From Aeromicrobium terrae (GTDB lineage Bacteria > Actinomycetota > Actinomycetes > Propionibacteriales > Nocardioidaceae), in NCBI RefSeq assembly GCF_008039565.1, contig NZ_VDUX01000004.1, positions 124,001-188,000 on the forward strand: 64,000 nt of DNA. Reading direction: 5' to 3'. Both the position numbers and the translations under genes were made by a program. Under the pieces are notes generated by a model, which was not told the DNA's origin, did no database searches, and saw only the letters and a list, made by a program, of their open reading frames with translations. The first letter of the stretch is position 1; every line of letters begins with the position of its first letter. Below are positions 1-64,000 of this stretch, piece after piece.

Positions 1-1586
1 ACGGCTACTGGCGGATGACATTCACGATTCCGCAGGGCGCCACCCCGGGGACGTGGCGGTTGGCCTACTCGACCTTGGACGACGCCGGGAACCAGGGCAG
101 CAGCGCCGACGTCCCGGTCGAGTCGCTGCCGATCGTCGACGTCACGTCCGTCGAGAACCCCGACGCCGACGGCCCGGTGCTCGTCTCGACCGAGGTCTCG
201 CCCACGTCCGTGGACGTCGGACCTGCCGCCCAGGACGTCACGGCGACCTACCACGTCACCGACGCGACCGGTGCCGCTCACGTGCTGACCAGCCTGTGGG
301 CGGTCGGCGAGGGAGAGGCGACTCCGAACCAACAGGCGGAGCTCGTCGACGGCACCCCACAGGACGGGACCTGGCAGACGACGTTCACCATCCCGAAGGG
401 CGCCGTGGCCGCCGACTGGCAGGTGCGCATCCTGGCCATGGACGATGAGCTGGGCAACGTCACGTCAGGCATCCTGATCCCGCCGTCGAAGCTCGCGACG
501 GTGAAGGTGGCCTCCTCCACCGCACCCGACGCGCCCACCGGCGTGCACGCGACCGCCGTCGACGGCGGCGCCACCGTCTCCTGGACGGCGCCCGACGACA
601 ACGGCCTGCCGATCACCGGCTACGTCGTCTCGGCACTGCCGGGAGAGATGACCAAGACGGTCCCGGGCGACCAGACGTCGGTGGCCTTCGACGGCCTGAC
701 CAACGGCACGGCGTACACGTTCACCGTCGTCGCGGTCAACGACGTCGGACCGAGTGACCCCTCCGCGCCGTCGAACGCCGCGACCCCAAACCACGTGTTC
801 GAGACCGGACCGACCGCGACGATCACCGGCGACGTGCAGGAGCAGGCCGTGCTCACCGCGCACGAGGGCACGCCCTCGCCGGCGCCGAGCTCGTTCAGGT
901 ACCAGTGGTTCAGCGACGGCACGCCGATCGACGGCGCCACCGAGCGCACGTTCGAGGTCACCTCGGCCGAGGTCGGCCACGCGATCACCGTGATGGTGAC
1001 GGCGCACCTGGACGGGTACGTCGACGCGTCGGACGTCTCCGACCCCACCGGCACCATCGGGTCCGCCCTCGACGTCGCAACCTCCAAGGCGATCGTGCAG
1101 ACCGGCCGCACCGTGCGCGTGACCGCGCTGGGACTGCAGAGGCGTGAGCCCTACACGGTCACGATCGGTGGCGTCCTGGTGAAGTCGTACACCGCCAGCT
1201 ACAGCGGCACCGTGAGCGCGTACGTCCGCGTCCCCGCGTCCCTGCCGGACGGTCCGGCCGAGGTGAAGGTCACCGCGGCGTCGGGCCGCTACGGCATCAC
1301 GTCGCTCTACAACGCGGCGCCGGCCGACTTCACCGTCGTCCCGGACGACACTAGCGTCCAGCGCGGCGGAGCGACCCAGGTGACGGTCACCGGGATGGCA
1401 CCGAACGAGCCGGTCCGGATCACGTTCTCCGGCCGGACCGTCTCGCCGCGTGGTGCGGTCGCTGACGCCGACGGCACGTACAGCCAGAGCGTCCCGGTCG
1501 GCACGCGCGTGGGCGCGCGGCCACTGAAGGCGATCGGGCTGTACTACCAGCGCACGGGCGTCGTGACCGTCACCGTCACGCCCTGA
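1..1586 (+). CDS. Secreted Ig-like/fibronectin III protein, 5'-truncated by window edge
   Basis: The reading frame is open from the first bases, so the N-terminus lies outside the window; the first internal ATG (15) is not a credible start because upstream codons match the paralogue at 1667-3529. About 527 residues are visible. They show the same domain order as that paralogue: a repeat with the DGTW...IPxGA...W motif, a fibronectin III domain (near AVDGGATVSWTAP), an Ig-like domain (near YQWFSDG) and a two-part beta-rich C-terminus ending VTVTVTP. No enzyme motif, LPXTG or transmembrane anchor is visible. It is probably an exported surface or matrix protein; ligand unknown. Confidence 0.8.
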   Translation, partial: GYWRMTFTIPQGATPGTWRLAYSTLDDAGNQGSSADVPVESLPIVDVTSVENPDADGPVLVSTEVSPTSVDVGPAAQDVTATYHVTDATGAAHVLTSLWAVGEGEATPNQQAELVDGTPQDGTWQTTFTIPKGAVAADWQVRILAMDDELGNVTSGILIPPSKLATVKVASSTAPDAPTGVHATAVDGGATVSWTAPDDNGLPITGYVVSALPGEMTKTVPGDQTSVAFDGLTNGTAYTFTVVAVNDVGPSDPSAPSNAATPNHVFETGPTATITGDVQEQAVLTAHEGTPSPAPSSFRYQWFSDGTPIDGATERTFEVTSAEVGHAITVMVTAHLDGYVDASDVSDPTGTIGSALDVATSKAIVQTGRTVRVTALGLQRREPYTVTIGGVLVKSYTASYSGTVSAYVRVPASLPDGPAEVKVTAASGRYGITSLYNAAPADFTVVPDDTSVQRGGATQVTVTGMAPNEPVRITFSGRTVSPRGAVADADGTYSQSVPVGTRVGARPLKAIGLYYQRTGVVTVTVTP

Positions 1587-1666
1587 TCGGGGCGTGACTC
1601 GGCCCGGCGAGGGGTGATCGCGCGGAAACCCCGCGGACGCCCCTCGCCCGGCCCTACGCTTTCCCG

Positions 1667-3529
1667 GTGCGCCGCATTCTCATCGTTCTCGGGATGGTGC
1701 TGGCCTTCGCCGCTCCCTCCACCGCTCATGCTGCCGAAACCGATCCGCCGCAGATCGCGAGCATGGTCCTGCAGCCGACTGCGGGGGTCGACGTCTCGGC
1801 CGGTCCGAAGACGGTCCGTGCGGTCCTCCAGCTCACCGACCCGAGCGGCGTCAAGCTCGTGACGGCCACGCTGGAGTCGGTCGACACCACCCAGGTCACC
1901 CCGCTGCGCGCGGGCGCCAGGGTGGCGGGCACCGCCGCCGACGGCACCTGGTGGATCAACTTCTCGCTGCCGCAGGGTGCGGCCCCGGGTCAGTGGCGAC
2001 TGAAGATCGGCGCGGTGGACGACAACCTCGGCAACCGGCTGAACGGCGCCACGATCCCCGAGGCGTCGCTGCCCACCATCAACGTCACGTCCGTGCCGGA
2101 CGCCGACGTCGACGGACCGGAGCTCGTCTCCTCCGAGCTCTCCCCCACGACCGTGGACGTCGGGCCGTCGGCCCAGCAGGTCACCGCGACCTTCCACGTC
2201 ACCGACCAGACCGGCGTGGCGCACGTGTTCGGCGGGCTGCGCGCCGTGGGCGGCGGCCAGGTGACGCCGAACGTCCAGGCCACGCTCGTCGACGGGACGC
2301 CGCAGGACGGCACCTGGCAGGCGACCTACACGATCCCGAAGGGCGCCCTCGAAGGGCAGTGGCAGGTCCGCCTCCTCCTGCTCGACGACGTGCTGACGAA
2401 CAGCACCAACGTGCTCCTCATCCCGCTGGCCAACCTGGCCAAGGTGACGGTGAACGTCTCGCACGTCCCGGACCAGCCGACCGACGTCCGCGCCACCGCC
2501 GGCAACGAGCGCGCCACCGTGTCGTGGACCGCGCCGGCCGCGAACGGCACGCCGATCACGAGCTACGAGGTGACCACCAACCCCGGGGGCACCGTCACGA
2601 CGGTGGCCGGGGACAAGACCTCGGCGGTCGTCGAGGGCCTGACCAACGGGACGCCCTACACGTTCACCGTCGTCGCGATCAACGCCGTCGGCCCGAGCAC
2701 GGCCTCCGCCCCGACGAGTGCCGTCACGCCCAACAACGTCTTCACCACCGGCCCGACGGCCACCATCACCGGCCACGCCCAGGCGGGCGAGACACTGACC
2801 GCGCACGAAGGCACCCCGTCGCCCGAGCCCGACGCCTACGCCTACCAGTGGTTCGCCGCCGGCGTGCCGATCGTCGATGCCGACGGCAAGACCTTCGAGC
2901 TGACGTCCGCGCAGGTCGGCAAGACCGTCACCGTCATGGTGACGGCGATCAAGGACGGCTACGTCTCCGCGTCCGACGTCTCCGACCCGACGGCCGTCAT
3001 CGCGACGCCGCTCGACGTCGCAAGCGCCAAGGCCATCGTCCAGAACGGCCGCTACACCCGCGTCACGGCAGCCGGGCTCGGCAAGCGCGAGGCCTACACG
3101 GTGACGCTCAACGGCGTCGTGGCGAAGACCGGGAAGGCCAGCTACGCCGGCACGGCCGGTGCGAGCTTCAAGGTCCCGACCACGCTGGCCGAGGGCCCGG
3201 TCGACGTCGTCGTCACCGCCGCCTCCGGCTCGACCGGCCGCACGACCTTCTACAACGCGAAGCCGCGTACGTTCAGCGTCGTGCCGGGCGACACCAGCGT
3301 CGCGCGGAACGGGACCACCACCGTCCTGGTCACCGGCATGGCGCCGGGCGAGAAGGTGCGAGTCACGTTCTCCGGTCGCGCGGTCTCTCCGCGGGGCGCG
3401 GTCGCCGACGCGGACGGCACCTACAGCCAGTCGTTCACGGTGGGCACCCGGCTGGGCGCCCGGCCGCTGAAGGTGTTCGGGCTGTACACCGCTCGGAACG
3501 GCGCCTCCGCGGTCACCGTGACGCCCTGA
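1667..3529 (+). CDS. Secreted Ig-like/fibronectin III protein, tandem paralogue
   Basis: 620 residues from a GTG start. Residues 1-22 form a Sec signal peptide (RR, hydrophobic core, AHA then AE cleavage). Two N-terminal beta repeats (about 28-140 and 148-262) each carry DGTW and IPxGA/LPQGA motifs; a fibronectin III domain follows (about 268-355), then an Ig-like domain (about 360-445) and a beta-rich C-terminus. It closely resembles the preceding gene along its whole length, so the pair arose by tandem duplication. A -10-like TACGCT (1654-1659) ends seven bases before the GTG, suggesting a leaderless transcript. No catalytic residues or cell-wall anchor are seen. Adhesin or envelope structural role is only a guess. 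Confidence 0.8.
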   Translation: MRRILIVLGMVLAFAAPSTAHAAETDPPQIASMVLQPTAGVDVSAGPKTVRAVLQLTDPSGVKLVTATLESVDTTQVTPLRAGARVAGTAADGTWWINFSLPQGAAPGQWRLKIGAVDDNLGNRLNGATIPEASLPTINVTSVPDADVDGPELVSSELSPTTVDVGPSAQQVTATFHVTDQTGVAHVFGGLRAVGGGQVTPNVQATLVDGTPQDGTWQATYTIPKGALEGQWQVRLLLLDDVLTNSTNVLLIPLANLAKVTVNVSHVPDQPTDVRATAGNERATVSWTAPAANGTPITSYEVTTNPGGTVTTVAGDKTSAVVEGLTNGTPYTFTVVAINAVGPSTASAPTSAVTPNNVFTTGPTATITGHAQAGETLTAHEGTPSPEPDAYAYQWFAAGVPIVDADGKTFELTSAQVGKTVTVMVTAIKDGYVSASDVSDPTAVIATPLDVASAKAIVQNGRYTRVTAAGLGKREAYTVTLNGVVAKTGKASYAGTAGASFKVPTTLAEGPVDVVVTAASGSTGRTTFYNAKPRTFSVVPGDTSVARNGTTTVLVTGMAPGEKVRVTFSGRAVSPRGAVADADGTYSQSFTVGTRLGARPLKVFGLYTARNGASAVTVTP

Positions 3530-3541
3530 CAGGCTTGGCCC

Positions 3542-4372
3542 ATGACCCTGGCCATGTTCACCCTCGAGGGTGATCAGCTCGTCCCGTCCGACATCGCCCG
3601 CAGCATGTGGAGCCACGACCAGATGCACGGCGTCGCGGTGAGCGGAGCGCTCGCACGAGCCCTGGAGACGACGCTCTCGGAGATCGGGCGCACCGACCTG
3701 CACCCGGCCCGGTACACCGTCGACCTGTTCCAGCCGGCGCGGATGTCGCCCTGCACGGTGACCACCGAGGTGGTGCGTGAGGGCCGCAGGATCTGCCTGA
3801 TCGACGCGACGCTGCTCCAGGAGGGCGAGCGCGTCGCCCGGGCCAGCTGCATCTTCCTGCTGCCCACCGAGTCGCCGAGCGGTGACGTGTGGACGCCCGA
3901 CGACCACCCCAAGGCGCCGCCCGCCGACGAGGTGCCTCCGAGCGAGGAGCCTCGGGTCCCGTTCTTCACCAGTGCGGCACCGTGGTCGCAGTCGTTCTCC
4001 GACCACCAGAACGCCGGCCGCAAGCAGACCTGGCAGGCCGGGCTGCCGGTCGTCGCCGGCGAGGAAGGCACACCGTTCCAGTCCGTGGCCAGCGTCGCCG
4101 ACGCCACGAGCATGGTCGTGAACTGGGGCACCGAGGGCGTGCAGTTCATCAACACCGACATCACCCTCGCCCTGGCCCGCCCGCCGGTCGGGCGCGAGGT
4201 CGGCCTGTCGGCCACCGACCGCGTCGAGGTGGACGGCATCGCCGTCGGCACCGTCGAGGTCTTCGACCGGGCCGGACCGCTCGGCACCGCCATGGTCACG
4301 TCCCTCGCCAACGGCCGCCGCCCCGTCGACTTCGAGGACGTCGACTTCTCCGACGACGGCACCCGCCGCTGA
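3542..4372 (+). CDS. Acyl-CoA thioesterase family protein (double hotdog)
   Basis: 276 residues, the usual size of actinobacterial TesB-like thioesterases with two fused hotdog folds. The first half has the hotdog-type segment from ARYTVDLFQPARMSP through TTEVVREGRRICLIDATLLQEGE; the second half has FINTDITLALARPPVGREVGL. Such proteins hydrolyse acyl-CoA in the cytoplasm. It begins 12 bp after the secreted paralogue, with no good ribosome site visible. The stop codon lies inside the first unit of the repeat block at 4369-4516, so that block abuts or has remodelled its 3' end. Substrate cannot be read from the sequence. Confidence 0.8.
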   Translation: MTLAMFTLEGDQLVPSDIARSMWSHDQMHGVAVSGALARALETTLSEIGRTDLHPARYTVDLFQPARMSPCTVTTEVVREGRRICLIDATLLQEGERVARASCIFLLPTESPSGDVWTPDDHPKAPPADEVPPSEEPRVPFFTSAAPWSQSFSDHQNAGRKQTWQAGLPVVAGEEGTPFQSVASVADATSMVVNWGTEGVQFINTDITLALARPPVGREVGLSATDRVEVDGIAVGTVEVFDRAGPLGTAMVTSLANGRRPVDFEDVDFSDDGTRR

Positions 4373-4516
4373 CGAGAGGGTTCCGGCCTTCTGACGAGAG
4401 AGTTCCGGCCCACTGACGAGAGGGTTCCGGCCCCCTGACGAGAGGGTTCCGGCGCCGGAAGTCTCTCCTCACGGGGCCGGAGTTCTCTCGTCGACGCGCC
4501 GGAAGTCTCTCGTCAG
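4369..4516. repeat. 22-bp repeat block: four direct units then three inverted units
   Basis: Four units of CTGACGAGAGGGTTCCGGCC start at 4369, 4391, 4413 and 4435, exactly 22 bp apart. They are followed by three units of the reverse complement type (core CCGGAAGTCTCTCGTCA) at 4455, 4477 and 4499, again 22 bp apart. The block could fold into a long imperfect stem and sits between the thioesterase stop codon, which is part of unit 1, and fbiA. It may act as a terminator or be a mobile palindromic element. It is not a CRISPR: spacers are only about 2 bp. Confidence 0.9.
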
Positions 4517-4524
4517 CGGGTCCC

Positions 4525-4530
4525 TACGAT
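4525..4530 (+). promoter_or_regulatory. Putative leaderless -10 box of fbiA
   Basis: TACGAT ends six bases before the fbiA ATG at 4537, and no Shine-Dalgarno sequence is present. This spacing is typical of leaderless actinobacterial transcripts. No convincing -35 is seen because the repeat block lies directly upstream. Confidence 0.5.
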
Positions 4531-4536
4531 GGCCGC

Positions 4537-5493
4537 ATGCGGATCGTGGTGCTGGCAGGTGGGTTCGGTGGGTCGCGCTTCGTCAGCGGGGTCCGCGACG
4601 CCGTCGGTCCGGACGACGAGATCACTGTCGTCGCCAACACCGCCGACGACATCTGGCTGTTCGGCCTGCGGGTCAGCCCGGACCTGGACACGATCATGTA
4701 CACGCTCGGCGACGGCATCGACGCCGAGCGCGGCTGGGGCCGGACCGACGAGACCTGGAACGCCAAGGAGGAGCTCGCCACCTACGGCGAGCCGCAGGCG
4801 TGGTTCGGTCTCGGCGACCGCGACCTCGCCACCCACGTCGTCCGGACGGCACGCCTGCGCGAAGGGCTGACGCTGACCGAGGCGACCGCGGAGCTGTGCC
4901 GCCGATGGCAGCCCGGGGTCACGCTGCTGCCGATGACGGATGCCCAGGTCGAGACCCACGTCGCCACCACGGTCGACGGCCAGGACCAGGTCATCCACTT
5001 CCAGGAGTACTGGATCAAGCACCACGCCGGCGTGCCGGTGCGCGGGATCGAGCTCCAGGGGATCGAGGACGCCGGGCCGACGCCGGAGGTGCTCGCCGCG
5101 CTCGAGTCGGCCGACGTGATCCTCGCGGCACCGTCGAACCCGATCGTGTCGATCGGGCCGATCGTCTCGGTGCCGGGCATGCGCGACGCGCTGTCCGACG
5201 CGAAGGCTCCGGTCGTCGGGGTGTCGCCGATCATCGGCGGGGCCGCCTTGCGCGGCATGGCCGACCAGCTGCTCGACGCGCTCGGCATCGAGATCAGCGC
5301 CACCGGCGTGGCCCGGTATCACGGCGACCTCCTCGACGGCTGGCTCGTCGACACCGAGGACGCCGACCAGGTCGACGCGATCGAGGCCGCGGGCATCACC
5401 GCCCGGGCCGTCCCGCTCTACATGCGCGACGCCGAGACCTCGCGCCAGCTCGCGCTCGACGCGATCGCGCTCGCCACCGAGCTGCACTCATGA
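4537..5493 (+). CDS. fbiA: 2-phospho-L-lactate/enolpyruvyl transferase, F420 biosynthesis
   Basis: 318 residues, matching CofD/FbiA in length. The N-terminus reads VVLAGGFGGSRFVSG, the family's nucleotide-binding start; NTADDIWLFGLRVSPDLDTIMYTLG and the late APSNPIVSIGPI and SPIIGGAALRG segments are hallmark CofD blocks. It moves the phospho-lactyl (or phosphoenolpyruvyl) group from the guanylated intermediate made by FbiD onto the deazaflavin Fo, giving F420-0 or dehydro-F420-0 in the cytoplasm. It overlaps fbiB by 4 bp (ATGA) and the other F420 genes lie just downstream on the opposite strand. Confidence 0.95.
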   Translation: MRIVVLAGGFGGSRFVSGVRDAVGPDDEITVVANTADDIWLFGLRVSPDLDTIMYTLGDGIDAERGWGRTDETWNAKEELATYGEPQAWFGLGDRDLATHVVRTARLREGLTLTEATAELCRRWQPGVTLLPMTDAQVETHVATTVDGQDQVIHFQEYWIKHHAGVPVRGIELQGIEDAGPTPEVLAALESADVILAAPSNPIVSIGPIVSVPGMRDALSDAKAPVVGVSPIIGGAALRGMADQLLDALGIEISATGVARYHGDLLDGWLVDTEDADQVDAIEAAGITARAVPLYMRDAETSRQLALDAIALATELHS

Positions 5494-6419
5494 CCCTCGC
5501 CCTCGAGCCGGTCGACGGGATCGGCGAGGTCCGCCCCGGCGACGACGTTGCGGCGATCATCGCCGAGCACGCGACGCTGCAGGACGGCGACGTCGTGGTC
5601 GTCACCAGCAAGATCGTCAGCAAGGCGGCCGGCCTCGCCGCGCCGGACAAGGAGCAGCTCCTCGCAGAGCAGACCGACCGGGTCGTCGCCGAGCGCGGCG
5701 GGACGCGGATCGTCCGCACGCACCACGGGCTGACGATGGCGGCCGCCGGCATCGACGCCTCGAACGTGGAGACCGGCTCGTTCCTCCCGCTGCCGCCCGA
5801 CCCGGACGCCTCCGCCCGCGAGATCCGTGCCGGCCTGGCTCGGCTCACCGGCTGCCGGGTCGCCGTCGTCGTCAGCGACACCGCCGGCCGCGCCTGGCGG
5901 AACGGCCAGACCGACATCGCCATCGGCTGCGCCGGCCTCCTGCCGCTCGACCCGTTCACCGGGCGCGAGGACTCCTACGGCAACCCGCTGCTGGTCACGG
6001 CTCCGGCTGTGGCCGACGAGGTCGCCGGGGCCGCCGAGCTGGCGTCGGGCAAGCTCGGCCGGCGGCCGGTCGTCGTCGTGCGGGGGCTGGACGAGCGCCT
6101 CCTCACCGAGGACGACGGACCGGGCGCCGCCAGCATCGTCCGCGACGAGGACAGCGACCTGTTCGGCCTCGGCTCCCGCGAGGCCGTGGTGGCCGCGCTG
6201 GCCGGCCCCTCCCGCGGCTTCCCGATCACGGATGCGGCGCCGGAGGACATCGTCGGACTCGCCGCGGTCCCGGACGGCGTCACGGTCACCGTCGACGGGG
6301 CGACGATCCAGATCGAGTCAGCCGACCCCGTCGCCGCCGGCGAGATCCGGCAGCGCCTCCTCGCCCTGGCGCACGCGCATCGCCTCGAGGTCAGCGTCGA
6401 AGCCTCAGACGCGCGCTGA
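5490..6419 (+). CDS. fbiB: F420-0:L-glutamate ligase (CofE-type FbiB lacking the nitroreductase domain)
   Basis: 309 residues, starting at an ATG that overlaps the fbiA stop. Residues about 1-240 are a CofE domain: DGDVVVVTSKIVSKAAG, VVVSDTAGRAWRNGQTDIAIGCAG and DSYGNPL are conserved metal/GTP-site blocks. It adds L-glutamates to F420-0. Mycobacterial FbiB is about 450 residues and carries a C-terminal FMN nitroreductase domain that reduces dehydro-F420-0; here only about 65 unrelated residues follow (from PSRGFPITDAAPED). The reduction step must be supplied elsewhere or not be needed. Assignment of the ligase is firm; polyglutamate length cannot be judged. Confidence 0.93.
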   Translation: MTLALEPVDGIGEVRPGDDVAAIIAEHATLQDGDVVVVTSKIVSKAAGLAAPDKEQLLAEQTDRVVAERGGTRIVRTHHGLTMAAAGIDASNVETGSFLPLPPDPDASAREIRAGLARLTGCRVAVVVSDTAGRAWRNGQTDIAIGCAGLLPLDPFTGREDSYGNPLLVTAPAVADEVAGAAELASGKLGRRPVVVVRGLDERLLTEDDGPGAASIVRDEDSDLFGLGSREAVVAALAGPSRGFPITDAAPEDIVGLAAVPDGVTVTVDGATIQIESADPVAAGEIRQRLLALAHAHRLEVSVEASDAR

Positions 6420-6425
6420 CGTCTG

Positions 6426-6563
6426 GGTGGTCTCGATCTCCCCCACGGGCAGGCCCGCGGGAGGTGCCCCCAGCCGACGTCGCTGGCGCTCGCGGGCGCA
6501 CTCGACCACCGAGCCCCTCGGTCACTGAGGCGAGGACACGGTCCTTGAGCTTGTCGAAAGGAC
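6426..6563. repeat. Dispersed palindromic (REP-like) element
   Basis: An outer dyad has perfect arms GGTGGTC (6426-6432) and GACCACC (6504-6510). A second dyad, GTCCTT (6541-6546) and AAGGAC (6558-6563), frames GAGCTTGTCGA. The TTGAGCTTGTCGAAA core and the (T)CGACCACCG edge recall, from memory, intergenic repeats widespread in actinobacterial genomes. It fills the convergent junction of fbiB and fbiD and supplies the last codons of fbiD. Confidence 0.65.
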
Positions 6564-7163
6564 GTCCAGCAGATTCTTCGTGCGCGGCCCGACGCCCAGC
6601 GCCTCGGCTTCGCGGAGGTGGGTGACCGTGTCGACGTCACGACGCGCGGCCGCAGGTGCGGGCAGGGGCACCAGACCGGCCGCGCGGTGGGCTCCCGCCG
6701 ATCCGACGCCGTAGGAGGTCACCAGCTCCAGCGGCTCACGCGAGACGACGAGCGTGGTGCCGTCGCCGTCCGCGTCGGTGCAGAAGGAGTGCACGTGCTC
6801 CTCGGCCAGCCGCAGGACCTCCGTCAGCGCGTCGGCCGTGAGGCACGGCAGGTCGGACGGGACGACGACCACGCGGTCGGCTCCGTCGGCGACGGCCTGC
6901 TTGCACCCCGCGGCAACCGCGTCGTTGAGTCCGGTGCCGGGGTCGTCGAGGAGAACGCACTGGTCGAGCGAGGCGCGCACGTCCTCGTCGGAGGAGACCA
7001 CGAGCACAGCATCGACGCCGGCCAGCAGGACGTCGACGACGTCGAGCGCGAACGCCCGCGAGACCGCCTCGCGGTCCGCGTCGGAGAGGTCGAGCCGGGA
7101 CTTCCCGGTGGTCCAGGACCGGATCGGGACGACGGCGGCGACTCGTTCAGGCGACCGTGACAC
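6522..7163 (-). CDS. fbiD: Phosphoenolpyruvate/2-phospholactate guanylyltransferase
   Basis: 213 residues, CofC/FbiD family. [17 protein letters not shown] is the nucleotide-binding N-terminus, [13 protein letters not shown] and [16 protein letters not shown] are the family core, and the C-terminal half has [14 protein letters not shown]. It activates phosphoenolpyruvate or 2-phospho-L-lactate with GTP for FbiA. The GTG start at 7163 overlaps the fbiC stop by 17 bp, so it is the last gene of the echA-npdG-fbiC operon. The final residues ([12 protein letters not shown]) come from a REP-like element, so the original C-terminus has been replaced. Confidence 0.9.
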
Positions 7164-9660
7164 GCTGCGCCTCCTCGACCGTCCCGTAGAGCGTGGTGCG
7201 CTGGCGGGCGGGCCGGCCGGCGAGGCGGGCCATCTGCTCCAGCTCGTCGGTGGACTTCCGCGACCCGTTGGTGGACCCGGCCATGCGGCTGATCGTCTCC
7301 TCCATCAGCGTGCCGCCGAGGTCGTCGACGCCGCCGTTCAGCACCTGGGTGCAGACGTCCGGGCCGAGCTTCACCCACGAGCACTGGATGTGGTCGATCA
7401 GCCCGTGCAGCATGATCCGCGCCATCGCGTGGACGGCCCGGTTGTCGCGCGTCGTCGGTCCGGGTCGGGCGACGCCGGCGAGGTAGATCGGGCTGGACTG
7501 GTGCACGAACGGTAGCGGCACGAACTCGGTGAAGCCGCCCGTCTCGCGCTGGATGCCGGCGATCACGTTCAGGTGGTCGACCCAGTGCCGCGGGTGGTCG
7601 ACGTGGCCGTACATCATCGTCGACGTCGTGGGCAGCCCGACGTCGTGCGCCGTGGTGACGACCTCACGCCACTGCGCGGCAGGCAGCTTGCCCTTGGTGA
7701 GCACCCAGCGGACGTCGTCGTCGAGGATCTCGGCTGCGGTGCCGGGCAGCGAGTCGACGCCGGCCTCCTTGATGGAGACGAGGAACTCTCGCAGGGACAG
7801 GCCAGTGCGCGCGACCCCGTTCATGACCTCCATCGGGCTGAACGCGTGCACGTGCAGCTCGGGCGCGACCTGCTTCACGGCGCGCGCCAGGTCGGCGTAC
7901 GCGGTGCCGGGCATCTGCGGGTCGATGCCGCCCTGCATGCAGACCTCGGTGGCCCCGACCTCCACCGCCTCGCGGGCGCGGGCGGCCACCTCGTCGAGGG
8001 AGAGCGTGTAGGCGTCGGCGTCGGTGCGGCGCTGCGCGAACGCGCAGAACCGGCAGCCGACGTAGCAGACGTTGGTGAAGTTGATGTTCCGGTTGACGAC
8101 GTAGGTGACCTCGTCCCCGACGGTGTCGCGGCGCAGGTCGTCGGCCAGCGAGCAGAGCGCCTCGAGCTCTGGGCCCTCTGGCGCGCACATCAGCGCGAGC
8201 GCCTGGTCGGTGGACAGTCCGCTCGGGTCGTTCTCAGCGGCGCGCAGGGCCGAGGCGATGTCCGTGTCCAGCCGGGCCGGCGCGCTGGCGCCCACCCGTC
8301 CCTGGATCGACGCCCAGTCGCCGTAGACGTCGTCGAAGTCGCCGCGACGGTCCTGCCGGCGGCCCTCGTCGTCGACCGCGGTGTGCAGGTCGGCGCGGCC
8401 GGTGGTCTCCCAACCACCGTCCGGCTCCTGCCAGGGCAGCCCGGCCGCCAGCGCCGCAGGATCGGCGAGCCCGTCGGGACTGACCAGCGCGTCGACGTGC
8501 GACCGCAGCCGCGGGTCGAGCCAGGGCTCGGCGAGGTACGACGGGTGCGCGGTCAGCCGCTCGCGCAGCTCGAAGCCGGCCTCGTCGCACAGCGCGGTGA
8601 GCGTCTCGATCTGCGGCCACGGCCGCTCGGGGTTCACGTGGTCCCTGGTCAGCGGGCTGATGCCACCGAAGTCGTCGACCCCCGCGTCGAGCAGCGCCCG
8701 GCACTCGGCCAGGTCGACCAGGTTGGGCGGCGCCTGCACCCGAGCCGACGGCCCGAGCACGACGCGCGTGGTCGCGATGGCGGCGAGGTAGTCGTCGAGC
8801 GGAAGGTCGTCGGTGTGCCGCATCGCCGTGTCGGGCTTGGCCCGGAAGTTCTGGACGATGACCTCCTGCACGTTCCCGTACTCCCGGGAGACCTGGCGCA
8901 GCGCGAAGATGCTCTCGGCTCGCTCCTCGAGCGTCTCGCCGATGCCGACGAGGATGCCCGTGGTGAACGGGACGTTCAGGCGGCCGGCGTCCTCCAGCAC
9001 GCGCAGACGGACGGCGGGGTCCTTGTCCGGGCTGCCGAAGTGCGGCTGGCCCTTCTCCTCGAACAGGCGCCGCGACGTGGTCTCCAGCATCATGCCCATC
9101 GACGGCGCCACCGACTTGAGCCGGTTCATCTCCGCCCAGCTCATCACGCCGGGGTTGAGGTGCGGCAGCAGCCCCGTCTCCTCCAGCACGCGGATCGCCA
9201 TCGCACGGACGTACTCCAGCGTCGAGTCGTAGCCGGCCTCGGCCAGCCACTCCTTCGCCTCGGGCCACCGATCCTCCGGCCGGTCGCCGAGCGTGAACAG
9301 GGCCTCCTTGCAGCCCATCGCCGCGCCCTGACGCGCGATCTCCAGCACCTCGTCGGGCGAGAGGAACGGCGCCTCGAGCTTGCCCGGCACGGTGACGAAC
9401 GTGCAGTAGTGGCACCGGTCGCGGCACAGCCGGGTGAGCGGGATGAACACCTTGCGGGAGTAGGTGACGACGACCGGACGGCCGGCGTCGGCGAGCCCGG
9501 CGTCGCGCACCCGGCGGGCGACGGCCATCAGGCGGTCGAGCTGCTCGCCGCGGGCCGCGAGCAGAGCCGTGGCCTCGGCGACGTCGATGCTCCTGCCGTG
9601 CTCGGCGCGCGTGACCGCGCGCTCGACCTCCCGGCCCGTCATCTCGCGCTCAGCCGTCAC
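7147..9660 (-). CDS. fbiC: 7,8-didemethyl-8-hydroxy-5-deazariboflavin (Fo) synthase
   Basis: 837 residues, the normal size of the CofG-CofH fusion. Both halves are radical-SAM domains: the N-terminal cluster motif CRDRCHYC has cysteines 79, 83 and 86, and the C-terminal CYVGCRFC has cysteines 532, 536 and 539. The enzyme joins a tyrosine-derived fragment to the flavin precursor 5-amino-6-ribitylamino-uracil, giving Fo, the F420 chromophore. The GTG start at 9660 is chosen because it overlaps the npdG stop as GTGA. It lies in the operon echA, Ddn-like, npdG, fbiC, fbiD, all overlapping. Confidence 0.96.
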
Positions 9661-10352
9661 AGCCCCTGCCCGGTGATCCGGATCCCGGCGTGCGTCTTGT
9701 ACCGACGGTTGATGGCGATGATGTTCGCGGTGAGAGCCTCGACCTGGGCCGCGTTGCGCAGCCGGCCGCCGAACAGACCACGCATGCCGGGGATCCGGTC
9801 GGCCAGCTCCACCACGACGGCGACGTCGTCGCGGTCCTCGCCCAGCACCAGGACGTCGGTGTCGACGTCGGTGATCGAGAGGTCGCCGAGGATGACGGCG
9901 GACACGTTGTGGAACGCGCCGATGACCCGCGAGCCGGGGAGCAGCGTCTGCGCCTGCTCGGCCGCGCTGCCGCCCTCGACCGGCAGGACGAACGGACCTT
10001 GCTTGTCGAACCCCAACGGATTCACGCAGTCGATGACGATCTTGCCGTCGAGCACGTCGACGAGGTCGGTCAGCGTCTTCTCGTGGGCGTCGAACGGGAC
10101 GGCCGCCAGCACGACGTCGGCCGCCTCGGACGCGTCGCGGTTCGCGGCCCCGCGCACGGTGGCGGCGCCCTCGACGCCGGCGAGGGTCTCGTTCAGCTCG
10201 GCCGCGGCCTGCTCGGCGCGCTCCGCGTCGCGGGAGCCGAGCACCACGTCGAGGCCGGACGCCGCCCAGCGCAGGGCGAGTCCCCGCCCCTGGGCCCCGG
10301 TCCCGCCGAGCACACCGATGGTCATCTCGTCAGTCGTCACGGCATCCATCAT
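9657..10352 (-). CDS. npdG: NADPH-dependent F420 reductase
   Basis: 231 residues from the ATG at 10352, which overlaps the preceding stop codon as ATGA; an internal ATG at 10325 ([15 protein letters not shown]) is a plausible alternative because family members often begin there. [18 protein letters not shown] is the Rossmann NADP-binding motif, SRDAERA contacts the NADP phosphate in related enzymes, and [12 protein letters not shown] plus AFHNVSA are F420 reductase signatures. It passes hydride between NADPH and F420, supplying F420H2 to the nearby Ddn-like and luciferase-like enzymes. The same family is known from nitroaromatic-degrading Rhodococcus and Nocardioides. Confidence 0.92.
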
Positions 10353-10861
10353 CGCGGTTCGAGAACCAGGACCGGGATGGACCTCTCGGTCCAGGCGTCG
10401 TACTTGTCGAAATCGGCGTAGAGGTCGATCAGCTTCGGCCACAACGCGGCCTTCTCGGCAGCGTCCGCCTCGTGCGCCCGCACCGGCCGGCCGCGCTCGC
10501 CAGGCAGGTCGATCCAGACCTCGGGCGTCGCGAGCAGGTTGCGGTACCACTGCGGGTTCGACGGCAGCCCACCCTGCGAGGCGACGACGACGATGTTCGC
10601 GCCGTCCTCGAGGTAGACGAGCGGCGTGTGGAAGTGCTTGCCGGACTTCCGGCCCACGTGCCGGAGCAGCAGCGTCGGCACCGGCTTCTTGAAGCCCGCC
10701 CCGATCCGCCACTTCCGGCCGATGCGTCCGTTCGTCAGCCGGAAGACGCGCGCCTGCGCCTTCGAGCCGAGCCGGATGAGCTTGGCGGTCAGCGGGGCGT
10801 CGAGGCCCGGCGGTCGTTCCTCGGGCAGGGCGAAACGTCCCACGTCAGATCCCTCCGTCAC
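10349..10861 (-). CDS. Ddn-family F420-dependent nitroreductase-like oxidoreductase
   Basis: 170 residues of the deazaflavin-dependent nitroreductase family, a split beta-barrel fold. LLRHVGRKSGKHFHTPLVYLEDGANIVVVASQGG and NPQWYRNLLATPEVWI are the family's cofactor-contact blocks. Members use F420H2 to reduce quinones, enones or nitro compounds. Substrate is not predictable. The GTG start at 10861 overlaps the echA stop by 17 bp, and the stop overlaps npdG by 4 bp, so it is translated with the F420 genes. Confidence 0.88.
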   Translation of the reverse strand: MTEGSDVGRFALPEERPPGLDAPLTAKLIRLGSKAQARVFRLTNGRIGRKWRIGAGFKKPVPTLLLRHVGRKSGKHFHTPLVYLEDGANIVVVASQGGLPSNPQWYRNLLATPEVWIDLPGERGRPVRAHEADAAEKAALWPKLIDLYADFDKYDAWTERSIPVLVLEPR

Positions 10862-11657
10862 GGTCGTCGCGGAAGACCGGGTCCCGGCCCTCGGCCCGGG
10901 CCTGGACGGCCTCCTCGAAGTTGTCGGTGAGCATCCGCAGGTAGAGCTGGCCGATCCCCTCCACCGGCATGTAGCTCTCCAGCGAGCCGGCGGCGATGCC
11001 GGCGTGCAGCGACCGCTTCGTCATCTCGATGCCCGGCTGGGAGAACCCGGCGATCCGCTCGCCGATCGCGACGGCCTCGTCCACGACGGGGTCGGCGACA
11101 CGGGAGACCAGGCCCATCCGCAGCGCCTCGTCGGCGTCGACGTCGCGGCCGGTGAACATCAGGTCGGCAGCGTGGCTGGTGCCCACCGCCCGCGGGAGCA
11201 GGTAACTCAGCCCGAGCTCGTTGGCGGTGAGGCCGTTGTTGATGCCGGCGGCCCGGAAGTACGCGGTGGGAGACGCGATCCGGATGTCGCAGGCGAGCGC
11301 CAGGCACAGCCCGCCCCCGACGGCGGCCCCGTCGACCGCGGCGATGACCGGCTGGTGGAGCCGGCGGAGGGTGGCGACGACGTCCTCGAGGACCTCCATC
11401 GATCGCAGGGCGTACGCAGGGCGCGGGAGTCCGTCCGCGTGCGGCGGCTTGCCGGCCGACTTCTGGTCCGCGCCGGAGGAGAACGCCCCGCCGGCCCCGG
11501 TGAGGACGATCGCGCGGACGTCGTTGTCGCGGCCGAGCTCCACGAGCTGATCGCGCACCGGGACCATGACGTCGAAGGCCATCGCGTTGAGTCGCTCGGG
11601 CCGGTTCAGGATGACGACGGCGACGCCAGGAGCGGGCCGCTCGACCTCGACGAACAT
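10845..11657 (-). CDS. Enoyl-CoA hydratase/isomerase family protein
   Basis: 270 residues, crotonase fold. Oxyanion-hole segments are VLTGAGGAFSSGADQK (about 52-66) and AVDGAAVGGGLCLALACDIRIAS (about 106-128). It acts on acyl-CoA intermediates in the cytoplasm. It is first in the operon leading into the Ddn-like gene, npdG, fbiC and fbiD, so F420 synthesis is downstream of a lipid-type enzyme. Its ATG lies six bases from a -10-like TAGTCT on the minus strand, and a KstR-type operator covers that promoter (11668-11681). The exact substrate is unknown. Confidence 0.9.
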   Translation of the reverse strand: MFVEVERPAPGVAVVILNRPERLNAMAFDVMVPVRDQLVELGRDNDVRAIVLTGAGGAFSSGADQKSAGKPPHADGLPRPAYALRSMEVLEDVVATLRRLHQPVIAAVDGAAVGGGLCLALACDIRIASPTAYFRAAGINNGLTANELGLSYLLPRAVGTSHAADLMFTGRDVDADEALRMGLVSRVADPVVDEAVAIGERIAGFSQPGIEMTKRSLHAGIAAGSLESYMPVEGIGQLYLRMLTDNFEEAVQARAEGRDPVFRDDRDGGI

Positions 11658-11663
11658 CCCACG

Positions 11664-11685
11664 AGACTAGAACACGTTCTAGAGT
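11664..11685. promoter_or_regulatory. KstR-type operator between two divergent leaderless promoters
   Basis: TAGAACACGTTCTA at 11668-11681 matches the known KstR consensus TNNAACNNGTTNNA at every defined base and extends to a 16-bp dyad CTAGAAC-AC-GTTCTAG (11667-11682). The minus-strand -10 TAGTCT (11664-11669) lies six bases before the echA ATG, and the plus-strand -10 TAGAGT (11680-11685) lies six bases before the ATG at 11692. One bound repressor would block both promoters. Confidence 0.75.
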
Positions 11686-11691
11686 GCTGTC

Positions 11692-12546
11692 ATGCGCAAC
11701 GGAATCGTCCTCTTCACCTCCGACCGCGGCATCCGCCCGGCGACCCTCGCCCGCGCGGCCGAGGAGCGCGGCTTCGACACGTTCTACGTGCCCGAGCACA
11801 CGCACATCCCGGTGAAGCGGGAGGCGCTGCACCCCACCGGCGGCGAGGAGCTCCCGGACGACCGGTACATGCGCACGCTCGATCCGTGGACCACGCTTGC
11901 CACCTGCGCCGAGGTCACCGAGCGGATCGGGCTCTCGACGGCGGTCTGCCTCCCCGTCGAGTCCGACCCGATCACGCTCGCGAAGACCCTGGCCACGCTC
12001 GACCACCTGTCCGGCGGGCGCGTCACCATCGGCGCCGGCTTCGGGTGGAACACCGACGAGCTCGACGACCACCACGTGCCCGGGCCCAAGCGGCGCACGG
12101 TGCTCAAGGAGTACCTCGAGGCGATGCGCGCACTCTGGACCCAGGAGGAGGCCGCCTACGACGGCGAGTTCGTGTCGTTCGGGCCGAGCTGGGCCTGGCC
12201 CAAGCCGGAGCGGCCGATCCCGGTGATCATCGGCGCCGGCGGCGGCCCGAAGACGATGACGTGGATCGCCCGGCACGCCGACGGGTGGATGACGACGCCG
12301 CGTGAGGACAGCACCGCCCAGTGGGCCGACGTGCTGCGACAGGAGTGGGCCGACGCCGGCCGTGACGGCGAGCCCGACATCCGCGTGCTCGTCGCGAAGA
12401 AGCCGACCGAGGAGGACTTCGCCGACTGGACCGCTGCGGGAGCGTCGGAGCTCATGTGGGGCGTCCCCGACGTCGACGAGGCGGGCGTGCTCGCCTACCT
12501 CGACCGCCTGGCCGGCCGACTGGGCCTGGCGGTTCCGCAAAACTGA
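11692..12546 (+). CDS. LLM-class F420-dependent oxidoreductase (TIGR03619-like)
   Basis: 284 residues, luciferase-like TIM barrel. Typical blocks are AARAAEERGFDTFYVPEHTHIP, LATLDHLSGGRVTIGAGFGWN and PIPVIIGAGGGPKTMTWIARHADGW. This family uses F420 rather than FMN to oxidise or reduce organic substrates. It is transcribed divergently from the echA-npdG-fbiC operon under the same KstR-type site, so cofactor supply and use would be co-regulated. Related F420 enzymes occur in the mycobacterial cholesterol regulon, but the substrate here is unknown. Confidence 0.88.
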   Translation: MRNGIVLFTSDRGIRPATLARAAEERGFDTFYVPEHTHIPVKREALHPTGGEELPDDRYMRTLDPWTTLATCAEVTERIGLSTAVCLPVESDPITLAKTLATLDHLSGGRVTIGAGFGWNTDELDDHHVPGPKRRTVLKEYLEAMRALWTQEEAAYDGEFVSFGPSWAWPKPERPIPVIIGAGGGPKTMTWIARHADGWMTTPREDSTAQWADVLRQEWADAGRDGEPDIRVLVAKKPTEEDFADWTAAGASELMWGVPDVDEAGVLAYLDRLAGRLGLAVPQN

Positions 12547-12561
12547 AACACGTTCTAGTAT
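12544..12561 (+). promoter_or_regulatory. Second KstR-type operator overlapping a leaderless -10
   Basis: TGAAACACGTTCTA (12544-12557) matches TNNAACNNGTTNNA. Its first three bases are the stop codon of the preceding gene. A -10-like TAGTAT (12556-12561) follows, seven bases before the next ATG at 12569. The second oxidoreductase therefore has its own regulated promoter. Confidence 0.68.
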
Positions 12562-12568
12562 TGGCGTC

Positions 12569-13447
12569 ATGCGATTCACCTACGCCGAGGCGATGACCGA
12601 CGCGACGTACTACGCCCCGCTCGCCCAGGCCGCGGAAGCAGCCGGCTACACGTCGATGACGGTGGCCGACTCGGTGATCTACCCCGGCGAGTCCGACGCG
12701 AGCTACCCGTACACCGACGACGGCAACCGGGAGTTCCTCGAGGGCAAGGAGTTCATCGAGACGATGACGCTCTGCGCCTGGCTCGGCGCGGTCACCACGA
12801 CGCTGCGGTTCACCCCGTTCGTGCTGAAGCTGCCGATCCGCCCACCGGTGCTCGTCGCCAAGCAGGCGTCGTCGGTCGCGTACCTCACGAACAACCGCCT
12901 CGGCCTCGGCGTCGGCCTCTCCCCCTGGCCCGAGGACTACGCCGTCATGGGCGTCCCGTGGGCCCGTCGCGGCAAGCGCTTCGACGAGTGCATCGACATC
13001 CTGCGCGGCCTGACGTCGGGCGGCGAGTTCGGCTTCAAGGGCGAGTTCTACGACATCCAGCCGATCACGCAGACCCCCGCGCCCACCGAGCCGATCCCGA
13101 TCCTGATCGGCGGCCACTCCGACGCGGCGCTGCGTCGCGCGGCACGCCGTGGCGACGGCTGGATGCACGGCGGCGGACCGAACGAGGACCTCGATCAGCT
13201 CCTCGACCGGCTCGACGCCATCCGCAAGGAGGAGGGCGTGGAGAACGAGCCGTTCGAGATCCACGTGATCTCGATGGACGCTTACGACGTCGACGGCTGC
13301 AAGCGCCTCGAGGACCGCGGCGTCACCGACGCGATCGTCGGCTTCCGCTACCCCTACATCAAGGGCCCGGACCCCGAGCCGCTCGACACCAAGATCGCGC
13401 ACCTGGAGAAGTTCGCCGAGAAGGTCATCGCCAAGGTCAATCCCTGA
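12569..13447 (+). CDS. LLM-class F420-dependent oxidoreductase
   Basis: 292 residues from the ATG just after the KstR-type site. Luciferase-like blocks are visible: AQAAEAAGYTSMTVADSV, VLVAKQASSVAYLTNNRLGLGVGLSPWPEDY, PIPILIGGHSDAALRRAARRGDGW. It is only distantly similar to the upstream oxidoreductase, so it is not a recent duplicate and probably acts on another substrate or step. The C-terminus ends in a lysine-rich helix (EKFAEKVIAKVNP). Confidence 0.88.
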   Translation: MRFTYAEAMTDATYYAPLAQAAEAAGYTSMTVADSVIYPGESDASYPYTDDGNREFLEGKEFIETMTLCAWLGAVTTTLRFTPFVLKLPIRPPVLVAKQASSVAYLTNNRLGLGVGLSPWPEDYAVMGVPWARRGKRFDECIDILRGLTSGGEFGFKGEFYDIQPITQTPAPTEPIPILIGGHSDAALRRAARRGDGWMHGGGPNEDLDQLLDRLDAIRKEEGVENEPFEIHVISMDAYDVDGCKRLEDRGVTDAIVGFRYPYIKGPDPEPLDTKIAHLEKFAEKVIAKVNP

Positions 13448-13593
13448 CCGACAGGGCGCGGTCCGCAAGCGCCACGACCGATGAGACCGGGCTCGACCGT
13501 CGCGCTCCAAGCCGTGGACAGGGCCTCCCCCGGCGGGCGTAGGTCTGCTTATGATGTGCGGAGCATCCTGCAAGTCGGGCGGAGGGGTCGCGC

Positions 13594-14871
13594 GTGGAGT
13601 CAACGGCAAGCCTCACCCAAGGCCCTGACGTCCGCCGGCACGTGGCCGAGGTCTCGGCGAACATGTTCGACCGGCTCGCGGAGATCACCGCGTCGATGCG
13701 GGACGTCCTCGCGACCAGGATCCAGGAGCTCGACGGCGACCCGCGGCTGGTGGACATGCTCGGGTCGAGCATCGCCGGCAACGTGGAGAACATCCTCCAG
13801 GCGCTGCAGCACGACGTGCCGCTCGAGCGCATCGAGCCGCCGTCGGCCGCCTACGAGTACGCCCGCCGGCTCGCCCAGCGCGGCGTCCCCGTGAACGCCC
13901 TGGTCCGGGCGTACCGGCTCGGGCAGCAGCACTTCATGGAGCAGGCCTACGCCGAGTCGGCGAAGCTCGACGTCTACACCGACGTCCGCGCCGCGGCGTA
14001 CGAGGAGATCGCTGCCTGGGCGTTCGACTACATCGACTGGATCTCCCAACGCGTGGTCACGGTCTACGAAGCCGAGCGCGACAACTGGCTCGCCGAGCGC
14101 AACGCCAGCCGCCTCCAGAGCGTGAACCAGCTCATCGACGGCGAGATCAGCGACGACGAGGCTTTGGAGACCGCGCTCGGCTATCGCCTGCGGGTGCCGC
14201 ACCTCGGCGTCATCGTCTGGGCCGACGAGAACGAGACCCTTCCCGACGTGATGATGCACTTCTCCCGCTGCGTCAACACGATCGCGGAGCGCATCGGCGC
14301 CGGGTCGCCGCTCGTGATCGCGCAGGACCGGGTGAGCGCCTGGGCGTGGATCCCCATGGGGAACACCGCACCCACCGACGCCGAGCTGCGCGAGGCGGCC
14401 CGGCAGAAGTCCCAGCCCCAGTTGTCGGTCGCCCTGGGCACCGTCCACTCCGGTCCGTCGGGCTTCCGGCAGACCCACCTCGAGGCCCGCGCCGCGCAGC
14501 AGGTCGGCGTGCTGCGCTCGGACCCGGCTGACCACGTGGTCAGCTTCAGCGACCGGGGCGTCGGTGCCGTGGCGCTGCTGTCGCACGACCTGGTCGGCAT
14601 GCGCGCCTGGGTGCGGTCCCTCCTCGGCGACCTCCTCATCGACGACGAGCAGCACGAGCGTCTTCGCGACACCCTCCTGACGTTCCTGCAGAACGACGGC
14701 AGCTACACGGCCACCGCGGCGACGATGGTCATGCACAAGAACTCGGTGAAGTACCGCGTGACCAGCGCCGAGAAGGTCCTCGGCCGCAAGGTCGCCGACG
14801 ACCGTCTCGACATCGAGCTCGCTCTGACCGCCTGCCGCTGGCTGGGCGTGCGGACGCTGAACGGTCCGTGA
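13594..14871 (+). CDS. PucR-family transcriptional regulator (copy 1)
   Basis: 425 residues from a GTG, with GGAGGGG seven bases upstream. The C-terminus has the PucR helix-turn-helix (LLTFLQNDGSYTATAATMVMHKNSVKYRVTSAEKVLG), and the middle has a GGDEF-like or sensor-like region. The N-terminal RLAQRGVPVNALVRAYRLGQQHF block is shared with the second PucR at 38227-39582. A -10-like TATGAT is at 13550-13555. The HNH gene abuts it convergently. Target genes may include the lipid operons around it; that is inference. Confidence 0.9.
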   Translation: MESTASLTQGPDVRRHVAEVSANMFDRLAEITASMRDVLATRIQELDGDPRLVDMLGSSIAGNVENILQALQHDVPLERIEPPSAAYEYARRLAQRGVPVNALVRAYRLGQQHFMEQAYAESAKLDVYTDVRAAAYEEIAAWAFDYIDWISQRVVTVYEAERDNWLAERNASRLQSVNQLIDGEISDDEALETALGYRLRVPHLGVIVWADENETLPDVMMHFSRCVNTIAERIGAGSPLVIAQDRVSAWAWIPMGNTAPTDAELREAARQKSQPQLSVALGTVHSGPSGFRQTHLEARAAQQVGVLRSDPADHVVSFSDRGVGAVALLSHDLVGMRAWVRSLLGDLLIDDEQHERLRDTLLTFLQNDGSYTATAATMVMHKNSVKYRVTSAEKVLGRKVADDRLDIELALTACRWLGVRTLNGP

Positions 14872-16059
14872 TCAGCCCGGATCGACGATGAACCCGGCGA
14901 GGCGGTGCTCCATCCAGGAGACGTCGCCGAGCGGCGGTGAATGGGCGGCCTTCTCGATCGGGATCTCGCGTCCGGAGGGTAGGACCCATCTCAGGACGTT
15001 GTGGCCCTTCATGCCGTGGTGTCGTCGGTGGAGGGCCCACAGGTTGAACCCGGCTGTCGGTCCGTCGGGGTGTGGTTCGCGGTGGTCGATGTCGCACTCG
15101 TCGGCTGGTGTGGTGCAGCCGGGTGCTTGGCAGGTGGCGTCGCGGAAGGCGATGGCCTTCTTGAGGATCTCGGGGGCGTAGCGGCCGAGGTAGGCGTGGT
15201 CGAGGGTGTGGCCGGCCGGGTCGGTGATGATCCGGTGCCACAGCGTGTTCCCGGAAGCGACCAGGTCGGTGATCCAGGCGGCGGGGATGACCCAGGATCC
15301 GTCGGCCGCGACGATCGGGTCGTCGTTCACTCCGGCGAGGGAGGCGGCGGGGATGGTGACGGCGATGTCGGCGTGGATCGCGGGCTCGCCGGTCTCGTTG
15401 GTGGTGAGCCAGGCGGCGAGGAGGTCGGCACGGCGCTGCTGGAGGGTGCGGGGGTCGTCGGTACCGAAGGCCTTGGCCTCCTTCGTCAACCGCTTGTCGA
15501 TCGCCGCCAACAGGTAGGACGGCAGCTTGGCGTCGAGCAGCCCCATGCCGTCCTCGCCGTGGAACGCGTCGACCCGCCGGGTCTTCCGTTCGTCCTCGGC
15601 GCGCTTCTCGTGCTCGTCCGGCTCGACGCGGGCGATGAACCGGCGCACCCACTGGCGCAGCTGGGCGGTGGTGTGGGTCTCGGCGTACGTCACGACCCGC
15701 TGATCGAGCCGGACGATCGACGCGTCGCGCTTCAGCTTCTCGATCCCGTCGGAGATGATCATCAGCCGGACCGCGTCCACCCGCCCGTCGCGGAACGCCA
15801 GCCACGTCAACGGCGCGCCGTCACGGACCCGACGTGCCACCGAGAGCCGGCGGTGCACCTGGCCCTCGGACAGCCCCATCGCGGTGCCGATCTCCATCGT
15901 GATCACGGCGACGTTCGCCTGCTTCGCCAACGGCGACAGGTCGGTCGCGTTGACCCGGGCTTCCTCGTCGATCGAGTACTGGAGCATCCCGGCCCACTCG
16001 GCCGCCTCGGCGACCGCTCGAGACCGGGTCAGCTCGCTGAGCCGGTCAGTCTCGATCAT
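14872..16059 (-). CDS. DUF222/HNH endonuclease ('13E12 repeat'-like) protein
   Basis: 395 residues from the ATG at 16059. The first 250 residues are DUF222 (helical, with EGQVHRRLSVARRVRDG); the C-terminus is an HNH nuclease domain: CQAPGCTTPADECDIDHREPHPDGPTAG... followed by LHRRHHGMKG. All metal-binding Cys and His residues are present. These genes are multicopy in actinobacteria and often linked to mobile DNA, though the cellular role is not established. The stop abuts the PucR stop, so the two genes converge without a gap. A leaderless -10 lies just upstream. Confidence 0.88.
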   Translation of the reverse strand: MIETDRLSELTRSRAVAEAAEWAGMLQYSIDEEARVNATDLSPLAKQANVAVITMEIGTAMGLSEGQVHRRLSVARRVRDGAPLTWLAFRDGRVDAVRLMIISDGIEKLKRDASIVRLDQRVVTYAETHTTAQLRQWVRRFIARVEPDEHEKRAEDERKTRRVDAFHGEDGMGLLDAKLPSYLLAAIDKRLTKEAKAFGTDDPRTLQQRRADLLAAWLTTNETGEPAIHADIAVTIPAASLAGVNDDPIVAADGSWVIPAAWITDLVASGNTLWHRIITDPAGHTLDHAYLGRYAPEILKKAIAFRDATCQAPGCTTPADECDIDHREPHPDGPTAGFNLWALHRRHHGMKGHNVLRWVLPSGREIPIEKAAHSPPLGDVSWMEHRLAGFIVDPG

Positions 16060-16066
16060 GTGTTCG

Positions 16067-16072
16067 ATTCTA
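16067..16072 (-). promoter_or_regulatory. Putative leaderless -10 of the DUF222/HNH gene
   Basis: On the minus strand TAGAAT is followed by seven bases and then the ATG at 16059, with no ribosome-binding sequence between. This supports the chosen start. Confidence 0.5.
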
Positions 16073-16130
16073 TCCCATATGACCGCCCGTTGGCAACGGA
16101 CCCACGCGCCTTTTTCGCCTGAAATTCCAG

Positions 16131-17591
16131 TCAGGACACCGGAGTCAACCCCGCGCGCAGCCCCGGCTTGTCGATCTTGCCGACCGGGTTCTTGGGCAAG
16201 GCCTCGACGATCTGGATGTCGGCCGGGACCTTCACCCGCGTGAGGTGGGTGCGGCAGTGGTCCAGCAGCTGCTCGGTCGTGGTGGTGGCCCCCGGGTAGG
16301 TCACGACGAACGCTACGGGCACCTCCCCCATCACGTCGTCCGGACGGCCGACGACCGCGACCTCGAGGACGCCCTCGACCTCGGCCAGGACGGTCTCGAT
16401 CTCCTTGGGGTACAGGTTCTCGCCACCGCGGATGATCATGTCCTTCACCCGGTCGACGAGCTGGAGGTAGCCGTCCTCGTCGAGCCGGCCGACGTCGCCG
16501 GTGTGCAGCCACCCGTCGACGATCGTCTCCGCGGTCGCCTCCTCCTGGTTCAGGTAGCCGCGCATGACGGTCGGGCCGAAGATCAGGACCTCGCCGGTCT
16601 CACCCGTGGGCACGTCCTCGCCCTCCGGTGACACGACGCGGATCTGCTGCCCCGGCAGCGCCGGCCCGACGGTGCCGAGCTTGCGGACGCCGTCGATGGG
16701 GTTGCAGGCCGACGCGCACGTGCCCTCGGTGAGCCCGTACCCCTCGACCATGACGAAGCCGAACCGGTCCTGGCAGGCCTCCAGGAGCTCCCGCGTGACC
16801 GGGGCGGCGCCGCAGACGACGAACCGCAGCGAGGACGTGTCCGGCTGGACCTCCTCCGGCAGCGAGACCAGCAGCGCGTAGATCGTGGGCACGGCCGAGA
16901 AGTAGGTGGGGCGGAGGCGCTCGACGTGGTCGAAGAACGTCGACGGCGAGAACGACTTCACGATGCTCACCTGGCCGCCGGCTCGCAGCGGCGAGAGCAC
17001 GCTCACCACCACCGCGTTGACGTGGAACAAGGGCAGGATCAGCAGGCAGTGGTCGTCCGACGTGAGCGACAGGTGCTCCACCATGCTCGACGTCATGGCG
17101 TCGAGGTTGGCGTGGGTGAGCATGACGCCCTTCGGACGCCCGGTGGAGCCGCTGGTGTAGACGAGCAGCGCCACGCCGTCGGGCGACGCGGGGTGCGGCG
17201 CGACCGTCTGGTCGGTCTCGCGGCGCAGGTCACCCACGGCGAGCACCGGGACGCCGAGCCCCAGCGAGTCGTCCTGCGCCACCACGAGCTTCGCGCCGGC
17301 GTCGGTCACCTGGTGGCCGGCCTCCGACACGGTGAAGGCGGGGTTCACCGGCGTCGCCGTGCCACCGAGCCGCCAGGCGGCGAACACGGCGAGCAGGAGC
17401 TCGACGCGGTTGGGCAGCATGACGGCCAGCACGTCACCGGGGCCGAAGCCGAGCTCGCGCAGCTGCGTCGCGACGGCGTTCGTCCTGGCGTCGAGCTCGG
17501 CGAAGCTCAGCTCGGTGTCGTCGTCGCGCACGGCAGGGTCGTCGCCGCACCGCTCCGCGAGCAGCCAGGGCAGGTATCCGAGGTCGGACAT
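16131..17591 (-). CDS. Acyl-CoA synthetase (AMP-forming), last gene of mce operon
   Basis: 486 residues from the ATG at 17591, chosen over the in-frame GTG at 17603 because AAAGGTGG lies eight bases upstream. ANL-superfamily motifs: P-loop LLVYTSGSTGRPKGVMLTH, VEGYGLTEGTCAS, WLHTGDVGRLDEDGYL, and the catalytic lysine in PKNPVGKIDKP. It activates a carboxylic acid to acyl-AMP and then acyl-CoA. It lies 27 bp behind the small membrane protein, at the end of the mce operon, so the likely substrate is the imported lipid or a breakdown product. It is clearly paralogous to the synthetase at 39594-41045. Confidence 0.92.
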   Translation of the reverse strand: MSDLGYLPWLLAERCGDDPAVRDDDTELSFAELDARTNAVATQLRELGFGPGDVLAVMLPNRVELLLAVFAAWRLGGTATPVNPAFTVSEAGHQVTDAGAKLVVAQDDSLGLGVPVLAVGDLRRETDQTVAPHPASPDGVALLVYTSGSTGRPKGVMLTHANLDAMTSSMVEHLSLTSDDHCLLILPLFHVNAVVVSVLSPLRAGGQVSIVKSFSPSTFFDHVERLRPTYFSAVPTIYALLVSLPEEVQPDTSSLRFVVCGAAPVTRELLEACQDRFGFVMVEGYGLTEGTCASACNPIDGVRKLGTVGPALPGQQIRVVSPEGEDVPTGETGEVLIFGPTVMRGYLNQEEATAETIVDGWLHTGDVGRLDEDGYLQLVDRVKDMIIRGGENLYPKEIETVLAEVEGVLEVAVVGRPDDVMGEVPVAFVVTYPGATTTTEQLLDHCRTHLTRVKVPADIQIVEALPKNPVGKIDKPGLRAGLTPVS

Positions 17592-17618
17592 GGTCCGTAC
17601 CACCTTTCATCGAGGGGA

Positions 17619-17837
17619 TCAGTCGAGCAGGAGGAGGACGCCGGCCGCGGTGAAGAGGACGGCGACGGCGAGGCACGTGACGGCGCCGCGGCGGAGGACG
17701 TTCTCGCGGTGCTCCCGCTCCTCGGACGGCAGGGCCTTGGTCACGAGCGCCTCGGCGTTGGCGCGGCCCCAGAGACCCAGGGCGCCCAGCACGACGGCCA
17801 CCACGCCGCAGGTGACGACGTCGAACGCCTCGGTCAT
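17619..17837 (-). CDS. Small two-helix membrane protein of mce operon
   Basis: 72 residues. Two hydrophobic segments (about 7-25 and 53-71) flank a charged stretch (EALVTKALPSEEREHRENVLRRG), giving a hairpin membrane protein. Its ATG overlaps the stop of the secreted parvulin-like gene (ATGA), so the two are translated together. I recognise no family. Its place in the operon suggests an accessory subunit of the Mce system. Confidence 0.7.
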   Translation of the reverse strand: MTEAFDVVTCGVVAVVLGALGLWGRANAEALVTKALPSEEREHRENVLRRGAVTCLAVAVLFTAAGVLLLLD

Positions 17838-18847
17838 GAGGCCGGCACCGACTCGGTGGGCGCAGCGTCAGGATGCGCGGGGCGGTAGTCGTCGGCGTAC
17901 CGCACGTCGGCGGCGCGGATCCGGGCGGTCAGCCACGACGTCCAGCGGTCGTCCCTCGTCTCGGCCTCCAGCTGCGTGCGGAACGCCGCACCGTCGCGGG
18001 CGAAGTCGGCGGGCTTGGGCTTCGCGACGGCGGTGACCGTGCCGACGTTCCAGCCGAACTGTCCCTCCACCGGGCCGTAGTAATCGCCCTTGGAGGTGCC
18101 GAAGACCGCGCGCCCGACGGCCGGCTCCAGCTGCTCGCGGGCGACGGCCCCCAGCTCACCCGCCTTGTCCTTGGTGCTCTCGTCGATGCTGACGTCGGCG
18201 GCCACGGCACGGAACGACTCGCCCTTCTCCAGGCGGTCGAGCGCGGACTTCGCCCCGGCCTCGTCGGCCACGACGATGTTCTGCACGGTGCGTCGCTCCG
18301 GGACGCCGAGCTCGGCCTTCCGGCGCTCGAACTCGGCTGCCAGCTCCGCGTCGCTGATCGAGACGCTGCCGATGACGTCCTTCATGAGCCGCTGCACCGC
18401 GAGCTGCCGCTTGAGCTCCTCGAGGACGTCCTGCTCGGACGTCCCGACGTTGCCGAGCGCCCGGACGAAGTCCTCGCGCCCGCCCTCGCCGAACTGCTCG
18501 GCGATGTAGCGGTCGAGGGCGTCGCGGGCCTGCTTGTCGGAGATGCGGATCCCCCGCCTCGCCTCCTGCCGGTCCAGGATCATGCTCACCGCGACGGACT
18601 TCGCGGCGTCGCGGCGGAACGTCTCGAGGTCCTTGCCGGCCTTGGGCGGGACGATGCCGTACAGCGCCCGGAGCGCGTCGATCCGCTCGTCGAGCTCTTC
18701 CACCGTGACCACGTCCTTGCCGACGACGAAGGCCGCACCGTCGGGGACGGAGGAGTCGTCGGCGCTCGCGGCGACACCGCCCACCGTGGCGGCGACCACC
18801 GCCACGACCAGGGCGACGAGCGGAAGCTTGCTGACGTGTCTGTTCAT
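17834..18847 (-). CDS. Secreted SurA/parvulin-like peptidyl-prolyl isomerase
   Basis: 337 residues. Residues 1-29 are a signal peptide or membrane anchor without a lipobox cysteine. An N-terminal SurA-like helical domain follows (EELDERIDALRALYG..., KQARDALDRYIAEQFGEGG, SEQDVLEELKRQLAVQRLMKDVIG), then a parvulin domain from ERRTVQNIVVADEAGAKSALDRLEKGESF to FGWNVGTVTAVAKPKP. It probably folds or chaperones exported proteins outside the membrane. It lies in the mce operon between the RND protein and the small membrane protein, so its clients may be Mce subunits. Confidence 0.85.
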   Translation of the reverse strand: MNRHVSKLPLVALVVAVVAATVGGVAASADDSSVPDGAAFVVGKDVVTVEELDERIDALRALYGIVPPKAGKDLETFRRDAAKSVAVSMILDRQEARRGIRISDKQARDALDRYIAEQFGEGGREDFVRALGNVGTSEQDVLEELKRQLAVQRLMKDVIGSVSISDAELAAEFERRKAELGVPERRTVQNIVVADEAGAKSALDRLEKGESFRAVAADVSIDESTKDKAGELGAVAREQLEPAVGRAVFGTSKGDYYGPVEGQFGWNVGTVTAVAKPKPADFARDGAAFRTQLEAETRDDRWTSWLTARIRAADVRYADDYRPAHPDAAPTESVPAS

Positions 18848-18866
18848 CGCGATGACCTCATCATGC

Positions 18867-21128
18867 TCATCGTGCGCCGACCAGCTCGGGGACGGCTTCC
18901 GGCATCCGCACCACGTCCGTCGGCTCGGTGGAGTCCTGGGCGAGCCAGACGACGAACCGGGACGCGCCGAGAGCAGCGCCGACGGTGACGGCGAGCAGCA
19001 TGCCGAACTCGGAGATGACGGACAGGTGGGAGAAGGAGAGGACGCCGTACCCGATCCCGGAGGCGACGGCGGCGAGCGTCACCGCTCGTCCGAGGCGGCG
19101 GTCGCCCCGGCTCACCGACTCGCGCAGGATCACGGTGAACTCGCAGGCCACCGCTGCCGCCAACGACCCGACGGCCGCGGTGAGCGGATTCAGGCCGGCG
19201 CCGACGAGCCGCATGCCGGCGAGCACGAACCCGGTGGCCAGCACGGCGGAGGCGACGGCGAGGACCGCGTCGGTCCGGCGGCGCAGGCCGATCAGGAGCA
19301 CGAGCCCGGCCACGACGATGCCCAGCCCGGCGGTCAGGTACTGGCGCTCGGACAACGCCTCGTAGCTCGACACCGCGACCATCGGGAGGCCGGTCACCTC
19401 GACGCGCAGCCCCGTCGGCGGGGTGGGCAGGATGCGGCGGACGTCGTCGCGGAGGGCCTGGAGCTCCTGGGCGTCGTCGAGGCGCACGCCGAACGACAGG
19501 ATCGACATCTTCTGGTCCGAGCGCATGACGCTGCTGGTCAGGTACCGGGGCAGGAGGCGCATCGCGGCCTCGAGCTCGCCGGCCGTGGGGTCGCTGCCCA
19601 GGAACGACAGCAACGACGCGGGCGACACCACCGGACGCATCTCGTCGCCGTGGGCCGCGACGACCGTCTGCTCGGCCCGGTCCATCCAGGCGAGGCTCGC
19701 CTGGGAGACGGTGTCGTCGCCGGTCAGGGTCACGGCGACCTCGCCGGACGACCCCATCACGCTCTCGACGTGCTTGGCGTCGGAGAAGGCCGGCAGGTCC
19801 GAGGCCAGGGACCGGAAGTCCGCCGTCAGCGGGAGGTGCGGGAGGGACGCCCATCCCGCGGCCGCGATGGCCACGGCCACGACGGCAGCGCTCAGGCGCA
19901 CGCCACGGGACGGCGCTCGGCCCGACGCTGCCGGGCGCGGGCCTTCGGCAGGGTAGTCGGGCAGCCGGAGCCATCGGTGCGCTAGCAGGCTCACGCCCAG
20001 CGTGACGAGCACGCCGAAGCCGAGGGCGATGCCGAGGTCGCGGACGACCGGCAGGGGCGCGACGGCGAGGGCGCCGAAGCTCGCCGCGGTCGCGGCCGCC
20101 GCGGCGACCACCACCCGCTCCCCCGCGCGTCGGTGCAGATAGGTCATGAAGTCGCTGCCGATGCCGAGCAACACGGGCAGGAACGCGACGACGCCCAAGG
20201 TGAGCGGGATCGACAGCCAGCCCGCCAGCGCGAGCGTGATCGACGTGCCGACCAGGGTCGTCGCCAGCGGCAGCAGCCGCAGCCGGCGCCGGGTCCAGGA
20301 CATGAGGACGAACCAGCCGCCGACGGCGAGCAGCGCCGCGCCGCCGAGCACCGGTACCTCCGTGCGCACCTGGTGCCCGAGCGCGGTGATGACCGACGGG
20401 ACGCCGGAGACCGTGACGTCCTGGGCCTTCACTCCGGAGTCGTCGACCGTGGACTCGACGGACTCGACCAGGTGCTCCAGCGCGTGCTGGTCGGCGCCCT
20501 CGCGCGGGCGGACGAGGATCGCCACCGCGTCCTCGGCCGGCACCACGAAGTCCCACTGGGGCCGCGGCTGGCCGGTGTCGTTGTAGACGACCTTGCGCAC
20601 GAACGTCTGGTTGTGGAGCGTCGGCAGCCCGCCCGGAAGCCCGCCGGCGAGCAGGTCCGCGTACCGCTCGTCGAACTTCGCGGTGGCGCGACGGCCCGCG
20701 GCCTCGGCCTCGCTCGCCGAGGCGCCCTTCTTCTGCGCGGCGGCGACGGCCTTCCCGCGCAGCCCGTCGCGGTACCCCGACAGCTCGGCCAGGAGCGTCT
20801 GGGCCTGGCCCGCCACCTGGTTGAGCACCGTGGCGGGTCCGTACAGCGCTGCCACGTCGGGCAGTTGCGCCAGCTCACCTTCGAGGCGGAGCAGCTGCGG
20901 GAGGTTCTCGTCGGAGAGCAGGTCGTACGGCTTCCTCGACTCCAGCAGGACCACGATCGGGTCGCCACCGAAGGACTTCGCGACCTCGTCGGTGGCCCGC
21001 GTCGTGGGATCGCCGCTGGGCACGAACGCGTCGACCCCGGTCTCGACGTCGAGACGTGCGAGCCCGACGACGACGAGCACGAGCGTCGTCAGGCCACCGA
21101 CCGCCAGGAGGAGTCCGCGCCGCGTCAT
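18867..21128 (-). CDS. MMPL/RND-family membrane transporter in mce operon
   Basis: 753 residues from the ATG at 21128, overlapping the mceF stop (ATGA). The pattern is RND: one N-terminal helix (LLLAVGGLTTLVLVVVGL), a large extracytoplasmic domain, a bundle of five or six helices (from VLGGAALLAVGGWFVLMSW), a second N-terminal-type helix and domain (from AAVVAVAIAAAGWASLPHLP), and a final bundle with FGMLLAVTVGAALGASRFVVW. GIGSDFMTYLHRR resembles the proton-relay region of MMPL proteins. It probably moves lipids and could work with the Mce channel. Length is shorter than mycobacterial MmpL3-type proteins. Confidence 0.88.
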   Translation of the reverse strand: MTRRGLLLAVGGLTTLVLVVVGLARLDVETGVDAFVPSGDPTTRATDEVAKSFGGDPIVVLLESRKPYDLLSDENLPQLLRLEGELAQLPDVAALYGPATVLNQVAGQAQTLLAELSGYRDGLRGKAVAAAQKKGASASEAEAAGRRATAKFDERYADLLAGGLPGGLPTLHNQTFVRKVVYNDTGQPRPQWDFVVPAEDAVAILVRPREGADQHALEHLVESVESTVDDSGVKAQDVTVSGVPSVITALGHQVRTEVPVLGGAALLAVGGWFVLMSWTRRRLRLLPLATTLVGTSITLALAGWLSIPLTLGVVAFLPVLLGIGSDFMTYLHRRAGERVVVAAAAATAASFGALAVAPLPVVRDLGIALGFGVLVTLGVSLLAHRWLRLPDYPAEGPRPAASGRAPSRGVRLSAAVVAVAIAAAGWASLPHLPLTADFRSLASDLPAFSDAKHVESVMGSSGEVAVTLTGDDTVSQASLAWMDRAEQTVVAAHGDEMRPVVSPASLLSFLGSDPTAGELEAAMRLLPRYLTSSVMRSDQKMSILSFGVRLDDAQELQALRDDVRRILPTPPTGLRVEVTGLPMVAVSSYEALSERQYLTAGLGIVVAGLVLLIGLRRRTDAVLAVASAVLATGFVLAGMRLVGAGLNPLTAAVGSLAAAVACEFTVILRESVSRGDRRLGRAVTLAAVASGIGYGVLSFSHLSVISEFGMLLAVTVGAALGASRFVVWLAQDSTEPTDVVRMPEAVPELVGAR

Positions 21129-22420
21129 CTCGGGACGGGGTCCTGACGGACGTGCGGATAGGTGCCGGAGAACTCCTGCGGGTCGTTGTGCATGCCCGGT
21201 GCCGGGTACGGGTTGAACTGCGTCATCGGGCTGAGGTTCAGCGGCAGGCTCAACGAGTTGAGGCCGACGATCGTCTTGACCCGCGCGATGTTGCCGTTCG
21301 GGTCGGACCCCTGGGCGTACTGCGCGTGGTTGGTCCAGTACGACACGATGTCGCGGCCGTACGGCTTGAGGTACGCCAGCATCGGGTTGAGGTCGGCAAG
21401 GTTCGTCTTGAAGGTGCCGATCGCGGGCTCGGCCGCGTCCGTGAACCTCGGCACCCGGTCGAGGGTGGCCGGCGACAGCTTGAGGACCCGGTCGAGCGCC
21501 GGGAGGAGGCCTCGGAGGTCGGAGGTCGTCGCGGGCAGCTCCTCGAGCGCCGCGCTGAGGTCGCCGGAGCCGCGGTCCAGGTTCGCCGCCACGGCGCCGA
21601 GCGGCTTGGAGAGCTCGCTCAGGGCGTCGCTGGCGTCCGAGGTGGTCTGCATGAAGGAGGGCAGCCGCTGCATCAGGGCCTTGAGGTCCGCGCGGTGGTC
21701 GGCCATCGTCTCGGTGAGCGCGTCCGAGTCCTTCGTCAGCTGCACGATCCGGCCCTGCTGGGTGTCGAGCGCCTGGAGGACCGCGGTGGCCCGCTTCGTG
21801 ACGGACTCGAGGTCCTCGGACTGGTCGGCGAGCGCGTCGAGCGCGCCGCTCCCGTCGCGGCCGAGGTCGCCGAGGCCCCGGACGAGGGCGTCGACGTCGT
21901 CCTGGCGATCCTTCGTCGCCAGGCCGCTGGACTGGATCGTCCTCGCCAGGTCCTCGCGGGCGGTGGCGTCGAGGCTGGTGAGGACGTCGTTGAGCTGCAC
22001 GCTCGGGCGGCCGGTGCCGGCCGGCAGCGCGCGGCCGGCCTCGATGCGATCGCCCTTGCCGTCGACGACCTCGAGGTACGTCTCCTCGATCAGCGTCTTG
22101 TTCCGCACGGTGACGGTGACGCCGTCGTGCAGCGGGGCGACGTCGTCGTCCAGCTCGAGCGTCACCCGGGCGTTCGAGCCGTGCGTGGTGATCTCCTCGA
22201 TCTTGCCGACGTTGACGCCGGCCATGCGCACGTCGGACTGGAACACGAGGTTGTCGACGTCCGGCAGCGTCACGTCGACGCGGTAGCCGGTGTCGGAGAC
22301 CAAGGGGATCCGGCCGCCGGCGTTGGTCCACAGGAACCCGAGGATGGCGGCGCACAGGGCGACGAACGCGGCCACCACGACGCCGCGGACGACGGGGATG
22401 AGGGTGTACGGGATTCGCAT
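21125..22420 (-). CDS. mceF: Mce family protein, F position
   Basis: 431 residues. An N-terminal transmembrane helix (about 8-30) is followed by the MlaD/Mce domain (about 43-120; VRMAGVNVGKIEEI is the family core), then a long helical region (about 130-300) and a Pro/Asn-rich C-terminus ending QDPVPR. Mce proteins form a hexameric tunnel carrying lipids across the envelope. It is sixth in the operon, 7 bp after mceE and overlapping the RND gene. The symbol follows position, not experiment. No lipobox is present. Confidence 0.9.
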   Translation of the reverse strand: MRIPYTLIPVVRGVVVAAFVALCAAILGFLWTNAGGRIPLVSDTGYRVDVTLPDVDNLVFQSDVRMAGVNVGKIEEITTHGSNARVTLELDDDVAPLHDGVTVTVRNKTLIEETYLEVVDGKGDRIEAGRALPAGTGRPSVQLNDVLTSLDATAREDLARTIQSSGLATKDRQDDVDALVRGLGDLGRDGSGALDALADQSEDLESVTKRATAVLQALDTQQGRIVQLTKDSDALTETMADHRADLKALMQRLPSFMQTTSDASDALSELSKPLGAVAANLDRGSGDLSAALEELPATTSDLRGLLPALDRVLKLSPATLDRVPRFTDAAEPAIGTFKTNLADLNPMLAYLKPYGRDIVSYWTNHAQYAQGSDPNGNIARVKTIVGLNSLSLPLNLSPMTQFNPYPAPGMHNDPQEFSGTYPHVRQDPVPR

Positions 22421-22427
22421 GGCGTCC

Positions 22428-23678
22428 TCACCGTCCCTTCTGCAGGGACGACTTCAGCTTCACGGGGATGGACTCGGGCGCGATGGAGAACTGGCCGCGC
22501 AGGATGCCGCGGTTGGCGTCGCGCAGGCTGCCCACGGAGTTGGTGTTGTAGACGAACGCGGACAGGTCGTCGAGGTACGGCAGCAGGCCCTTCGTGAGGG
22601 GCTGCAGGTCCTTCGTGATCGGCCGCAGGTCGCCGATCAGGCGCCGCAGGTCGTACGAGGCCGGCTTCAGGTCCGCGGCCACCGGCTTGGCCTTGTTGAC
22701 CACGGGACGGGCGTCGTCGAGGAACCCGTCGAGCTCGTCGACGGACTCGTCGAAGCGCGACAGCGCGTCGGGGAGCTCGTCGCTGGCGTCGCGGACGTCG
22801 TCGAGCGTCGGGTCGAGCTGGCCGATCAGCGCGGCGACGCTCGTGGACGCTCGGCGCAGCTCGGTGGAGAGCTCAGGCAGCTGGGCGAGCGACGCGTCGA
22901 GCGAGCCGTCCTGCTTCGCGACCGTGCCGAGCGTCTTCTGCAGCGACGTCGCCAACCGGGTGAGGCGCTTGTCGTTGCCACCGGTCGCGGTCGAGATCTC
23001 GGACATCGCGGTCACGAGCCGAGCCAGCTTCTCGCGGCGCGCGTCCAGCTGGTCCATGACCGGCTTGAGCTTCTTCAGCACCTCGTCGGTGGCCGTCAGG
23101 CCCTTGGGCAGCTCGGTGGGGGCGTTCGCGAGGGCCACGTCGGACTCCGCGAGCAGCGAGGTGAGTCCCGCCTGGGCGTTCTCGTCGAGGTGGGACAACA
23201 CCTCGTCGACCTGGACGGGAGCGACCGAGTTGGCGACCGGCAGCACGTCGCCGTCGGAGAGCTTCTTGCCGTCCGGGGTGCCCGGATTGACCTCGACGTA
23301 CATGTCGTTGAGCGGGCTCTTGGGCCGCAGCACCACCCGCGCGTTGTCGTAGACGGGGTACTTGTCCTCGATCCGGAGCTCGAGGACGGCCTCGCCGGAC
23401 TTGGACACCGAGGCGGACCGGATGTCACCGACGTTGACGCCGGCGATGCGGACCTCCTGGCCGTTGCCCGGGCTGACGGCCGGAGCCTCGTCGAACGTGG
23501 CCATCACGGAGTACTTGTTCTCCCACGGCGGGTTGAAGCGCTCGTGCGAGAGGAAGTAGCCGGCGAAGATCGCACCGAGCAGGACGAGGACGGCGATGGC
23601 GATGAGGTTGCGGCCCAGCCCGGGCTCGCTGCGCGCTCGCTCCCAGAACCGCCCGACACCGCGGGTCAGTGTCGTCAT
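22428..23678 (-). CDS. mceE: Mce family protein, E position (no lipobox)
   Basis: 416 residues. Transmembrane helix at about 23-43 (LIAIAVLVLLGAIFAGYFL), MlaD domain with EVRIAGVNVGDIRSASV and KSPLNDMYVEVNPGT, then a long helical domain rich in repeated LKPxxxDLRP-type segments. In mycobacteria the E subunit is a lipoprotein; here the N-terminus has no cysteine, so it should be anchored by its helix alone. It overlaps mceD by 4 bp. Confidence 0.9.
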   Translation of the reverse strand: MTTLTRGVGRFWERARSEPGLGRNLIAIAVLVLLGAIFAGYFLSHERFNPPWENKYSVMATFDEAPAVSPGNGQEVRIAGVNVGDIRSASVSKSGEAVLELRIEDKYPVYDNARVVLRPKSPLNDMYVEVNPGTPDGKKLSDGDVLPVANSVAPVQVDEVLSHLDENAQAGLTSLLAESDVALANAPTELPKGLTATDEVLKKLKPVMDQLDARREKLARLVTAMSEISTATGGNDKRLTRLATSLQKTLGTVAKQDGSLDASLAQLPELSTELRRASTSVAALIGQLDPTLDDVRDASDELPDALSRFDESVDELDGFLDDARPVVNKAKPVAADLKPASYDLRRLIGDLRPITKDLQPLTKGLLPYLDDLSAFVYNTNSVGSLRDANRGILRGQFSIAPESIPVKLKSSLQKGR

Positions 23679-24979
23679 CGCTGCTCACCCTGCTTAGCGA
23701 TCCCGGTGAAGAGCTGCTCGAGGCTGATCGGCAGTCCGGCCAGCGAGCCCGGCCCGACGCCCGGCATGAAGCTGATGGCCGAGCCGTTGTTGTCCATCAT
23801 GTTGGCCTGGGCGAGGTTCGACACCATGTAGGCGAGCTCCTTGTAGAAGGGCCGGTCGGCACCACCGCCGGCGTAGTCGCCGGTGCCGTGCCACGGCGAC
23901 TTCACGGTCTTCATGATCGGTCCGTTGACCCGGTCCAGGACCGGCCCGCGCAGGTTGTCGACCGTCCCGGTGAGGTCCTGCGTCGTGGGCACCAAATTCT
24001 TCATGACCGGGTTGGCGTCGGTCAGGACGGTGCGCAGCGAGGCCACGACCGGTCGGGCCTCCTCGGCCACCGGTCCGAGGTTCTCGAGCAGGTCGTCGAG
24101 CTCCTGCACGGAATCTCGCGCCGGACCGGCGGTCCTCTTCAGGTTGTCCAGCGTCCCGCGCAGGTCCTGCATCATCCCGATCGTCTCGTCGAGCGTCTCC
24201 GGCATGACCCGTGTGGACGTGCGGAGGTCGTCCCGCCGTGCCGCGAGCACCGACGACGTCGACGCCAGGTCGGTGACGATGCCGTCGAGCTGGTGGTCCT
24301 TCGCCGCGAGGACGCGCGCGGTCGACTCCAGACCGCCGACGAGCTTGCGCAGGTCGGTCTTGGGCCGCGTGCCCTGCATGGCGGTCATGGCGCCCGTGGC
24401 CGGCTCGAGGGTGTCGGGTGCGTCGGAGACCAGCTTCCGCAGCGCCTTGGACCCCTTCGTGTCGAGGGTGTCGTCCAGGTCGCTGACGCTGCTGCGGATG
24501 CCCTCGCGGGCGCCCTCCGGCATGGCCGCGGCCACGGCGTCGAGCTCGACCGGCAGGTTCGTCCGCGAGTGCGGGATCGTGCCGTGGAACCTGCCACGGA
24601 GCCCGCCGGGCACGATGTCGACGTAGTAGTTGCCGCCCAGCAGGGTGGCCGGCCGGATCCGTGCCGACGGCGACTTGCCCATCGCGTCCAGCGAGTCACC
24701 CTCGACCTCGAGGCGGACCTCGGTGATGCCGTCGTCGTTGCGGTGCACGGACTTGACCACGCCGATGTCGACGCCGGCGATCTTCGCGTCGGAGACGAAC
24801 GCGCGAAGGCGGTGCGCGTCGGTGAACTCGACGGTGATCGTGTCGCCGGGCTTCACGGCCGTGATGATGGCCTGCTTCTGGAACAGGGCGATGCCGGCGA
24901 TCAGCGAGAGCCCCACGAAGATCGTGCCCCAGTGCAGCGTCGACAGACGGCGGCGCTTGGGCGTGCCACGGCGCTTCAT
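23675..24979 (-). CDS. mceD: Mce family protein, D position
   Basis: 434 residues. A strongly basic N-terminus (MKRRGTPKRRR) precedes one transmembrane helix (about 18-36) and the MlaD domain with AKIAGVDIGVVKSV and LLGGNYYVDIVPGG. The long C-terminal region is helical with many aspartate/leucine heptads and ends with a Gly-Pro-rich tail (FMPGVGPGSLAGLP). Its ATG shares one base with the mceC stop (TGATG). Confidence 0.9.
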   Translation of the reverse strand: MKRRGTPKRRRLSTLHWGTIFVGLSLIAGIALFQKQAIITAVKPGDTITVEFTDAHRLRAFVSDAKIAGVDIGVVKSVHRNDDGITEVRLEVEGDSLDAMGKSPSARIRPATLLGGNYYVDIVPGGLRGRFHGTIPHSRTNLPVELDAVAAAMPEGAREGIRSSVSDLDDTLDTKGSKALRKLVSDAPDTLEPATGAMTAMQGTRPKTDLRKLVGGLESTARVLAAKDHQLDGIVTDLASTSSVLAARRDDLRTSTRVMPETLDETIGMMQDLRGTLDNLKRTAGPARDSVQELDDLLENLGPVAEEARPVVASLRTVLTDANPVMKNLVPTTQDLTGTVDNLRGPVLDRVNGPIMKTVKSPWHGTGDYAGGGADRPFYKELAYMVSNLAQANMMDNNGSAISFMPGVGPGSLAGLPISLEQLFTGIAKQGEQR

Positions 24980-26232
24980 CAGCGGATCCCTCCGTTGGCG
25001 CGCGACTTGTCGAGCGCGGCTTCACCCGGACCCGGGTAGGGGTTGCGCGGCACGGGCAGCGCCAGGCCGGCGACGGACTCCATGCCGGGCAGGATCATGA
25101 TCCGCAGCCAGTGCCCCGCCTTGTCGCCGTGGGACAAGGTGTCCGTGGTCTGCGTGTAGTAGTTCGAGATCTCGTCGGAGTACTGGCCGAAGATCGAGGC
25201 CGGCGGGGCCGCCGAGTCGCCGGTCTTCACGAGCTGACGGGCCAGCGGCCGGGCGTCGTCGATCAGCCCGGTCAGGTCCTCCACGGCGGGCTCGGCCTGG
25301 TGGTTGACGTCCGGCATGCGGCGCAGCGGCTTCACCGACTCCCGCAGCAGCCCGCGGAGGTCCGGGACCGAGTCGCCGAGAGCTGTCGCGCCTGGACGCA
25401 ACCTGGTCATGGCGGACTCGGTGTCGGCGAGCGGCTTGTTGAGCGAGTCCAGCGCCGTCCTGGTGGCGTCGAGCGTCGACGGCCCTTCCTTCAGCGTGTT
25501 CTTCAAGGGCTCGGCCTCGTCGACGCCCATCGCCTTGAGCGTGGTGCCGAACTGACGGGTCAGGTCAGCGATCTCCTGATCGCGGTCCGCGAACCGGGCG
25601 GACAGGGTGTCGGCCGCCCGCAGGAACCCGACGAGCGACGAGCCGTCGTCCTTCGCGAGGGTCGACGACACGGTGCTCAGGTCGTCGAGCAGGCCGGGGG
25701 CGCTCCCGACTGCTGCGTGCATGTCGTCGGCGTGTCCGACCATGCCGCCGCCGAAGTTGGTCAGCGTCGTGGAGGCCGCGTCGCGGGTCTTCTTGTCGAA
25801 CGTGTTGAACAGCTCGTTGATGTCCTCCGCGCCGATCGTCTGCTTCACCGGCAGGGTGGCTCCGGACGCGAGCTCGCCGGCGGCCTTCGTCCCCGGATCG
25901 AGGTTGACGAACTTCTGGCCGAGCCCGGAACGGTCCGAGATGCGGGCGGTCGCGTCCTGGTGGACGACCGTGTCCGGGTCGTCGAGCTTGAGGATCGCCA
26001 CCGCGCGGCCGTCCTGCAGCTTCATGTCGTCGACGAAGCCGACGCGGGTGCTGGCGACCCGGACGTCGTCGCCGGGGTTCAAGCCGTTCATGTCGGCGAA
26101 GACGACTTTCACGACCTTGCGCTCGGCCAGCGGCGACCCGTGGGTGGCGTTCAGGCCGAAGAGCACGGCCACCCCGAAGAGGGCCATCATCACGACCCCG
26201 ACGATGAAGGGGGTCTGCTTCGAGGACAGCAC
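24979..26232 (-). CDS. mceC: Mce family protein, C position
   Basis: 417 residues from a GTG start one base after the mceB stop. One transmembrane helix (about 8-27), MlaD domain with DVRVASTRVGFVDDM and SGLGQKFVNLDPGT, then a helical domain and a C-terminus with LPVPRNPYPGPGEAALDK. It would form one ring subunit or tunnel helix of the Mce complex. Confidence 0.9.
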   Translation of the reverse strand: MLSSKQTPFIVGVVMMALFGVAVLFGLNATHGSPLAERKVVKVVFADMNGLNPGDDVRVASTRVGFVDDMKLQDGRAVAILKLDDPDTVVHQDATARISDRSGLGQKFVNLDPGTKAAGELASGATLPVKQTIGAEDINELFNTFDKKTRDAASTTLTNFGGGMVGHADDMHAAVGSAPGLLDDLSTVSSTLAKDDGSSLVGFLRAADTLSARFADRDQEIADLTRQFGTTLKAMGVDEAEPLKNTLKEGPSTLDATRTALDSLNKPLADTESAMTRLRPGATALGDSVPDLRGLLRESVKPLRRMPDVNHQAEPAVEDLTGLIDDARPLARQLVKTGDSAAPPASIFGQYSDEISNYYTQTTDTLSHGDKAGHWLRIMILPGMESVAGLALPVPRNPYPGPGEAALDKSRANGGIR

Positions 26233-26233
26233 G

Positions 26234-27550
26234 TCAGTTACCTCCGAACAGGAATCCGAGAAGACTCTTTTCCTGCTTCTTCTCCAGGCCGGTGGGTCCG
26301 TCGGACGTGCCCGAGAAGTCGAGCAGGCCGGCTAGGGGCTTCTGGGTCGACGGCGCCGCCTCCGGCTGGCTCGACGCCTTGGGCTTGCTCACCGGCACCA
26401 GGCCCGTGAGCATCGCGGTGTTGATCGACGCGTTGACGCGGAAGTAGTGCGACAGGCCGTCGTGACCGTTGGTCGTCAGCGCCCAGTACCGGATGAAGTT
26501 GAATAGGTTCTCCCGGTTGGCCGTCACCTTGCTCACCACCGGGCGGGTCGAGCCCACAGCGGTCGCGAGGTCCGGGCCGCCCTTGCGCATGTCGTCGGCC
26601 GCCGGGGTCGCGACGTCGAGCAGCTTCTGGGCCCGCTCGAGCACCGGTCGCGACGTCGCGAGCGCCGGGTCGAGCGCGTCCGACATGGCCGTGAGCTCCT
26701 TCGAGATCTGCGGCAGCCTGTCGGTGAGCGGTCGCATGCCCTCGAGCGTCGGCGTGGTCTGCTCGGCGGTCCCGGACAGGTGATCCAGGGTGGAGCGGGC
26801 CGACGCCAAGGTCTTCGGCAGGCGCTGGAGGGTCTTGTCGAGGTCCTCCTGCTGGGCGCTGGACGCGGCCAGCAGCTCGTCGGCCGAGTCGACGATCTTG
26901 TCCATCGCCTTGCCGTCGTCGGTGGCCAGCGCCTTCGCGACCGGCTCGACGTTCTCGATCAGCGACCCGAGCAGCTCGTTGTGCTGCGCGAGGACGGCGG
27001 CCATCTTCTCGGTCTCCCGCATGCTCGGGGCGAGCGACGTGAGGGCGGCGTCGGCCTTCTTGCCGTTGCCGCGCAGCCCCGACCCGAGCGTCGTCACGAG
27101 CGCACCCATGCCCTTGCCAGTGGGGTCGTCGAACGTGTTGAGGACGTCGTCCAGTCCGACGTTCGAGGCCGTCCGGCTCACCGGGACGCGGGCGGACAGG
27201 TCGAGCGTCGGAGCGCCCGCCGTGCCCCGGTCGATGTCGACGTAGCGCTCGCCGAGCAGGCTGACCGGACGGATCGTGAACGTGGCGTCGTCGTGAAGCG
27301 GCATCGCGGCTCGGTCGAGCGACATCGTGACCTCGGCGTGACCCTTGCGGACCGCCAGCTTCTTCACGGTGCCGACGACGACGCCGTCGACCTTGACCTG
27401 GTTGCCCTCGACGAGCGGGGCGGCCGACGTGAACTCGGCGACCACCTTCGTGCCGTCGTCGCCGCCGATCTCGCGGACCCCCAGCACGAGGGCCGCCGCC
27501 ACCAGCAGCGCCGCGACTCCCGTGGTCAGCACTCGCATCCTCGGCGTCAT
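26234..27550 (-). CDS. mceB: Mce family protein, B position
   Basis: 438 residues from the ATG at 27550, which overlaps the mceA stop (ATGA); an in-frame upstream codon would give a longer N-terminus but breaks the coupling. Helix at about 6-25, MlaD domain with QVKVDGVVVGTVKKLAV and VSLLGERYVDIDRGT, long helical region, then a Lys/Pro/Ser-rich tail ending in a hydrophobic LLGFLFGGN. The tail may contact membrane or partner subunits. Confidence 0.9.
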   Translation of the reverse strand: MTPRMRVLTTGVAALLVAAALVLGVREIGGDDGTKVVAEFTSAAPLVEGNQVKVDGVVVGTVKKLAVRKGHAEVTMSLDRAAMPLHDDATFTIRPVSLLGERYVDIDRGTAGAPTLDLSARVPVSRTASNVGLDDVLNTFDDPTGKGMGALVTTLGSGLRGNGKKADAALTSLAPSMRETEKMAAVLAQHNELLGSLIENVEPVAKALATDDGKAMDKIVDSADELLAASSAQQEDLDKTLQRLPKTLASARSTLDHLSGTAEQTTPTLEGMRPLTDRLPQISKELTAMSDALDPALATSRPVLERAQKLLDVATPAADDMRKGGPDLATAVGSTRPVVSKVTANRENLFNFIRYWALTTNGHDGLSHYFRVNASINTAMLTGLVPVSKPKASSQPEAAPSTQKPLAGLLDFSGTSDGPTGLEKKQEKSLLGFLFGGN

Positions 27551-28770
27551 CGCATCTCGCTTCCGTACGCGTCTTCCCACGGCTGACCGACCGGCTGCCC
27601 CGGCTTCGGGGTGAGGTTCTGGGTCACGCCGGGGCCCTTCATGCCGACGCCGATGGCGGACTCCAGCCCGGCCTGGACGTAGAACCGGGTGTAGTGACCG
27701 TTGGCGTCGTAGTTGCCGGCCGCCGAGCCCCAGTTGGTGGCCCAGCCGGCCACCTCGGGCGTGTACGGACGCAGGAAGTCCAGCACCGGCGTGAGCGAGG
27801 TGAGGGCCTTGTTCGCCTCGGGGAGGGTCTTGCTGCCCGTGTCCATCAGGTCGGGCGTCCAGCCCAGCAGCCGGGCCAGCGAGCCGAGCGTCGGCCGCAG
27901 CTGTGCCACGGCCGGACGCAGGTCCTGCAGCAGCGGGCGCAGGTCCTTGGAGACCGAGGCCAGGCGGTCGGTCGCCGGGTCCAGGTCCTCCAGGAGGGGA
28001 ACGGTGGCGTCCACGGTGTCGGGGACGAGGCCCAGCGTGTTCTCGGCCTCGTCGAGCACGTCCGGCAGCCGATCCAGCGTCTCGCCGAGCGCCTGGCGCT
28101 CGGTCACCGTCGCGGCGGTGGTGGCCCCGAGGTCATCGACGATCTGCGCGATGCTCCGGTCACGGCGCTGCAGGATCGTCATCGTGTTGTCGAGCTGGGT
28201 GACCAGCTGCTTGATGGCCGTGCCGTCGGTGCCGACCTCGCGGAGCACGGCACCGAGCGCCTGCACGGCCGGTCCGGCCGACTCCAGCGACGCGTTCGCC
28301 TGCTTCTCCCGTCCGTCCAGCGTGGTGGCCAGGCGGTCGGTGAGGGAGTTGAGCTTCTTGCGGGTCGGGGCGTCGAGCGCGGCGAGGACCTTGTCCAGCT
28401 CCACCGGCTCCGCCTGGACCCCGGCCAGCATCGCGCCGTCCGGGAGCTCGGCGTTCTTCTCCGGGCCGTCGTGGATCTGGAGCAGCCGCTCGCCCAGGGC
28501 CGCCTTCCAGACGACCTCGGCCTTGGCGCCGTCGTGGAGCCGGCCGTACGACGTGTCGAGGTCGACCTCGATCTTCGCCTTGCCGTCCTCCACCTCGATG
28601 CTCGAGATCGACCCGGCCTCGTACCCGTTGCGCATGACCGAGCCGCCCTCGAAGAGGTTGTTGGCGTTCGGCAGCACCATGGAGACCCGGTAGTCGTCGG
28701 AGCCCGAGCGGACCAGGGCGGCTCCGCCGACGAGGCAGCAGGCCACCACCAGTGTGATGATCTTGGGCAT
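27547..28770 (-). CDS. mceA: Mce family protein, A position
   Basis: 407 residues. A very short N-terminus leads straight into the helix (MPKIITLVVACCLVGGAALV), then the MlaD domain with SVMRNGYEAGSISSIEV and ALGERLLQIHDGP, and a long helical domain. LVVAC at 7-11 resembles a lipobox, but the preceding signal would be unusually short, so a lipoprotein assignment is uncertain. It starts 3 bp after the ATPase gene, the first Mce subunit of the operon. Confidence 0.9.
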   Translation of the reverse strand: MPKIITLVVACCLVGGAALVRSGSDDYRVSMVLPNANNLFEGGSVMRNGYEAGSISSIEVEDGKAKIEVDLDTSYGRLHDGAKAEVVWKAALGERLLQIHDGPEKNAELPDGAMLAGVQAEPVELDKVLAALDAPTRKKLNSLTDRLATTLDGREKQANASLESAGPAVQALGAVLREVGTDGTAIKQLVTQLDNTMTILQRRDRSIAQIVDDLGATTAATVTERQALGETLDRLPDVLDEAENTLGLVPDTVDATVPLLEDLDPATDRLASVSKDLRPLLQDLRPAVAQLRPTLGSLARLLGWTPDLMDTGSKTLPEANKALTSLTPVLDFLRPYTPEVAGWATNWGSAAGNYDANGHYTRFYVQAGLESAIGVGMKGPGVTQNLTPKPGQPVGQPWEDAYGSEMR

Positions 28771-28773
28771 GCG

Positions 28774-29580
28774 TCAGTCCATCCCCAGCGGGCCGGCGGA
28801 CTCACCCGACAGGAACTGCCGCACGAACGGGTCCGGGGAGTTGAAGGCCGCCTCGGCCTCGCCGTAGTGCACAGCCTTGCCCTTCCAGATCACCCCGACG
28901 TAGTCGCTCACCTTCCGGGCGGTGCGGATGTCGTGGGTGACGACGAGGTAGGTGCCCTTGTGCCGCGAGTGCATGTCGAGGATGACGTCGTTGAGCAGGC
29001 TCGTGCGGACCGGGTCGAGGCCGGAGTCCGGCTCGTCGAAGAGCACGATGTCCGGCCCGAGGATGAGCGCCCGGGCGAACCCGGCGCGCTTGCGCATGCC
29101 GCCGGAGATCTCGCTGGGCAGCTTGGACGCCGCCTGCTCCAGGCCGACCTCGGCCAGGCTGTCCATGACGATGTCGGCGATGTCGGACTCCGACGTGTCG
29201 GTGTGCTTCCGCAGCGGGAACGCGACGTTGTCGAAGATGTTCATCGACCCGAACAGCGCGCCGTCCTGGAACAGCACGCCGAACCGCTTGCGCAGCTCGT
29301 ACCGCTCCTGCTTGGAGATCCCCCAGATGTTCTGTCCGTGGATGAGCACCTCGCCCCGGTCCGGCTCCAGCAGCCCGACGAGGTGCTTGATGAGCACGCT
29401 CTTGCCGGTGCCGGAGGGGCCCAGGATGGTGGTGATCGCGTCGTCGACAAAGTTCAGGTTCAGCCCGGTCAACACGTCGAACGGTCCGAAGGACTTGTGG
29501 ACGTCGCGCACCTCCATCGAGTGCACGCCGTTGCCGGCCGGGCGCTGGTCGGTGGTCGCGGTTTCCAGCTCCACGCTCAT
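28774..29580 (-). CDS. mceG: Mce/Mla-type ABC transporter ATPase
   Basis: 268 residues from the ATG at 29580. Walker A GPSGTGKS (54-61), Q-loop FGVLFQDGALFG, signature SGGMRKRAG (159-167) and Walker B IVLFDEPD (178-185) are all intact. It resembles MlaF and mycobacterial Mkl/MceG, which energise lipid import through YrbE permeases. In mycobacteria the ATPase gene is unlinked to the mce operons; here it lies inside the operon between yrbEB and mceA, 11 and 3 bp from its neighbours. Confidence 0.93.
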   Translation of the reverse strand: MSVELETATTDQRPAGNGVHSMEVRDVHKSFGPFDVLTGLNLNFVDDAITTILGPSGTGKSVLIKHLVGLLEPDRGEVLIHGQNIWGISKQERYELRKRFGVLFQDGALFGSMNIFDNVAFPLRKHTDTSESDIADIVMDSLAEVGLEQAASKLPSEISGGMRKRAGFARALILGPDIVLFDEPDSGLDPVRTSLLNDVILDMHSRHKGTYLVVTHDIRTARKVSDYVGVIWKGKAVHYGEAEAAFNSPDPFVRQFLSGESAGPLGMD

Positions 29581-29591
29581 CTCAGGGACTC

Positions 29592-30458
29592 CTAGTTTCC
29601 GATCGGGGCGTTGGGAGACAACCCCCAGAACAGCTGTGTTCCGAGCGCCCCGATCAGGTGGATCAGGACCATGTTGAGGATCATCGACTTGGCGGTGTTC
29701 TTGCCGACCTCGACCGAGCCACCACGCACGGTGTAGCCGTAGTAACAGGCCACGAACACGATGGCGGTGCCCATCGTCATGCCCTTGATCATCGAGAAGA
29801 GATAGTCGGCGGGGTTCTGATAGAGCCAGAAGATGAACATGTGGCCGCCGGGTGAGACACCGCCGACGTAGTAGACGGTCACGAGGATCTCGCCGAGCGA
29901 CATCATCCCGAGGCTGACGGCGTACAGGAACGGCATCGCCATCCAGGCGGCGACCACGCGGGTGCCGACGAGGTAGCTGCGGGAGTCGACGCCCATGACC
30001 TCGAGCGCGTCGACCTCCTCGGAGATCTTCATCGAGCCGATCTCGGCGACCAGGCCGCAGCCGACCTTCGCGGCGAGGATGTAGCCCCACATGTAGGGGA
30101 CGAGCTCGCGCACGGCGCACCAGGCGTTGAAGATGCCCGAGTAGATCGGAGCGCCGACCTGCTTCGTGGTGTAGATCGCCTCGGTGCCGCACATCGTCCC
30201 CATGACGAACTGCATGCTCCAGATGATCAAGCCGCTGGAGAGGATCAGGACGGCTGCCTGACGCACGACCTCGGCCCAGTGCGTGCGGACCTCCGGGAGG
30301 CTGCGCGTCACCTGGGCGGAGAAGACAAGGATCTCGCCGCCGGTGCGCAGGGCGCTCTTGACGGACTCCAGCGCGCTGCGGGCGCTGAGCACCGTGTCCT
30401 CGGGCTGAGGGGGTGCGAGGCGGTCCTGACGGGGTGTCCCGTCCTCGGTCATGGTCAT
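29592..30458 (-). CDS. yrbEB: YrbE/MlaE-type permease, second subunit
   Basis: 288 residues with about five membrane helices and the MlaE core AAKVGCGLVAEIGSMKISEEVDALEVMGVDSRSYL, whose cytoplasmic helix contacts the ATPase. It forms the inner-membrane part of the Mce importer together with YrbEA. About 35 N-terminal residues are polar and cytoplasmic. It starts 10 bp after yrbEA. Confidence 0.93.
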   Translation of the reverse strand: MTMTEDGTPRQDRLAPPQPEDTVLSARSALESVKSALRTGGEILVFSAQVTRSLPEVRTHWAEVVRQAAVLILSSGLIIWSMQFVMGTMCGTEAIYTTKQVGAPIYSGIFNAWCAVRELVPYMWGYILAAKVGCGLVAEIGSMKISEEVDALEVMGVDSRSYLVGTRVVAAWMAMPFLYAVSLGMMSLGEILVTVYYVGGVSPGGHMFIFWLYQNPADYLFSMIKGMTMGTAIVFVACYYGYTVRGGSVEVGKNTAKSMILNMVLIHLIGALGTQLFWGLSPNAPIGN

Positions 30459-30468
30459 CGCCGCCCCC

Positions 30469-31314
30469 TCACTTGAAGACCTGGATGTCGGGGTTGAGGC
30501 CCAGCAGGATGTTGGTGAAGACGACGTTGACGACCCAGATCATCGCGAAGGCGATGACGACCGCCTGGTTCACCGCGCGGCCGACGCCGATGGCGCCGCC
30601 CTTGGCGTACAGGCCCTTGTAGCAGCAGACGACGCCGATGATCAGGCCGAAGATGGTCGTCTTGACCACGCTGCCCCAGATGTCCGGGGTCGTCAGGTTC
30701 GCGAAGAGGTTGTTGTAGAACGCCCAGGGGTTCGCGCCCAGGACCAGCACCGAGGCGATGTAGCCGCCCAGCAGGCCGAAGCACAGAGCCACGACGTCCA
30801 GCAGGCCGGTGATGAGCGTGACCGCGACGACGCGCGGCAGCACGAGCGTCCGCACCGGGTCGACGCCGAGGACCTCCATGGCGTCGATCTCCTCGCGGAT
30901 GCGCCGAGCTCCGAGGTCCGCGGTGATGGCCGAGCCGACGACGCCGGCCACGACCATCGCGTTCACCCAGGGGGCGAACTCGCGGATGCTCGCCATGATG
31001 AAGAACGACCCGAGCCGCTCCGGCATGCCGAAGAGGTTGTAGAGGTTGCCGCCCTGCAGGCCCGGCGCGCCGAGGCCGAAGAACGTGCAGGAGACCGCCA
31101 TCGGGATCCAGCACTGCTTGAGGATCAGGAACATCTGGTCGACGGCGTCGCGCCAGTAGTCCCACGGGCCGCGCACGGCCATCCACAGGACCTGGCCGCC
31201 GAGGACGCCCATCTCGCCGAGCTCGACGAACATCGAGCGGATGGTGCCGGACGAGCGCTTGGACCGGACGGCCGGTGCGCGCGCCTCCTCCGGCGCCGGC
31301 TGGGTGGCGGTCAT
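30469..31314 (-). CDS. yrbEA: YrbE/MlaE-type permease, first subunit
   Basis: 281 residues from the ATG at 31314, preceded by GAGGGCGG; an upstream TTG (31347) would add an unlikely cysteine-rich extension. The MlaE core reads SAITADLGARRIREEIDAMEVLGVDPVRTLVLPRVVAV. It has about five membrane helices and ends NPDIQVFK. It is the first gene of the 13-gene mce operon, so its promoter lies in the gap 31315-31508. Confidence 0.93.
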   Translation of the reverse strand: MTATQPAPEEARAPAVRSKRSSGTIRSMFVELGEMGVLGGQVLWMAVRGPWDYWRDAVDQMFLILKQCWIPMAVSCTFFGLGAPGLQGGNLYNLFGMPERLGSFFIMASIREFAPWVNAMVVAGVVGSAITADLGARRIREEIDAMEVLGVDPVRTLVLPRVVAVTLITGLLDVVALCFGLLGGYIASVLVLGANPWAFYNNLFANLTTPDIWGSVVKTTIFGLIIGVVCCYKGLYAKGGAIGVGRAVNQAVVIAFAMIWVVNVVFTNILLGLNPDIQVFK

Positions 31315-31424
31315 CGGGCAGCACCGCCCTCGGATGCCGTCACGCAACGACGTGGGTGCATGTGGACCGCCTGGGAGTTGAGGTTCCGAACTCCCGCCAC
31401 TCTTCAGGCGACTGTGACGCGGCG

Positions 31425-31442
31425 CACTGTCCGAGCAGACAA
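31425..31442 (-). promoter_or_regulatory. Candidate regulator site upstream of mce operon
   Basis: On the minus strand this reads TTGTCTGCTCGGACAGTG. Almost the same string, with one extra base in the centre, occurs at 35204-35222 before the DUF3556 operon. Its ends form a TGTC/GACA dyad. It lies about 110 bp before yrbEA. No KstR-type site is visible in this gap. The regulator is unknown. Confidence 0.4.
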
Positions 31443-31508
31443 ACTTTGCAGCCCTCTTTGTCGGTTAGGACCTACGCCCTGGAACGGCCGGGTCACTAGC
31501 GTGACGGG

Positions 31509-31976
31509 ATGAAGGAATCCCGCGTCCCGGCGCCGCGGCCGCGTCCTCGCATCGACGTCCCGGTGGCCGTGCGCGGGGCGTCGACCGGCTTCAGCATCCT
31601 CATCATCGGCGGCCTCATGTCCCCGATCATCGCGGCGTTCTCGCCGCCCCTCGCCGGCACCTGGCTCACCGCCGTCGCGATCTCCGCGTTCATGATCTCG
31701 GCCCGTCACGTGGGCCTGGCGTCCGTGCCGGTGCTGCACGGTGCGTTCGCCGCGGTCGCGTCCTACGTCCTCGTGCTGCCTCTGCTGCTCCCGTTCGAGG
31801 GCGCCCGCAACCTGCCGCAGATCCTGTTCACGTTCGCCACCGCCATCTCCGTGGGGGCGTGCACGTCCTGGATCCAGGCACGTCGCGGCGGGTCAGCGGA
31901 GCCGGCGGAGAGCGGTCCGAGCCGCGTGGTGGCCGACGAGGCCGTGCGCCCCGGGCCCCGGCGGCGCGGCCGCTGA
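31509..31976 (+). CDS. Small multi-helix membrane protein, divergent from mce
   Basis: 155 residues with about four hydrophobic segments between residues 20 and 122 (GASTGFSILIIGGLMSPIIAAF, LTAVAISAFMISARHVG, VLHGAFAAVASYVLVLPLLLPF, ILFTFATAISVGACTSW) and a charged arginine-rich tail. I recognise no family. A -10-like TAGCGT (31497-31502) ends six bases before the ATG, suggesting a leaderless transcript divergent from the mce operon. Its last 84 bp overlap the 3' end of the convergent flavoprotein gene, so the polar tail is read opposite conserved FAD-protein codons. Confidence 0.65.
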   Translation: MKESRVPAPRPRPRIDVPVAVRGASTGFSILIIGGLMSPIIAAFSPPLAGTWLTAVAISAFMISARHVGLASVPVLHGAFAAVASYVLVLPLLLPFEGARNLPQILFTFATAISVGACTSWIQARRGGSAEPAESGPSRVVADEAVRPGPRRRGR

Positions 31977-33305
31977 GCACAGGAACACGCCCGGCACTCC
32001 GGTGCCGTAGGGGTTCAACGCCAGCCGTGGACCGACCAGGGTCTGGACCGGCGTCTTCTCCCCGGTGATGATGTCGCCCCCGACGTAGTTCGGGTTGTCC
32101 CGCGCGATCTGTGCCGTCGTGCGGACCCTCATGGCGCGGACGTGGTCGCGCACGCCCGGGGCGAACCGCTCGATCTGCCGGAGGACGAGCTCCGTGGCGT
32201 CACCGGTGTACCCGGAAGGCACGTGCGCATAGGCATCCACCGGGTGCAGGGAGCCCTGCGAGCGGGACGGGTCCGCGAGGTACTGCTGGCCGAGCAGGAC
32301 GAAGGGCCGGTCGGGCATCTCGCCGCCAGCCGTGGCGCGCTCGGCGGCGGCCGTCTCGGCGAACGTGCCGCTGAGGTGGACGGTACCGGCCCGTCGGGCG
32401 GGCTCATAGCTCCAGGGGATGCCGTCCTCGACCGCGAGGGCGACCTGGAATGCCGCCGTGCCGTGCTGGAACCTCCGGTAGGCCTTCGACGTCCGGCGCC
32501 CCAGCCGGTCCCCGAGGATCCGGGCCGCCGACCGTGGCGACGTGTCGAGCATGACGATGTCGGCGCGGGGCAGCTCGTCGATCGACGAGACGTGGATGCC
32601 GGTCTCGACCCGGCCGCCGGACTTCTCCAGCAGGGTGATCATCGCGTCGGCGATCGCCGCCGACCCGCCGACGGCGACCGGCCAGCCGAAGCGGTGCGCG
32701 GCGGTGGCCAGCGCGGCGCCGATGGCCGAGGAGAGCAGCCCGGACATTGGCCGGAAGTTGTGGGCCGCCACGCCGCCCCAGAGGGCACGGGCCTCCTCGG
32801 TGCGGAACCGCCGGGCGAGGAGCCCGGCGGGCAGCGGCGCGTAGAGCCCGAAGCGGGCGAGCGCGATCGGGTGGCTCGGGACGTGCGCCAACGGCTGGAG
32901 GAACTCGTCGGCGATCCGGTCGAACCGCTCGGTGAGCGGGCCGTACATCCGGCGGTAGGAGCGGGCGTCGGCACCGAGCGACGCGGCGGTCTCCTCGACC
33001 GACCTCACCGCGGCCGCGCCACGTCCGCCGTCGAGCGGGTGGGCGTACTGGACGTCGGGCCAGGCCCACCGCAGACCGGCCTCGGCCAGGTCGAACCGCC
33101 GGGAGAAGACGGACTCCACCGCGAACGGGTGGAACCCGGAGCACTCGTCGTGGACGAGTCCCGGCAGCGTCGCCTCACCGGAGCGGACCCCGCCGCCGGG
33201 GGTGTCCGCCGACTCCAGGACGGTGACGTCGACCCCCTCGGCCGCGAGGGTGACGGCGGCAGCGAGCCCGTTGGGCCCGCTGCCGACGATCACCGCGCTC
33301 GTCAT
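31893..33305 (-). CDS. Phytoene-desaturase-like FAD/NAD(P)-dependent oxidoreductase
   Basis: 470 residues from the ATG at 33305, which overlaps the DUF3556 stop (ATGA). The N-terminus has the dinucleotide motif VIVGSGPNGLAAAVTLAAEGVDVTVLE; the C-terminus has GTGVPGVFLCSAAAPPGPGAHGLVGHHAA, the closing FAD-binding block of carotenoid/phytoene-desaturase-like enzymes. It probably removes or adds hydrogen on a hydrophobic substrate. No carotenoid genes are nearby, so phytoene itself is unlikely. The coupling to a membrane protein of unknown function suggests a joint role in lipid chemistry. Confidence 0.85.
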   Translation of the reverse strand: MTSAVIVGSGPNGLAAAVTLAAEGVDVTVLESADTPGGGVRSGEATLPGLVHDECSGFHPFAVESVFSRRFDLAEAGLRWAWPDVQYAHPLDGGRGAAAVRSVEETAASLGADARSYRRMYGPLTERFDRIADEFLQPLAHVPSHPIALARFGLYAPLPAGLLARRFRTEEARALWGGVAAHNFRPMSGLLSSAIGAALATAAHRFGWPVAVGGSAAIADAMITLLEKSGGRVETGIHVSSIDELPRADIVMLDTSPRSAARILGDRLGRRTSKAYRRFQHGTAAFQVALAVEDGIPWSYEPARRAGTVHLSGTFAETAAAERATAGGEMPDRPFVLLGQQYLADPSRSQGSLHPVDAYAHVPSGYTGDATELVLRQIERFAPGVRDHVRAMRVRTTAQIARDNPNYVGGDIITGEKTPVQTLVGPRLALNPYGTGVPGVFLCSAAAPPGPGAHGLVGHHAARTALRRLR

Positions 33306-35131
33306 GCAGACGACGCCGGCGTCTGCTCGGCCGGAGCGGCGTCGATCCGGAACGTGCCGGGCACGTAGTTCGAGTGCCGCCACTCGACCTGGAGGTCGAT
33401 CGGACCGTTGGGCAGCCACGGCTGCTGGGCGATCGCGTCGGTGACCTGCCAGGTGCCTCGCTCCACGATGCCGAGCGCGGCGTCGATGACGCGGTACTCC
33501 TGGGTCGGCTTGTTCACCGGCCGGGACTCCACGTAGGCGACCACGAACTCGCCCGGCTTGAAGTGCAGCCGGCGCTGGATCGCGGCGATCAGGCGCTCGT
33601 CGTGGATGTGGCCGTCACCGAAGTTCCAGCCGAGGATCACGTTGGCCGCGAACTCGGCCTCGCGGATCGTGTACCGGTTGATGTCGTCGCCGAGCGTGTG
33701 CATCAGCACCGAGAACAGGCCGGGACCCTGGCTGTGCAGCGACCGCCAGCCGAGGGTCAGCTGCATGGTCATGTCGGCCGCGTCCCGGTCGAGCTTCATG
33801 GCCTCCTGCAGTTGCTCCACCTGGAGCCGCGCGGGGGTGTCGAGCTCGTTCAGCCGCTCCTCGGCACCGGGTGCGAACGCCCACGTCGCCGACGCCCAGT
33901 TGCCGGCGTACTGCCGCATCGACGGCAGGAACGACACGAGGTCGGGACGCAGGTTGCCGAGCACGGGGAAGAACAGCAGCGCGGCGACGATGAGGGCGAG
34001 CAGCCAGCCGTTCGAGAAGTCGCCGATGTAGTAGCCGTCGTCGTTGCCCAGCCCCACGAAGAGGATCATCGCGATCAGGCCGTAGGCCACGTTCCACTCC
34101 AGCGGCACCGCGAGCGGGAACGTCGAGATGATGAACGCGTGGAACACCACCATGATCAGGGCGGCCACGAGAGCGATCTCCGGCGTGGTGGTGAACAGCA
34201 GCACGAGCGGGACGATCAGCTCGATCGAGGTGCCGCCGATGTGCGCCATGAACCAGGCCAGACCGGACGGGCGCAGGTCGTTCGGGAAGTCGCGGTAGTG
34301 CGCCTTGCGGAGCTTCTTCGACGGGTTGAACGGGGCGTTGGAGATCATCGGCGGCACCACGTTGGTGAAGTGGTGGCCGAACTTGGAGAAGCCCGCGCCC
34401 ATCCAGATGATGACGATCAGCAGCTTGAACGCGATGATCATGTCGACGTAGCCGAGGGTCGCGGAGAAGATCAGCGCCGGCATGTACTGCTCGCTCCGGG
34501 CGCTCAGGAAGACCACCTTGTCGCGGAGTCCGTTGAGGATCAGCAGCACGACGGGGAGGATCATCGCCCAGTCGCGGACGAGGCCGCCGGTGGAGTCGGG
34601 CTCCATCGCGGTGAGGTCGGAGTTCGCCACGCCCGGGAGCACGAGCGCCAGCACGAGAGAGCCGAGCAGCGCGGCGTAGAGCGCCACGTCGAGCAGGGTG
34701 CGGGTGTCGCCGCCGGTGCCGGGGACCTTGTCGCCCCACGGCGCCATCCGGATGGTGCCCGGCCGCAGCCAGTAGCGGACGCCGCCGGTCATCGGCTTGA
34801 ACCGGCCGCACAGCGGACCCCACGTGCCGCCGAGCGCCATGGCCTCGATCAGCAGGGTCCACAGCACGACCTTCTGGTACACGATCGGCTCGTCCCACCA
34901 GCTGGTGAAGCTGCCCAGACCCCCGACGTCGGAGGTGGCCGAGATGACGAGCAAGCCGCCGAGGGAGTACAGGACGACGAGCTTCAGCAGGTAGATCATG
35001 TGGATCATCCGGGGGGTGCCGAAGCCGTTCTCGGCCCAGAACGTCGACGTGATGCGGATGCGCTCCAGGAACGGCCGGCGGACGAAGTCCTCCGGCGCGA
35101 TGTCCGGTGCGATCGGGGTCAGGAAGGGCAT
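33302..35131 (-). CDS. DUF3556 family membrane protein
   Basis: 609 residues. The first 420 or so carry many hydrophobic segments (for example IYLLKLVVLYSLGGLLVI, LLDVALYAALLGSLVLALVLPG, IALVAALIMVVFHAFIISTFPLAVPLEWN); the C-terminal 180 are soluble (from ERLNELDTPARLQVEQLQEAM). The sequence HMIYLLK...W and KFGHHFTNVVPPMISNAPFNPSK fit the actinobacterial DUF3556 family, whose function is not known to me. It overlaps the downstream flavoprotein by 4 bp. A TTGTCC...GGACAGTG motif shared with the mce promoter region lies about 75 bp upstream. Confidence 0.78.
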   Translation of the reverse strand: MPFLTPIAPDIAPEDFVRRPFLERIRITSTFWAENGFGTPRMIHMIYLLKLVVLYSLGGLLVISATSDVGGLGSFTSWWDEPIVYQKVVLWTLLIEAMALGGTWGPLCGRFKPMTGGVRYWLRPGTIRMAPWGDKVPGTGGDTRTLLDVALYAALLGSLVLALVLPGVANSDLTAMEPDSTGGLVRDWAMILPVVLLILNGLRDKVVFLSARSEQYMPALIFSATLGYVDMIIAFKLLIVIIWMGAGFSKFGHHFTNVVPPMISNAPFNPSKKLRKAHYRDFPNDLRPSGLAWFMAHIGGTSIELIVPLVLLFTTTPEIALVAALIMVVFHAFIISTFPLAVPLEWNVAYGLIAMILFVGLGNDDGYYIGDFSNGWLLALIVAALLFFPVLGNLRPDLVSFLPSMRQYAGNWASATWAFAPGAEERLNELDTPARLQVEQLQEAMKLDRDAADMTMQLTLGWRSLHSQGPGLFSVLMHTLGDDINRYTIREAEFAANVILGWNFGDGHIHDERLIAAIQRRLHFKPGEFVVAYVESRPVNKPTQEYRVIDAALGIVERGTWQVTDAIAQQPWLPNGPIDLQVEWRHSNYVPGTFRIDAAPAEQTPASSA

Positions 35132-35203
35132 GGGGTCACGCTCCAGCGGTGGCGAGGATGGTCGGGGTCACGCTCTGAACGTAGGGAGCCCTGTGAGTGG
35201 GAT

Positions 35204-35222
35204 CACTGTCCTCAGCGGACAA
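35204..35222 (-). promoter_or_regulatory. Candidate regulator site upstream of DUF3556 operon
   Basis: On the minus strand this reads TTGTCCGCTGAGGACAGTG, containing a perfect TGTCC-5-GGACA dyad. It is nearly identical to the sequence at 31425-31442 upstream of the mce operon. It lies 73-91 bp before the DUF3556 ATG. Confidence 0.42.
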
Positions 35223-35268
35223 GGATTCGGTCGGCGTTCGTTCGGCGGGGCCGGAGCCGGCCGGCCCG

Positions 35269-36060
35269 CTACGACCGGTGCGCAGCCGCGGCGACGGTCG
35301 TGCGGATCGCGTCCGCGACCTGCTCCGGGCAGTCGTGGAAGGGGACGTGTCCGCCGTCGAGCGTGACGTGCCGCGCGGCCTCCAGGACCTCGCGAGCGCG
35401 AGCCGACTGGCGACCGTGGAGCAGCAGCCGATCGGCGTCGCCCCACGCCACGGTGACGGCGCCCTGGTCCAGGTCGCCTGGCTCGAACAGGTAGTCGTCG
35501 AACGCCTTCAGGGCGGCCACGAACGCGGGCGCCGCGAATGCGTCGGTCAGCGTGGCGACCACCTCGTCGAACGGCATCTGCGACGGGCGCTTCACCAGCT
35601 GCGCCAGCAGCGCCGCGCGGCCCGGTCCGGTCCGAGCTGCCTTGAGCACGGCGGGCTGGAGCGGCTGCGGCATCCGCGCGAGCGCCGCCAGCGAGAGCTG
35701 GGCGTACCGGCGCTCGGCCGCGGTCCAGAACCCCGCGGGCGAGATCGCCGTCGCCGAGCGGACCGCGCCGCGCTCGGCCAGCTCGAGTGCGATCGCACCA
35801 CCCATCGAGTTGCCCGCGACGTGCGGGCGGTCGAGGCCCTGCTCGTCGAAGAACGCCTCGAACGCGTCGGCGTAGGCCCACACCGACGGGGTCACCCCGG
35901 CGGGCAGCGGGTCCGACCGGCCGAACCCGGGCGAGTCGCAGGCGAGGACGTCGTGCTCGTCGTGGAGGAGGTCCATCACCGGGCGCCAGGCCTGTCCGTG
36001 ATGACCGACGCCGTGGATGAGGACGAGCGGGCTGCCGTGGCCTTCGCGAAGATGATGCAC
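35269..36060 (-). CDS. Alpha/beta hydrolase
   Basis: 263 residues. The oxyanion loop HGVGHHG (16-22), nucleophile elbow GNSMGG with Ser85, a late acid in VAWGDADRLL and histidine in LDGGHVPFHD complete a serine-hydrolase triad. The fold matches C-C bond hydrolases and esterases of aromatic or sterol ring cleavage, but no substrate can be assigned. It is transcribed separately from DUF3556 (137-bp gap) and diverges from the SDR gene at 36178. Confidence 0.88.
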   Translation of the reverse strand: MHHLREGHGSPLVLIHGVGHHGQAWRPVMDLLHDEHDVLACDSPGFGRSDPLPAGVTPSVWAYADAFEAFFDEQGLDRPHVAGNSMGGAIALELAERGAVRSATAISPAGFWTAAERRYAQLSLAALARMPQPLQPAVLKAARTGPGRAALLAQLVKRPSQMPFDEVVATLTDAFAAPAFVAALKAFDDYLFEPGDLDQGAVTVAWGDADRLLLHGRQSARAREVLEAARHVTLDGGHVPFHDCPEQVADAIRTTVAAAAHRS

Positions 36061-36177
36061 CCGGCCACGCTACGAAGACGGGCGCGTCCAGGGATCTGGC
36101 TGAGAGCACAAAGATCGGCGCCGACTTCGTCCTGCCGGCCCACGACCAACCGGCCCGGCACGACCTACGTTCCACCC

Positions 36178-36948
36178 ATGAGCCACTCACTCACCGACCA
36201 GATCGCCGTCGTCACCGGCGCCGCCCACGGCATCGGTCTCACCATCGCCCGGACCCTCGCGGACGCCGGGGCGTCCGTCGTCGTCTCCGACATCGACGAG
36301 GCCGCTGCCAAGGCCGCCGCCGAGCAGATCCCGCGGGCCACCGCCATCGCCTGCGACGTCACCGACGAGGCGCAGGTGAAGTCCCTCGTCGACCAGACGG
36401 TGTCCACCCACGGCGCCCTCCACGTCATGGTGCCGAACGCCGGCGTCGCCACGGTCACGCCGATCCTCGGGATGGATCTGGCCACGTGGCGGTCGGTCAC
36501 GTCGGTGAACCTGGACGGCGTCTTCCTGGCCCTGCGCTACGCGGCGCCGGCGATCATCGAGAGCGGCGGCGGCTCCGTCGTCACGATCGCCTCGGTCACC
36601 GCCAACGCCGGCTCGCCCCTGATCGCCCACTACGCCGCCGCGAAGGCCGGTGTCGTCAACCTCACCAAGACGGCGGCCGCCGAGCTCCGCGACCAGGGTG
36701 TGCGGGTCAATGCGGTGCTTCCCGGCTTCGTCGACACCGCGCTCGTCACGAACCAGGTCTCCTCGTTCGAGCAGGCGCTCGGCCTCGACGCCGGCGGCTT
36801 CGACCAGCTCATCGCCATGAAGCAGGGCCGGTACGGCACGGTCCAGGAGGTGGCCGACGCCGTGCTGTTCCTCGCGTCGGACGCCGCCTCGTTCTGCAGC
36901 GGCTCCGGGATCGTGCTGGACGGCGGACTCAACACCTCGCTGCTGTGA
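36178..36948 (+). CDS. Short-chain dehydrogenase/reductase
   Basis: 256 residues from the ATG at 36178. The cofactor motif TGAAHGIG is at 13-20 and the catalytic residues Ser139, Tyr152 and Lys156 (YAAAK) are present; an acidic Asp after the second strand (VVVSDID) favours NAD. The C-terminus has the usual CSGSGIVLDGG block. It probably oxidises a hydroxyacyl or sterol alcohol. The gene pairs with the thiolase 116 bp downstream on the same strand. Confidence 0.88.
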   Translation: MSHSLTDQIAVVTGAAHGIGLTIARTLADAGASVVVSDIDEAAAKAAAEQIPRATAIACDVTDEAQVKSLVDQTVSTHGALHVMVPNAGVATVTPILGMDLATWRSVTSVNLDGVFLALRYAAPAIIESGGGSVVTIASVTANAGSPLIAHYAAAKAGVVNLTKTAAAELRDQGVRVNAVLPGFVDTALVTNQVSSFEQALGLDAGGFDQLIAMKQGRYGTVQEVADAVLFLASDAASFCSGSGIVLDGGLNTSLL

Positions 36949-37064
36949 CCGTTCGTGCCCGATGACCAAGGGGCCGGCGCCGGTTGTGCCCGGTCACGAA
37001 CTTCGTCGCCGGCCGTTCCGTCCGCGCCGACGAGGCGCGAAGGTGAGCAGATGAAGGTGACGCG

Positions 37065-38249
37065 ATGAACGCCGCAGCCGTGCACGTCGTGGGCGTGGGG
37101 ATGATCCCGTTCTCCAAGCCCGGACGCAGCGACCCGTACGACGTCATGGGGGCCGAGGCGGCCCGTCGCGCCCTGGGCGACGCCGGCATCGGCCTGGCCG
37201 ACGTGCAGCAGGCCTTCGTCGGCTACGTCTACGGCGACTCGGTCTCCGGCCAGGCGGCGCTGTACCGGCTCGGGCCGGCGGGCATGCCGATCGTCAACGT
37301 CAACAACAACTGCGCGACCGGCTCGTCCGCCTTGTGGCTGGCCCGCCAGGCCGTCGCCTCCGGTGCGGCCGACTGCGTGCTGGCCCTCGGCTTCGAGCAG
37401 ATGACCCCCGGAGCCCTGGCGTCCGTCTTCACCGACCGGCCGGACGCGCTGCGGCTCTTCAACGAGGCGCGCGCCGACCACCAGGGCGAGGCCGACGGCG
37501 TCCCCACCGCGGCGCAGTTCTTCGGCAATGCCGGCCGGGCGTACATCGACGAGTTCGGCATGGACCCCGCGACGCTGGCCCTGATCTCGGTGAAGTCGCG
37601 CCGGCACGCCGCTGCGAACCCCTACGCGGTCTTCACCGACCCGGTCTCCGTCCACGACGTGCTCGAGTCCCCCACGATCCACGGTCCCCTGACCCGTCTT
37701 CAGTGCTGCCCGCCGACCTGCGGGGCGGCGGCGGCCGTCCTCTGCAGCGAGGAGTTCGCCCGGCGGCACGGGCTCGACACGTCGGTCCGCATCAAGGCGC
37801 AGGCCATGACGTCGGACCAGCCGGACACCTTCGACGGCGACCCGCGGGCCCTGGTGGGCGCCGGCATCGCCCGCCGTGCGGCGGACGCCGTCTACGAGGA
37901 GTCCGGCGTCGACCCGCTCGACATCCCCGTCGTGGAGCTGCACGACTGCTTCACCGCCAACGAGGTCCTCGCCTACGAGTCGCTGCGTCTCACCCCGGAC
38001 GGCACGGCCGAGAAGTTCATCCTCGAGGGGGAGAACACGTACGGCGGCCGGGTCGTCACGAACCCGTCCGGCGGCCTGCTGTCGAAGGGACACCCGCTCG
38101 GTGCCACCGGACTGGCCCAGTGCGCCGAGCTCGTGTGGCAGCTCCGCGGCCAGGCCGACGACCGCCAGGTGCACGGCGCGCGTCTCGCGCTGCAGCACAA
38201 CCTGGGGCTGGGCAGCGCGTGCGTCGTCACTCTCTACGAGAAGGTGTGA
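37065..38249 (+). CDS. SCP-x-like thiolase / lipid-transfer protein
   Basis: 394 residues, thiolase fold. The nucleophilic Cys83 lies in NNNCATGSSAL; the second half has HDCFTANE (293-300) and KGHPLGATG (341-349), as in actinobacterial Ltp/SCP-x thiolases used in sterol side-chain breakdown, where HDC replaces the usual NEAF motif. It would cleave or retro-aldol-process a branched acyl-CoA. The 3' end overlaps the convergent PucR gene by 23 bp. Confidence 0.9.
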   Translation: MNAAAVHVVGVGMIPFSKPGRSDPYDVMGAEAARRALGDAGIGLADVQQAFVGYVYGDSVSGQAALYRLGPAGMPIVNVNNNCATGSSALWLARQAVASGAADCVLALGFEQMTPGALASVFTDRPDALRLFNEARADHQGEADGVPTAAQFFGNAGRAYIDEFGMDPATLALISVKSRRHAAANPYAVFTDPVSVHDVLESPTIHGPLTRLQCCPPTCGAAAAVLCSEEFARRHGLDTSVRIKAQAMTSDQPDTFDGDPRALVGAGIARRAADAVYEESGVDPLDIPVVELHDCFTANEVLAYESLRLTPDGTAEKFILEGENTYGGRVVTNPSGGLLSKGHPLGATGLAQCAELVWQLRGQADDRQVHGARLALQHNLGLGSACVVTLYEKV

Positions 38250-39582
38250 CCGCGTCGCCGCCACCGCAGAGGTCGCGGCGCCAGTCGAGGATGCTGAGCG
38301 CCAGCATGGCGTCGCGGCTGTTCGCGAGTCGCGGGGCGTCCGGGTCGATCGACTGGAGCGCCTGCTCGACGCGGTAGCGGATCGTGTTGCGGTGCACGTG
38401 CAGCCGCTCGGCCGCCTGGGCGTGGTCGCCACCGAGCTCGAGGAAGACGAGCAGCGTCTCCCGCAGTCCCTCGTTGCGCTCGCACGGCTCGGCCAGCCCG
38501 CCCAGGACACGTCGGACGAAGTCCTCGAGCTCGACGTCGTCGTCGCGCATGAGCGCGACCGCGGCGACGTCGGCGAACGCCACGGCGGTGCGCGTCGGGT
38601 GTGACGACGCGAGCTGCTTGGCCCGGGACGCCTGCCGGATGCTGCGCCGGAACCCCTCGAGACCGGCGTGCGGGTCGCCGATCGCGATCCGGACGTTGAG
38701 GTCCTGCTCGCGCAGCCACCGCGCGAGGTCCTCCGTCGACAACCGGTGCGCGGCGCGGGTCGCGAACCACGCACGGCCCTCGTGCTCACCCGTCGTGACG
38801 AGCAGGTGCGGGGTGTGCGGACCGAGCGTCCGGGTGACGTGCGCCGCCACCTTGTCGAACGTCTGGAGGCTGTCGGCCCGGGACTCCGCGCCCGGGGCCC
38901 ACAGCTCAACGGCGAGATGGGTGCCCTGCAACGGATAGCCGAGGACGCCCTCGATCTGCGAGACGTCGGTGACCTGCCCGGTCAGCACCTCGTTCACCCA
39001 GTGCTGGCGCACGCCGCTGCGGCTGCGGACCCAGCGCTCGCGCTCCTGCTCGTACTCGCGGGCGACGATGTCGCAGATGCGGTCGATGAACAGCGCGACG
39101 CGGGTGACGATGTTGCTGATCACCGAGACCTCGTACCGCACCCCCATGCCGTCGGCCACCTCGAGGCACATCGCGGTGAACCGTGCCTGCCCGAACCGGT
39201 ACGCCCGCATCAGCGACGCCACCGAGACGTCGTTCTGCGCCAGCCGGCGCGCGTACTGCACCGCGCCCGGTGGAGCCTCGACCGTCGTCGGGTCCTTGCC
39301 CTCGTAGAGCGTCTGGATCAGCAGCAGCGTGTTCTCGCTGATGCTGGAGACCAGCAGGTCGCGGGTGCTGGCGTCCGCCACCAGGTCGGCGATCTCGTCG
39401 CCGGTGAAGGTGACCAGCGCGTCGACGAACTCGCGACGACGGGTCAGGACCTCCCGGATGATCTCCTCGACCCCGGTCTCCGCGTCGTCCACCACCTCGG
39501 GGACCACCGCCATCCTCGGACGCTTGTCGTCGTCCCAGTCGTCGAGCTCGTGCGAAGGCAGATCAGAGGCCGGGAGTCCCAT
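38227..39582 (-). CDS. PucR-family transcriptional regulator (copy 2)
   Basis: 451 residues. The C-terminus has the PucR helix-turn-helix (LLVFLELGGDHAQAAERLHVHRNTIRYRVEQALQ); the N-terminal part has VQYARRLAQNDVSVASLMRAYRFGQARF, aligned with the same block in copy 1 (13594-14871). It starts 11 bp after the acyl-CoA synthetase and is thus the last gene of the minus-strand operon SDR, reductase, synthetase, pucR, which it may control. Confidence 0.9.
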   Translation of the reverse strand: MGLPASDLPSHELDDWDDDKRPRMAVVPEVVDDAETGVEEIIREVLTRRREFVDALVTFTGDEIADLVADASTRDLLVSSISENTLLLIQTLYEGKDPTTVEAPPGAVQYARRLAQNDVSVASLMRAYRFGQARFTAMCLEVADGMGVRYEVSVISNIVTRVALFIDRICDIVAREYEQERERWVRSRSGVRQHWVNEVLTGQVTDVSQIEGVLGYPLQGTHLAVELWAPGAESRADSLQTFDKVAAHVTRTLGPHTPHLLVTTGEHEGRAWFATRAAHRLSTEDLARWLREQDLNVRIAIGDPHAGLEGFRRSIRQASRAKQLASSHPTRTAVAFADVAAVALMRDDDVELEDFVRRVLGGLAEPCERNEGLRETLLVFLELGGDHAQAAERLHVHRNTIRYRVEQALQSIDPDAPRLANSRDAMLALSILDWRRDLCGGGDAVTPSRRE

Positions 39583-39593
39583 GGTCGTTCCTC

Positions 39594-41045
39594 TCAGGCG
39601 GACGTGACGGTCGTGCGGAGCGTGGGCTTGTCGATCTTGCCGACGGGGTTCTTGGGGAGCTCGTCGACGAGGGTGACGGAGACCGGGAGCTTGTAGTCGC
39701 TCAGCCGTTCCCGGCAGAGCTCGAGCAGGTCGTCGGCGTCCGCGGTGGCGTCGGGGCGCCGGGCGACGAAGGCGACCGGCACCTCCCCGAGCACGTCGTG
39801 CGGCATGCCCACGACGGCGGCCTCCAGGACGTCGGGGTGCTGGTACAGCACCGACTCGATCTCCTTGGGGTAGATGTTCTCTCCGCCGCGGATGATCATG
39901 TCCTTCACCCGGTCGACCAGCACGAGGTAGCCGTCCTCGTCGAACCGCCCGACGTCGCCGGTGCGGAGCCAGCCGTCGACGATCGACTCCGCCGTCTCCT
40001 CCGGCTTGCCGAGGTACCCGACCATCACCGTGGGCCCGGCGATCGCGACCTCGCCGACTTCACCGGCCGGCAGCTGCCGGCCGTCCGAGTCGACGACCGC
40101 GACCTGCTGCCCGGGCAGCGGCAGCCCGACGGTGCCGGGCTTGCGGAGGCCGTGGAGCGGGTTGATCGTCGACGCGCACGTGGTCTCCGAGAGCCCGTAG
40201 CCCTCCACCAGCACGACGTCGAACCGCTGCTCGAAGCGGCTGATGAGCTCGGCCGGCATCGGGGCCGCACCGCACACCACGAACCGCAGGGACGACGTGT
40301 CTGGGTGGACGTCCTCCGGCAGCGCACTGAGGATCGCGTAGATCGCCGGCACCGCCGAGAAGTACGTCGGCCGCAGCCGCTCGACGTCGGCGAAGAACCG
40401 GTCGCGGGAGAACTTGCCCGTGATCGAGACCTGCCCGCCGGCGCGGAGTGGCGTGAGCGTGCCGAGCACGATGCCGTTCGCGTGGAACAACGGGAGCACC
40501 AACATGCTGTGGTCCGCCTCGGTGACCTCGAGCCACTCGATGAACGACGCGGTCATGGCGTCGAGGTTCGCGTGCGTCAGCATCACGCCCTTGGGCCGGC
40601 CGGTGGTGCCGCTCGTGTAGATCAGCAGCGCCAGGTCGTCGGCCGAAGGGTCGGCGAGCTCCGGCGCCGACGACGACGTCAGGTCGTCGACCCCGATCGT
40701 GGTGACGTCGGCGACCGGACCGGTGCCGTCGGCGGTGACGAGCAGGACAGAACCGGCGTCGAGCACCTGGTGCGTGGCCTCGGCCCCGGTGAGGACCGGG
40801 TTGAGCGGGTTCACCGTCGCCCCGAGACGCCACGCGGCGAACAGCACCACGACGAGCTCGACCCGGTTGTCCAGCTGCACGGCCACGACGTCGCCCCGGC
40901 CGACGCCGTGGTCGGCCAGGGTGCCCGCCGCCGCGGTGACGCGGGCGGCGAGCTCCCTGTTCGTCAGGTCCGTGCGGTCGTCGCCGATCGCCGGTGCGTC
41001 AGGTACGGAGCGCGCGCGGTCGTCTGGGAGCGAGGCGAAGTGCAT
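39594..41045 (-). CDS. Acyl-CoA synthetase (AMP-forming), second copy
   Basis: 483 residues. LLIYTSGTTGRPKGVMLTHANLDAM (P-loop), VEGYGLSETTCAS, WLRTGDVGRFDEDGYL, DMIIRGGENIYPKEIE and the catalytic lysine in PKNPVGKIDKPT are intact. It is highly similar throughout to the mce-operon synthetase at 16131-17591. It lies between the saccharopine-dehydrogenase-like gene (9-bp gap) and pucR (11-bp gap). The acid substrate is unknown. Confidence 0.92.
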   Translation of the reverse strand: MHFASLPDDRARSVPDAPAIGDDRTDLTNRELAARVTAAAGTLADHGVGRGDVVAVQLDNRVELVVVLFAAWRLGATVNPLNPVLTGAEATHQVLDAGSVLLVTADGTGPVADVTTIGVDDLTSSSAPELADPSADDLALLIYTSGTTGRPKGVMLTHANLDAMTASFIEWLEVTEADHSMLVLPLFHANGIVLGTLTPLRAGGQVSITGKFSRDRFFADVERLRPTYFSAVPAIYAILSALPEDVHPDTSSLRFVVCGAAPMPAELISRFEQRFDVVLVEGYGLSETTCASTINPLHGLRKPGTVGLPLPGQQVAVVDSDGRQLPAGEVGEVAIAGPTVMVGYLGKPEETAESIVDGWLRTGDVGRFDEDGYLVLVDRVKDMIIRGGENIYPKEIESVLYQHPDVLEAAVVGMPHDVLGEVPVAFVARRPDATADADDLLELCRERLSDYKLPVSVTLVDELPKNPVGKIDKPTLRTTVTSA

Positions 41046-41054
41046 GACCGGTGA

Positions 41055-42179
41055 TCAGCCGACCGTCAGGACCGGCTCGGAGACCAGGCCGAAGCTTCGC
41101 AGCTGACCCAGCAGCTCGCGGTGCCCGAACGCCTGGCAGCCCGAGGCGAAGCCGACCTTCTTCGGCGGCTGCTGGAGCAGCGCGTAGGCGGCGTAGGCCT
41201 GCAGCAGCCCGGTCTGCTTGTAGTTCTCCTTGCCGTGGATCACGCAGTGCGCGCGGCCCAGCGGACCGGAGGCGTGCGCGGAGTCCATCGACTTGTTGAC
41301 GCGCGGGTTCTCGCGCGGCGGCATCTCGCTCATCACCTGCGACGCCGTGGCGGCGAGCGCGGCGTACTTCTCCTCCACGCCCATGCCCTCGGTCGCCTGG
41401 ATGGCTCCGGCGACGATCTGCGGCACGGCGAGCATCAGCCCGCGGTTGAAGACGCCGCCGAGCGCCCGGACGTTGGCCACGCGGGGATCGTTCTTGTACC
41501 AGACCGGGTGCGAGGTGCCGCCCCACGGCAGCGCGAGCGCGACCTCGTGCTGACCGGGAATGTTCAGGTGGTAGTGCCCGGCCTCGGGGTCGAACGGCAC
41601 GTACTGATTCTGCTCGAGGTAGTGCGCGTCGGACAGCGCGGCGTTGAAGAGGATCGTCTGTGTCGACGCGATCGTCGGGCTGCCGCCCCAGAAGACCGCG
41701 ATGTCGAGGGTGTCGAGGCCGGGCTGCTCGAGGGCGAGCTCGGCGGCGATCTCGCCGGTCGTGTACATCTGCGCCAGGCCGGGCGACAGCAGCAGGCCCG
41801 CACCCGCGAAGTCCTCGCCGTACGTGTCGGCGCACTTCATGACCCAGTCCTGCTCACCGGTGGTGTCGGTGTAGTTGACCCCGGCCGAGAGGCAGGCCTC
41901 GACGACCTCGGGGCCGAACCGGCTGAACGGACCGACGGTGTTCAGCACCACCGAGGCTCCGGTGAACAACTTGGTGAGGGCGTCGACCTCGTGCTCGACC
42001 TGGACGACCTCGTAGTCGGCGGTCTCGATGCCGGGCACGTTCGCGCCCATCGAGGAGGTGAGCTTGTCCTCGTCGCGGCCGGCGGCCACGAACGGCACGT
42101 TGTACTCACGGAGGTACTCGCAGATCAGTCGGCCGGTGTATCCGGACGCGCCGTAGACGACGACGGGCTTGTCACTCAT
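41055..42179 (-). CDS. Saccharopine-dehydrogenase-like NADP-binding reductase
   Basis: 374 residues. The Rossmann motif VVVYGASGYTGRLICEYL opens the protein, followed by VLNTVGPFSRFGPEVVEACLSAGVNYTDTTGEQDW, typical of the saccharopine dehydrogenase/trans-acting enoyl reductase group. In actinobacteria such proteins act in lipid modification rather than lysine metabolism. AAAGGAC lies just before the ATG. It sits between an SDR and an acyl-CoA synthetase in one operon. Confidence 0.85.
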   Translation of the reverse strand: MSDKPVVVYGASGYTGRLICEYLREYNVPFVAAGRDEDKLTSSMGANVPGIETADYEVVQVEHEVDALTKLFTGASVVLNTVGPFSRFGPEVVEACLSAGVNYTDTTGEQDWVMKCADTYGEDFAGAGLLLSPGLAQMYTTGEIAAELALEQPGLDTLDIAVFWGGSPTIASTQTILFNAALSDAHYLEQNQYVPFDPEAGHYHLNIPGQHEVALALPWGGTSHPVWYKNDPRVANVRALGGVFNRGLMLAVPQIVAGAIQATEGMGVEEKYAALAATASQVMSEMPPRENPRVNKSMDSAHASGPLGRAHCVIHGKENYKQTGLLQAYAAYALLQQPPKKVGFASGCQAFGHRELLGQLRSFGLVSEPVLTVG

Positions 42180-42213
42180 GTTCAGTCCTTTGCTCGGAAG
42201 TTCGGGTGTCGGG

Positions 42214-43017
42214 TCACATGCCCATGGCGCCGTCGACGGACAGCGCCACGCCGTTCACGAAGGCGGAGTCGTCGGAGGCCAGGAACGCGACGGCGTCGGC
42301 GATGTCCTGCTCGGTGGCCAGGCGGCCCGACGGGGTCAGGCCGATGACGGCACCGACGGCCTCGTCTGGCGAGCCGAACAGCCCGAGCTCCGCGGTGTCG
42401 TTGGCGAGCTGGGCCCCCATGGCGTTGGGCACAAGACCCGGGCACACCGTGTTGACCCGGACGCCGTAGCCCAGGCGACCGGACTCGGCGGCGGCGACGC
42501 GGGACACGCGGTCGACCGCCGACTTGGAGGCGGAGTAGGCGCCGATGCCCGGGAACGCGATGGTGGCCGCGACCGACGCGATGTTGACGATCGCGCCGCC
42601 GCCGCCCGCCGGCCCCTCGGGGCGCATGGCGCGGAAGGCGTGCTTGATGCCGAGCATCGTGCCGAGGACGTTGACGTCGAGGATGCGGCGCGCGTGCTCG
42701 GGGTCGAGGTCGACGAGGAGGTCGGTGATCTCGATGCCGGCGTTGTTCACCAGGACGTCGAGGCCGCCGAGCGCGGCGAGCACCTCGGGCATCGCGGCTT
42801 CCCAGGACGCGTCGTCGGTGACGTCGAGCTGCACGAAGGCGGCCTTGTGCCCCTGGTCGGCCAGGGCCTCGGCGCTCGCGGCGCCCGCCTCGGCGTCGAC
42901 GTCGGCCAGCACGACAGCGGCTCCCTGCGTGGCGACCGTCTCGGCCATCTTCAGGCCCAGACCGCGGGCCGCTCCGGTGATGAGGACCTTCCGGCCGCTC
43001 AGATCGCACGTTGCCAT
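42214..43017 (-). CDS. Short-chain dehydrogenase/reductase
   Basis: 267 residues from the ATG at 43017, with GGGGAGA just upstream. TGAARGLG at 14-21, NNAG at 91-94, Ser148, Tyr161 and Lys165 form a complete SDR active site; the acidic VVLADVD suggests NAD. The C-terminus has FVNGVALSVDGAMGM. It is the first gene of the operon ending in pucR and is divergent from a TetR gene, with a 36-bp dyad in the promoter region between them. Confidence 0.9.
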   Translation of the reverse strand: MATCDLSGRKVLITGAARGLGLKMAETVATQGAAVVLADVDAEAGAASAEALADQGHKAAFVQLDVTDDASWEAAMPEVLAALGGLDVLVNNAGIEITDLLVDLDPEHARRILDVNVLGTMLGIKHAFRAMRPEGPAGGGGAIVNIASVAATIAFPGIGAYSASKSAVDRVSRVAAAESGRLGYGVRVNTVCPGLVPNAMGAQLANDTAELGLFGSPDEAVGAVIGLTPSGRLATEQDIADAVAFLASDDSAFVNGVALSVDGAMGM

Positions 43018-43071
43018 GTCGTTCTCCCCTTGCTCGGTGGTTGTGACCTGACCCACAGCAGAACAGAACTT

Positions 43072-43107
43072 TGGACACTTGGCAAGAGAATTCTTGACAA
43101 GTGTCCA
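43072..43107. promoter_or_regulatory. 36-bp concentric dyad, probable TetR operator
   Basis: Outer arms TGGACACTTG (43072-43081) and CAAGTGTCCA (43098-43107) are perfectly complementary. Inner arms CAAGA (43083-43087) and TCTTG (43092-43096) share the same centre. The site lies between the divergent SDR and tetR genes and is long enough for two dimers of a TetR protein. KstR2 sites also use CAAG/CTTG halves but with 2-bp spacing, unlike here. Confidence 0.7.
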
Positions 43108-43180
43108 GTAGGATGGGTTCATTCGTGCCAGCGCTCAGAACGCGCCTAGAATTTGGGCACGACGGACGAAAGGTCCTGCA

Positions 43181-43798
43181 GTGGTCACGTACAGCGAGCG
43201 CGTCGCGAACGCCGGCGTCGACAAGTTCAGCCGACGCCGCGAGGAGCTGGCGACCTCTGCCCTGGAGACCCTGGCCGAGCGCGGGTACGCCAACACCGGG
43301 CTGCGCGACATCGCCCAGCGGTCGGAGTTCTCGCACGGCGTCCTGCACTACTACTTCCAGGACAAGAACGACCTCATCCAGCACTGCGTCCGGCAGTACA
43401 AGAGCGAGTGCGCCACGCAGTACGACGACATCGTGGCCACCTCACAGACCGCGGACGAGCTCGACGAGCGGTTCTGCGCAGCCATGGCCGACACGCTGCG
43501 CGACGAGGCCTCGATGCACCGGCTCTGGTACGACCTGCGCAACCAGAGCATGTTCCAGGCCGAGCTGACCCCCGTCATCCAGGAGATCGACGGCCTGCTC
43601 GAGCGCATGATCTGGACGATCGTCACCCGCTACGCCGAGCTGCGCGGCCGCGACCCCGTGGTCGACTCGCCGCTGGCCTACGCGATGTACGACGGGATGT
43701 TCGAGCAGGCGCTCGGCGCCTTCCTCACCGGGGATCTGAGCGCGCTCGACGCGGTGGCCGCGAACTGCGGCCGCATCCTGCGACTCATCGTCCCCTAG
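43181..43798 (+). CDS. TetR-family regulator
   Basis: 205 residues from a GTG with GAAAGG just upstream. The N-terminal helix-turn-helix is TGLRDIAQRSEFSHGVLHYYFQDKNDLIQH. The ligand domain is about 140 residues with no recognised signature. It is divergent from the SDR operon across the 36-bp dyad, the likely site of auto- and operon control. Its last 4 bp overlap the convergent acyl-CoA dehydrogenase. Confidence 0.9.
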   Translation: MVTYSERVANAGVDKFSRRREELATSALETLAERGYANTGLRDIAQRSEFSHGVLHYYFQDKNDLIQHCVRQYKSECATQYDDIVATSQTADELDERFCAAMADTLRDEASMHRLWYDLRNQSMFQAELTPVIQEIDGLLERMIWTIVTRYAELRGRDPVVDSPLAYAMYDGMFEQALGAFLTGDLSALDAVAANCGRILRLIVP

Positions 43799-44952
43799 AG
43801 GGTCGACTGCACCCCGGCCAGCAGCTGGCGGGCCATGACGATGCGCTGCACCTGGTTGGTGCCCTCGTAGATCTGGGTGATCTTGGCGTCGCGGAGCATG
43901 CGCTCGACGGGGTAGTCGCGGCTGTAGCCGTAGCCGCCCAGGACCTGCACCGCGTCGACCGTGACCTGCATGGCGGTGTCGGACGCGAAGCACTTCGCGG
44001 CCGCGCCGAAGAACGTCAGGTCCGGCTCGCCGCGCTCGGACCGGCCGGCCGCGGCGTAGACGAGCTGGCGGGCGGCCTCGATCTTCATGCCCATGTCGGC
44101 GAGCATGAACTGCAGGCCCTGGAAGTCGGCGATCGGCTTGCCGAACTGGGTGCGCTCCTGGGCGTAGCCGAGCGCGTAGTCGAGGGCGCCCTGGGCGACG
44201 CCGACGGCCTGCGCGGCGATCGCGATGCGGCTGTGGTCGAGCGTGCGCATGGCGATCGAGAAGCCCTCGCCGACCTCGCCGATGATGCGTTGTGCGGGGA
44301 TCCGCACATCTTCGAGGTAGACCTCGCAGGTGGGCGAGCCCTTGATGCCGAGCTTCTTCTCCGGGGCGCCGAACGAGATGCCCGCGTCGGACTTCTCGAC
44401 GACGAACGCGGTGATGCCCCTGCTGCCCTTGGACGGGTCGGTCTGGGCGAGCACGGTGTAGAACTCCGAGACGCCGGCGTTGGAGATCCAGCGCTTGGTG
44501 CCGTTGATGACCCACTCCTCGCCGTCGCGGACGGCGGTGGTCTGCTGGTTCGCCGCGTCGGAGCCGGCGTCGGGCTCGGTCAGGCAGTAGGAGAAGCTGC
44601 CCTCGCCGCGCGCCAGGGCGCCGAGGTACTTCTGCTTGAGCTCCTCGGAGCCGGCGAGCTGCACCGGCAGCGACCCGAGCTTGTTGACCGCGGGGATCAG
44701 CGAGGCCGAGACGTCGACCCGCGCGATCTCCTCCACGATGATCGCGCTCGCGAGCGCATCCGCACCCGCTCCCCCGTACTCCTCAGGGACGTGGGCGGCG
44801 TGGAAGTCCGACGCCACCAGCGCGTCGTGCGCCTCCTGCGGGTAGCGCGCGTGCTCGTCGACGTCGGCGGCGTACGGTGCGATCTTGTTCTCACAGACGG
44901 ACCGGACGGCCTCGCGGATCGCGCGGTGGTCCTCGGACAGCTCGTACGTCAT
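43795..44952 (-). CDS. Acyl-CoA dehydrogenase
   Basis: 385 residues. FAD and substrate blocks YCLTEPDAGSDAA, WISNAG, and ITAFVVEKSDAGISFG are present, and the catalytic glutamate is Glu363 in IYEGTNQVQR, placing it with short/branched-chain dehydrogenases. It introduces the alpha-beta double bond in acyl-CoA. The ATG shares one base with the stop of the 3-hydroxyacyl-CoA dehydrogenase (TGATG). A decayed copy of this gene lies at 56684-56920. Confidence 0.93.
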   Translation of the reverse strand: MTYELSEDHRAIREAVRSVCENKIAPYAADVDEHARYPQEAHDALVASDFHAAHVPEEYGGAGADALASAIIVEEIARVDVSASLIPAVNKLGSLPVQLAGSEELKQKYLGALARGEGSFSYCLTEPDAGSDAANQQTTAVRDGEEWVINGTKRWISNAGVSEFYTVLAQTDPSKGSRGITAFVVEKSDAGISFGAPEKKLGIKGSPTCEVYLEDVRIPAQRIIGEVGEGFSIAMRTLDHSRIAIAAQAVGVAQGALDYALGYAQERTQFGKPIADFQGLQFMLADMGMKIEAARQLVYAAAGRSERGEPDLTFFGAAAKCFASDTAMQVTVDAVQVLGGYGYSRDYPVERMLRDAKITQIYEGTNQVQRIVMARQLLAGVQSTL

Positions 44953-45812
44953 CACTTCTCCTGGTAGGGGTAGAACCCGTGGCCGGCCTTCTTGCCGAGC
45001 AGTCCGGCCTCGACCATGCGGTCGAGGATCGGCGGCGGCGAGTACAGCGGCTCCTTGAACTCCTCGTACATCGAGATGCCGATGGCGCGGACGGTGTCCA
45101 GGCCGATCAGGTCGCTCAGGGCGAGCGGGCCCATCGGGTGCCCGCAGCCGAGGACCATGCCGCGGTCGATGTCGGCCGCCGACGCGTAGCCGGCCTCGTA
45201 CATCCGGATCGCCGAGAGCAGGTACGGCACGAGCAGGCTGTTGACCACGAATCCGGCGCGGTCGGTGGCCTCGATGGGCTCCTTGCCGAGCTCGTCGGTG
45301 ACGAACGACCGCATCCGGTCCATCGTGGCTGACGCGGTGGTGAGCGACGGGATGAGCTCGACGAGCTTCATCACCGGGGCGGGGTTGAAGAAGTGGACGC
45401 CCATGACGTGGTCGGCGCGGCCGGAGACGGCGCCGAGCTTCACGATCGGGATGGACGACGTGTTGGACGCGAGGATCGCGTCGTCGTCGGTGAGGATCTG
45501 TCCGACCCGGCGGAACAGGTCGAGCTTGGTGCACTCGTCCTCCGTGGCCGCCTCGACCACCAGGCGACGGTCGGCCAGGGCCTCCAGGTCGTCGACGAAG
45601 CGGATCCGGTCCAAGACCGCCGCGACCTCGTCGGCCGCGATCTTGCCGCGACTCTCCGCCCGGCGCAGTGACGCCTCGACCCGCGCCTCCGCCGCCTTGG
45701 CCGCATCGGCCGAGACCTCGACGCCCACGACGTCCAGCCCCGCCCGTGCGGCGACCTCGACGATGCCGGACCCCATCAGCCCGCCACCGATCACTCCGAT
45801 CCGCTCGATCAT
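44952..45812 (-). CDS. 3-hydroxyacyl-CoA (3-hydroxybutyryl-CoA) dehydrogenase
   Basis: 286 residues from the ATG at 45812, with AGGGAGGG upstream; the usual size for HbdA/FadB2/PaaH. GVIGGGLMGSGIVEV binds NAD, SNTSSIPI and GVHFFNPAPVMKLVEL are active-site blocks, and GFVVNSLLVPYLLSAIRMYEAG is the C-terminal dimer domain. It oxidises 3-hydroxyacyl-CoA to 3-ketoacyl-CoA. It is first of a two-gene operon with the acyl-CoA dehydrogenase. A degenerate partial copy is at 56921-57194. Confidence 0.93.
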   Translation of the reverse strand: MIERIGVIGGGLMGSGIVEVAARAGLDVVGVEVSADAAKAAEARVEASLRRAESRGKIAADEVAAVLDRIRFVDDLEALADRRLVVEAATEDECTKLDLFRRVGQILTDDDAILASNTSSIPIVKLGAVSGRADHVMGVHFFNPAPVMKLVELIPSLTTASATMDRMRSFVTDELGKEPIEATDRAGFVVNSLLVPYLLSAIRMYEAGYASAADIDRGMVLGCGHPMGPLALSDLIGLDTVRAIGISMYEEFKEPLYSPPPILDRMVEAGLLGKKAGHGFYPYQEK

Positions 45813-45828
45813 CTGACCCTCCCTGTTG

Positions 45829-45861
45829 ATACTGAGTACCGTACTAGCAATACTCCGTACC
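45829..45861. promoter_or_regulatory. Probable TetR operator between divergent genes
   Basis: AGTACCGTACT (45835-45845) is a near-palindrome, and a related ATACTCCGTACC (45850-45861) follows. On the minus strand both contain GTACGG followed by AGTAT. The repeats lie between the hydroxyacyl-CoA dehydrogenase and the tetR gene at 45880, and fit a local repressor site. Confidence 0.5.
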
Positions 45862-45879
45862 ACCAAGTAACGTCGAAGG

Positions 45880-46542
45880 ATGCCGGACCTCCCGCCCAGT
45901 ACCGCGCGCGACCGTCTCGTGACCTCCGCCTTCGAGCTGTTCGACGCCCAGGGCTTCGACGACACGACCGTCGACGACATCGCGAACCACGCCGGCGTCG
46001 GCCGCACCACGTTCTTCCGCCACTTCGGATCCAAGGAAGCCGTCATCTTCCCCGAGCACGAGAAGCTGCTCGCCGGCATCCAGGCCCGACTCGAGGCCAG
46101 CGACCCCGACACCCGCGACCTCGCCGTGGTCGAAGCCGCCCGCCTCGTCCTCCGCTACTACGTCGGCGAGGGCGACCAGGCCCGGATCCGCTACCGGCTC
46201 ATCTCGTCGGTGCCTGCGCTCAGGGCGCGGGAGATCGCCGGGATCCGGCAGTACGAGAAGACGTTTGCCCGGGCCCTGTCGGCGTGGATGGCCGACTCAC
46301 CCGACGGCGCGCTCCGGGCCGAGCTCCTCGCCGCGGCCGTCGTCACCGCACACAACCACGTGCTCCGCCGCTGGCTGCGCGGCGAGACCAAGACCCCCGA
46401 GGACGACTTCGCCCACGCGATGACCATCGTCCTCGACCGCGACCGGTCACCGGCCGAGCAGACCGCGGTGGTCGTGCTCCGCACGGACGCGGACACCGAG
46501 GCGGTCAGCGCAGCGGTCACCAAGGCGCTGCGCACCCTGTGA
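45880..46542 (+). CDS. TetR-family regulator
   Basis: 220 residues. The helix-turn-helix is TTVDDIANHAGVGRTTFFRHFGSKEAVIF near residues 28-56, followed by a ligand-binding domain. It diverges from the dehydrogenase pair and probably represses it through the repeats at 45829-45861. A strong hairpin follows the stop codon by 6 bp. Confidence 0.9.
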   Translation: MPDLPPSTARDRLVTSAFELFDAQGFDDTTVDDIANHAGVGRTTFFRHFGSKEAVIFPEHEKLLAGIQARLEASDPDTRDLAVVEAARLVLRYYVGEGDQARIRYRLISSVPALRAREIAGIRQYEKTFARALSAWMADSPDGALRAELLAAAVVTAHNHVLRRWLRGETKTPEDDFAHAMTIVLDRDRSPAEQTAVVVLRTDADTEAVSAAVTKALRTL

Positions 46543-46547
46543 CATGG

Positions 46548-46582
46548 GAGAACCCCCGATCCGGCTGGAGACGGGGGTTCTC
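46548..46582 (+). terminator. Strong hairpin after tetR
   Basis: GAGAACCCCCG (46548-46558) pairs perfectly with CGGGGGTTCTC (46572-46582) around a 13-base loop, just after the tetR stop. No T-tract follows, which is common for actinobacterial terminators. Confidence 0.75.
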
Positions 46583-47083
46583 GATGGCGGTGGGATTTGA
46601 ACTCGAAGATCGGCCATTCGCGACGTGCGCAGAAGCCAGAAGATGCTGCAATCCCAATGAGTTCGGATCACAGCTATCTGTCCGGATCCCACCAGTTCAC
46701 ACCGAGGTGTGCCCAAAATGTGCCCACGAACTGCCCGATCACCGGGTCACAATTGCTGCGTCCGCGGGACGGGTCCGTCAAAGCATGTCGGCGTACTCAG
46801 CACGTCCCACTCGTTGCCGCGGTGTGGGAACTTCGCCAGCAGCAGACTGTCGCCACCACGGACCCACTGTCTTGGGCCTGGCGCAGCCCAGGCTCGCGGT
46901 GCCCGCGCACAGCAGATCCCTCAACGGTACGTCCTCATCGGTCGTGCTGACGGCCACTCAGCCACACGCATCCAACTGCGACCTCCCTCGACCCGAAGCA
47001 GAAGCATTGATCAGACGTCGCTCCCGGAATCGACGAACTATCCAGGCGCCCGCCCACGAGCTATATCGCGCCCTGAAGTTCTC
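46583..47083. other. Gene-free stretch of lower GC with a tRNA 3'-end-like fragment
   Basis: No credible gene is seen in about 500 bp. On the minus strand 46604-46586 reads GAGTTCAAATCCCACCGCC, resembling a tRNA T-loop and acceptor end, but the partner T-stem strand and the rest of the tRNA are missing. A short direct repeat TGTGCCCA occurs near 46706-46724. Such remnants often mark old integration sites; this is inference. Confidence 0.4.
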
Positions 47084-47692
47084 TCACAGTGCGACGATCA
47101 AGGGTTCTAGAACAGTCACGGCTTCATTCATCAGGGTCACCAGAGACTCTCGACCGCTACCGTCAGACCATCGATTGGTAGCCTCGAGCATGGCTGCTGT
47201 CAACGCAGCGGCGGTGATGCGGAGTGCGAAGTCGTCGACGGGGCGACCGGAATGTTCGGAAAGTAGTCGAGCGTAGAGGTCCCTGGTTCCGCTGCCTTCC
47301 GCACCTTGTCGTGCCTTCAAGGCCGGGACCGTGGCGAAGAGCCTGAGTCGCGCCAGAGCGGTCTCCCGTTCTGCTTCGACAGCGGCGGCTACCGCCGTGA
47401 CCGCCGCCATCACCATCGCGAACAGGGACGCCGAAGTTTCGCTCCCTAGACATTGCTCGACAAGCGAGTCGTACTCGTCGTCGAGAACCGTGTCCTCCTT
47501 CGTCGGAAAGTAGCGGTAGAAGGTCGTGGTCGAGATGTCCGCCGCGTCGGCGATTTGCTCGACCGTCGTCTCGTCGTAGCCCTGCGCTGCGAACAGTCGC
47601 AGGGCTTCGGCCCGCACGCTGCGACGCAACTTGATCTTCTTTCGCTCGCGCAAACCGAGCGGCGGTCTACCTGTCAACGCGAACCTCACCAT
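47084..47692 (-). CDS. TetR-family regulator of MFS exporter
   Basis: 202 residues from the ATG at 47692 (an ATG at 47701 is equally possible; longer versions run far into the exporter gene). The helix-turn-helix is TTVEQIADAADISTTTFYRYFPTKEDTVL. It overlaps the 3' end of the MFS gene by 26 bp on the same strand, so exporter and regulator are co-transcribed, giving feedback control. Third-position A/T is visibly more frequent than in flanking genes. Confidence 0.85.
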   Translation of the reverse strand: MVRFALTGRPPLGLRERKKIKLRRSVRAEALRLFAAQGYDETTVEQIADAADISTTTFYRYFPTKEDTVLDDEYDSLVEQCLGSETSASLFAMVMAAVTAVAAAVEAERETALARLRLFATVPALKARQGAEGSGTRDLYARLLSEHSGRPVDDFALRITAAALTAAMLEATNRWSDGSGRESLVTLMNEAVTVLEPLIVAL

Positions 47693-49241
47693 CCTCTGCA
47701 TTCGAATTGGGAGTCGAAGCAGTCGGGATGGGGCCAGGGGCACGTGAAACGCGACGAGGAAGACCAAAGACAGCAAGCATGACGCCCAGCACTGTAATCG
47801 CTACTGACGCCAGGAATACGGACGCCATGCCGTGCACGAACGCTCCCTTAACGGTCGTCACCAAGGCGTTGTCGCCGATCCCGTACGCGAAGTTGACCGC
47901 CACGCCAATGCCGGGGCGCACCGCGCCCTCGGCTGCTGCCGGCACGGTGCCGTCATCGAGCTTCGAGTGGTAAGCCGTGCTCAGGACCGTGCCGAGAATG
48001 GCAACTCCGACCGTCCCGCCGATCTGTCGGAGCGCTTGCAGAAGACCGGCGCCAGCGCCGGCCCGGTCAACAGACAGAGCGCCCATGGCGATCGACATGG
48101 AGGCGGGCATGACTAGACCAATGCCGACACCCAGCAGCGTGATCCAGCTTGCCGTGAAGGCAAAGCTGGTGCCGATATCGGTCGTTGCTGCCTGGCCAAA
48201 GGCGAGCGCCGACACGCAGAGGCCACCGATGACGAGGAGTCGGGGACCGACGCTCTTGACTAGCCGCGGTCCAACTCGGGTGGCGACCATCATGCCGCCG
48301 ATCATGGGCAGTAGTCGTATGCCAGTCTCAAGGGGATCCGAACCACCGATGTCCTGGAAGTATTGCGGCATCACAAACAACAAACCGAACAATGCGAAGT
48401 TCGCAACTGTCGACAGCGTCGTGCCCACCATGAATTCTCGGCTTCGGAACAGCGACAGATCGACGACGGGATGGATCGAACGGCGCTCCCACAAGACGAA
48501 GCCCACAAGCACGACCACGCCCGTCGCGATCGTGCACAGGGCCGTCACATCCGACCAGCCCTCGTCGCCGGCCCTGATCAGCCCGAACGTCGCAGAGACC
48601 AGCGCAGCAGACGACAGCACGATGCCAGGCAAATCGACCGGCTGAGACTTCTCGCTCCTCGTCTCGGGAAGAAAGATCGCCAGGGCGAGGACGCCGACCG
48701 CAACCATTGGGGCGTTGATCAGGAACACCCAACCCCAGGCGAAGTGGGCCAACAACCAGCCTCCGACGATAGGGCCCAGCGGGAGCCCGACGGCGCTGCA
48801 AGTCACCCAGATGTTCATGGCGCGCATCCGTTCATCGCGATCAGCGAACAGCACAGGCAACATAGCTAGCGACAACGGAATCATGGCTGCCCCACCGATC
48901 CCCTGGACAGCGCGCGCCACGATCAAGTCGCCGGCCGACTCGGCGAACGCGCAGGCGGCCGATGCGATGCCAAACAGGACGAGTCCGCCAAGCAGGAGCC
49001 GCTTGCGTCCAAGTCGGTCCCCAAGCCCTCCCATCGGGATGATCAATGCTCCCAGCACCAGGGTGAAGGAGGCACCGAACCACTGCATCTCGCTGGTGGA
49101 TGCATCCAGTTCGCTTGCGAGCGTCGGAAGCGCGACGTTGAGGACCGTCATGTCGAGCCCGACGGTGAGCATTGAGAACGCCAGAGCAGCCAGCGCCCAC
49201 CAGCGCCCGACCGTTTCGGGACTTTCTACCTTTTGGGTCAT
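47667..49241 (-). CDS. DHA2-family MFS drug-efflux transporter (EmrB/QacA type)
   Basis: 524 residues with about 14 hydrophobic segments. DMTVLNVALPTLASEL is the DHA2 motif D1-type start, GGLGDRLGRKRLL is MFS motif A, and AVGLPLGPIVGGWLL is the antiporter motif C region. Such proteins expel drugs or toxic lipophiles with protons. It is co-transcribed with the overlapping tetR from a near-consensus promoter that contains a dyad. GC is lower than in the neighbouring lipid genes, suggesting acquisition. Confidence 0.9.
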   Translation of the reverse strand: MTQKVESPETVGRWWALAALAFSMLTVGLDMTVLNVALPTLASELDASTSEMQWFGASFTLVLGALIIPMGGLGDRLGRKRLLLGGLVLFGIASAACAFAESAGDLIVARAVQGIGGAAMIPLSLAMLPVLFADRDERMRAMNIWVTCSAVGLPLGPIVGGWLLAHFAWGWVFLINAPMVAVGVLALAIFLPETRSEKSQPVDLPGIVLSSAALVSATFGLIRAGDEGWSDVTALCTIATGVVVLVGFVLWERRSIHPVVDLSLFRSREFMVGTTLSTVANFALFGLLFVMPQYFQDIGGSDPLETGIRLLPMIGGMMVATRVGPRLVKSVGPRLLVIGGLCVSALAFGQAATTDIGTSFAFTASWITLLGVGIGLVMPASMSIAMGALSVDRAGAGAGLLQALRQIGGTVGVAILGTVLSTAYHSKLDDGTVPAAAEGAVRPGIGVAVNFAYGIGDNALVTTVKGAFVHGMASVFLASVAITVLGVMLAVFGLPRRVSRAPGPIPTASTPNSNAEDGEVRVDR

Positions 49242-49247
49242 TCCCCC

Positions 49248-49280
49248 ATTATGGGTCTCCGACCCCGTCTGTCAAGACGG
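49248..49280 (-). promoter_or_regulatory. Consensus promoter with operator dyad for MFS-tetR
   Basis: On the minus strand TTGACA (49275-49270) and CATAAT (49253-49248) are separated by 16 bp, and the ATG follows six bases after the -10, so the message is leaderless. The dyad CCGTCT-GTCA-AGACGG (49265-49280) overlaps the -35 and is a likely site for the downstream TetR. Confidence 0.75.
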
Positions 49281-49577
49281 TGACGCTCCTACGAAGCCCT
49301 TTCAGGATGGCTGGGGCTATGGTCACTAGCTCGCGTTCGGCTTCGTCGCTGGCGGCCCTCGTCGTCAAGTCGCTTCGGCTGTTGCGTCTATGACGACGAG
49401 ACAGGCCGCCGTCTGGTCGCACGATTGCTTGCGCCTAGCGGCTTTTGCGCCCGGGTCATAGAAGATTGACCTCGTCGACTGGTCTATTCCGAGACGACCA
49501 GCCCTCCTGGTGGGCATCTGAAGGTTGATTCTTTGGGAGATCATCGAGTCGTGCCGCGGCAATCCCAAGCCGTTGAA
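49281..49577. other. Gene-free stretch
   Basis: No ORF here shows family motifs, ribosome sites or coding composition. The one modest minus-strand frame (49365-49568) has no recognisable domain. GC is low, like the adjacent MFS genes. No terminal inverted repeats were found. Confidence 0.4.
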
Positions 49578-51116
49578 CTACTGGCGTGGCGGCTGAGAGG
49601 TCGGCTGCGATGATTGGTCAGCAGATATGACATTGGGCCGCCGACGATTGCGCAGCGCACGCGCCGCACTGGCGACCAGCGTTAACACCGCGGCCGCCAC
49701 GATGACCATTGCGACAGGTCGACCGAGTAAGTACGTCGCATTTCCGTCCGAGTACGCCACGGTCTGGCGCAGAGACGTTTCCAGCGTTGGCTGCAGAACA
49801 ACCGCCAGTACGAACGCGGCCATGCTGAAGCCGGATCGTCGCAGCAGGAAGCCGAGTAGACCGGCGACGAGCATCACTACGACGTCGAACATCGAGTTCC
49901 CGTCGGCGTACACGCCGACGACGCAAAGACCGATGATGAACGGCATCATGGCTTGAGGCGGCACCGCGAGCAGACGGGTGAAAAGGCCCACGAGCGGCAG
50001 GTTCAGCACCAGCAGCATCAGGTTGCCGATATACATGGCGGCGATGACGGTCCAGAACATCTCCGGCTGGTCGTCGACGAAGGTGGGCCCCGGCACGATG
50101 CCGTTGAGCAGCAGGGCCGCCAGCACCAGCGCCATCGTCGGGGCGAACGGGATGCCGAGCACCATCAGCGGGATGAACGCCGCCCCGGCCGCGGCGTTGT
50201 TCGCGGCCTCGGGGCCCGCGACCCCCTCCACCGCTCCGCGCCCGAACTTCTCCGGGTGCCGGGACAGCTTCTTCTCGGTGACGTAGGAGGCGAACGTCGA
50301 CAGCACGGCGGCCGGTCCGGGCACGAGACCAAGCCCGAACCCGATGAGGGATCCGCGCAGGGCCGCGGGCGCCGCCTGACGTGTCTCCTCCCGGTTCGGC
50401 AGCAGCTCGCGCAGACGGGGCGCGCTGACGCGTTCCGGAGACCAGCGTCGCCCCGCCATCGTCAGGGCCTCGGCGATCCCGAAGACCCCCATCACCAGGG
50501 CGATGAAGCTGAACCCCTCGGCGAGCGTCGTGGTCCCGAGCGTGAACCGCAGGTCTCCGTCGGCCGGGTCGATGCCGACGGTGCCCACCGCCAGTCCCGC
50601 ACAGATCATCACGACGGACTTGGCGGCCGAGCCGTTCGACAGCGCGGCGAGCAGGACGAGGCCGGCGAGGCACAGCGCCATGTACTCGGGCGGCCCCAGC
50701 TTGACCGCGACCGAGCTGAGCGTCGGGGCGAAGAGCATGAGCCCGACGATCGAGATCGTCCCGGCGACGAAGGACGAGATCGCCGCGATGGTCAGGGCTG
50801 GGCCGGCCCGGCCCCGGCGCGTCATCTGGTTGCCGTCGATCGCGGTCACGACCGACGACGCCTCGCCCGGCACGTTCAGCAGGATGGACGTGGTGGAGCC
50901 GCCGTACGTCGAGCCGAAGTAGATGCCGGCGAAGAGGATCAGCGACCCGGTCGGACCCACCTGGGTCGTGATGCCGAGCAGCACGGACATCGCCCCGATC
51001 GGGCCGATGCCCGGCAGGACGCCCACCAAGGTGCCGAGGACGACGCCCGCGAGGGCGAGCAGCAGGTATGTGGGGTCGGCGAAGGCGGCGAAGCCGCCGG
51101 CGAGGTCGTTGATCAC
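49578..51116 (-). CDS. tctA: Tripartite tricarboxylate transporter large membrane subunit
   Basis: 512 residues with 10-12 hydrophobic segments. TctA signatures are GTLVGVLPGIGPIGAMSVLLG near the start, YGGSTTSILLNVPGEASSVVTAIDG, and GLGLVPGPAAVLSTFASYVTEKKLS. With TctB and the lipoprotein TctC it imports carboxylates using an ion gradient. The order tctC, tctB, tctA on the minus strand is tight. The last 450 bp have about 60 percent GC by hand count of sample lines, against 70-78 percent in the upstream part. Confidence 0.92.
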   Translation of the reverse strand: MINDLAGGFAAFADPTYLLLALAGVVLGTLVGVLPGIGPIGAMSVLLGITTQVGPTGSLILFAGIYFGSTYGGSTTSILLNVPGEASSVVTAIDGNQMTRRGRAGPALTIAAISSFVAGTISIVGLMLFAPTLSSVAVKLGPPEYMALCLAGLVLLAALSNGSAAKSVVMICAGLAVGTVGIDPADGDLRFTLGTTTLAEGFSFIALVMGVFGIAEALTMAGRRWSPERVSAPRLRELLPNREETRQAAPAALRGSLIGFGLGLVPGPAAVLSTFASYVTEKKLSRHPEKFGRGAVEGVAGPEAANNAAAGAAFIPLMVLGIPFAPTMALVLAALLLNGIVPGPTFVDDQPEMFWTVIAAMYIGNLMLLVLNLPLVGLFTRLLAVPPQAMMPFIIGLCVVGVYADGNSMFDVVVMLVAGLLGFLLRRSGFSMAAFVLAVVLQPTLETSLRQTVAYSDGNATYLLGRPVAMVIVAAAVLTLVASAARALRNRRRPNVISADQSSQPTSQPPRQ

Positions 51117-51125
51117 GGGTCGTCC

Positions 51126-51644
51126 TCAGGCTAGACCGAGGCGGCCGGCCGGGAGGGGGACGTAGAGCCACTGCACGAAGATGAGCCACGTCGCCACGCC
51201 GAACGCGACGCCGAGGGCGACGGGCGCCCACCAGCCCTTCAGGCCCATGATCTTCGCGATGACGATCATCGCCACCGACAACGTGGTGACCAGACCGACG
51301 TCGTCGCCGACCGCCGGGACCACCGCCGAGGCGACGAGGACGCCGCCGATGCGAGGCCAGTGGACCTCTCCCTGGAAGTCCTCCTCGTCCTCGTCCGCAG
51401 GCGCCGACGTCGCGGTGCCCCGGAGCTCCTGGACCAGGACGAAGGCGGCGGCGGGCACCAGGATCACCGCGACCAGGAACGGGAAGAAGCCCGCACCCGT
51501 GTCGTGCACCGACCCGAAGCCCTCGTTGAGCGCTCCGACGCCGTACGCGACACCGACGACGAGGAGCGCCCCGGCGGTCACCGACTCCACGGAGATCGGT
51601 GACCGCCGGGAGGTCTCGCCTCCGGGCCGAGCGGCACTGCTCAC
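51126..51644 (-). CDS. tctB: Tripartite tricarboxylate transporter small membrane subunit
   Basis: 172 residues from a GTG that overlaps the tctC stop (GTGA). Four hydrophobic segments and an acidic loop (PADEDEEDFQGE) fit TctB. It assists TctA in the membrane and ends 9 bp before tctA. Confidence 0.85.
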   Translation of the reverse strand: MSSAARPGGETSRRSPISVESVTAGALLVVGVAYGVGALNEGFGSVHDTGAGFFPFLVAVILVPAAAFVLVQELRGTATSAPADEDEEDFQGEVHWPRIGGVLVASAVVPAVGDDVGLVTTLSVAMIVIAKIMGLKGWWAPVALGVAFGVATWLIFVQWLYVPLPAGRLGLA

Positions 51645-52624
51645 TTGCTGGACCCGAGAACCTGCTTGGCGTTCGCGGCCTTGTCCTTCAGGTGCTTCGC
51701 GGCCTCCTCCGGCGGGGCGGCGCTGACGATCAGGCCGAGCTTCTTGGCCGCCTTGGCGAAGGCGTCACTCTTCAAGGCCTTCTCGAACGTCGAGGCGAGC
51801 TTGTCCTTGACGTCGGCCTTCAGGCCCTCCGGCGCGATCAGCGTGTTGTACGCCAGCCACTCGACGTCGATGCCCTGGCTCTTGAAGGTCGGGACGTCGG
51901 GCACGAGGTCGACCGTGTCGGCGGACGTGATGCCGAGCGCGCGGAGCTTTCCGGACGACAGCTGCGGCAAGGCGCTCGCCAGCTGCATGACACCCACGTC
52001 CACATTCTTGCCCAGGAGCGCGGTCGTCGTCGCCTGGTCACCGTCGAACTTGACGCGCTTGAGCTTCACACCGGCCTTCTGCTCGAGCAGGTCGGCCGGG
52101 ATGCGGTAGTTGAGCGGACCCTCGCCGATCGTGATCGAGGACGGATGGGCCTTCGCCGCGTCCACGAGGTCACCGAGGTCCTTGAACGGCGACCCGCCGG
52201 GCACGACGAACATGATCGGGCCGGCGATGAGCTCGTTCAGCACGGTGAGCTTGTCCGGGTCGTAGGAGACGTCCTCCGTCTGCGGAACCAACGTCAGTGG
52301 CCCGTCAGGGACGACGCCGATCGTGTACCCATCCGGCTTCGCGTTCAGGATGGCCGTGGTGCCGACCGAGCCCGCTCCACCCTCACGATTCACGACCTGC
52401 AGCCGGTGGCCGAAGTCGCCGTCGTCGTTGATGATGTCGACGAGAGCGCGCGTCGTGGTGTCGATGCCGCTGCCGGCCGGGTACGGGACGATGACCTGGA
52501 CATCGCGTCGCGGGTACGACGAGCCGGAGTCGCTCGAGCCACACGCCGTGGCCAGCAGAGCCAGGGCCGTCAGGGCGGCTACGAGAGCGATCCGCGCACG
52601 TCCAGCGGTCGGAATGACGTTCAT
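51641..52624 (-). CDS. tctC: TctC-type substrate-binding lipoprotein
   Basis: 327 residues. The lipobox LLATAC places the lipidated cysteine at 28. YPRRDVQVIVPYPAGSGIDTTTRAL is the Bug/TctC signature, with VVNREGGAGSVGTTAI following. It captures a carboxylate outside the cell for TctAB. The divergent CoA-transferase and enoyl-CoA hydratase suggest an organic acid that is activated to CoA after entry. The ligand cannot be read off. Confidence 0.92.
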   Translation of the reverse strand: MNVIPTAGRARIALVAALTALALLATACGSSDSGSSYPRRDVQVIVPYPAGSGIDTTTRALVDIINDDGDFGHRLQVVNREGGAGSVGTTAILNAKPDGYTIGVVPDGPLTLVPQTEDVSYDPDKLTVLNELIAGPIMFVVPGGSPFKDLGDLVDAAKAHPSSITIGEGPLNYRIPADLLEQKAGVKLKRVKFDGDQATTTALLGKNVDVGVMQLASALPQLSSGKLRALGITSADTVDLVPDVPTFKSQGIDVEWLAYNTLIAPEGLKADVKDKLASTFEKALKSDAFAKAAKKLGLIVSAAPPEEAAKHLKDKAANAKQVLGSSK

Positions 52625-52740
52625 GCTGATCTCCTTGTCGGGAACACGGCCCGGCGGTGCCCCGAGACACCGGGCGAGCGGTGCCGCTCAGTCCACTACC
52701 GGCCGACACAACGCGTCAAAGACGAGAACGCACCCCGACA

Positions 52741-52781
52741 TATTGCGTTCGGCAATACATGACTCATTGTCTCCACCAATG
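52741..52781. promoter_or_regulatory. LysR-type operator dyads between tctCBA and the CoA-transferase operon
   Basis: TATTGCGTTCGGCAATA (52741-52757) is a perfect dyad with 6-bp arms and a 5-bp centre, fitting the T-N11-A type of LysR box. A second dyad CATTG-N7-CAATG lies at 52765-52781. Both sit in the divergent gap, and a LysR gene is third in the plus-strand operon. The regulator-site link is inference. Confidence 0.65.
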
Positions 52782-52884
52782 CATAGCCGTCGGTTTTGCT
52801 CTTTGACGCATCGATGTCGCAGTTCGGACGATGGGTCTCCGCGGCCCCTCGACGCCGCCGCTCATCCACCGTGAAAGGTCCTCG

Positions 52885-53715
52885 ATGGCTTCCTCTGCGC
52901 CCGATCCGGCGCCACCGGTCCTCGTCCGGACGAGCGACGGGATCGCCACGGTCACCTTGAACCGTCCCACCCGCCGCAACGCCGCCTCGTGGGACCTGGT
53001 GACCGGCCTGCTCGACGCGCTGGAGCAGGTGCGCGACGACGCGAACGCCCGGGTCCTGGTGCTCACGGGCGCGGGTGGCGACTTCTCCGTCGGCGCCGAC
53101 CTGGCCCGCGTGAGCTCGGACGAACGGTCCGCGCAGGAGACCAGGACTCTGCGCGGACGCTCCCTCGAGGACGACCACGAGCGGCTCGCCGTCGCCAGCA
53201 CGGTGACCGAGCGACTCGTGACGTTCCCGAAGCCGACGATCGCCGCCGTCGACGGCGCCTGCGCCGGCGCCGGTCTGTCGATCGCGCTCGCGACCGACCT
53301 CCAGGTGGCCAGCTCGGACGCGGTGCTGGTCACGGCGTTCGTGAGCGCCGGGGTCTCCGGCGACCTCGGCAGCGCCTGGCTGCTGTCCCGCGCCGTCGGC
53401 CCGGCTCGGGCTCGCTCCCTCCTCCTCGACCCCCGACGGCTGACCGGAGCCGAGGCCGCTGCGATCGGGCTCCTCACCGAGGCGACCGACGACCTGCCCG
53501 GGCGGGTCCACGAGCTGGCGACGAAGCTCGCCCGACAGGCTCCGCTGGCCATGCGACTCGCCAAACTGAATGTTGCCGACGCCATGACGTCGACCCTCAC
53601 CGACTACCTTCGAGCGGAGGTGCCCCGGATGGTCGAGAGCGCTCGGAGCAAGGACGCGCGCGCCGCCGCACGGGCGTTCATCGAGCGCCGAGCGCCCGAG
53701 TTCACCGGGGAGTGA
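52885..53715 (+). CDS. Enoyl-CoA hydratase/isomerase family protein
   Basis: 276 residues from the ATG at 52885, preceded by GAAAGG. Crotonase blocks: VLTGAGGDFSVGADLA (about 60-75) and AAVDGACAGAGLSIALATDLQVAS. The usual second glutamate region reads SGDLGSAWLL, so the exact reaction (hydration, isomerisation or hydrolysis) is open. It is first in the operon with the CoA-transferase 8 bp downstream. Confidence 0.88.
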   Translation: MASSAPDPAPPVLVRTSDGIATVTLNRPTRRNAASWDLVTGLLDALEQVRDDANARVLVLTGAGGDFSVGADLARVSSDERSAQETRTLRGRSLEDDHERLAVASTVTERLVTFPKPTIAAVDGACAGAGLSIALATDLQVASSDAVLVTAFVSAGVSGDLGSAWLLSRAVGPARARSLLLDPRRLTGAEAAAIGLLTEATDDLPGRVHELATKLARQAPLAMRLAKLNVADAMTSTLTDYLRAEVPRMVESARSKDARAAARAFIERRAPEFTGE

Positions 53716-53723
53716 GGAGATCC

Positions 53724-54848
53724 ATGTCCGCACCGCTGGCAGGGCTGCGCATCGTCGAGTTCGGTCACTACATCGCTGCGCCCGCGGCCACCCAGATCCT
53801 GTCGGACCTCGGCGCCGACGTGGTCAAGGTCGAGCCGCCCGCCGGGGACCAGGCGCGCACGATCGGTGCGTACGGCGAGGGCATCGTCGCCGCGTACAAC
53901 CGGGGCAAGCGATCCGTCGTGCTCGACCTCAAGGACGCCGACGACCGCGCCCGGGCGCTCGATCTCGTCGATGCCGCCGACGCGGTCGTGCAGAACCTGC
54001 GCGCGGGCGTCATGGACCGCCTCGGGCTCGGACCGGATGCGCTCCTGGGCCGCCGACCCGACCTGGTCTACGTCTCCGTCTCCGGATTCACGCCCGGAAG
54101 CCCGTCCGAGAACCGGCCGGGCCTGGACATCGCGGCCCAGGCCGAGAGCGGCATGATGTGGGTGACCGGGGAGCCCGACGGGGATCCGCAGCGCATCGGC
54201 TTCCCCGTCGCCGACGTCGGTGCGAGCTACGCGGTCGTGCAGGCGGTGCTCGCGGCGCTCCTGCGACGCGAGCGGACGGGCGAAGGAGGGGTCGCCCACG
54301 TCTCCCTGGTCGACGTCGCCATCCACATGCAGTCGGCGATGTGGGGCGAGTGGGCGATGACCGGCACCGAGCCGCGCCGGAAGGGCAACGGCCAGGCCAC
54401 CGCGGCACCGGCGGCCGACCTGGTGACGACGGCCGACGGTCTCATCGTGCTGTCGGCGTACACGACGACGCACTTCGCTCGCCTGTGCGAGCTGATCGGG
54501 AAGTCGTGGATGACCGAGGACCCCCGCTTCCGCGACAACCCGTCACGCGTGGCGCACCGGCGAGAGCTCCTCACCGAGATCAGCGAGGTGCTCGGCACGC
54601 GCACCACCGACGACTGCCTCCGGTGGCTCGGCGAGGCCGGGCTCGTCGCAGCCGCCGTCCGCCGGTACAGCGACGTCGCCTCATCTCCCGACGTCGCGGC
54701 CGGGTCGATCCTCACCACCGGGGTCGACTGGAGAGGCCGACGCTTCCAGGTGCCGTCCCTCCCGTTCGTCCTCGACGGCGTCGATCCGGTCGAGGAGATG
54801 GTCGTTCCGCATGCAGGAGCGAACGCCCCGGACGAGCTGGGAACTTGA
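53724..54848 (+). CDS. Class III (CaiB/BaiF) CoA-transferase
   Basis: 374 residues from the ATG at 53724 with GAGGAG upstream. MSAPLAGLRIVEFGHYIAAPAATQILSDLGADVVKVE and VQNLRAG are family hallmarks; Asp135 in GLDIAAQAESGMMW is in the position of the catalytic aspartate. It moves CoA from a donor such as succinyl-CoA to a carboxylic acid. With TctABC upstream and the hydratase, it probably activates the imported acid. Confidence 0.93.
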   Translation: MSAPLAGLRIVEFGHYIAAPAATQILSDLGADVVKVEPPAGDQARTIGAYGEGIVAAYNRGKRSVVLDLKDADDRARALDLVDAADAVVQNLRAGVMDRLGLGPDALLGRRPDLVYVSVSGFTPGSPSENRPGLDIAAQAESGMMWVTGEPDGDPQRIGFPVADVGASYAVVQAVLAALLRRERTGEGGVAHVSLVDVAIHMQSAMWGEWAMTGTEPRRKGNGQATAAPAADLVTTADGLIVLSAYTTTHFARLCELIGKSWMTEDPRFRDNPSRVAHRRELLTEISEVLGTRTTDDCLRWLGEAGLVAAAVRRYSDVASSPDVAAGSILTTGVDWRGRRFQVPSLPFVLDGVDPVEEMVVPHAGANAPDELGT

Positions 54849-54879
54849 CGTCCCCCGGACCTGGACCTTGGATCACCCC

Positions 54880-55914
54880 ATGAACGTCCGCGAGCTCGAG
54901 TGCTTCCTGGCCGTCGTCGACCACGGCGGCATCACCCGGGCCGCCTCAGCCCTCTACCTCGCTCAACCCTCGCTGTCGCAGATCATCCGGCGCCTCGAGG
55001 CCGACCTGGAGGTCGAACTGTTCCGCCGCGTCGGGCGCGGCCTCGTCCTGGCACCCGCCGGCGAGGCGCTCGTCGGGCCGGCCCGGCAGGTCCTGCGCGA
55101 CGTGGCGCAGGCCCGTCAGGTCGCCGCCGGTTACCGCGGGCTCGAAGGCGGCCGTGTCGACATCGCCATCTCGGCCTCGCTGACGTCGAGCTTCCTCGCC
55201 GCCTGGGTCGGCGACTTCCGCCGCAAGCATCCCAAGATCACGGTCCGGCTCACCCAGCACGACGGCGACACCGACGAGATCGTCACCCTGATCCGGTCCG
55301 GTGCCGCCGAGCTCGCCTACACCGTAAGTCCCGTCTCGCGGCAAGGGATCGCCTGCCAGCACATCGGACAGGGCGAGATCGTGCTGGCGCTCCCGCCGGG
55401 GTGGCGCTTGGACCTACCCAACCCTGTTCCCGTCGAGCGGCTCGCCGGCCTGCCGATGGTGGTCGACCGTGGCTTCGGTCGCGACTACCTCGCCCGGATC
55501 CGCGACGAGTACGACGTCGAGCCGGAGATCGTCGTGGACATCAGCGAAGCCGGCGACCTGCTCCCGCTTCTGGCGACCGGAGCCGGAGCGGCCCTGCTGC
55601 CCACCCGCCAGGCGATGGCGGCCCGCCGACGAGGAGCCACCCTGCTCGCGATCGAGCCTCCGCCGTTGCGCGACATCTATGCCATCACCCCGACCTCGCC
55701 TCTCACGCCTCAGGCGCAGCGCTTCCTCGAGCTGAGCATCGAGAACCTGCAGCGATGGCACCGCGCGGTGCAGGGGCGCATGGAGAAGGGACTGAGCCTG
55801 CTCGATGCCGCGATCGAGGCGGACGAGCGTCTCGAGCTGGCGTACCGCCGACTCGCCGACCAGCCGAACCTGTCCGACGCGACCGAATCGACAGAGAGCC
55901 ACGCCCTTCCATAG
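54880..55914 (+). CDS. LysR-family transcriptional regulator
   Basis: 344 residues from the ATG at 54880 (MNVRELECFLAVVDHGGITRAASALYLAQPSLSQIIRRLEADL), which starts exactly at the family's usual first residue; an upstream ATG would overlap the CoA-transferase. The effector domain follows (GRVDIAISASL... VVDRGFGRDYLARI). An unusual C-terminal extension of about 40 residues (MEKGLSLLDAAIEADERLELAYRRLADQPN) follows. It probably senses the imported acid and acts at 52741-52781. Confidence 0.9.
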   Translation: MNVRELECFLAVVDHGGITRAASALYLAQPSLSQIIRRLEADLEVELFRRVGRGLVLAPAGEALVGPARQVLRDVAQARQVAAGYRGLEGGRVDIAISASLTSSFLAAWVGDFRRKHPKITVRLTQHDGDTDEIVTLIRSGAAELAYTVSPVSRQGIACQHIGQGEIVLALPPGWRLDLPNPVPVERLAGLPMVVDRGFGRDYLARIRDEYDVEPEIVVDISEAGDLLPLLATGAGAALLPTRQAMAARRRGATLLAIEPPPLRDIYAITPTSPLTPQAQRFLELSIENLQRWHRAVQGRMEKGLSLLDAAIEADERLELAYRRLADQPNLSDATESTESHALP

Positions 55915-55959
55915 CCCAGGCGGAAGGCCTCCGCCTTCGAACCGAAACAGGATGACTGA

Positions 55960-56337
55960 ATGACTTCCAACACCACGCCACGGCAGCGCTTCCCGCGGTC
56001 CGTCTACGGCAGCGGTTCGGAGCCGGATGTCCGATTCACGCTAGCGAATGAACGCACCTTCCTTGCCTGGATCCGCACGTCACTCGCCCTTGTCGCCGCC
56101 GGCGTCGCGCTGGAAGCTTTCGACGTTCCCATCGTCAGCGGCCTTCGACTGACCGCTGCACTCGTACTGATCGTGCTCGGGATGCTCGCGCCGGTGCAGG
56201 CCTGGTTCGGTTGGATGGCTGCCGAGAAGGCACTGCGCCGTGGCCTGCCCCTACCAGCCCCCCACCTGGCTGGCCCAATCGGAATCGGTGTCGGCATCGC
56301 GGGTCTCCTCATCGCGACCGGTCTGGTCGTCTCATGA
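55960..56337 (+). CDS. DUF202 (YidH-type) membrane protein
   Basis: 125 residues. FTLANERTFLAWIRTSLALVAAGVALEAF is the DUF202 signature and three hydrophobic segments are present. The family is small inner-membrane proteins of unclear role. Its stop overlaps the next DUF202 gene (ATGA), a common paired arrangement. Confidence 0.88.
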   Translation: MTSNTTPRQRFPRSVYGSGSEPDVRFTLANERTFLAWIRTSLALVAAGVALEAFDVPIVSGLRLTAALVLIVLGMLAPVQAWFGWMAAEKALRRGLPLPAPHLAGPIGIGVGIAGLLIATGLVVS

Positions 56338-56681
56338 GCACATCTCTCGGACAACAGGGTGCGCAGGCTGAGAGGACTGCGCTCTCTTGGCAGCGCACCA
56401 GCCTCTCATTTGCTGTCGTGGATCTGCTCGGTGCCAGGGCACTGCTCGTGCAAGTCGACGTCACGGGCTACCTCGTCGTTCTAACCGTGTTCCTGCTCAT
56501 AGGCATTGTCTTGGTAGTCGGCCACTGGCGATACCTCGTCCTTCGCACGGTGCTATCGAACGAGGGCCTCGGCGCACGACCACGCGTCCTGAGCGCCTTT
56601 CCCCTCCTGCTGTGGGCTGTCGCCGCCCTCTGCATGGCAGCACTGGCAGCCGTCTTCCTCGTTGATCAGATTCTCGATTGA
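56334..56681 (+). CDS. DUF202 membrane protein, second of pair
   Basis: 115 residues from the ATG at 56334. AERTALSWQRTSLSFAVVDLLGARALL is the DUF202 motif, followed by two more hydrophobic segments (VLTVFLLIGIVLVVGHW, LLLWAVAALCMAALAAVFLV). Translational overlap with the first DUF202 gene suggests a hetero-oligomer. Its 3' end abuts a decayed dehydrogenase region. Confidence 0.85.
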   Translation: MSTSLGQQGAQAERTALSWQRTSLSFAVVDLLGARALLVQVDVTGYLVVLTVFLLIGIVLVVGHWRYLVLRTVLSNEGLGARPRVLSAFPLLLWAVAALCMAALAAVFLVDQILD

Positions 56682-56683
56682 GA

Positions 56684-56920
56684 TCCACCGAGATTGCGGT
56701 CGGCAGGGATATGCACGTCCTCGAGGTATACCTCGCCGGTGGGCGATCGCTTGATGCCGATCTTCTTCTCTCCAGGACACGAGCGAAATGCCTGGGTCGG
56801 ACTTCTCGACCACGAATGCGGTGATGCCCTTCGCTCCCCTTCGTGGGTCAGTCTAGGGCGAGCACGGTCTCGCACGGCCACAAGGATCGCGCGGTAGTCG
56901 TAGGACAGCTCCTACGTCAT
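56684..56920 (-). pseudogene. Acyl-CoA dehydrogenase remnant
   Basis: On the minus strand the start matches the gene at 43795-44952 (ATG ACG then TAG where the intact gene has TAC), so a stop is at codon 3. About 20 codons of N-terminal similarity run directly into the region around residue 160 (ITAFVVEKSDPGISF-like, KKIGIKRSPTGEVYLEDVHIPADR), so about 130 codons are deleted; similarity ends near 56684. It cannot make a functional enzyme. Confidence 0.88.
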
Positions 56921-57194
56921 CACGCCTCCTGGTGGGGTAGAAGCCGTGGCCGGTCTTGTCGAGCAAGCCGAGTCGACCATTCGTTCGAGCAGGTGTGACG
57001 GCGGGCTTACAACGGCTTCTCGAACTCCTCGCACATCGAGATGCCGATGGTGCGGACCGTATCCAGGCCGATCACGTCACTCAACGCGAGGGTCCCATCG
57101 GATGACCGGAGCTCAGACCATGCGCGGTCGATCTCGGTGGCCGACGTGTACCCGGGCTCGTGCATCCGGATCGCCGACAACAGGTACGGCACGC
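56921..57194 (-). pseudogene. 3-hydroxyacyl-CoA dehydrogenase remnant (3' end)
   Basis: Matches the last third of the gene at 44952-45812: VPYLLSAIRMHEPGYTSATEIDR and LALSDVIGLDTVRTIGISMCEEFEKPL align with little change. A TAC-to-TAA stop follows EKPL, the next segment is shortened and frame-shifted, and the final KTGHGFYP loses two bases. It keeps the original gene order, directly before the acyl-CoA dehydrogenase remnant. Confidence 0.88.
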
Positions 57195-57254
57195 CACCCT
57201 GGCCCTGCGACGACTCTGAAGCTGCTTGAGTCAGCATGGGGCTTGCCCATCCGC

Positions 57255-57896
57255 CTAAGCAGCGTCGAACCTCCCGCCCAGGACGCGCTTGGCGTTCTCG
57301 AGGGTCACAGGCGATGCGGTCGAGACCGATCCCGAGTCGTACGGAGGCTCAGGGGCGTACTCAATGATGAGTTGGACGGTCTTCGCCACCTCGTCGCCCA
57401 GCATCCGCCCAGACAAGGTGAGAGCAAGATCGATCCCCGCGGACACTCCTGCTGCGGACGCGTAGTGCCCGTCGAACACCACCCGCTCGTGCGACGGCGT
57501 CACGCCGAAGGCGGGCAGCTGGTCGAGCGCGCCCCAGTGCGAGGTCGCCGACCTTCCCTTCAGTAGGCCCGTAGCAGCCATGATGAGCGTGCCCGTGCAC
57601 ACGGAGGTCGTCCATGTGCTCGTACGGTCGACCGTTCGCAGCCATTCGTGGAGCCTGCCGTCGGCCATGTTGGCGCGTTGGCCGGGCCCACCGCCGATCA
57701 GGACGACGTCCGGGTTCGTCACGTCGTCCAGGCCGTTGACCACGTTGACGGAAACCCCCTTCAGGTCGTTGACGATAGCGCCGGGGTTCTCGGCGACGAA
57801 CACGACGTCCGTCTCGGGGAGGCGGGCGAACACCTCGTACGGGCCCATCACATCCAGCGAGGTGAAGTCGGGGTAGAGGGCGATGGCGACCTGCAT
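57255..57896 (-). CDS. DJ-1/PfpI family protein (isonitrile hydratase-like)
   Basis: 213 residues. IALYPDFTSLDVMGPYEVFARLP is the family start, and the nucleophile Cys100 lies in TTSVCTGTLIMAATGLLKGRSATSHW, as in isonitrile hydratases and glutamine-amidotransferase-like regulators; no DNA-binding domain is attached. GGAGAA precedes the ATG. It lies 58 bp after the ABC permease on the same strand, last in the cluster. Reaction here is not certain. Confidence 0.85.
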   Translation of the reverse strand: MQVAIALYPDFTSLDVMGPYEVFARLPETDVVFVAENPGAIVNDLKGVSVNVVNGLDDVTNPDVVLIGGGPGQRANMADGRLHEWLRTVDRTSTWTTSVCTGTLIMAATGLLKGRSATSHWGALDQLPAFGVTPSHERVVFDGHYASAAGVSAGIDLALTLSGRMLGDEVAKTVQLIIEYAPEPPYDSGSVSTASPVTLENAKRVLGGRFDAA

Positions 57897-57954
57897 GATG
57901 GTTCTCCGATCGAATCGAGGTCAGATGTGACGGTGGCTGGTGAGAAGCGAGGCG

Positions 57955-58998
57955 TCAGCGCTTGCGGAAGATGCGCTCGCGACGAAGGTGGTCGACGGCG
58001 ACGGCGCTGACGAGGATCGTCCCGATGACGATGCTGTTGTACTGGGGTGGGATCTCCGACAGGACCAGGGCGTTGTCGATGAGGGACAGGAGCAGTGCGC
58101 CGATCGCGACGCCTTGGATCGAGCCCATTCCTCCCATCAGGCTGATTCCGCCGATTAGAACGGCGGTGATGACAATCAGGGTCGTGCCCGTCCCACCGGC
58201 GGTCACCTGCCCGGCACCGACGCGAGCCGAGTAGACGATGCCAGCGAGCCCGGCCGTGACGGCTGCCAGGACGTACAGGGCGAGGTCGATGCGCGTGACC
58301 CGCAGGCCGTTGGCGACCGCGGCCTGGCGGTTCCCGCCCAGGGCGCGGACATTCACGCCGAACCGGGTCCACTCAAGCAGGAACCAGAACAGCAGGCCCA
58401 CTGCGATGGCGATGAGGACGACGTTGGGGACTCCCAGGATGCTGCCCTGGCCGATGTCCTGCACGACCTGCGGCAGCGGCAGCACGTCGTTGCCGCCGGT
58501 GACCAGGTTGTCCACGCCCGTGAGCATGTAGAACACGCCCAGCGTCGCGATGATCGGTGGCACGTGCCAGTAGGTGATGACCAGGTGGTTGAGAACACCG
58601 ATCAGCGCTGCGAGTGCAATCCCGCCCAGCACCGCGAGAGGCCAAGGCACCGAGGACACCAGCATCTTGCTCGTCATCAGGGCAGAGAGGGTGAAGACCG
58701 CTCCGGCCGAGAAGTCCAGGCCGCCGCCGATGATCAGCATCGCCGCGCCGCAGCCCATCACGAAGTAGATGACAGAGCTGCGGAAGATCTCGGTGATGTT
58801 GTCCTCGCTGAGGAACAGGTCGGACTTGATCGACGCGGCCGCGCCGATCACCAGGATCACCATGACCAGCGTGGTCTCCTGACGCGCCATGACACTGCGC
58901 AGCCGGTCTCGTCGTGACCTCTTGTCGTCCACGTGAGGCGCCTCCCTGGGGTTCTCGGTCTGGGCGGTACGTCCTGGGCGTGACATCACGGTGCTCAT
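57955..58998 (-). CDS. Sugar-type ABC transporter permease (RbsC/XylH family)
   Basis: 347 residues with about ten hydrophobic segments. AAMLIIGGGLDFSAGAVFTLSA and ALGGNRQAAVANGLRVTRIDLALYVLAA are the family's conserved permease blocks. The N-terminal 40 residues are polar and basic. The ATG shares a base with the ATPase stop (TGATG). It forms the membrane channel for the binding proteins encoded next to it. Confidence 0.92.
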   Translation of the reverse strand: MSTVMSRPGRTAQTENPREAPHVDDKRSRRDRLRSVMARQETTLVMVILVIGAAASIKSDLFLSEDNITEIFRSSVIYFVMGCGAAMLIIGGGLDFSAGAVFTLSALMTSKMLVSSVPWPLAVLGGIALAALIGVLNHLVITYWHVPPIIATLGVFYMLTGVDNLVTGGNDVLPLPQVVQDIGQGSILGVPNVVLIAIAVGLLFWFLLEWTRFGVNVRALGGNRQAAVANGLRVTRIDLALYVLAAVTAGLAGIVYSARVGAGQVTAGGTGTTLIVITAVLIGGISLMGGMGSIQGVAIGALLLSLIDNALVLSEIPPQYNSIVIGTILVSAVAVDHLRRERIFRKR

Positions 58999-59771
58999 CA
59001 CGCGACCTCCGTCGTCACGGTGTCGCCCGCGATCGCACCGGTGATCAGGCCGACGACGTCGGCTCGCGTGGTGTCGGCGACGAGTCTCGAACCCACCGTC
59101 CGTCCGAGGCGCAGCACCGTCACACGGTCGGCGTGCTTGAACACGAAGTCGAGGTCGTGACTGACGCAGATCACGGCCTTGCCCGCGGCCCGGAGCCCAT
59201 CGATGATCTCGCCGACGTGCGCGGTCTCCTGAACACCGAGAGCCGCGGTGGGCTCGTCGAGCAGGATGAGCGGCTTGTCCATTCGGACGGCACGCGCGAT
59301 CGCGACCACCTGACGCTGGCCTCCGGAGAGCAGCCCGACCGGCGTACGGACGTCGCCGACCCGCACCTTGAGCTCGCGCAGCACCTGAGCGGCATCCCGC
59401 TCCATGCGCTTGCGGTCGAGCACCATGCCGAGCTTCCGCGGAAGGTTGCCGAGCGCCATGTTCTGCGCGATGTCCAGGCACTCGACGAGTGCGAGGTCCT
59501 GGTAGACCACGGACACTCCGCGCTCCTTCGTGTCCGCCGCCGAGCGGCGCAGGGCCATCCGCCGGCCCTGCATCATGATCTCCCCGTCGTCGGCCTCGTG
59601 GATGCCGGTGATGATCTTGATCGCGGTCGACTTCCCGGCACCGTTGTCGCCGACGACCGCGTGCACCTCCCCGGCATACGCATCGAGCGCCAGATCCTCG
59701 AGCGCCATGACGGACCCGAAGAACTTCGACACGCCCCTGAGACGCAGCACAGGAGTCTGTTCATCACCCAT
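58998..59771 (-). CDS. Sugar-type ABC transporter ATPase, single domain
   Basis: 257 residues from the ATG at 59771. Walker A GDNGAGKST (41-49), signature LSGGQRQ (148-154) and Walker B LILLDEPT (168-175) are intact. RbsA/XylG proteins usually have two fused ATPase domains of about 500 residues; this has one, so it should act as a homodimer. It overlaps both neighbours by one base. Confidence 0.92.
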   Translation of the reverse strand: MGDEQTPVLRLRGVSKFFGSVMALEDLALDAYAGEVHAVVGDNGAGKSTAIKIITGIHEADDGEIMMQGRRMALRRSAADTKERGVSVVYQDLALVECLDIAQNMALGNLPRKLGMVLDRKRMERDAAQVLRELKVRVGDVRTPVGLLSGGQRQVVAIARAVRMDKPLILLDEPTAALGVQETAHVGEIIDGLRAAGKAVICVSHDLDFVFKHADRVTVLRLGRTVGSRLVADTTRADVVGLITGAIAGDTVTTEVA

Positions 59772-60754
59772 CAGACCCAGCCTTTCGCGATGTAGGCCTT
59801 CACCTCGTCCTTGTCGACCACTGCCACCTTGACAGGAACCGGGGCCGCCTTCTTGCCCTCTGCAACATCGAGGACGCCGTCGAGGATGTCCTTGCCGAGA
59901 CCGCACACGTCCTGCATGACGGCCGACCGCGCGGTGCCGTTGGACAGAGCCTCGGCGCCTCCGTTGTCCTCGCCGATGACCACGATGAAGGTCTTGCCGA
60001 CGCGATCCTTGGCCTTGATCGCCGCAGCCGCTCCCGGCGTGACGGTGCCCATGTGCGTGGCGATGTCCGTGATGTCGGGGTGCGCGGTCAGCAGGGCATT
60101 GACCTGTGGCAGGGCCTTGGCGGCGTCGTCGCCCGTGTAGACCTCACCGGCGATCTTGACGTTGTCGTACTTCTTGACGGCACCCTTCACGCCGTCCATC
60201 CACGCCTTGCCGAGGTCGGTGTTGGAGGCCGCCACGAGGCCCACGACGTGCTCGCCCGGCTTGTTGGCGATGCCACCGATGATCGCGTCACCGAGGGCCC
60301 CGAAGTCCGGACCGGCGTTGACGTCGGCGCCGCTCTCCGGCCCACCCGGGCCGTACAGCGTTCCGGTCACGATGCCCTTGGACTGAGCCTGCTTGAGGAG
60401 CGGCGTGAACGCCTCGCTCATCGGCATCGTGACGATGCCGTCGACCTTGTTCGCGATCGCCTGCTGCAGCTTCTGGATCATGGCGCTCGGATCGTCACCC
60501 GAGCCGCTCGGCCCGGACTCCTGCAGCTTCACCGACCGCTTGTCGGCCTCGTCCTTCATGCAGTCGCCCAGCGTGCGCCATGAAGGGTACTTCGGCAGCG
60601 GGTTGACGAACTGGACCGTGTCGGCCTTGCCGCCCGCGGCGTCGCTCGAGCCGTCGTCGCTGTCGGTCGAGCACGCCGCTGCTGCGGCGAGCAGAACCGC
60701 GGCTGGGACGACGGCGGCGACGGGGAACCGGGCCCGGATGGATGTGCGTGACAT
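59771..60754 (-). CDS. Sugar-type ABC substrate-binding lipoprotein (copy 1)
   Basis: 327 residues from the ATG at 60754. Lipobox LAAAAAC gives a lipidated Cys28, followed by a Ser/Asp linker and a periplasmic-binding-protein type I fold (VQFVNPLPKYPSWRTLGDCMKDEADK; NKVDGIVTMPMSEAFTPLLKQAQSKGI). It is directly coupled to the ATPase and permease. Copy 2 at 61759-62754 is a close paralogue. Confidence 0.9.
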   Translation of the reverse strand: MSRTSIRARFPVAAVVPAAVLLAAAAACSTDSDDGSSDAAGGKADTVQFVNPLPKYPSWRTLGDCMKDEADKRSVKLQESGPSGSGDDPSAMIQKLQQAIANKVDGIVTMPMSEAFTPLLKQAQSKGIVTGTLYGPGGPESGADVNAGPDFGALGDAIIGGIANKPGEHVVGLVAASNTDLGKAWMDGVKGAVKKYDNVKIAGEVYTGDDAAKALPQVNALLTAHPDITDIATHMGTVTPGAAAAIKAKDRVGKTFIVVIGEDNGGAEALSNGTARSAVMQDVCGLGKDILDGVLDVAEGKKAAPVPVKVAVVDKDEVKAYIAKGWV

Positions 60755-60785
60755 GGATGAATACCTCCTGATGTGGACCCCGGCG

Positions 60786-61754
60786 TCAGGCCGCGGCGTG
60801 TCCCCGATGGATGAGATCGTTGATGGTCTGCGTGAGCCGGGAGAAGGCGCGGTCGGCGGACGGGACCCGGGGCGCGAAGTCGATCCAGCCATGGACCAGT
60901 TCTGGGTCGACCTGCACCGTCACCTCTATGCCGGCCGCCTCGAGGCGGCGCCCGAACTTCTGCTCCGAGGAGCGCAGTGGGTCGTGTCCGGCGACTGCCA
61001 GGACCGTGGGTGGTAGCTCACCCAGCCACTTCGCGTGACCCGGAAGGACGTACGGCGAACGACGCGCCTGCACCGTTCCCAGATACATCCGCAGGTAGTA
61101 GGCGAGGTCGTCTCGGGTGATCCGCGGACCGTCCCGGTACGTCTGCATGCTCGGAGCATCCAGGTCGTCGTCGACGACCGGGTAGACGAGCACCTGGCCG
61201 TCGATGCGAGGTCCACCGTCGTCCCGCGCCGTCAGTGCGACGCACGCTGCCAGCGTCGCGCCCGCGCTGTCGCCGGCGACGAGGAAAGGGAGATCCGGCC
61301 GGAGCCGAGCGGCCCACGTCGTGGCGTCCCATGCGTCCTGGAGAGCAGCGGGGAACGGATGCTCCGGCATGAGCCTGTAGTCGACCGAGACCACGACGGA
61401 TTGGGTGTCACGGCAGATCCGTCGTGCGACGAGATCGTGGGTGTCGAGGTCCCCGACCACCCAACCCCCGCCATGGAGGTACACCATGACGGCGGCGGGG
61501 CGGGCGGGCGTGTAGATCCGCGCCGGGATCGACCCGGCACCGCCCGGCACGTGCTCGTCCGTGACGCGGTCGACCGCGATCGGTGCGGCACCGTGGGTGA
61601 AGACGGAGACGGCGTCACGCATGGACTGACGCAGCTCGACGGTGCTCAGCTCGGCCACGGGGACGGGCGGGCCGAGCTCGGCCAGCAGCGCCGTGACGTC
61701 GCGATCGACAGACGTCTCGGCCACAGTGCCCGTCATGCTCGGCCCGCCGGTCAT
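60786..61754 (-). CDS. HSL-family alpha/beta hydrolase (copy 1)
   Basis: 322 residues (an ATG at 61736 would shorten it by 6). The oxyanion motif HGGGW is at 94-98 and the nucleophile Ser163 is in GDSAG; a late histidine is in DPELVHGWIDFAP. Hormone-sensitive-lipase-type enzymes cleave carboxylic esters. It lies between the two binding-protein genes and is paralogous to 62781-63725. Confidence 0.9.
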   Translation of the reverse strand: MTGGPSMTGTVAETSVDRDVTALLAELGPPVPVAELSTVELRQSMRDAVSVFTHGAAPIAVDRVTDEHVPGGAGSIPARIYTPARPAAVMVYLHGGGWVVGDLDTHDLVARRICRDTQSVVVSVDYRLMPEHPFPAALQDAWDATTWAARLRPDLPFLVAGDSAGATLAACVALTARDDGGPRIDGQVLVYPVVDDDLDAPSMQTYRDGPRITRDDLAYYLRMYLGTVQARRSPYVLPGHAKWLGELPPTVLAVAGHDPLRSSEQKFGRRLEAAGIEVTVQVDPELVHGWIDFAPRVPSADRAFSRLTQTINDLIHRGHAAA

Positions 61755-61758
61755 CAGA

Positions 61759-62754
61759 TCAGCTCCAGCCCTTGTCGAGGTAGCCCTGAACCTCGTCCTG
61801 GGGGACCACGGCGACGTGGATCGGGATCGACGCCGCCGGCTTGCCCTCGGCGGTGTCGACGATCCCGTCGATCATGTCCTTGCCGAGGCCGCAGTTGTCC
61901 TGCAGGAGGATCAACCTGGACGTCCCACCCTGGATCGACTCCAGGCCACCGTTGTCGTGACCGCCGGCGACGAGGAACGTCTTTCCCACGAGCTTCTTCG
62001 CCTTGATCGCCGCGACGGCACCTGGCGTCACGGTGCCCATGTGGGTCGCGATGTCGGTGACGTCCGGATGCGCGGTCAGCAGGGCATTGACCTGCGGGAG
62101 TGCCTTGGCGGCGTCGTCGCCGGTGTAGACCTCACCGGCGACCTTCACGTTGTCCGTCTTCTTCACGGCGGCCTTGACGCCGTCGAGCCATGCCTTGCCC
62201 AGCCCGGTATCGGCTTGGGCGACCAGACCCAGGACGTGCTGGCCAGGAATCTTGGAGATCGCCGTGATGATCGTCTCCCCGATCGCCGTGAAGTCCGGTC
62301 CGGCGTTGACGTCCGCACCGCCGTCACTCCCACCGGTACCGAACAACGTGCCGGTCAGGATGCCCTTCGCCTGAGCCTGCTTGAGCACCGGCCCGAAGCC
62401 CTCGCTCGCCGGGAACGTGACAATGGCTCCCACCTTGTTGGAGATCGCCTGCTGCACCTGCTGGATCATGGTGCTGGCATCGAGCGCTGATCCGGTCGGT
62501 CCACTCTGCTTGAACGGGACGCCACGCTTGTCCGCCTGGTCGCTCATGCACTGTCCGATCGCCTTCCATGCCGGATAGTTCGGCAGCGGGTTGACGAATT
62601 GGATCGAGCTGAGCTCGCCGCCCTTGGCTTTGTCGCTTGAGCCGCCGTCGCTGTCGGTCGAGCAGCCAGAGGCCGCGACGGCCATAAGTGCGAGCGCCGG
62701 GATGACGCCGGCCATCCGCTTCCGGGTGTGACGCCGGCTGAGGGTGTGAATCAT
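61759..62754 (-). CDS. Sugar-type ABC substrate-binding lipoprotein (copy 2)
   Basis: 331 residues from the ATG at 62754, with AGGAGGAA-like sequence upstream. The lipobox MAVAASGC gives Cys31; CSTDSDGGSSD and IQFVNPLPNYPAWKAIGQCM match copy 1 closely, as do EVYTGDDAAKALPQVNALLTAHPD and the following ten residues. It has no own permease, so it probably shares the single transporter. Confidence 0.9.
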   Translation of the reverse strand: MIHTLSRRHTRKRMAGVIPALALMAVAASGCSTDSDGGSSDKAKGGELSSIQFVNPLPNYPAWKAIGQCMSDQADKRGVPFKQSGPTGSALDASTMIQQVQQAISNKVGAIVTFPASEGFGPVLKQAQAKGILTGTLFGTGGSDGGADVNAGPDFTAIGETIITAISKIPGQHVLGLVAQADTGLGKAWLDGVKAAVKKTDNVKVAGEVYTGDDAAKALPQVNALLTAHPDVTDIATHMGTVTPGAVAAIKAKKLVGKTFLVAGGHDNGGLESIQGGTSRLILLQDNCGLGKDMIDGIVDTAEGKPAASIPIHVAVVPQDEVQGYLDKGWS

Positions 62755-62780
62755 GGTTCCTCCTGGTGTGGGTCTCGGCG

Positions 62781-63725
62781 TCATGCCGAAGCGATGCCCC
62801 GATGGATCAGCTCGTGAATGCTCGTGGTCAGGCGCGCGAAGGCCCGGTCCGCCGCTGGGACGCGGGGCGCAAAGTCGAACCAGGCGTGCACGAGCTCGAG
62901 GTCGAGCTGGACGGTCACCGGCACGCCGGCCGCTTGCAGCCGCTCCGCGTACGCCTCCTCCGACGACCTCAGCCGGTCGTGCCCCGCGATCGCGATGACC
63001 GCGGGCGGCAGACCGGCCAGGGACTCGGCCCGGGCCGGCAACGCGTATGGCGATCCGGCCGCAGCCTCCGTTCCGGCGTACTGGTCGATGAAGAAGCGCA
63101 GATCCTCGCGGGAGTTCGGGACGTCGTCGCTGAGCTCCACCATGCTCGGTGCGTCGTAGTCGTCGTCGATGCCCGGATAGATCAGCACCTGCCCGTCGAT
63201 CCGGGGGCCGCCCTCGTCACGAGACCGCAGAGCGGCGCACGTGGCGAGCGTGCCTCCGGCGCTGTCCCCGGCGACGAGGACCGGAAGGTTGGGGAACCGC
63301 TCGACCGCCCAGACGATCGCGTCGTACGTGTCGTCGATCGGCGCGGGGAAGGGGTTCTCCGGGATCATGCGATAGTCGACCGACACCACGACCGACCGAG
63401 TGTCGTGGCAGAGCCGGCGCATCGCGACGTCGGACATGTCGAGACTCCCGGTCATCCACGCGCCACCGTGCATGAAGACGATCAGTGCGGCAGGCGTCTC
63501 GGCGTTGTACACCCGGACCGGGATCTTGCCATCGCGGCCTGGGACCACCTCGTCGGTGACGCCGTGCACGGAGAGCGGTGTGACACCCTCGGTGAAGTAC
63601 GCCATGGCTTCGCGCCCGGCTTGGCGATGCTGCTCGGGCGTGAGGTCGGCTGCGGCGACCTGCTCGGGCGGCGCGAGCTCCGACAGGAGCTCGACGACAT
63701 CCGGATCGATCGGTACCTCGTTCAT
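62781..63725 (-). CDS. HSL-family alpha/beta hydrolase (copy 2)
   Basis: 314 residues from the ATG at 63725. HGGAW at 86-90 and GDSAGG with Ser155 give the HSL active site; LELVHAWFDFAPRVPAADRAF closes the triad and matches copy 1. Its ATG overlaps the stop of the upstream dehydrogenase gene (ATGA), so it is translated with it. Confidence 0.9.
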   Translation of the reverse strand: MNEVPIDPDVVELLSELAPPEQVAAADLTPEQHRQAGREAMAYFTEGVTPLSVHGVTDEVVPGRDGKIPVRVYNAETPAALIVFMHGGAWMTGSLDMSDVAMRRLCHDTRSVVVSVDYRMIPENPFPAPIDDTYDAIVWAVERFPNLPVLVAGDSAGGTLATCAALRSRDEGGPRIDGQVLIYPGIDDDYDAPSMVELSDDVPNSREDLRFFIDQYAGTEAAAGSPYALPARAESLAGLPPAVIAIAGHDRLRSSEEAYAERLQAAGVPVTVQLDLELVHAWFDFAPRVPAADRAFARLTTSIHELIHRGIASA

Positions 63726-64000
63726 GCTGCTCCTCCAGGGCGGATCGCGATCTTGAGTCCCGCGCCGTCGCGGAACGTCTGCACGGCACCGCCGTACGCG
63801 GCGAGCGAGAAGTCGTGGGTCACCATGGGGGCGAGCTTCTCGTCGCCCCAGGTCTGAGCCAGCCGGTGCGCCCGGTCGAAGCTGTTGTGGACCGCCATGC
63901 TGCCGACCACCGTGATCTCGTTGCGGTACACGTCGAACGGTCGAAGCTTGACGATGGCGTCGGGCTCCGCGACGCCGAAGCACTGCAGCACACCGCCACG
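63722..64000 (-). CDS. Zinc-type (MDR) alcohol dehydrogenase, C-terminal part only
   Basis: About 92 residues are visible and the frame stays open to the window edge, so the N-terminus with the zinc ligands lies outside. GGVLQCFGVAEPDAIVKLRPFDVYRNEITVVGSMAVHNSFDRAHRLA is the MDR segment after the Rossmann fold. It would oxidise an alcohol or polyol. It is the first visible gene of the ABC-hydrolase cluster, and coupling to the hydrolase suggests a pathway ester to alcohol to ketone. Confidence 0.8.
   Translation of the reverse strand, partial: RGGVLQCFGVAEPDAIVKLRPFDVYRNEITVVGSMAVHNSFDRAHRLAQTWGDEKLAPMVTHDFSLAAYGGAVQTFRDGAGLKIAIRPGGAA

What the first reader, a model, noticed from the sequence alone, without database searches (positions are those of the whole stretch)
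57255..64000. ABC importer with duplicated binding-protein/esterase pairs
One permease and one single-domain ATPase serve two tandem binding proteins, each paired with an HSL-type esterase, plus an MDR dehydrogenase and a DJ-1 protein. The duplication suggests two related ester ligands taken up by one channel. I know of no described system with this layout.
Basis: partly seen in the sequence, partly recalled or inferred. Interest (0 to 1): 0.6.

Follow-up and report, generated by a model that had tools for sequence, protein, structure and literature searches.

The report
Ester importer with built-in esterases
A rare actinobacterial gene cassette that appears to import a small ester through a sugar-type transporter and cut it inside the cell; the window holds an unusual version with two binding proteins and two esterases next to genes that suggest amino-acid and sugar-alcohol breakdown.

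Summary
On the minus strand at 57255-64000 lie MDR (3' end), EST1, SBP1, EST2, SBP2, ATPase, permease and DJ-1, tightly packed. Beyond the window I found the missing regulator (DeoR) and, on the same strand, a D-aminoacylase-type amidohydrolase, a D-amino-acid dehydrogenase, RidA and a 2-oxoacid dehydrogenase.

The coupling is a sparse but real family: 21 of 21 compared loci carry an HSL esterase near this SBP-ATPase-permease set. In 17 genomes an HSL gene lies within 5 kb of 19 of 19 family SBPs but of 4 of 150 listed other SBPs. Among these 21 loci only the window's has two SBPs side by side; two esterases occur in 11.

Best reading: import of a small O-acyl ester of a polyol or sugar, then cytoplasmic hydrolysis. 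Twelve other loci add a polyol dehydrogenase, six of them a fructokinase-like kinase. The window's clade adds N-acyl-D-amino-acid catabolism and an isonitrile-hydratase-like DJ-1. The SBP pocket lacks most ribose contacts, which is suggestive only. Ligand unproven. Most novel reading: use of fungal isocyanide or N-formylvaline mannitol esters.

The parts
57255..57896 (-). DJ-1/PfpI protein, closest solved relatives are isonitrile (isocyanide) hydratase InhA
   Evidence: (150 bits to 6ni5; 113 to uncharacterised 3ewn)
57955..58998 (-). CUT2-type permease (BPD_transp_2)
58998..59771 (-). single-domain CUT2-type ATPase, 257 aa, matches only the first half of the ~500-residue CUT2 profiles
59771..60754 (-). 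SBP2, lipoprotein-type binding protein (Peripla_BP_4)
60786..61754 (-). EST2, HSL-type esterase (Abhydrolase_3), triad motifs intact
61759..62754 (-). SBP1, lipoprotein-type binding protein; ribosome-site-like AGGAGG and ATG at 62754 rather than the ORF start at 62784
62781..63725 (-). EST1, HSL-type esterase, triad motifs intact (S155, D250, H280)
63722..64000 (-). 3' end of MDR zinc dehydrogenase; gene continues to L009 8227 beyond the window

Best explanation
A catabolic cassette that scavenges a small ester. A lipoprotein binding protein with an altered pocket captures an O-acyl ester of a polyol or sugar; a CUT2-type permease and single-domain ATPase (each acting as a homodimer) bring it in whole; a cytoplasmic HSL-type esterase cleaves it. 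The alcohol part is oxidised (MDR here, a long-chain polyol dehydrogenase in other loci) and phosphorylated (fructokinase-like PfkB kinase). In the window's clade the acyl part is probably an N-acyl amino acid, deacylated by the D-aminoacylase-type enzyme, oxidised by the FAD dehydrogenase with RidA, and fed as a 2-oxo acid to the E1/E2 complex. Two SBP/esterase pairs would widen the range of esters handled. Shown: gene content, intact active-site motifs, conserved linkage, changed pocket residues. Inferred: the ester ligand, cytoplasmic location, order of steps and the second pair's role.
For: HSL esterase near the SBP-ATPase-permease set in 21 of 21 compared loci; 32 of 32 esterases have the HGG, G-x-SAG, Asp and His motifs. 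Enrichment 19/19 vs 4/150 within 5 kb. Esterases show no hydrophobic N-terminus (max Kyte-Doolittle 1.33 in 32, cut at the profile envelope; three SBPs 1.84-2.48). Polyol-dehydrogenase-family gene in 12 of 21 loci, PfkB kinase in 6 of 21, and a fructokinase-like kinase 7-9 kb beyond the amidohydrolase in the congener G034 and the window genome. SBP pocket at recalled ribose contacts, 21 family SBPs: N13 is Y in 20, D89 is F/Y in 20, R90 is G in 20, R141 is W/F in 21, N190 is M/L in 18, F16 is W and Q235 is Q in 21. D-aminoacylase-type orthologues of at least 69% identity occur in 3 of 17 genomes, all at the locus, and in the two Streptomyces plasmid loci viewed. D-amino-acid-dehydrogenase-like oxidase in L009, L014, L015, L018.
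Against: No ligand or activity is known for any member. Loss of the RbsB contacts does not prove a non-sugar ligand: of two other SBPs in this genome one keeps 8 of 13 RbsB letters, the other only 2. The amidohydrolase is absent within 10 kb in both Umezawaea genomes, which have only 54-55% relatives elsewhere. A close MDR is shared only with the congener G034 among the 21 loci. HSL esterases are promiscuous, so the esterase could act on something made inside. In this genome the upstream amino-acid genes could be a separate unit (about 200 bases between DeoR and MDR). One of the 32 esterases (L020) stops early, just after the His motif.
Confidence: 0.5

Rival explanations
1. Two modules side by side: a polyol or sugar importer whose esterases only remove small protecting acyl groups such as acetyl, and an unrelated N-acyl-D-amino-acid pathway that happens to share the neighbourhood.
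For: The twelve polyol-dehydrogenase loci have no close D-aminoacylase-type gene, so the importer works without it; about 200 bases between DeoR and MDR in the window genome; in the congener G034 an allantoate-amidohydrolase-like gene and a threonine degradation pair lie between the amidohydrolase and the PucR and DeoR genes.
Against: In the Streptomyces plasmid locus L015 the oxidase, amidohydrolase and DJ-1 follow the esterase on the same strand; L014 is the same with a TnpB gene on the other strand in between. In Actinoplanes the amidohydrolase follows the esterase, in G034 the permease.
Confidence: 0.25
2. Use of D-aminoacyl polyols, for example D-alanyl-polyol fragments from teichoic acid turnover: esterase releases D-alanine and polyol, the oxidase turns D-alanine into pyruvate, the E1/E2 complex into acetyl-CoA.
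For: Combines ester, D-amino-acid dehydrogenase and polyol genes; the best NCBIfam model of E1-alpha is pyruvate dehydrogenase (395 bits, cut-off 411), while solved pyruvate and branched-chain enzymes tie at 189 bits. The teichoic acid chemistry is recalled; the one search for it showed no relevant paper among the 8 of 217 listed.
Against: Does not need an N-acyl-D-amino-acid deacylase or an isonitrile-hydratase-like protein; D-alanyl esters hydrolyse readily on their own (recalled); hydrophobic pocket residues do not suit a charged ligand (inference).
Confidence: 0.1
3. Plain sugar or polyol importer with esterases expressed for another purpose.
For: Fold is an ordinary CUT2 binding protein (Z up to 29.6), the best annotated profiles are sugar ones, and another SBP of this genome, near a xylose-isomerase-like ORF, also keeps few RbsB contacts (2 of 13).
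Against: Linkage 21 of 21 loci and 19/19 vs 4/150; ribose-contact residues replaced mostly by aromatic or aliphatic ones.
Confidence: 0.1

Closest known systems
CUT2 (carbohydrate uptake 2) ABC importers such as RbsABC; single-domain-ATPase examples such as FrcBCA (recalled)
   Same: Peripla_BP_4 binding protein, BPD_transp_2 permease, CUT2-type ATPase; fold matches arabinose, glucose-galactose, ribose and AI-2 binders
   Different: HSL esterases in every compared locus; ribose-contact residues replaced; ATPase is one domain, as two other ORFs of this genome that look like CUT2 ATPases also are (no family search run on those)
HSL family (family IV) carboxylesterases, e.g. carboxylesterase EST2 (1qz3) and the LipP1 model
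   Same: EST1 scores 157 bits to 1qz3 over residues 5-305; triad motifs intact
   Different: Below the LipP1 cut-off (274 and 284 of 350 bits); linked to an importer; in the window's clade 8 of 9 esterases have A or S at the fourth position of HGGG
Isonitrile (isocyanide) hydratase InhA
   Same: Best solved match over 200 residues; Asp, Cys-Thr and the C-terminal Pro-Pro/Gly-Ser signature kept
   Different: Activity untested; the same Asp and Cys-Thr occur in an FtrA-type regulator
D-aminoacylase / N-acyl-D-glutamate deacylase
   Same: Closest solved relatives of the linked amidohydrolase, 119 and 112 bits
   Different: Best NCBIfam model is a subfamily named only 'amidohydrolase family protein' (NF006560, 608 bits)
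Fungal fumicicolins, heterocicolins and brassicicolin A (PMC9381783, passages read)
   Same: Their parts (mannitol ester, N-formylvaline or isocyanide acyl group, acetyl and 2-hydroxyisovaleryl esters) map onto the linked enzyme classes
   Different: They are compounds, not a degradation system; the valine part is (S), whereas the linked deacylase and oxidase resemble D-specific enzymes

Membership tests
CUT2 ABC importer | Peripla_BP_4 SBP, BPD_transp_2 permease and CUT2-type ATPase in one operon | tested here: met
   tight same-strand packing, co-transcription not tested
CUT2 ABC importer | ATPase with two fused nucleotide-binding domains (usual form) | tested here: not met
   257 aa, aligns to about residues 1-245 of ~500-residue profiles; the single-domain form is a known variant (recalled)
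CUT2 ABC importer | Sugar-contact residues as in RbsB | tested here: not met
   1 of 13 letters kept in SBP1 and SBP2 (contact list recalled); another SBP of the genome keeps 2 of 13, so the test is weak
HSL (family IV) esterase | Abhydrolase_3 domain, HGG and G-x-SAG motifs, Asp and His | tested here: met
Isonitrile hydratase InhA | Catalytic Cys and Asp in the InhA subfamily of DJ-1 | tested here: inconclusive
   residues kept but not specific
Isonitrile hydratase InhA | Hydration of isonitriles | not testable with these tools
   needs an assay
D-aminoacylase | Sequence relation to solved D-aminoacylases | tested here: met
D-aminoacylase | D-specific deacylation | not testable with these tools
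   needs an assay
Fumicicolin-type ester degradation | Growth on or clearance of mannitol esters of N-formylvaline or valine isocyanide | not testable with these tools
   needs an assay

The most novel reading that the evidence does not exclude
The window's clade takes up and degrades fungal valine-isocyanide (or N-formylvaline) esters of mannitol or a hexose, the fumicicolin, heterocicolin and brassicicolin type: SBPs and importer bring in partly acylated mannitol, the two esterases remove isocyanoacyl or N-formylvalyl and the acetyl or hydroxyisovaleryl groups, the DJ-1 protein hydrates the isocyanide to N-formylvaline, the D-aminoacylase-type enzyme deformylates it, the FAD oxidase with RidA and the E1/E2 complex take valine to isobutyryl-CoA, and the polyol goes through MDR and the kinase. 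It would be a dedicated bacterial pathway for eating or disarming a fungal antibiotic class. Against it: the (S) configuration reported for the fungal valine part beside D-type enzymes here, and an E1-alpha no closer to branched-chain than to pyruvate enzymes.
Probability: 0.1. Interest if true: 0.85.

Novelty: new variant of a known kind. Interest (0 to 1): 0.5.

Why it matters
It marks a sparse actinobacterial family of importers whose esterase partner travels with them, on chromosomes and on linear Streptomyces plasmids, with a binding pocket that has lost most ribose-contact residues. Finding the ligand would define a new substrate class for CUT2 importers. If it proves to be an acylated polyol of fungal origin, it would give a concrete chemical link between soil fungi and actinobacteria that can be tested with compounds already synthesised (PMC9381783).

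Tried and rejected
Two ligands from a recent tandem duplication: rejected as recent. Fourfold sites are 62 of 124 (SBP) and 52 of 118 (EST) identical, with no strongly converted patch. The stretch between esterase and SBP is alike at both pairs, which suggests a block duplication; but the trees disagree: the SBPs are sisters (82/68), the esterases are not (98/95 against). Neither alternative is rejected (AU p 0.112 and 0.066), so the history is open.

Large fatty-acid polyol esters (liamocin, PEFA type; search listing only): set aside because they are large for this binding-protein class (inference).

Shared operator: no convincing palindrome common to the promoters of the window genome and G034.

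E1-alpha as proof of branched-chain acid use: not borne out.

DJ-1 counts: the 39% hits in L017 and beside the esterase in L025 were not counted as InhA-like; the L017 one is an FtrA-type regulator by its family match, the L025 one was not scanned. The 39-41% relatives beside L046 and L047 look InhA-like in the alignment but were left out of the clade count.

A published description: none seen in searches. These cover an open-access library, several listings were capped (for example 12 of 184, 8 of 217), and I saw titles and abstract starts only, plus passages of PMC9381783.

Limits of the survey: control rows are the listed ones (150 of 238 Peripla_BP_4, 150 of 159 HSL); loci of close relatives are not independent; genome searches score few candidates per genome, so counts are lower bounds; the genome-contig scan used two short peptide patterns; of 5 plasmid hits I opened 3. 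My own gene calls were rough and used only as a guide.

Change after re-checking: the plain-sugar rival went from 0.07 to 0.1 because a control SBP of the same genome also keeps few RbsB contacts.

Not used: the second structure job, one paper search, three PDB-sequence searches, six family searches, two Foldseek jobs, three VIA-align jobs.
Full report
What is there. On the minus strand the window's last 6.7 kb encode, in transcription order, the end of an MDR zinc dehydrogenase (63722-64000 and beyond), EST1 (62781-63725), SBP1 (61759-62754), EST2 (60786-61754), SBP2 (59771-60754), a single-domain ATPase (58998-59771), a permease (57955-58998) and a DJ-1/PfpI protein (57255-57896). Pfam assigns ADH_N, Abhydrolase_3 (twice), Peripla_BP_4 (twice), ABC_tran, BPD_transp_2 and DJ-1_PfpI. 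SBP1/SBP2 are 66% and EST1/EST2 57% identical.

Beyond the window. The window is G000:C4:124001-188000. L009 continues the contig: complete MDR, a DeoR regulator, then on the same strand E2, E1-beta, E1-alpha, a small ORF without a family match, RidA, a FAD oxidase, a D-aminoacylase-type amidohydrolase, and a divergent PucR regulator (E2 and E1-beta were named from the ORF list, without a family search). The oxidase is closest to D-arginine dehydrogenase (279 bits), the amidohydrolase to D-aminoacylase (119 bits). Further out lie a D-serine-dehydratase-like protein, a branched-chain-type ABC transporter, a creatininase-family protein and a fructokinase-like PfkB kinase.

How widespread. SBP searches found the family in 2 of 58 relatives, window genome included, and only in the window genome among 393 genomes of the class and 246 of the phylum. 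In the families of other members the counts were 5 of 398 (2 were seeds), 2 of 297 (both seeds) and 5 of 300 (2 seeds). Nine loci came from genome contigs and 5 plasmid records, four of Streptomyces and one of Embleya. I compared 21 loci with 22 SBPs.

The esterase belongs to the system. All 21 loci have one or two HSL esterases (32 in all), each with the HGG motif, G-x-SAG nucleophile, Asp and His; one (L020) is cut short by a stop just after the His motif. In 17 genomes an HSL gene lies within 5 kb of 19 of 19 family SBPs and of 4 of 150 listed other Peripla_BP_4 SBPs. Two esterases occur in 11 of 21 loci; two SBPs side by side only in the window genome's locus (one further genome, G440, has two separate loci). 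In several of the two-esterase loci the pair belongs to different subgroups.

Partner genes. Seven loci (window, G034, two Streptomyces plasmids, two Umezawaea, Actinoplanes) form one SBP clade (96/96, which left out the near copy L015). The D-aminoacylase-type gene is in 5 of these 7, a D-amino-acid-dehydrogenase-like oxidase in 4, PucR in 5. An InhA-like DJ-1 is in 5 of 7 stretches, about 8 kb beyond the amidohydrolase in G034, and elsewhere in the genome in Umezawaea endophytica. Twelve other loci carry a polyol-dehydrogenase-family gene (for L022 the best models are fructuronate reductase and D-arabinitol 4-dehydrogenase), six of them with a fructokinase-like kinase. In the SBP tree these twelve are not one group: Embleya falls, with modest support, beside the window's clade. 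The two deepest loci show neither a polyol dehydrogenase nor a close amidohydrolase (L052, a 12-kb stretch, has a 28% partial match; the L048 ATPase matches in two overlapping pieces, perhaps a frameshift).

Binding pocket. The AlphaFold model of SBP1 (mean pLDDT 83.7) is an ordinary CUT2 binding protein: the top rows (Z 29.6 to 29.3, tied) are a glucose-galactose binder, an arabinose binder and two of unstated ligand, with an AI-2 receptor at 28.3. Aligned with E. coli RbsB, SBP1 and SBP2 keep 1 of 13 letters at the sites examined (contacts recalled): N13, D89, R90, R141 and N190 are Y, F/Y, G, W/F and M/L in 20, 20, 20, 21 and 18 of the 21 family SBPs aligned; Q235 is kept in 21. The D215 column shows mostly G, but a conserved Asp lies next to it, so that contact may remain. 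As controls, one other SBP of this genome keeps 8 of 13 and a second only 2 of 13, so the pattern is suggestive, not proof. SBP1 and SBP2 differ at four of these sites, mildly (A/S, F/M, F/Y, G/I). Cysteines 79 and 298 are invariant in 13 of 13 aligned members.

DJ-1. Its nearest solved relatives are isonitrile hydratases (150 bits). Orthologues of at least 60% identity to the Streptomyces protein are found in 5 of 17 genomes, all of the window's clade; 39-41% relatives with InhA-like features lie beside two other loci, L046 and L047. This supports a link but not the activity, since the key residues also occur in an FtrA-type regulator.

Interpretation. The conserved core is importer plus probably cytoplasmic esterase, so the imported molecule is most likely an ester. 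Polyol dehydrogenase and fructokinase-like neighbours make a polyol or sugar the likely alcohol part. In the window's clade the extra genes read as N-acyl-amino-acid to amino acid to 2-oxo acid to acyl-CoA. Fungal fumicicolins A and B are esters of N-formylvaline with D-mannitol or a hexose, fumicicolin C is the isocyanide ester, and heterocicolins add acetyl and 2-hydroxyisovaleryl groups (PMC9381783, passages read). These parts match the enzyme classes well, but the fungal valine is (S) while the linked enzymes resemble D-specific ones, and the E1-alpha is no closer to branched-chain than to pyruvate enzymes; I give this reading 0.1.

Novelty. Nine literature searches (partly capped listings of an open-access library) showed no described system of this layout. 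I file it as a new variant of CUT2 importers: membership by subunits is met, by RbsB-like contacts and two-domain ATPase it is not.

Noticed in passing
L014 5094-20784, L015 3108-17371: The cassette sits on linear Streptomyces plasmids (3 of the 5 plasmid records typed mobilizable) next to an amino-acid ABC transporter and, in L014, a TnpB gene, so it may be exchanged between species.
   Followed up: partly
L054 8914-11282 (G034): Three DJ-1/InhA-like genes side by side; one has Ser in place of the catalytic Cys.
   Followed up: partly
L055 1008-9085 (window contig, beyond the window): D-serine-dehydratase-like protein, branched-chain-type ABC transporter, creatininase-family protein and PfkB kinase upstream of the PucR gene: the locus may be part of a larger catabolic island.
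   Followed up: partly
G446:C11:139912-145471; G650:C1:441692-446534; G820:C1:3310490-3315438: Other Peripla_BP_4 binding proteins with an HSL esterase within 5 kb: possible independent cases of importer-esterase coupling.
   Followed up: no
L009 12604-12960: Small ORF between E1-alpha and RidA with no Pfam or NCBIfam match at the thresholds used.
   Followed up: no
SBP1 residues 79 and 298 (and equivalents): Two cysteines invariant in 13 of 13 aligned family SBPs, perhaps a disulfide.
   Followed up: no
L052 (G440:C127) and L019 (G440:C31): Rugosimonospora carries two separate copies of the cassette, the second very divergent.
   Followed up: partly
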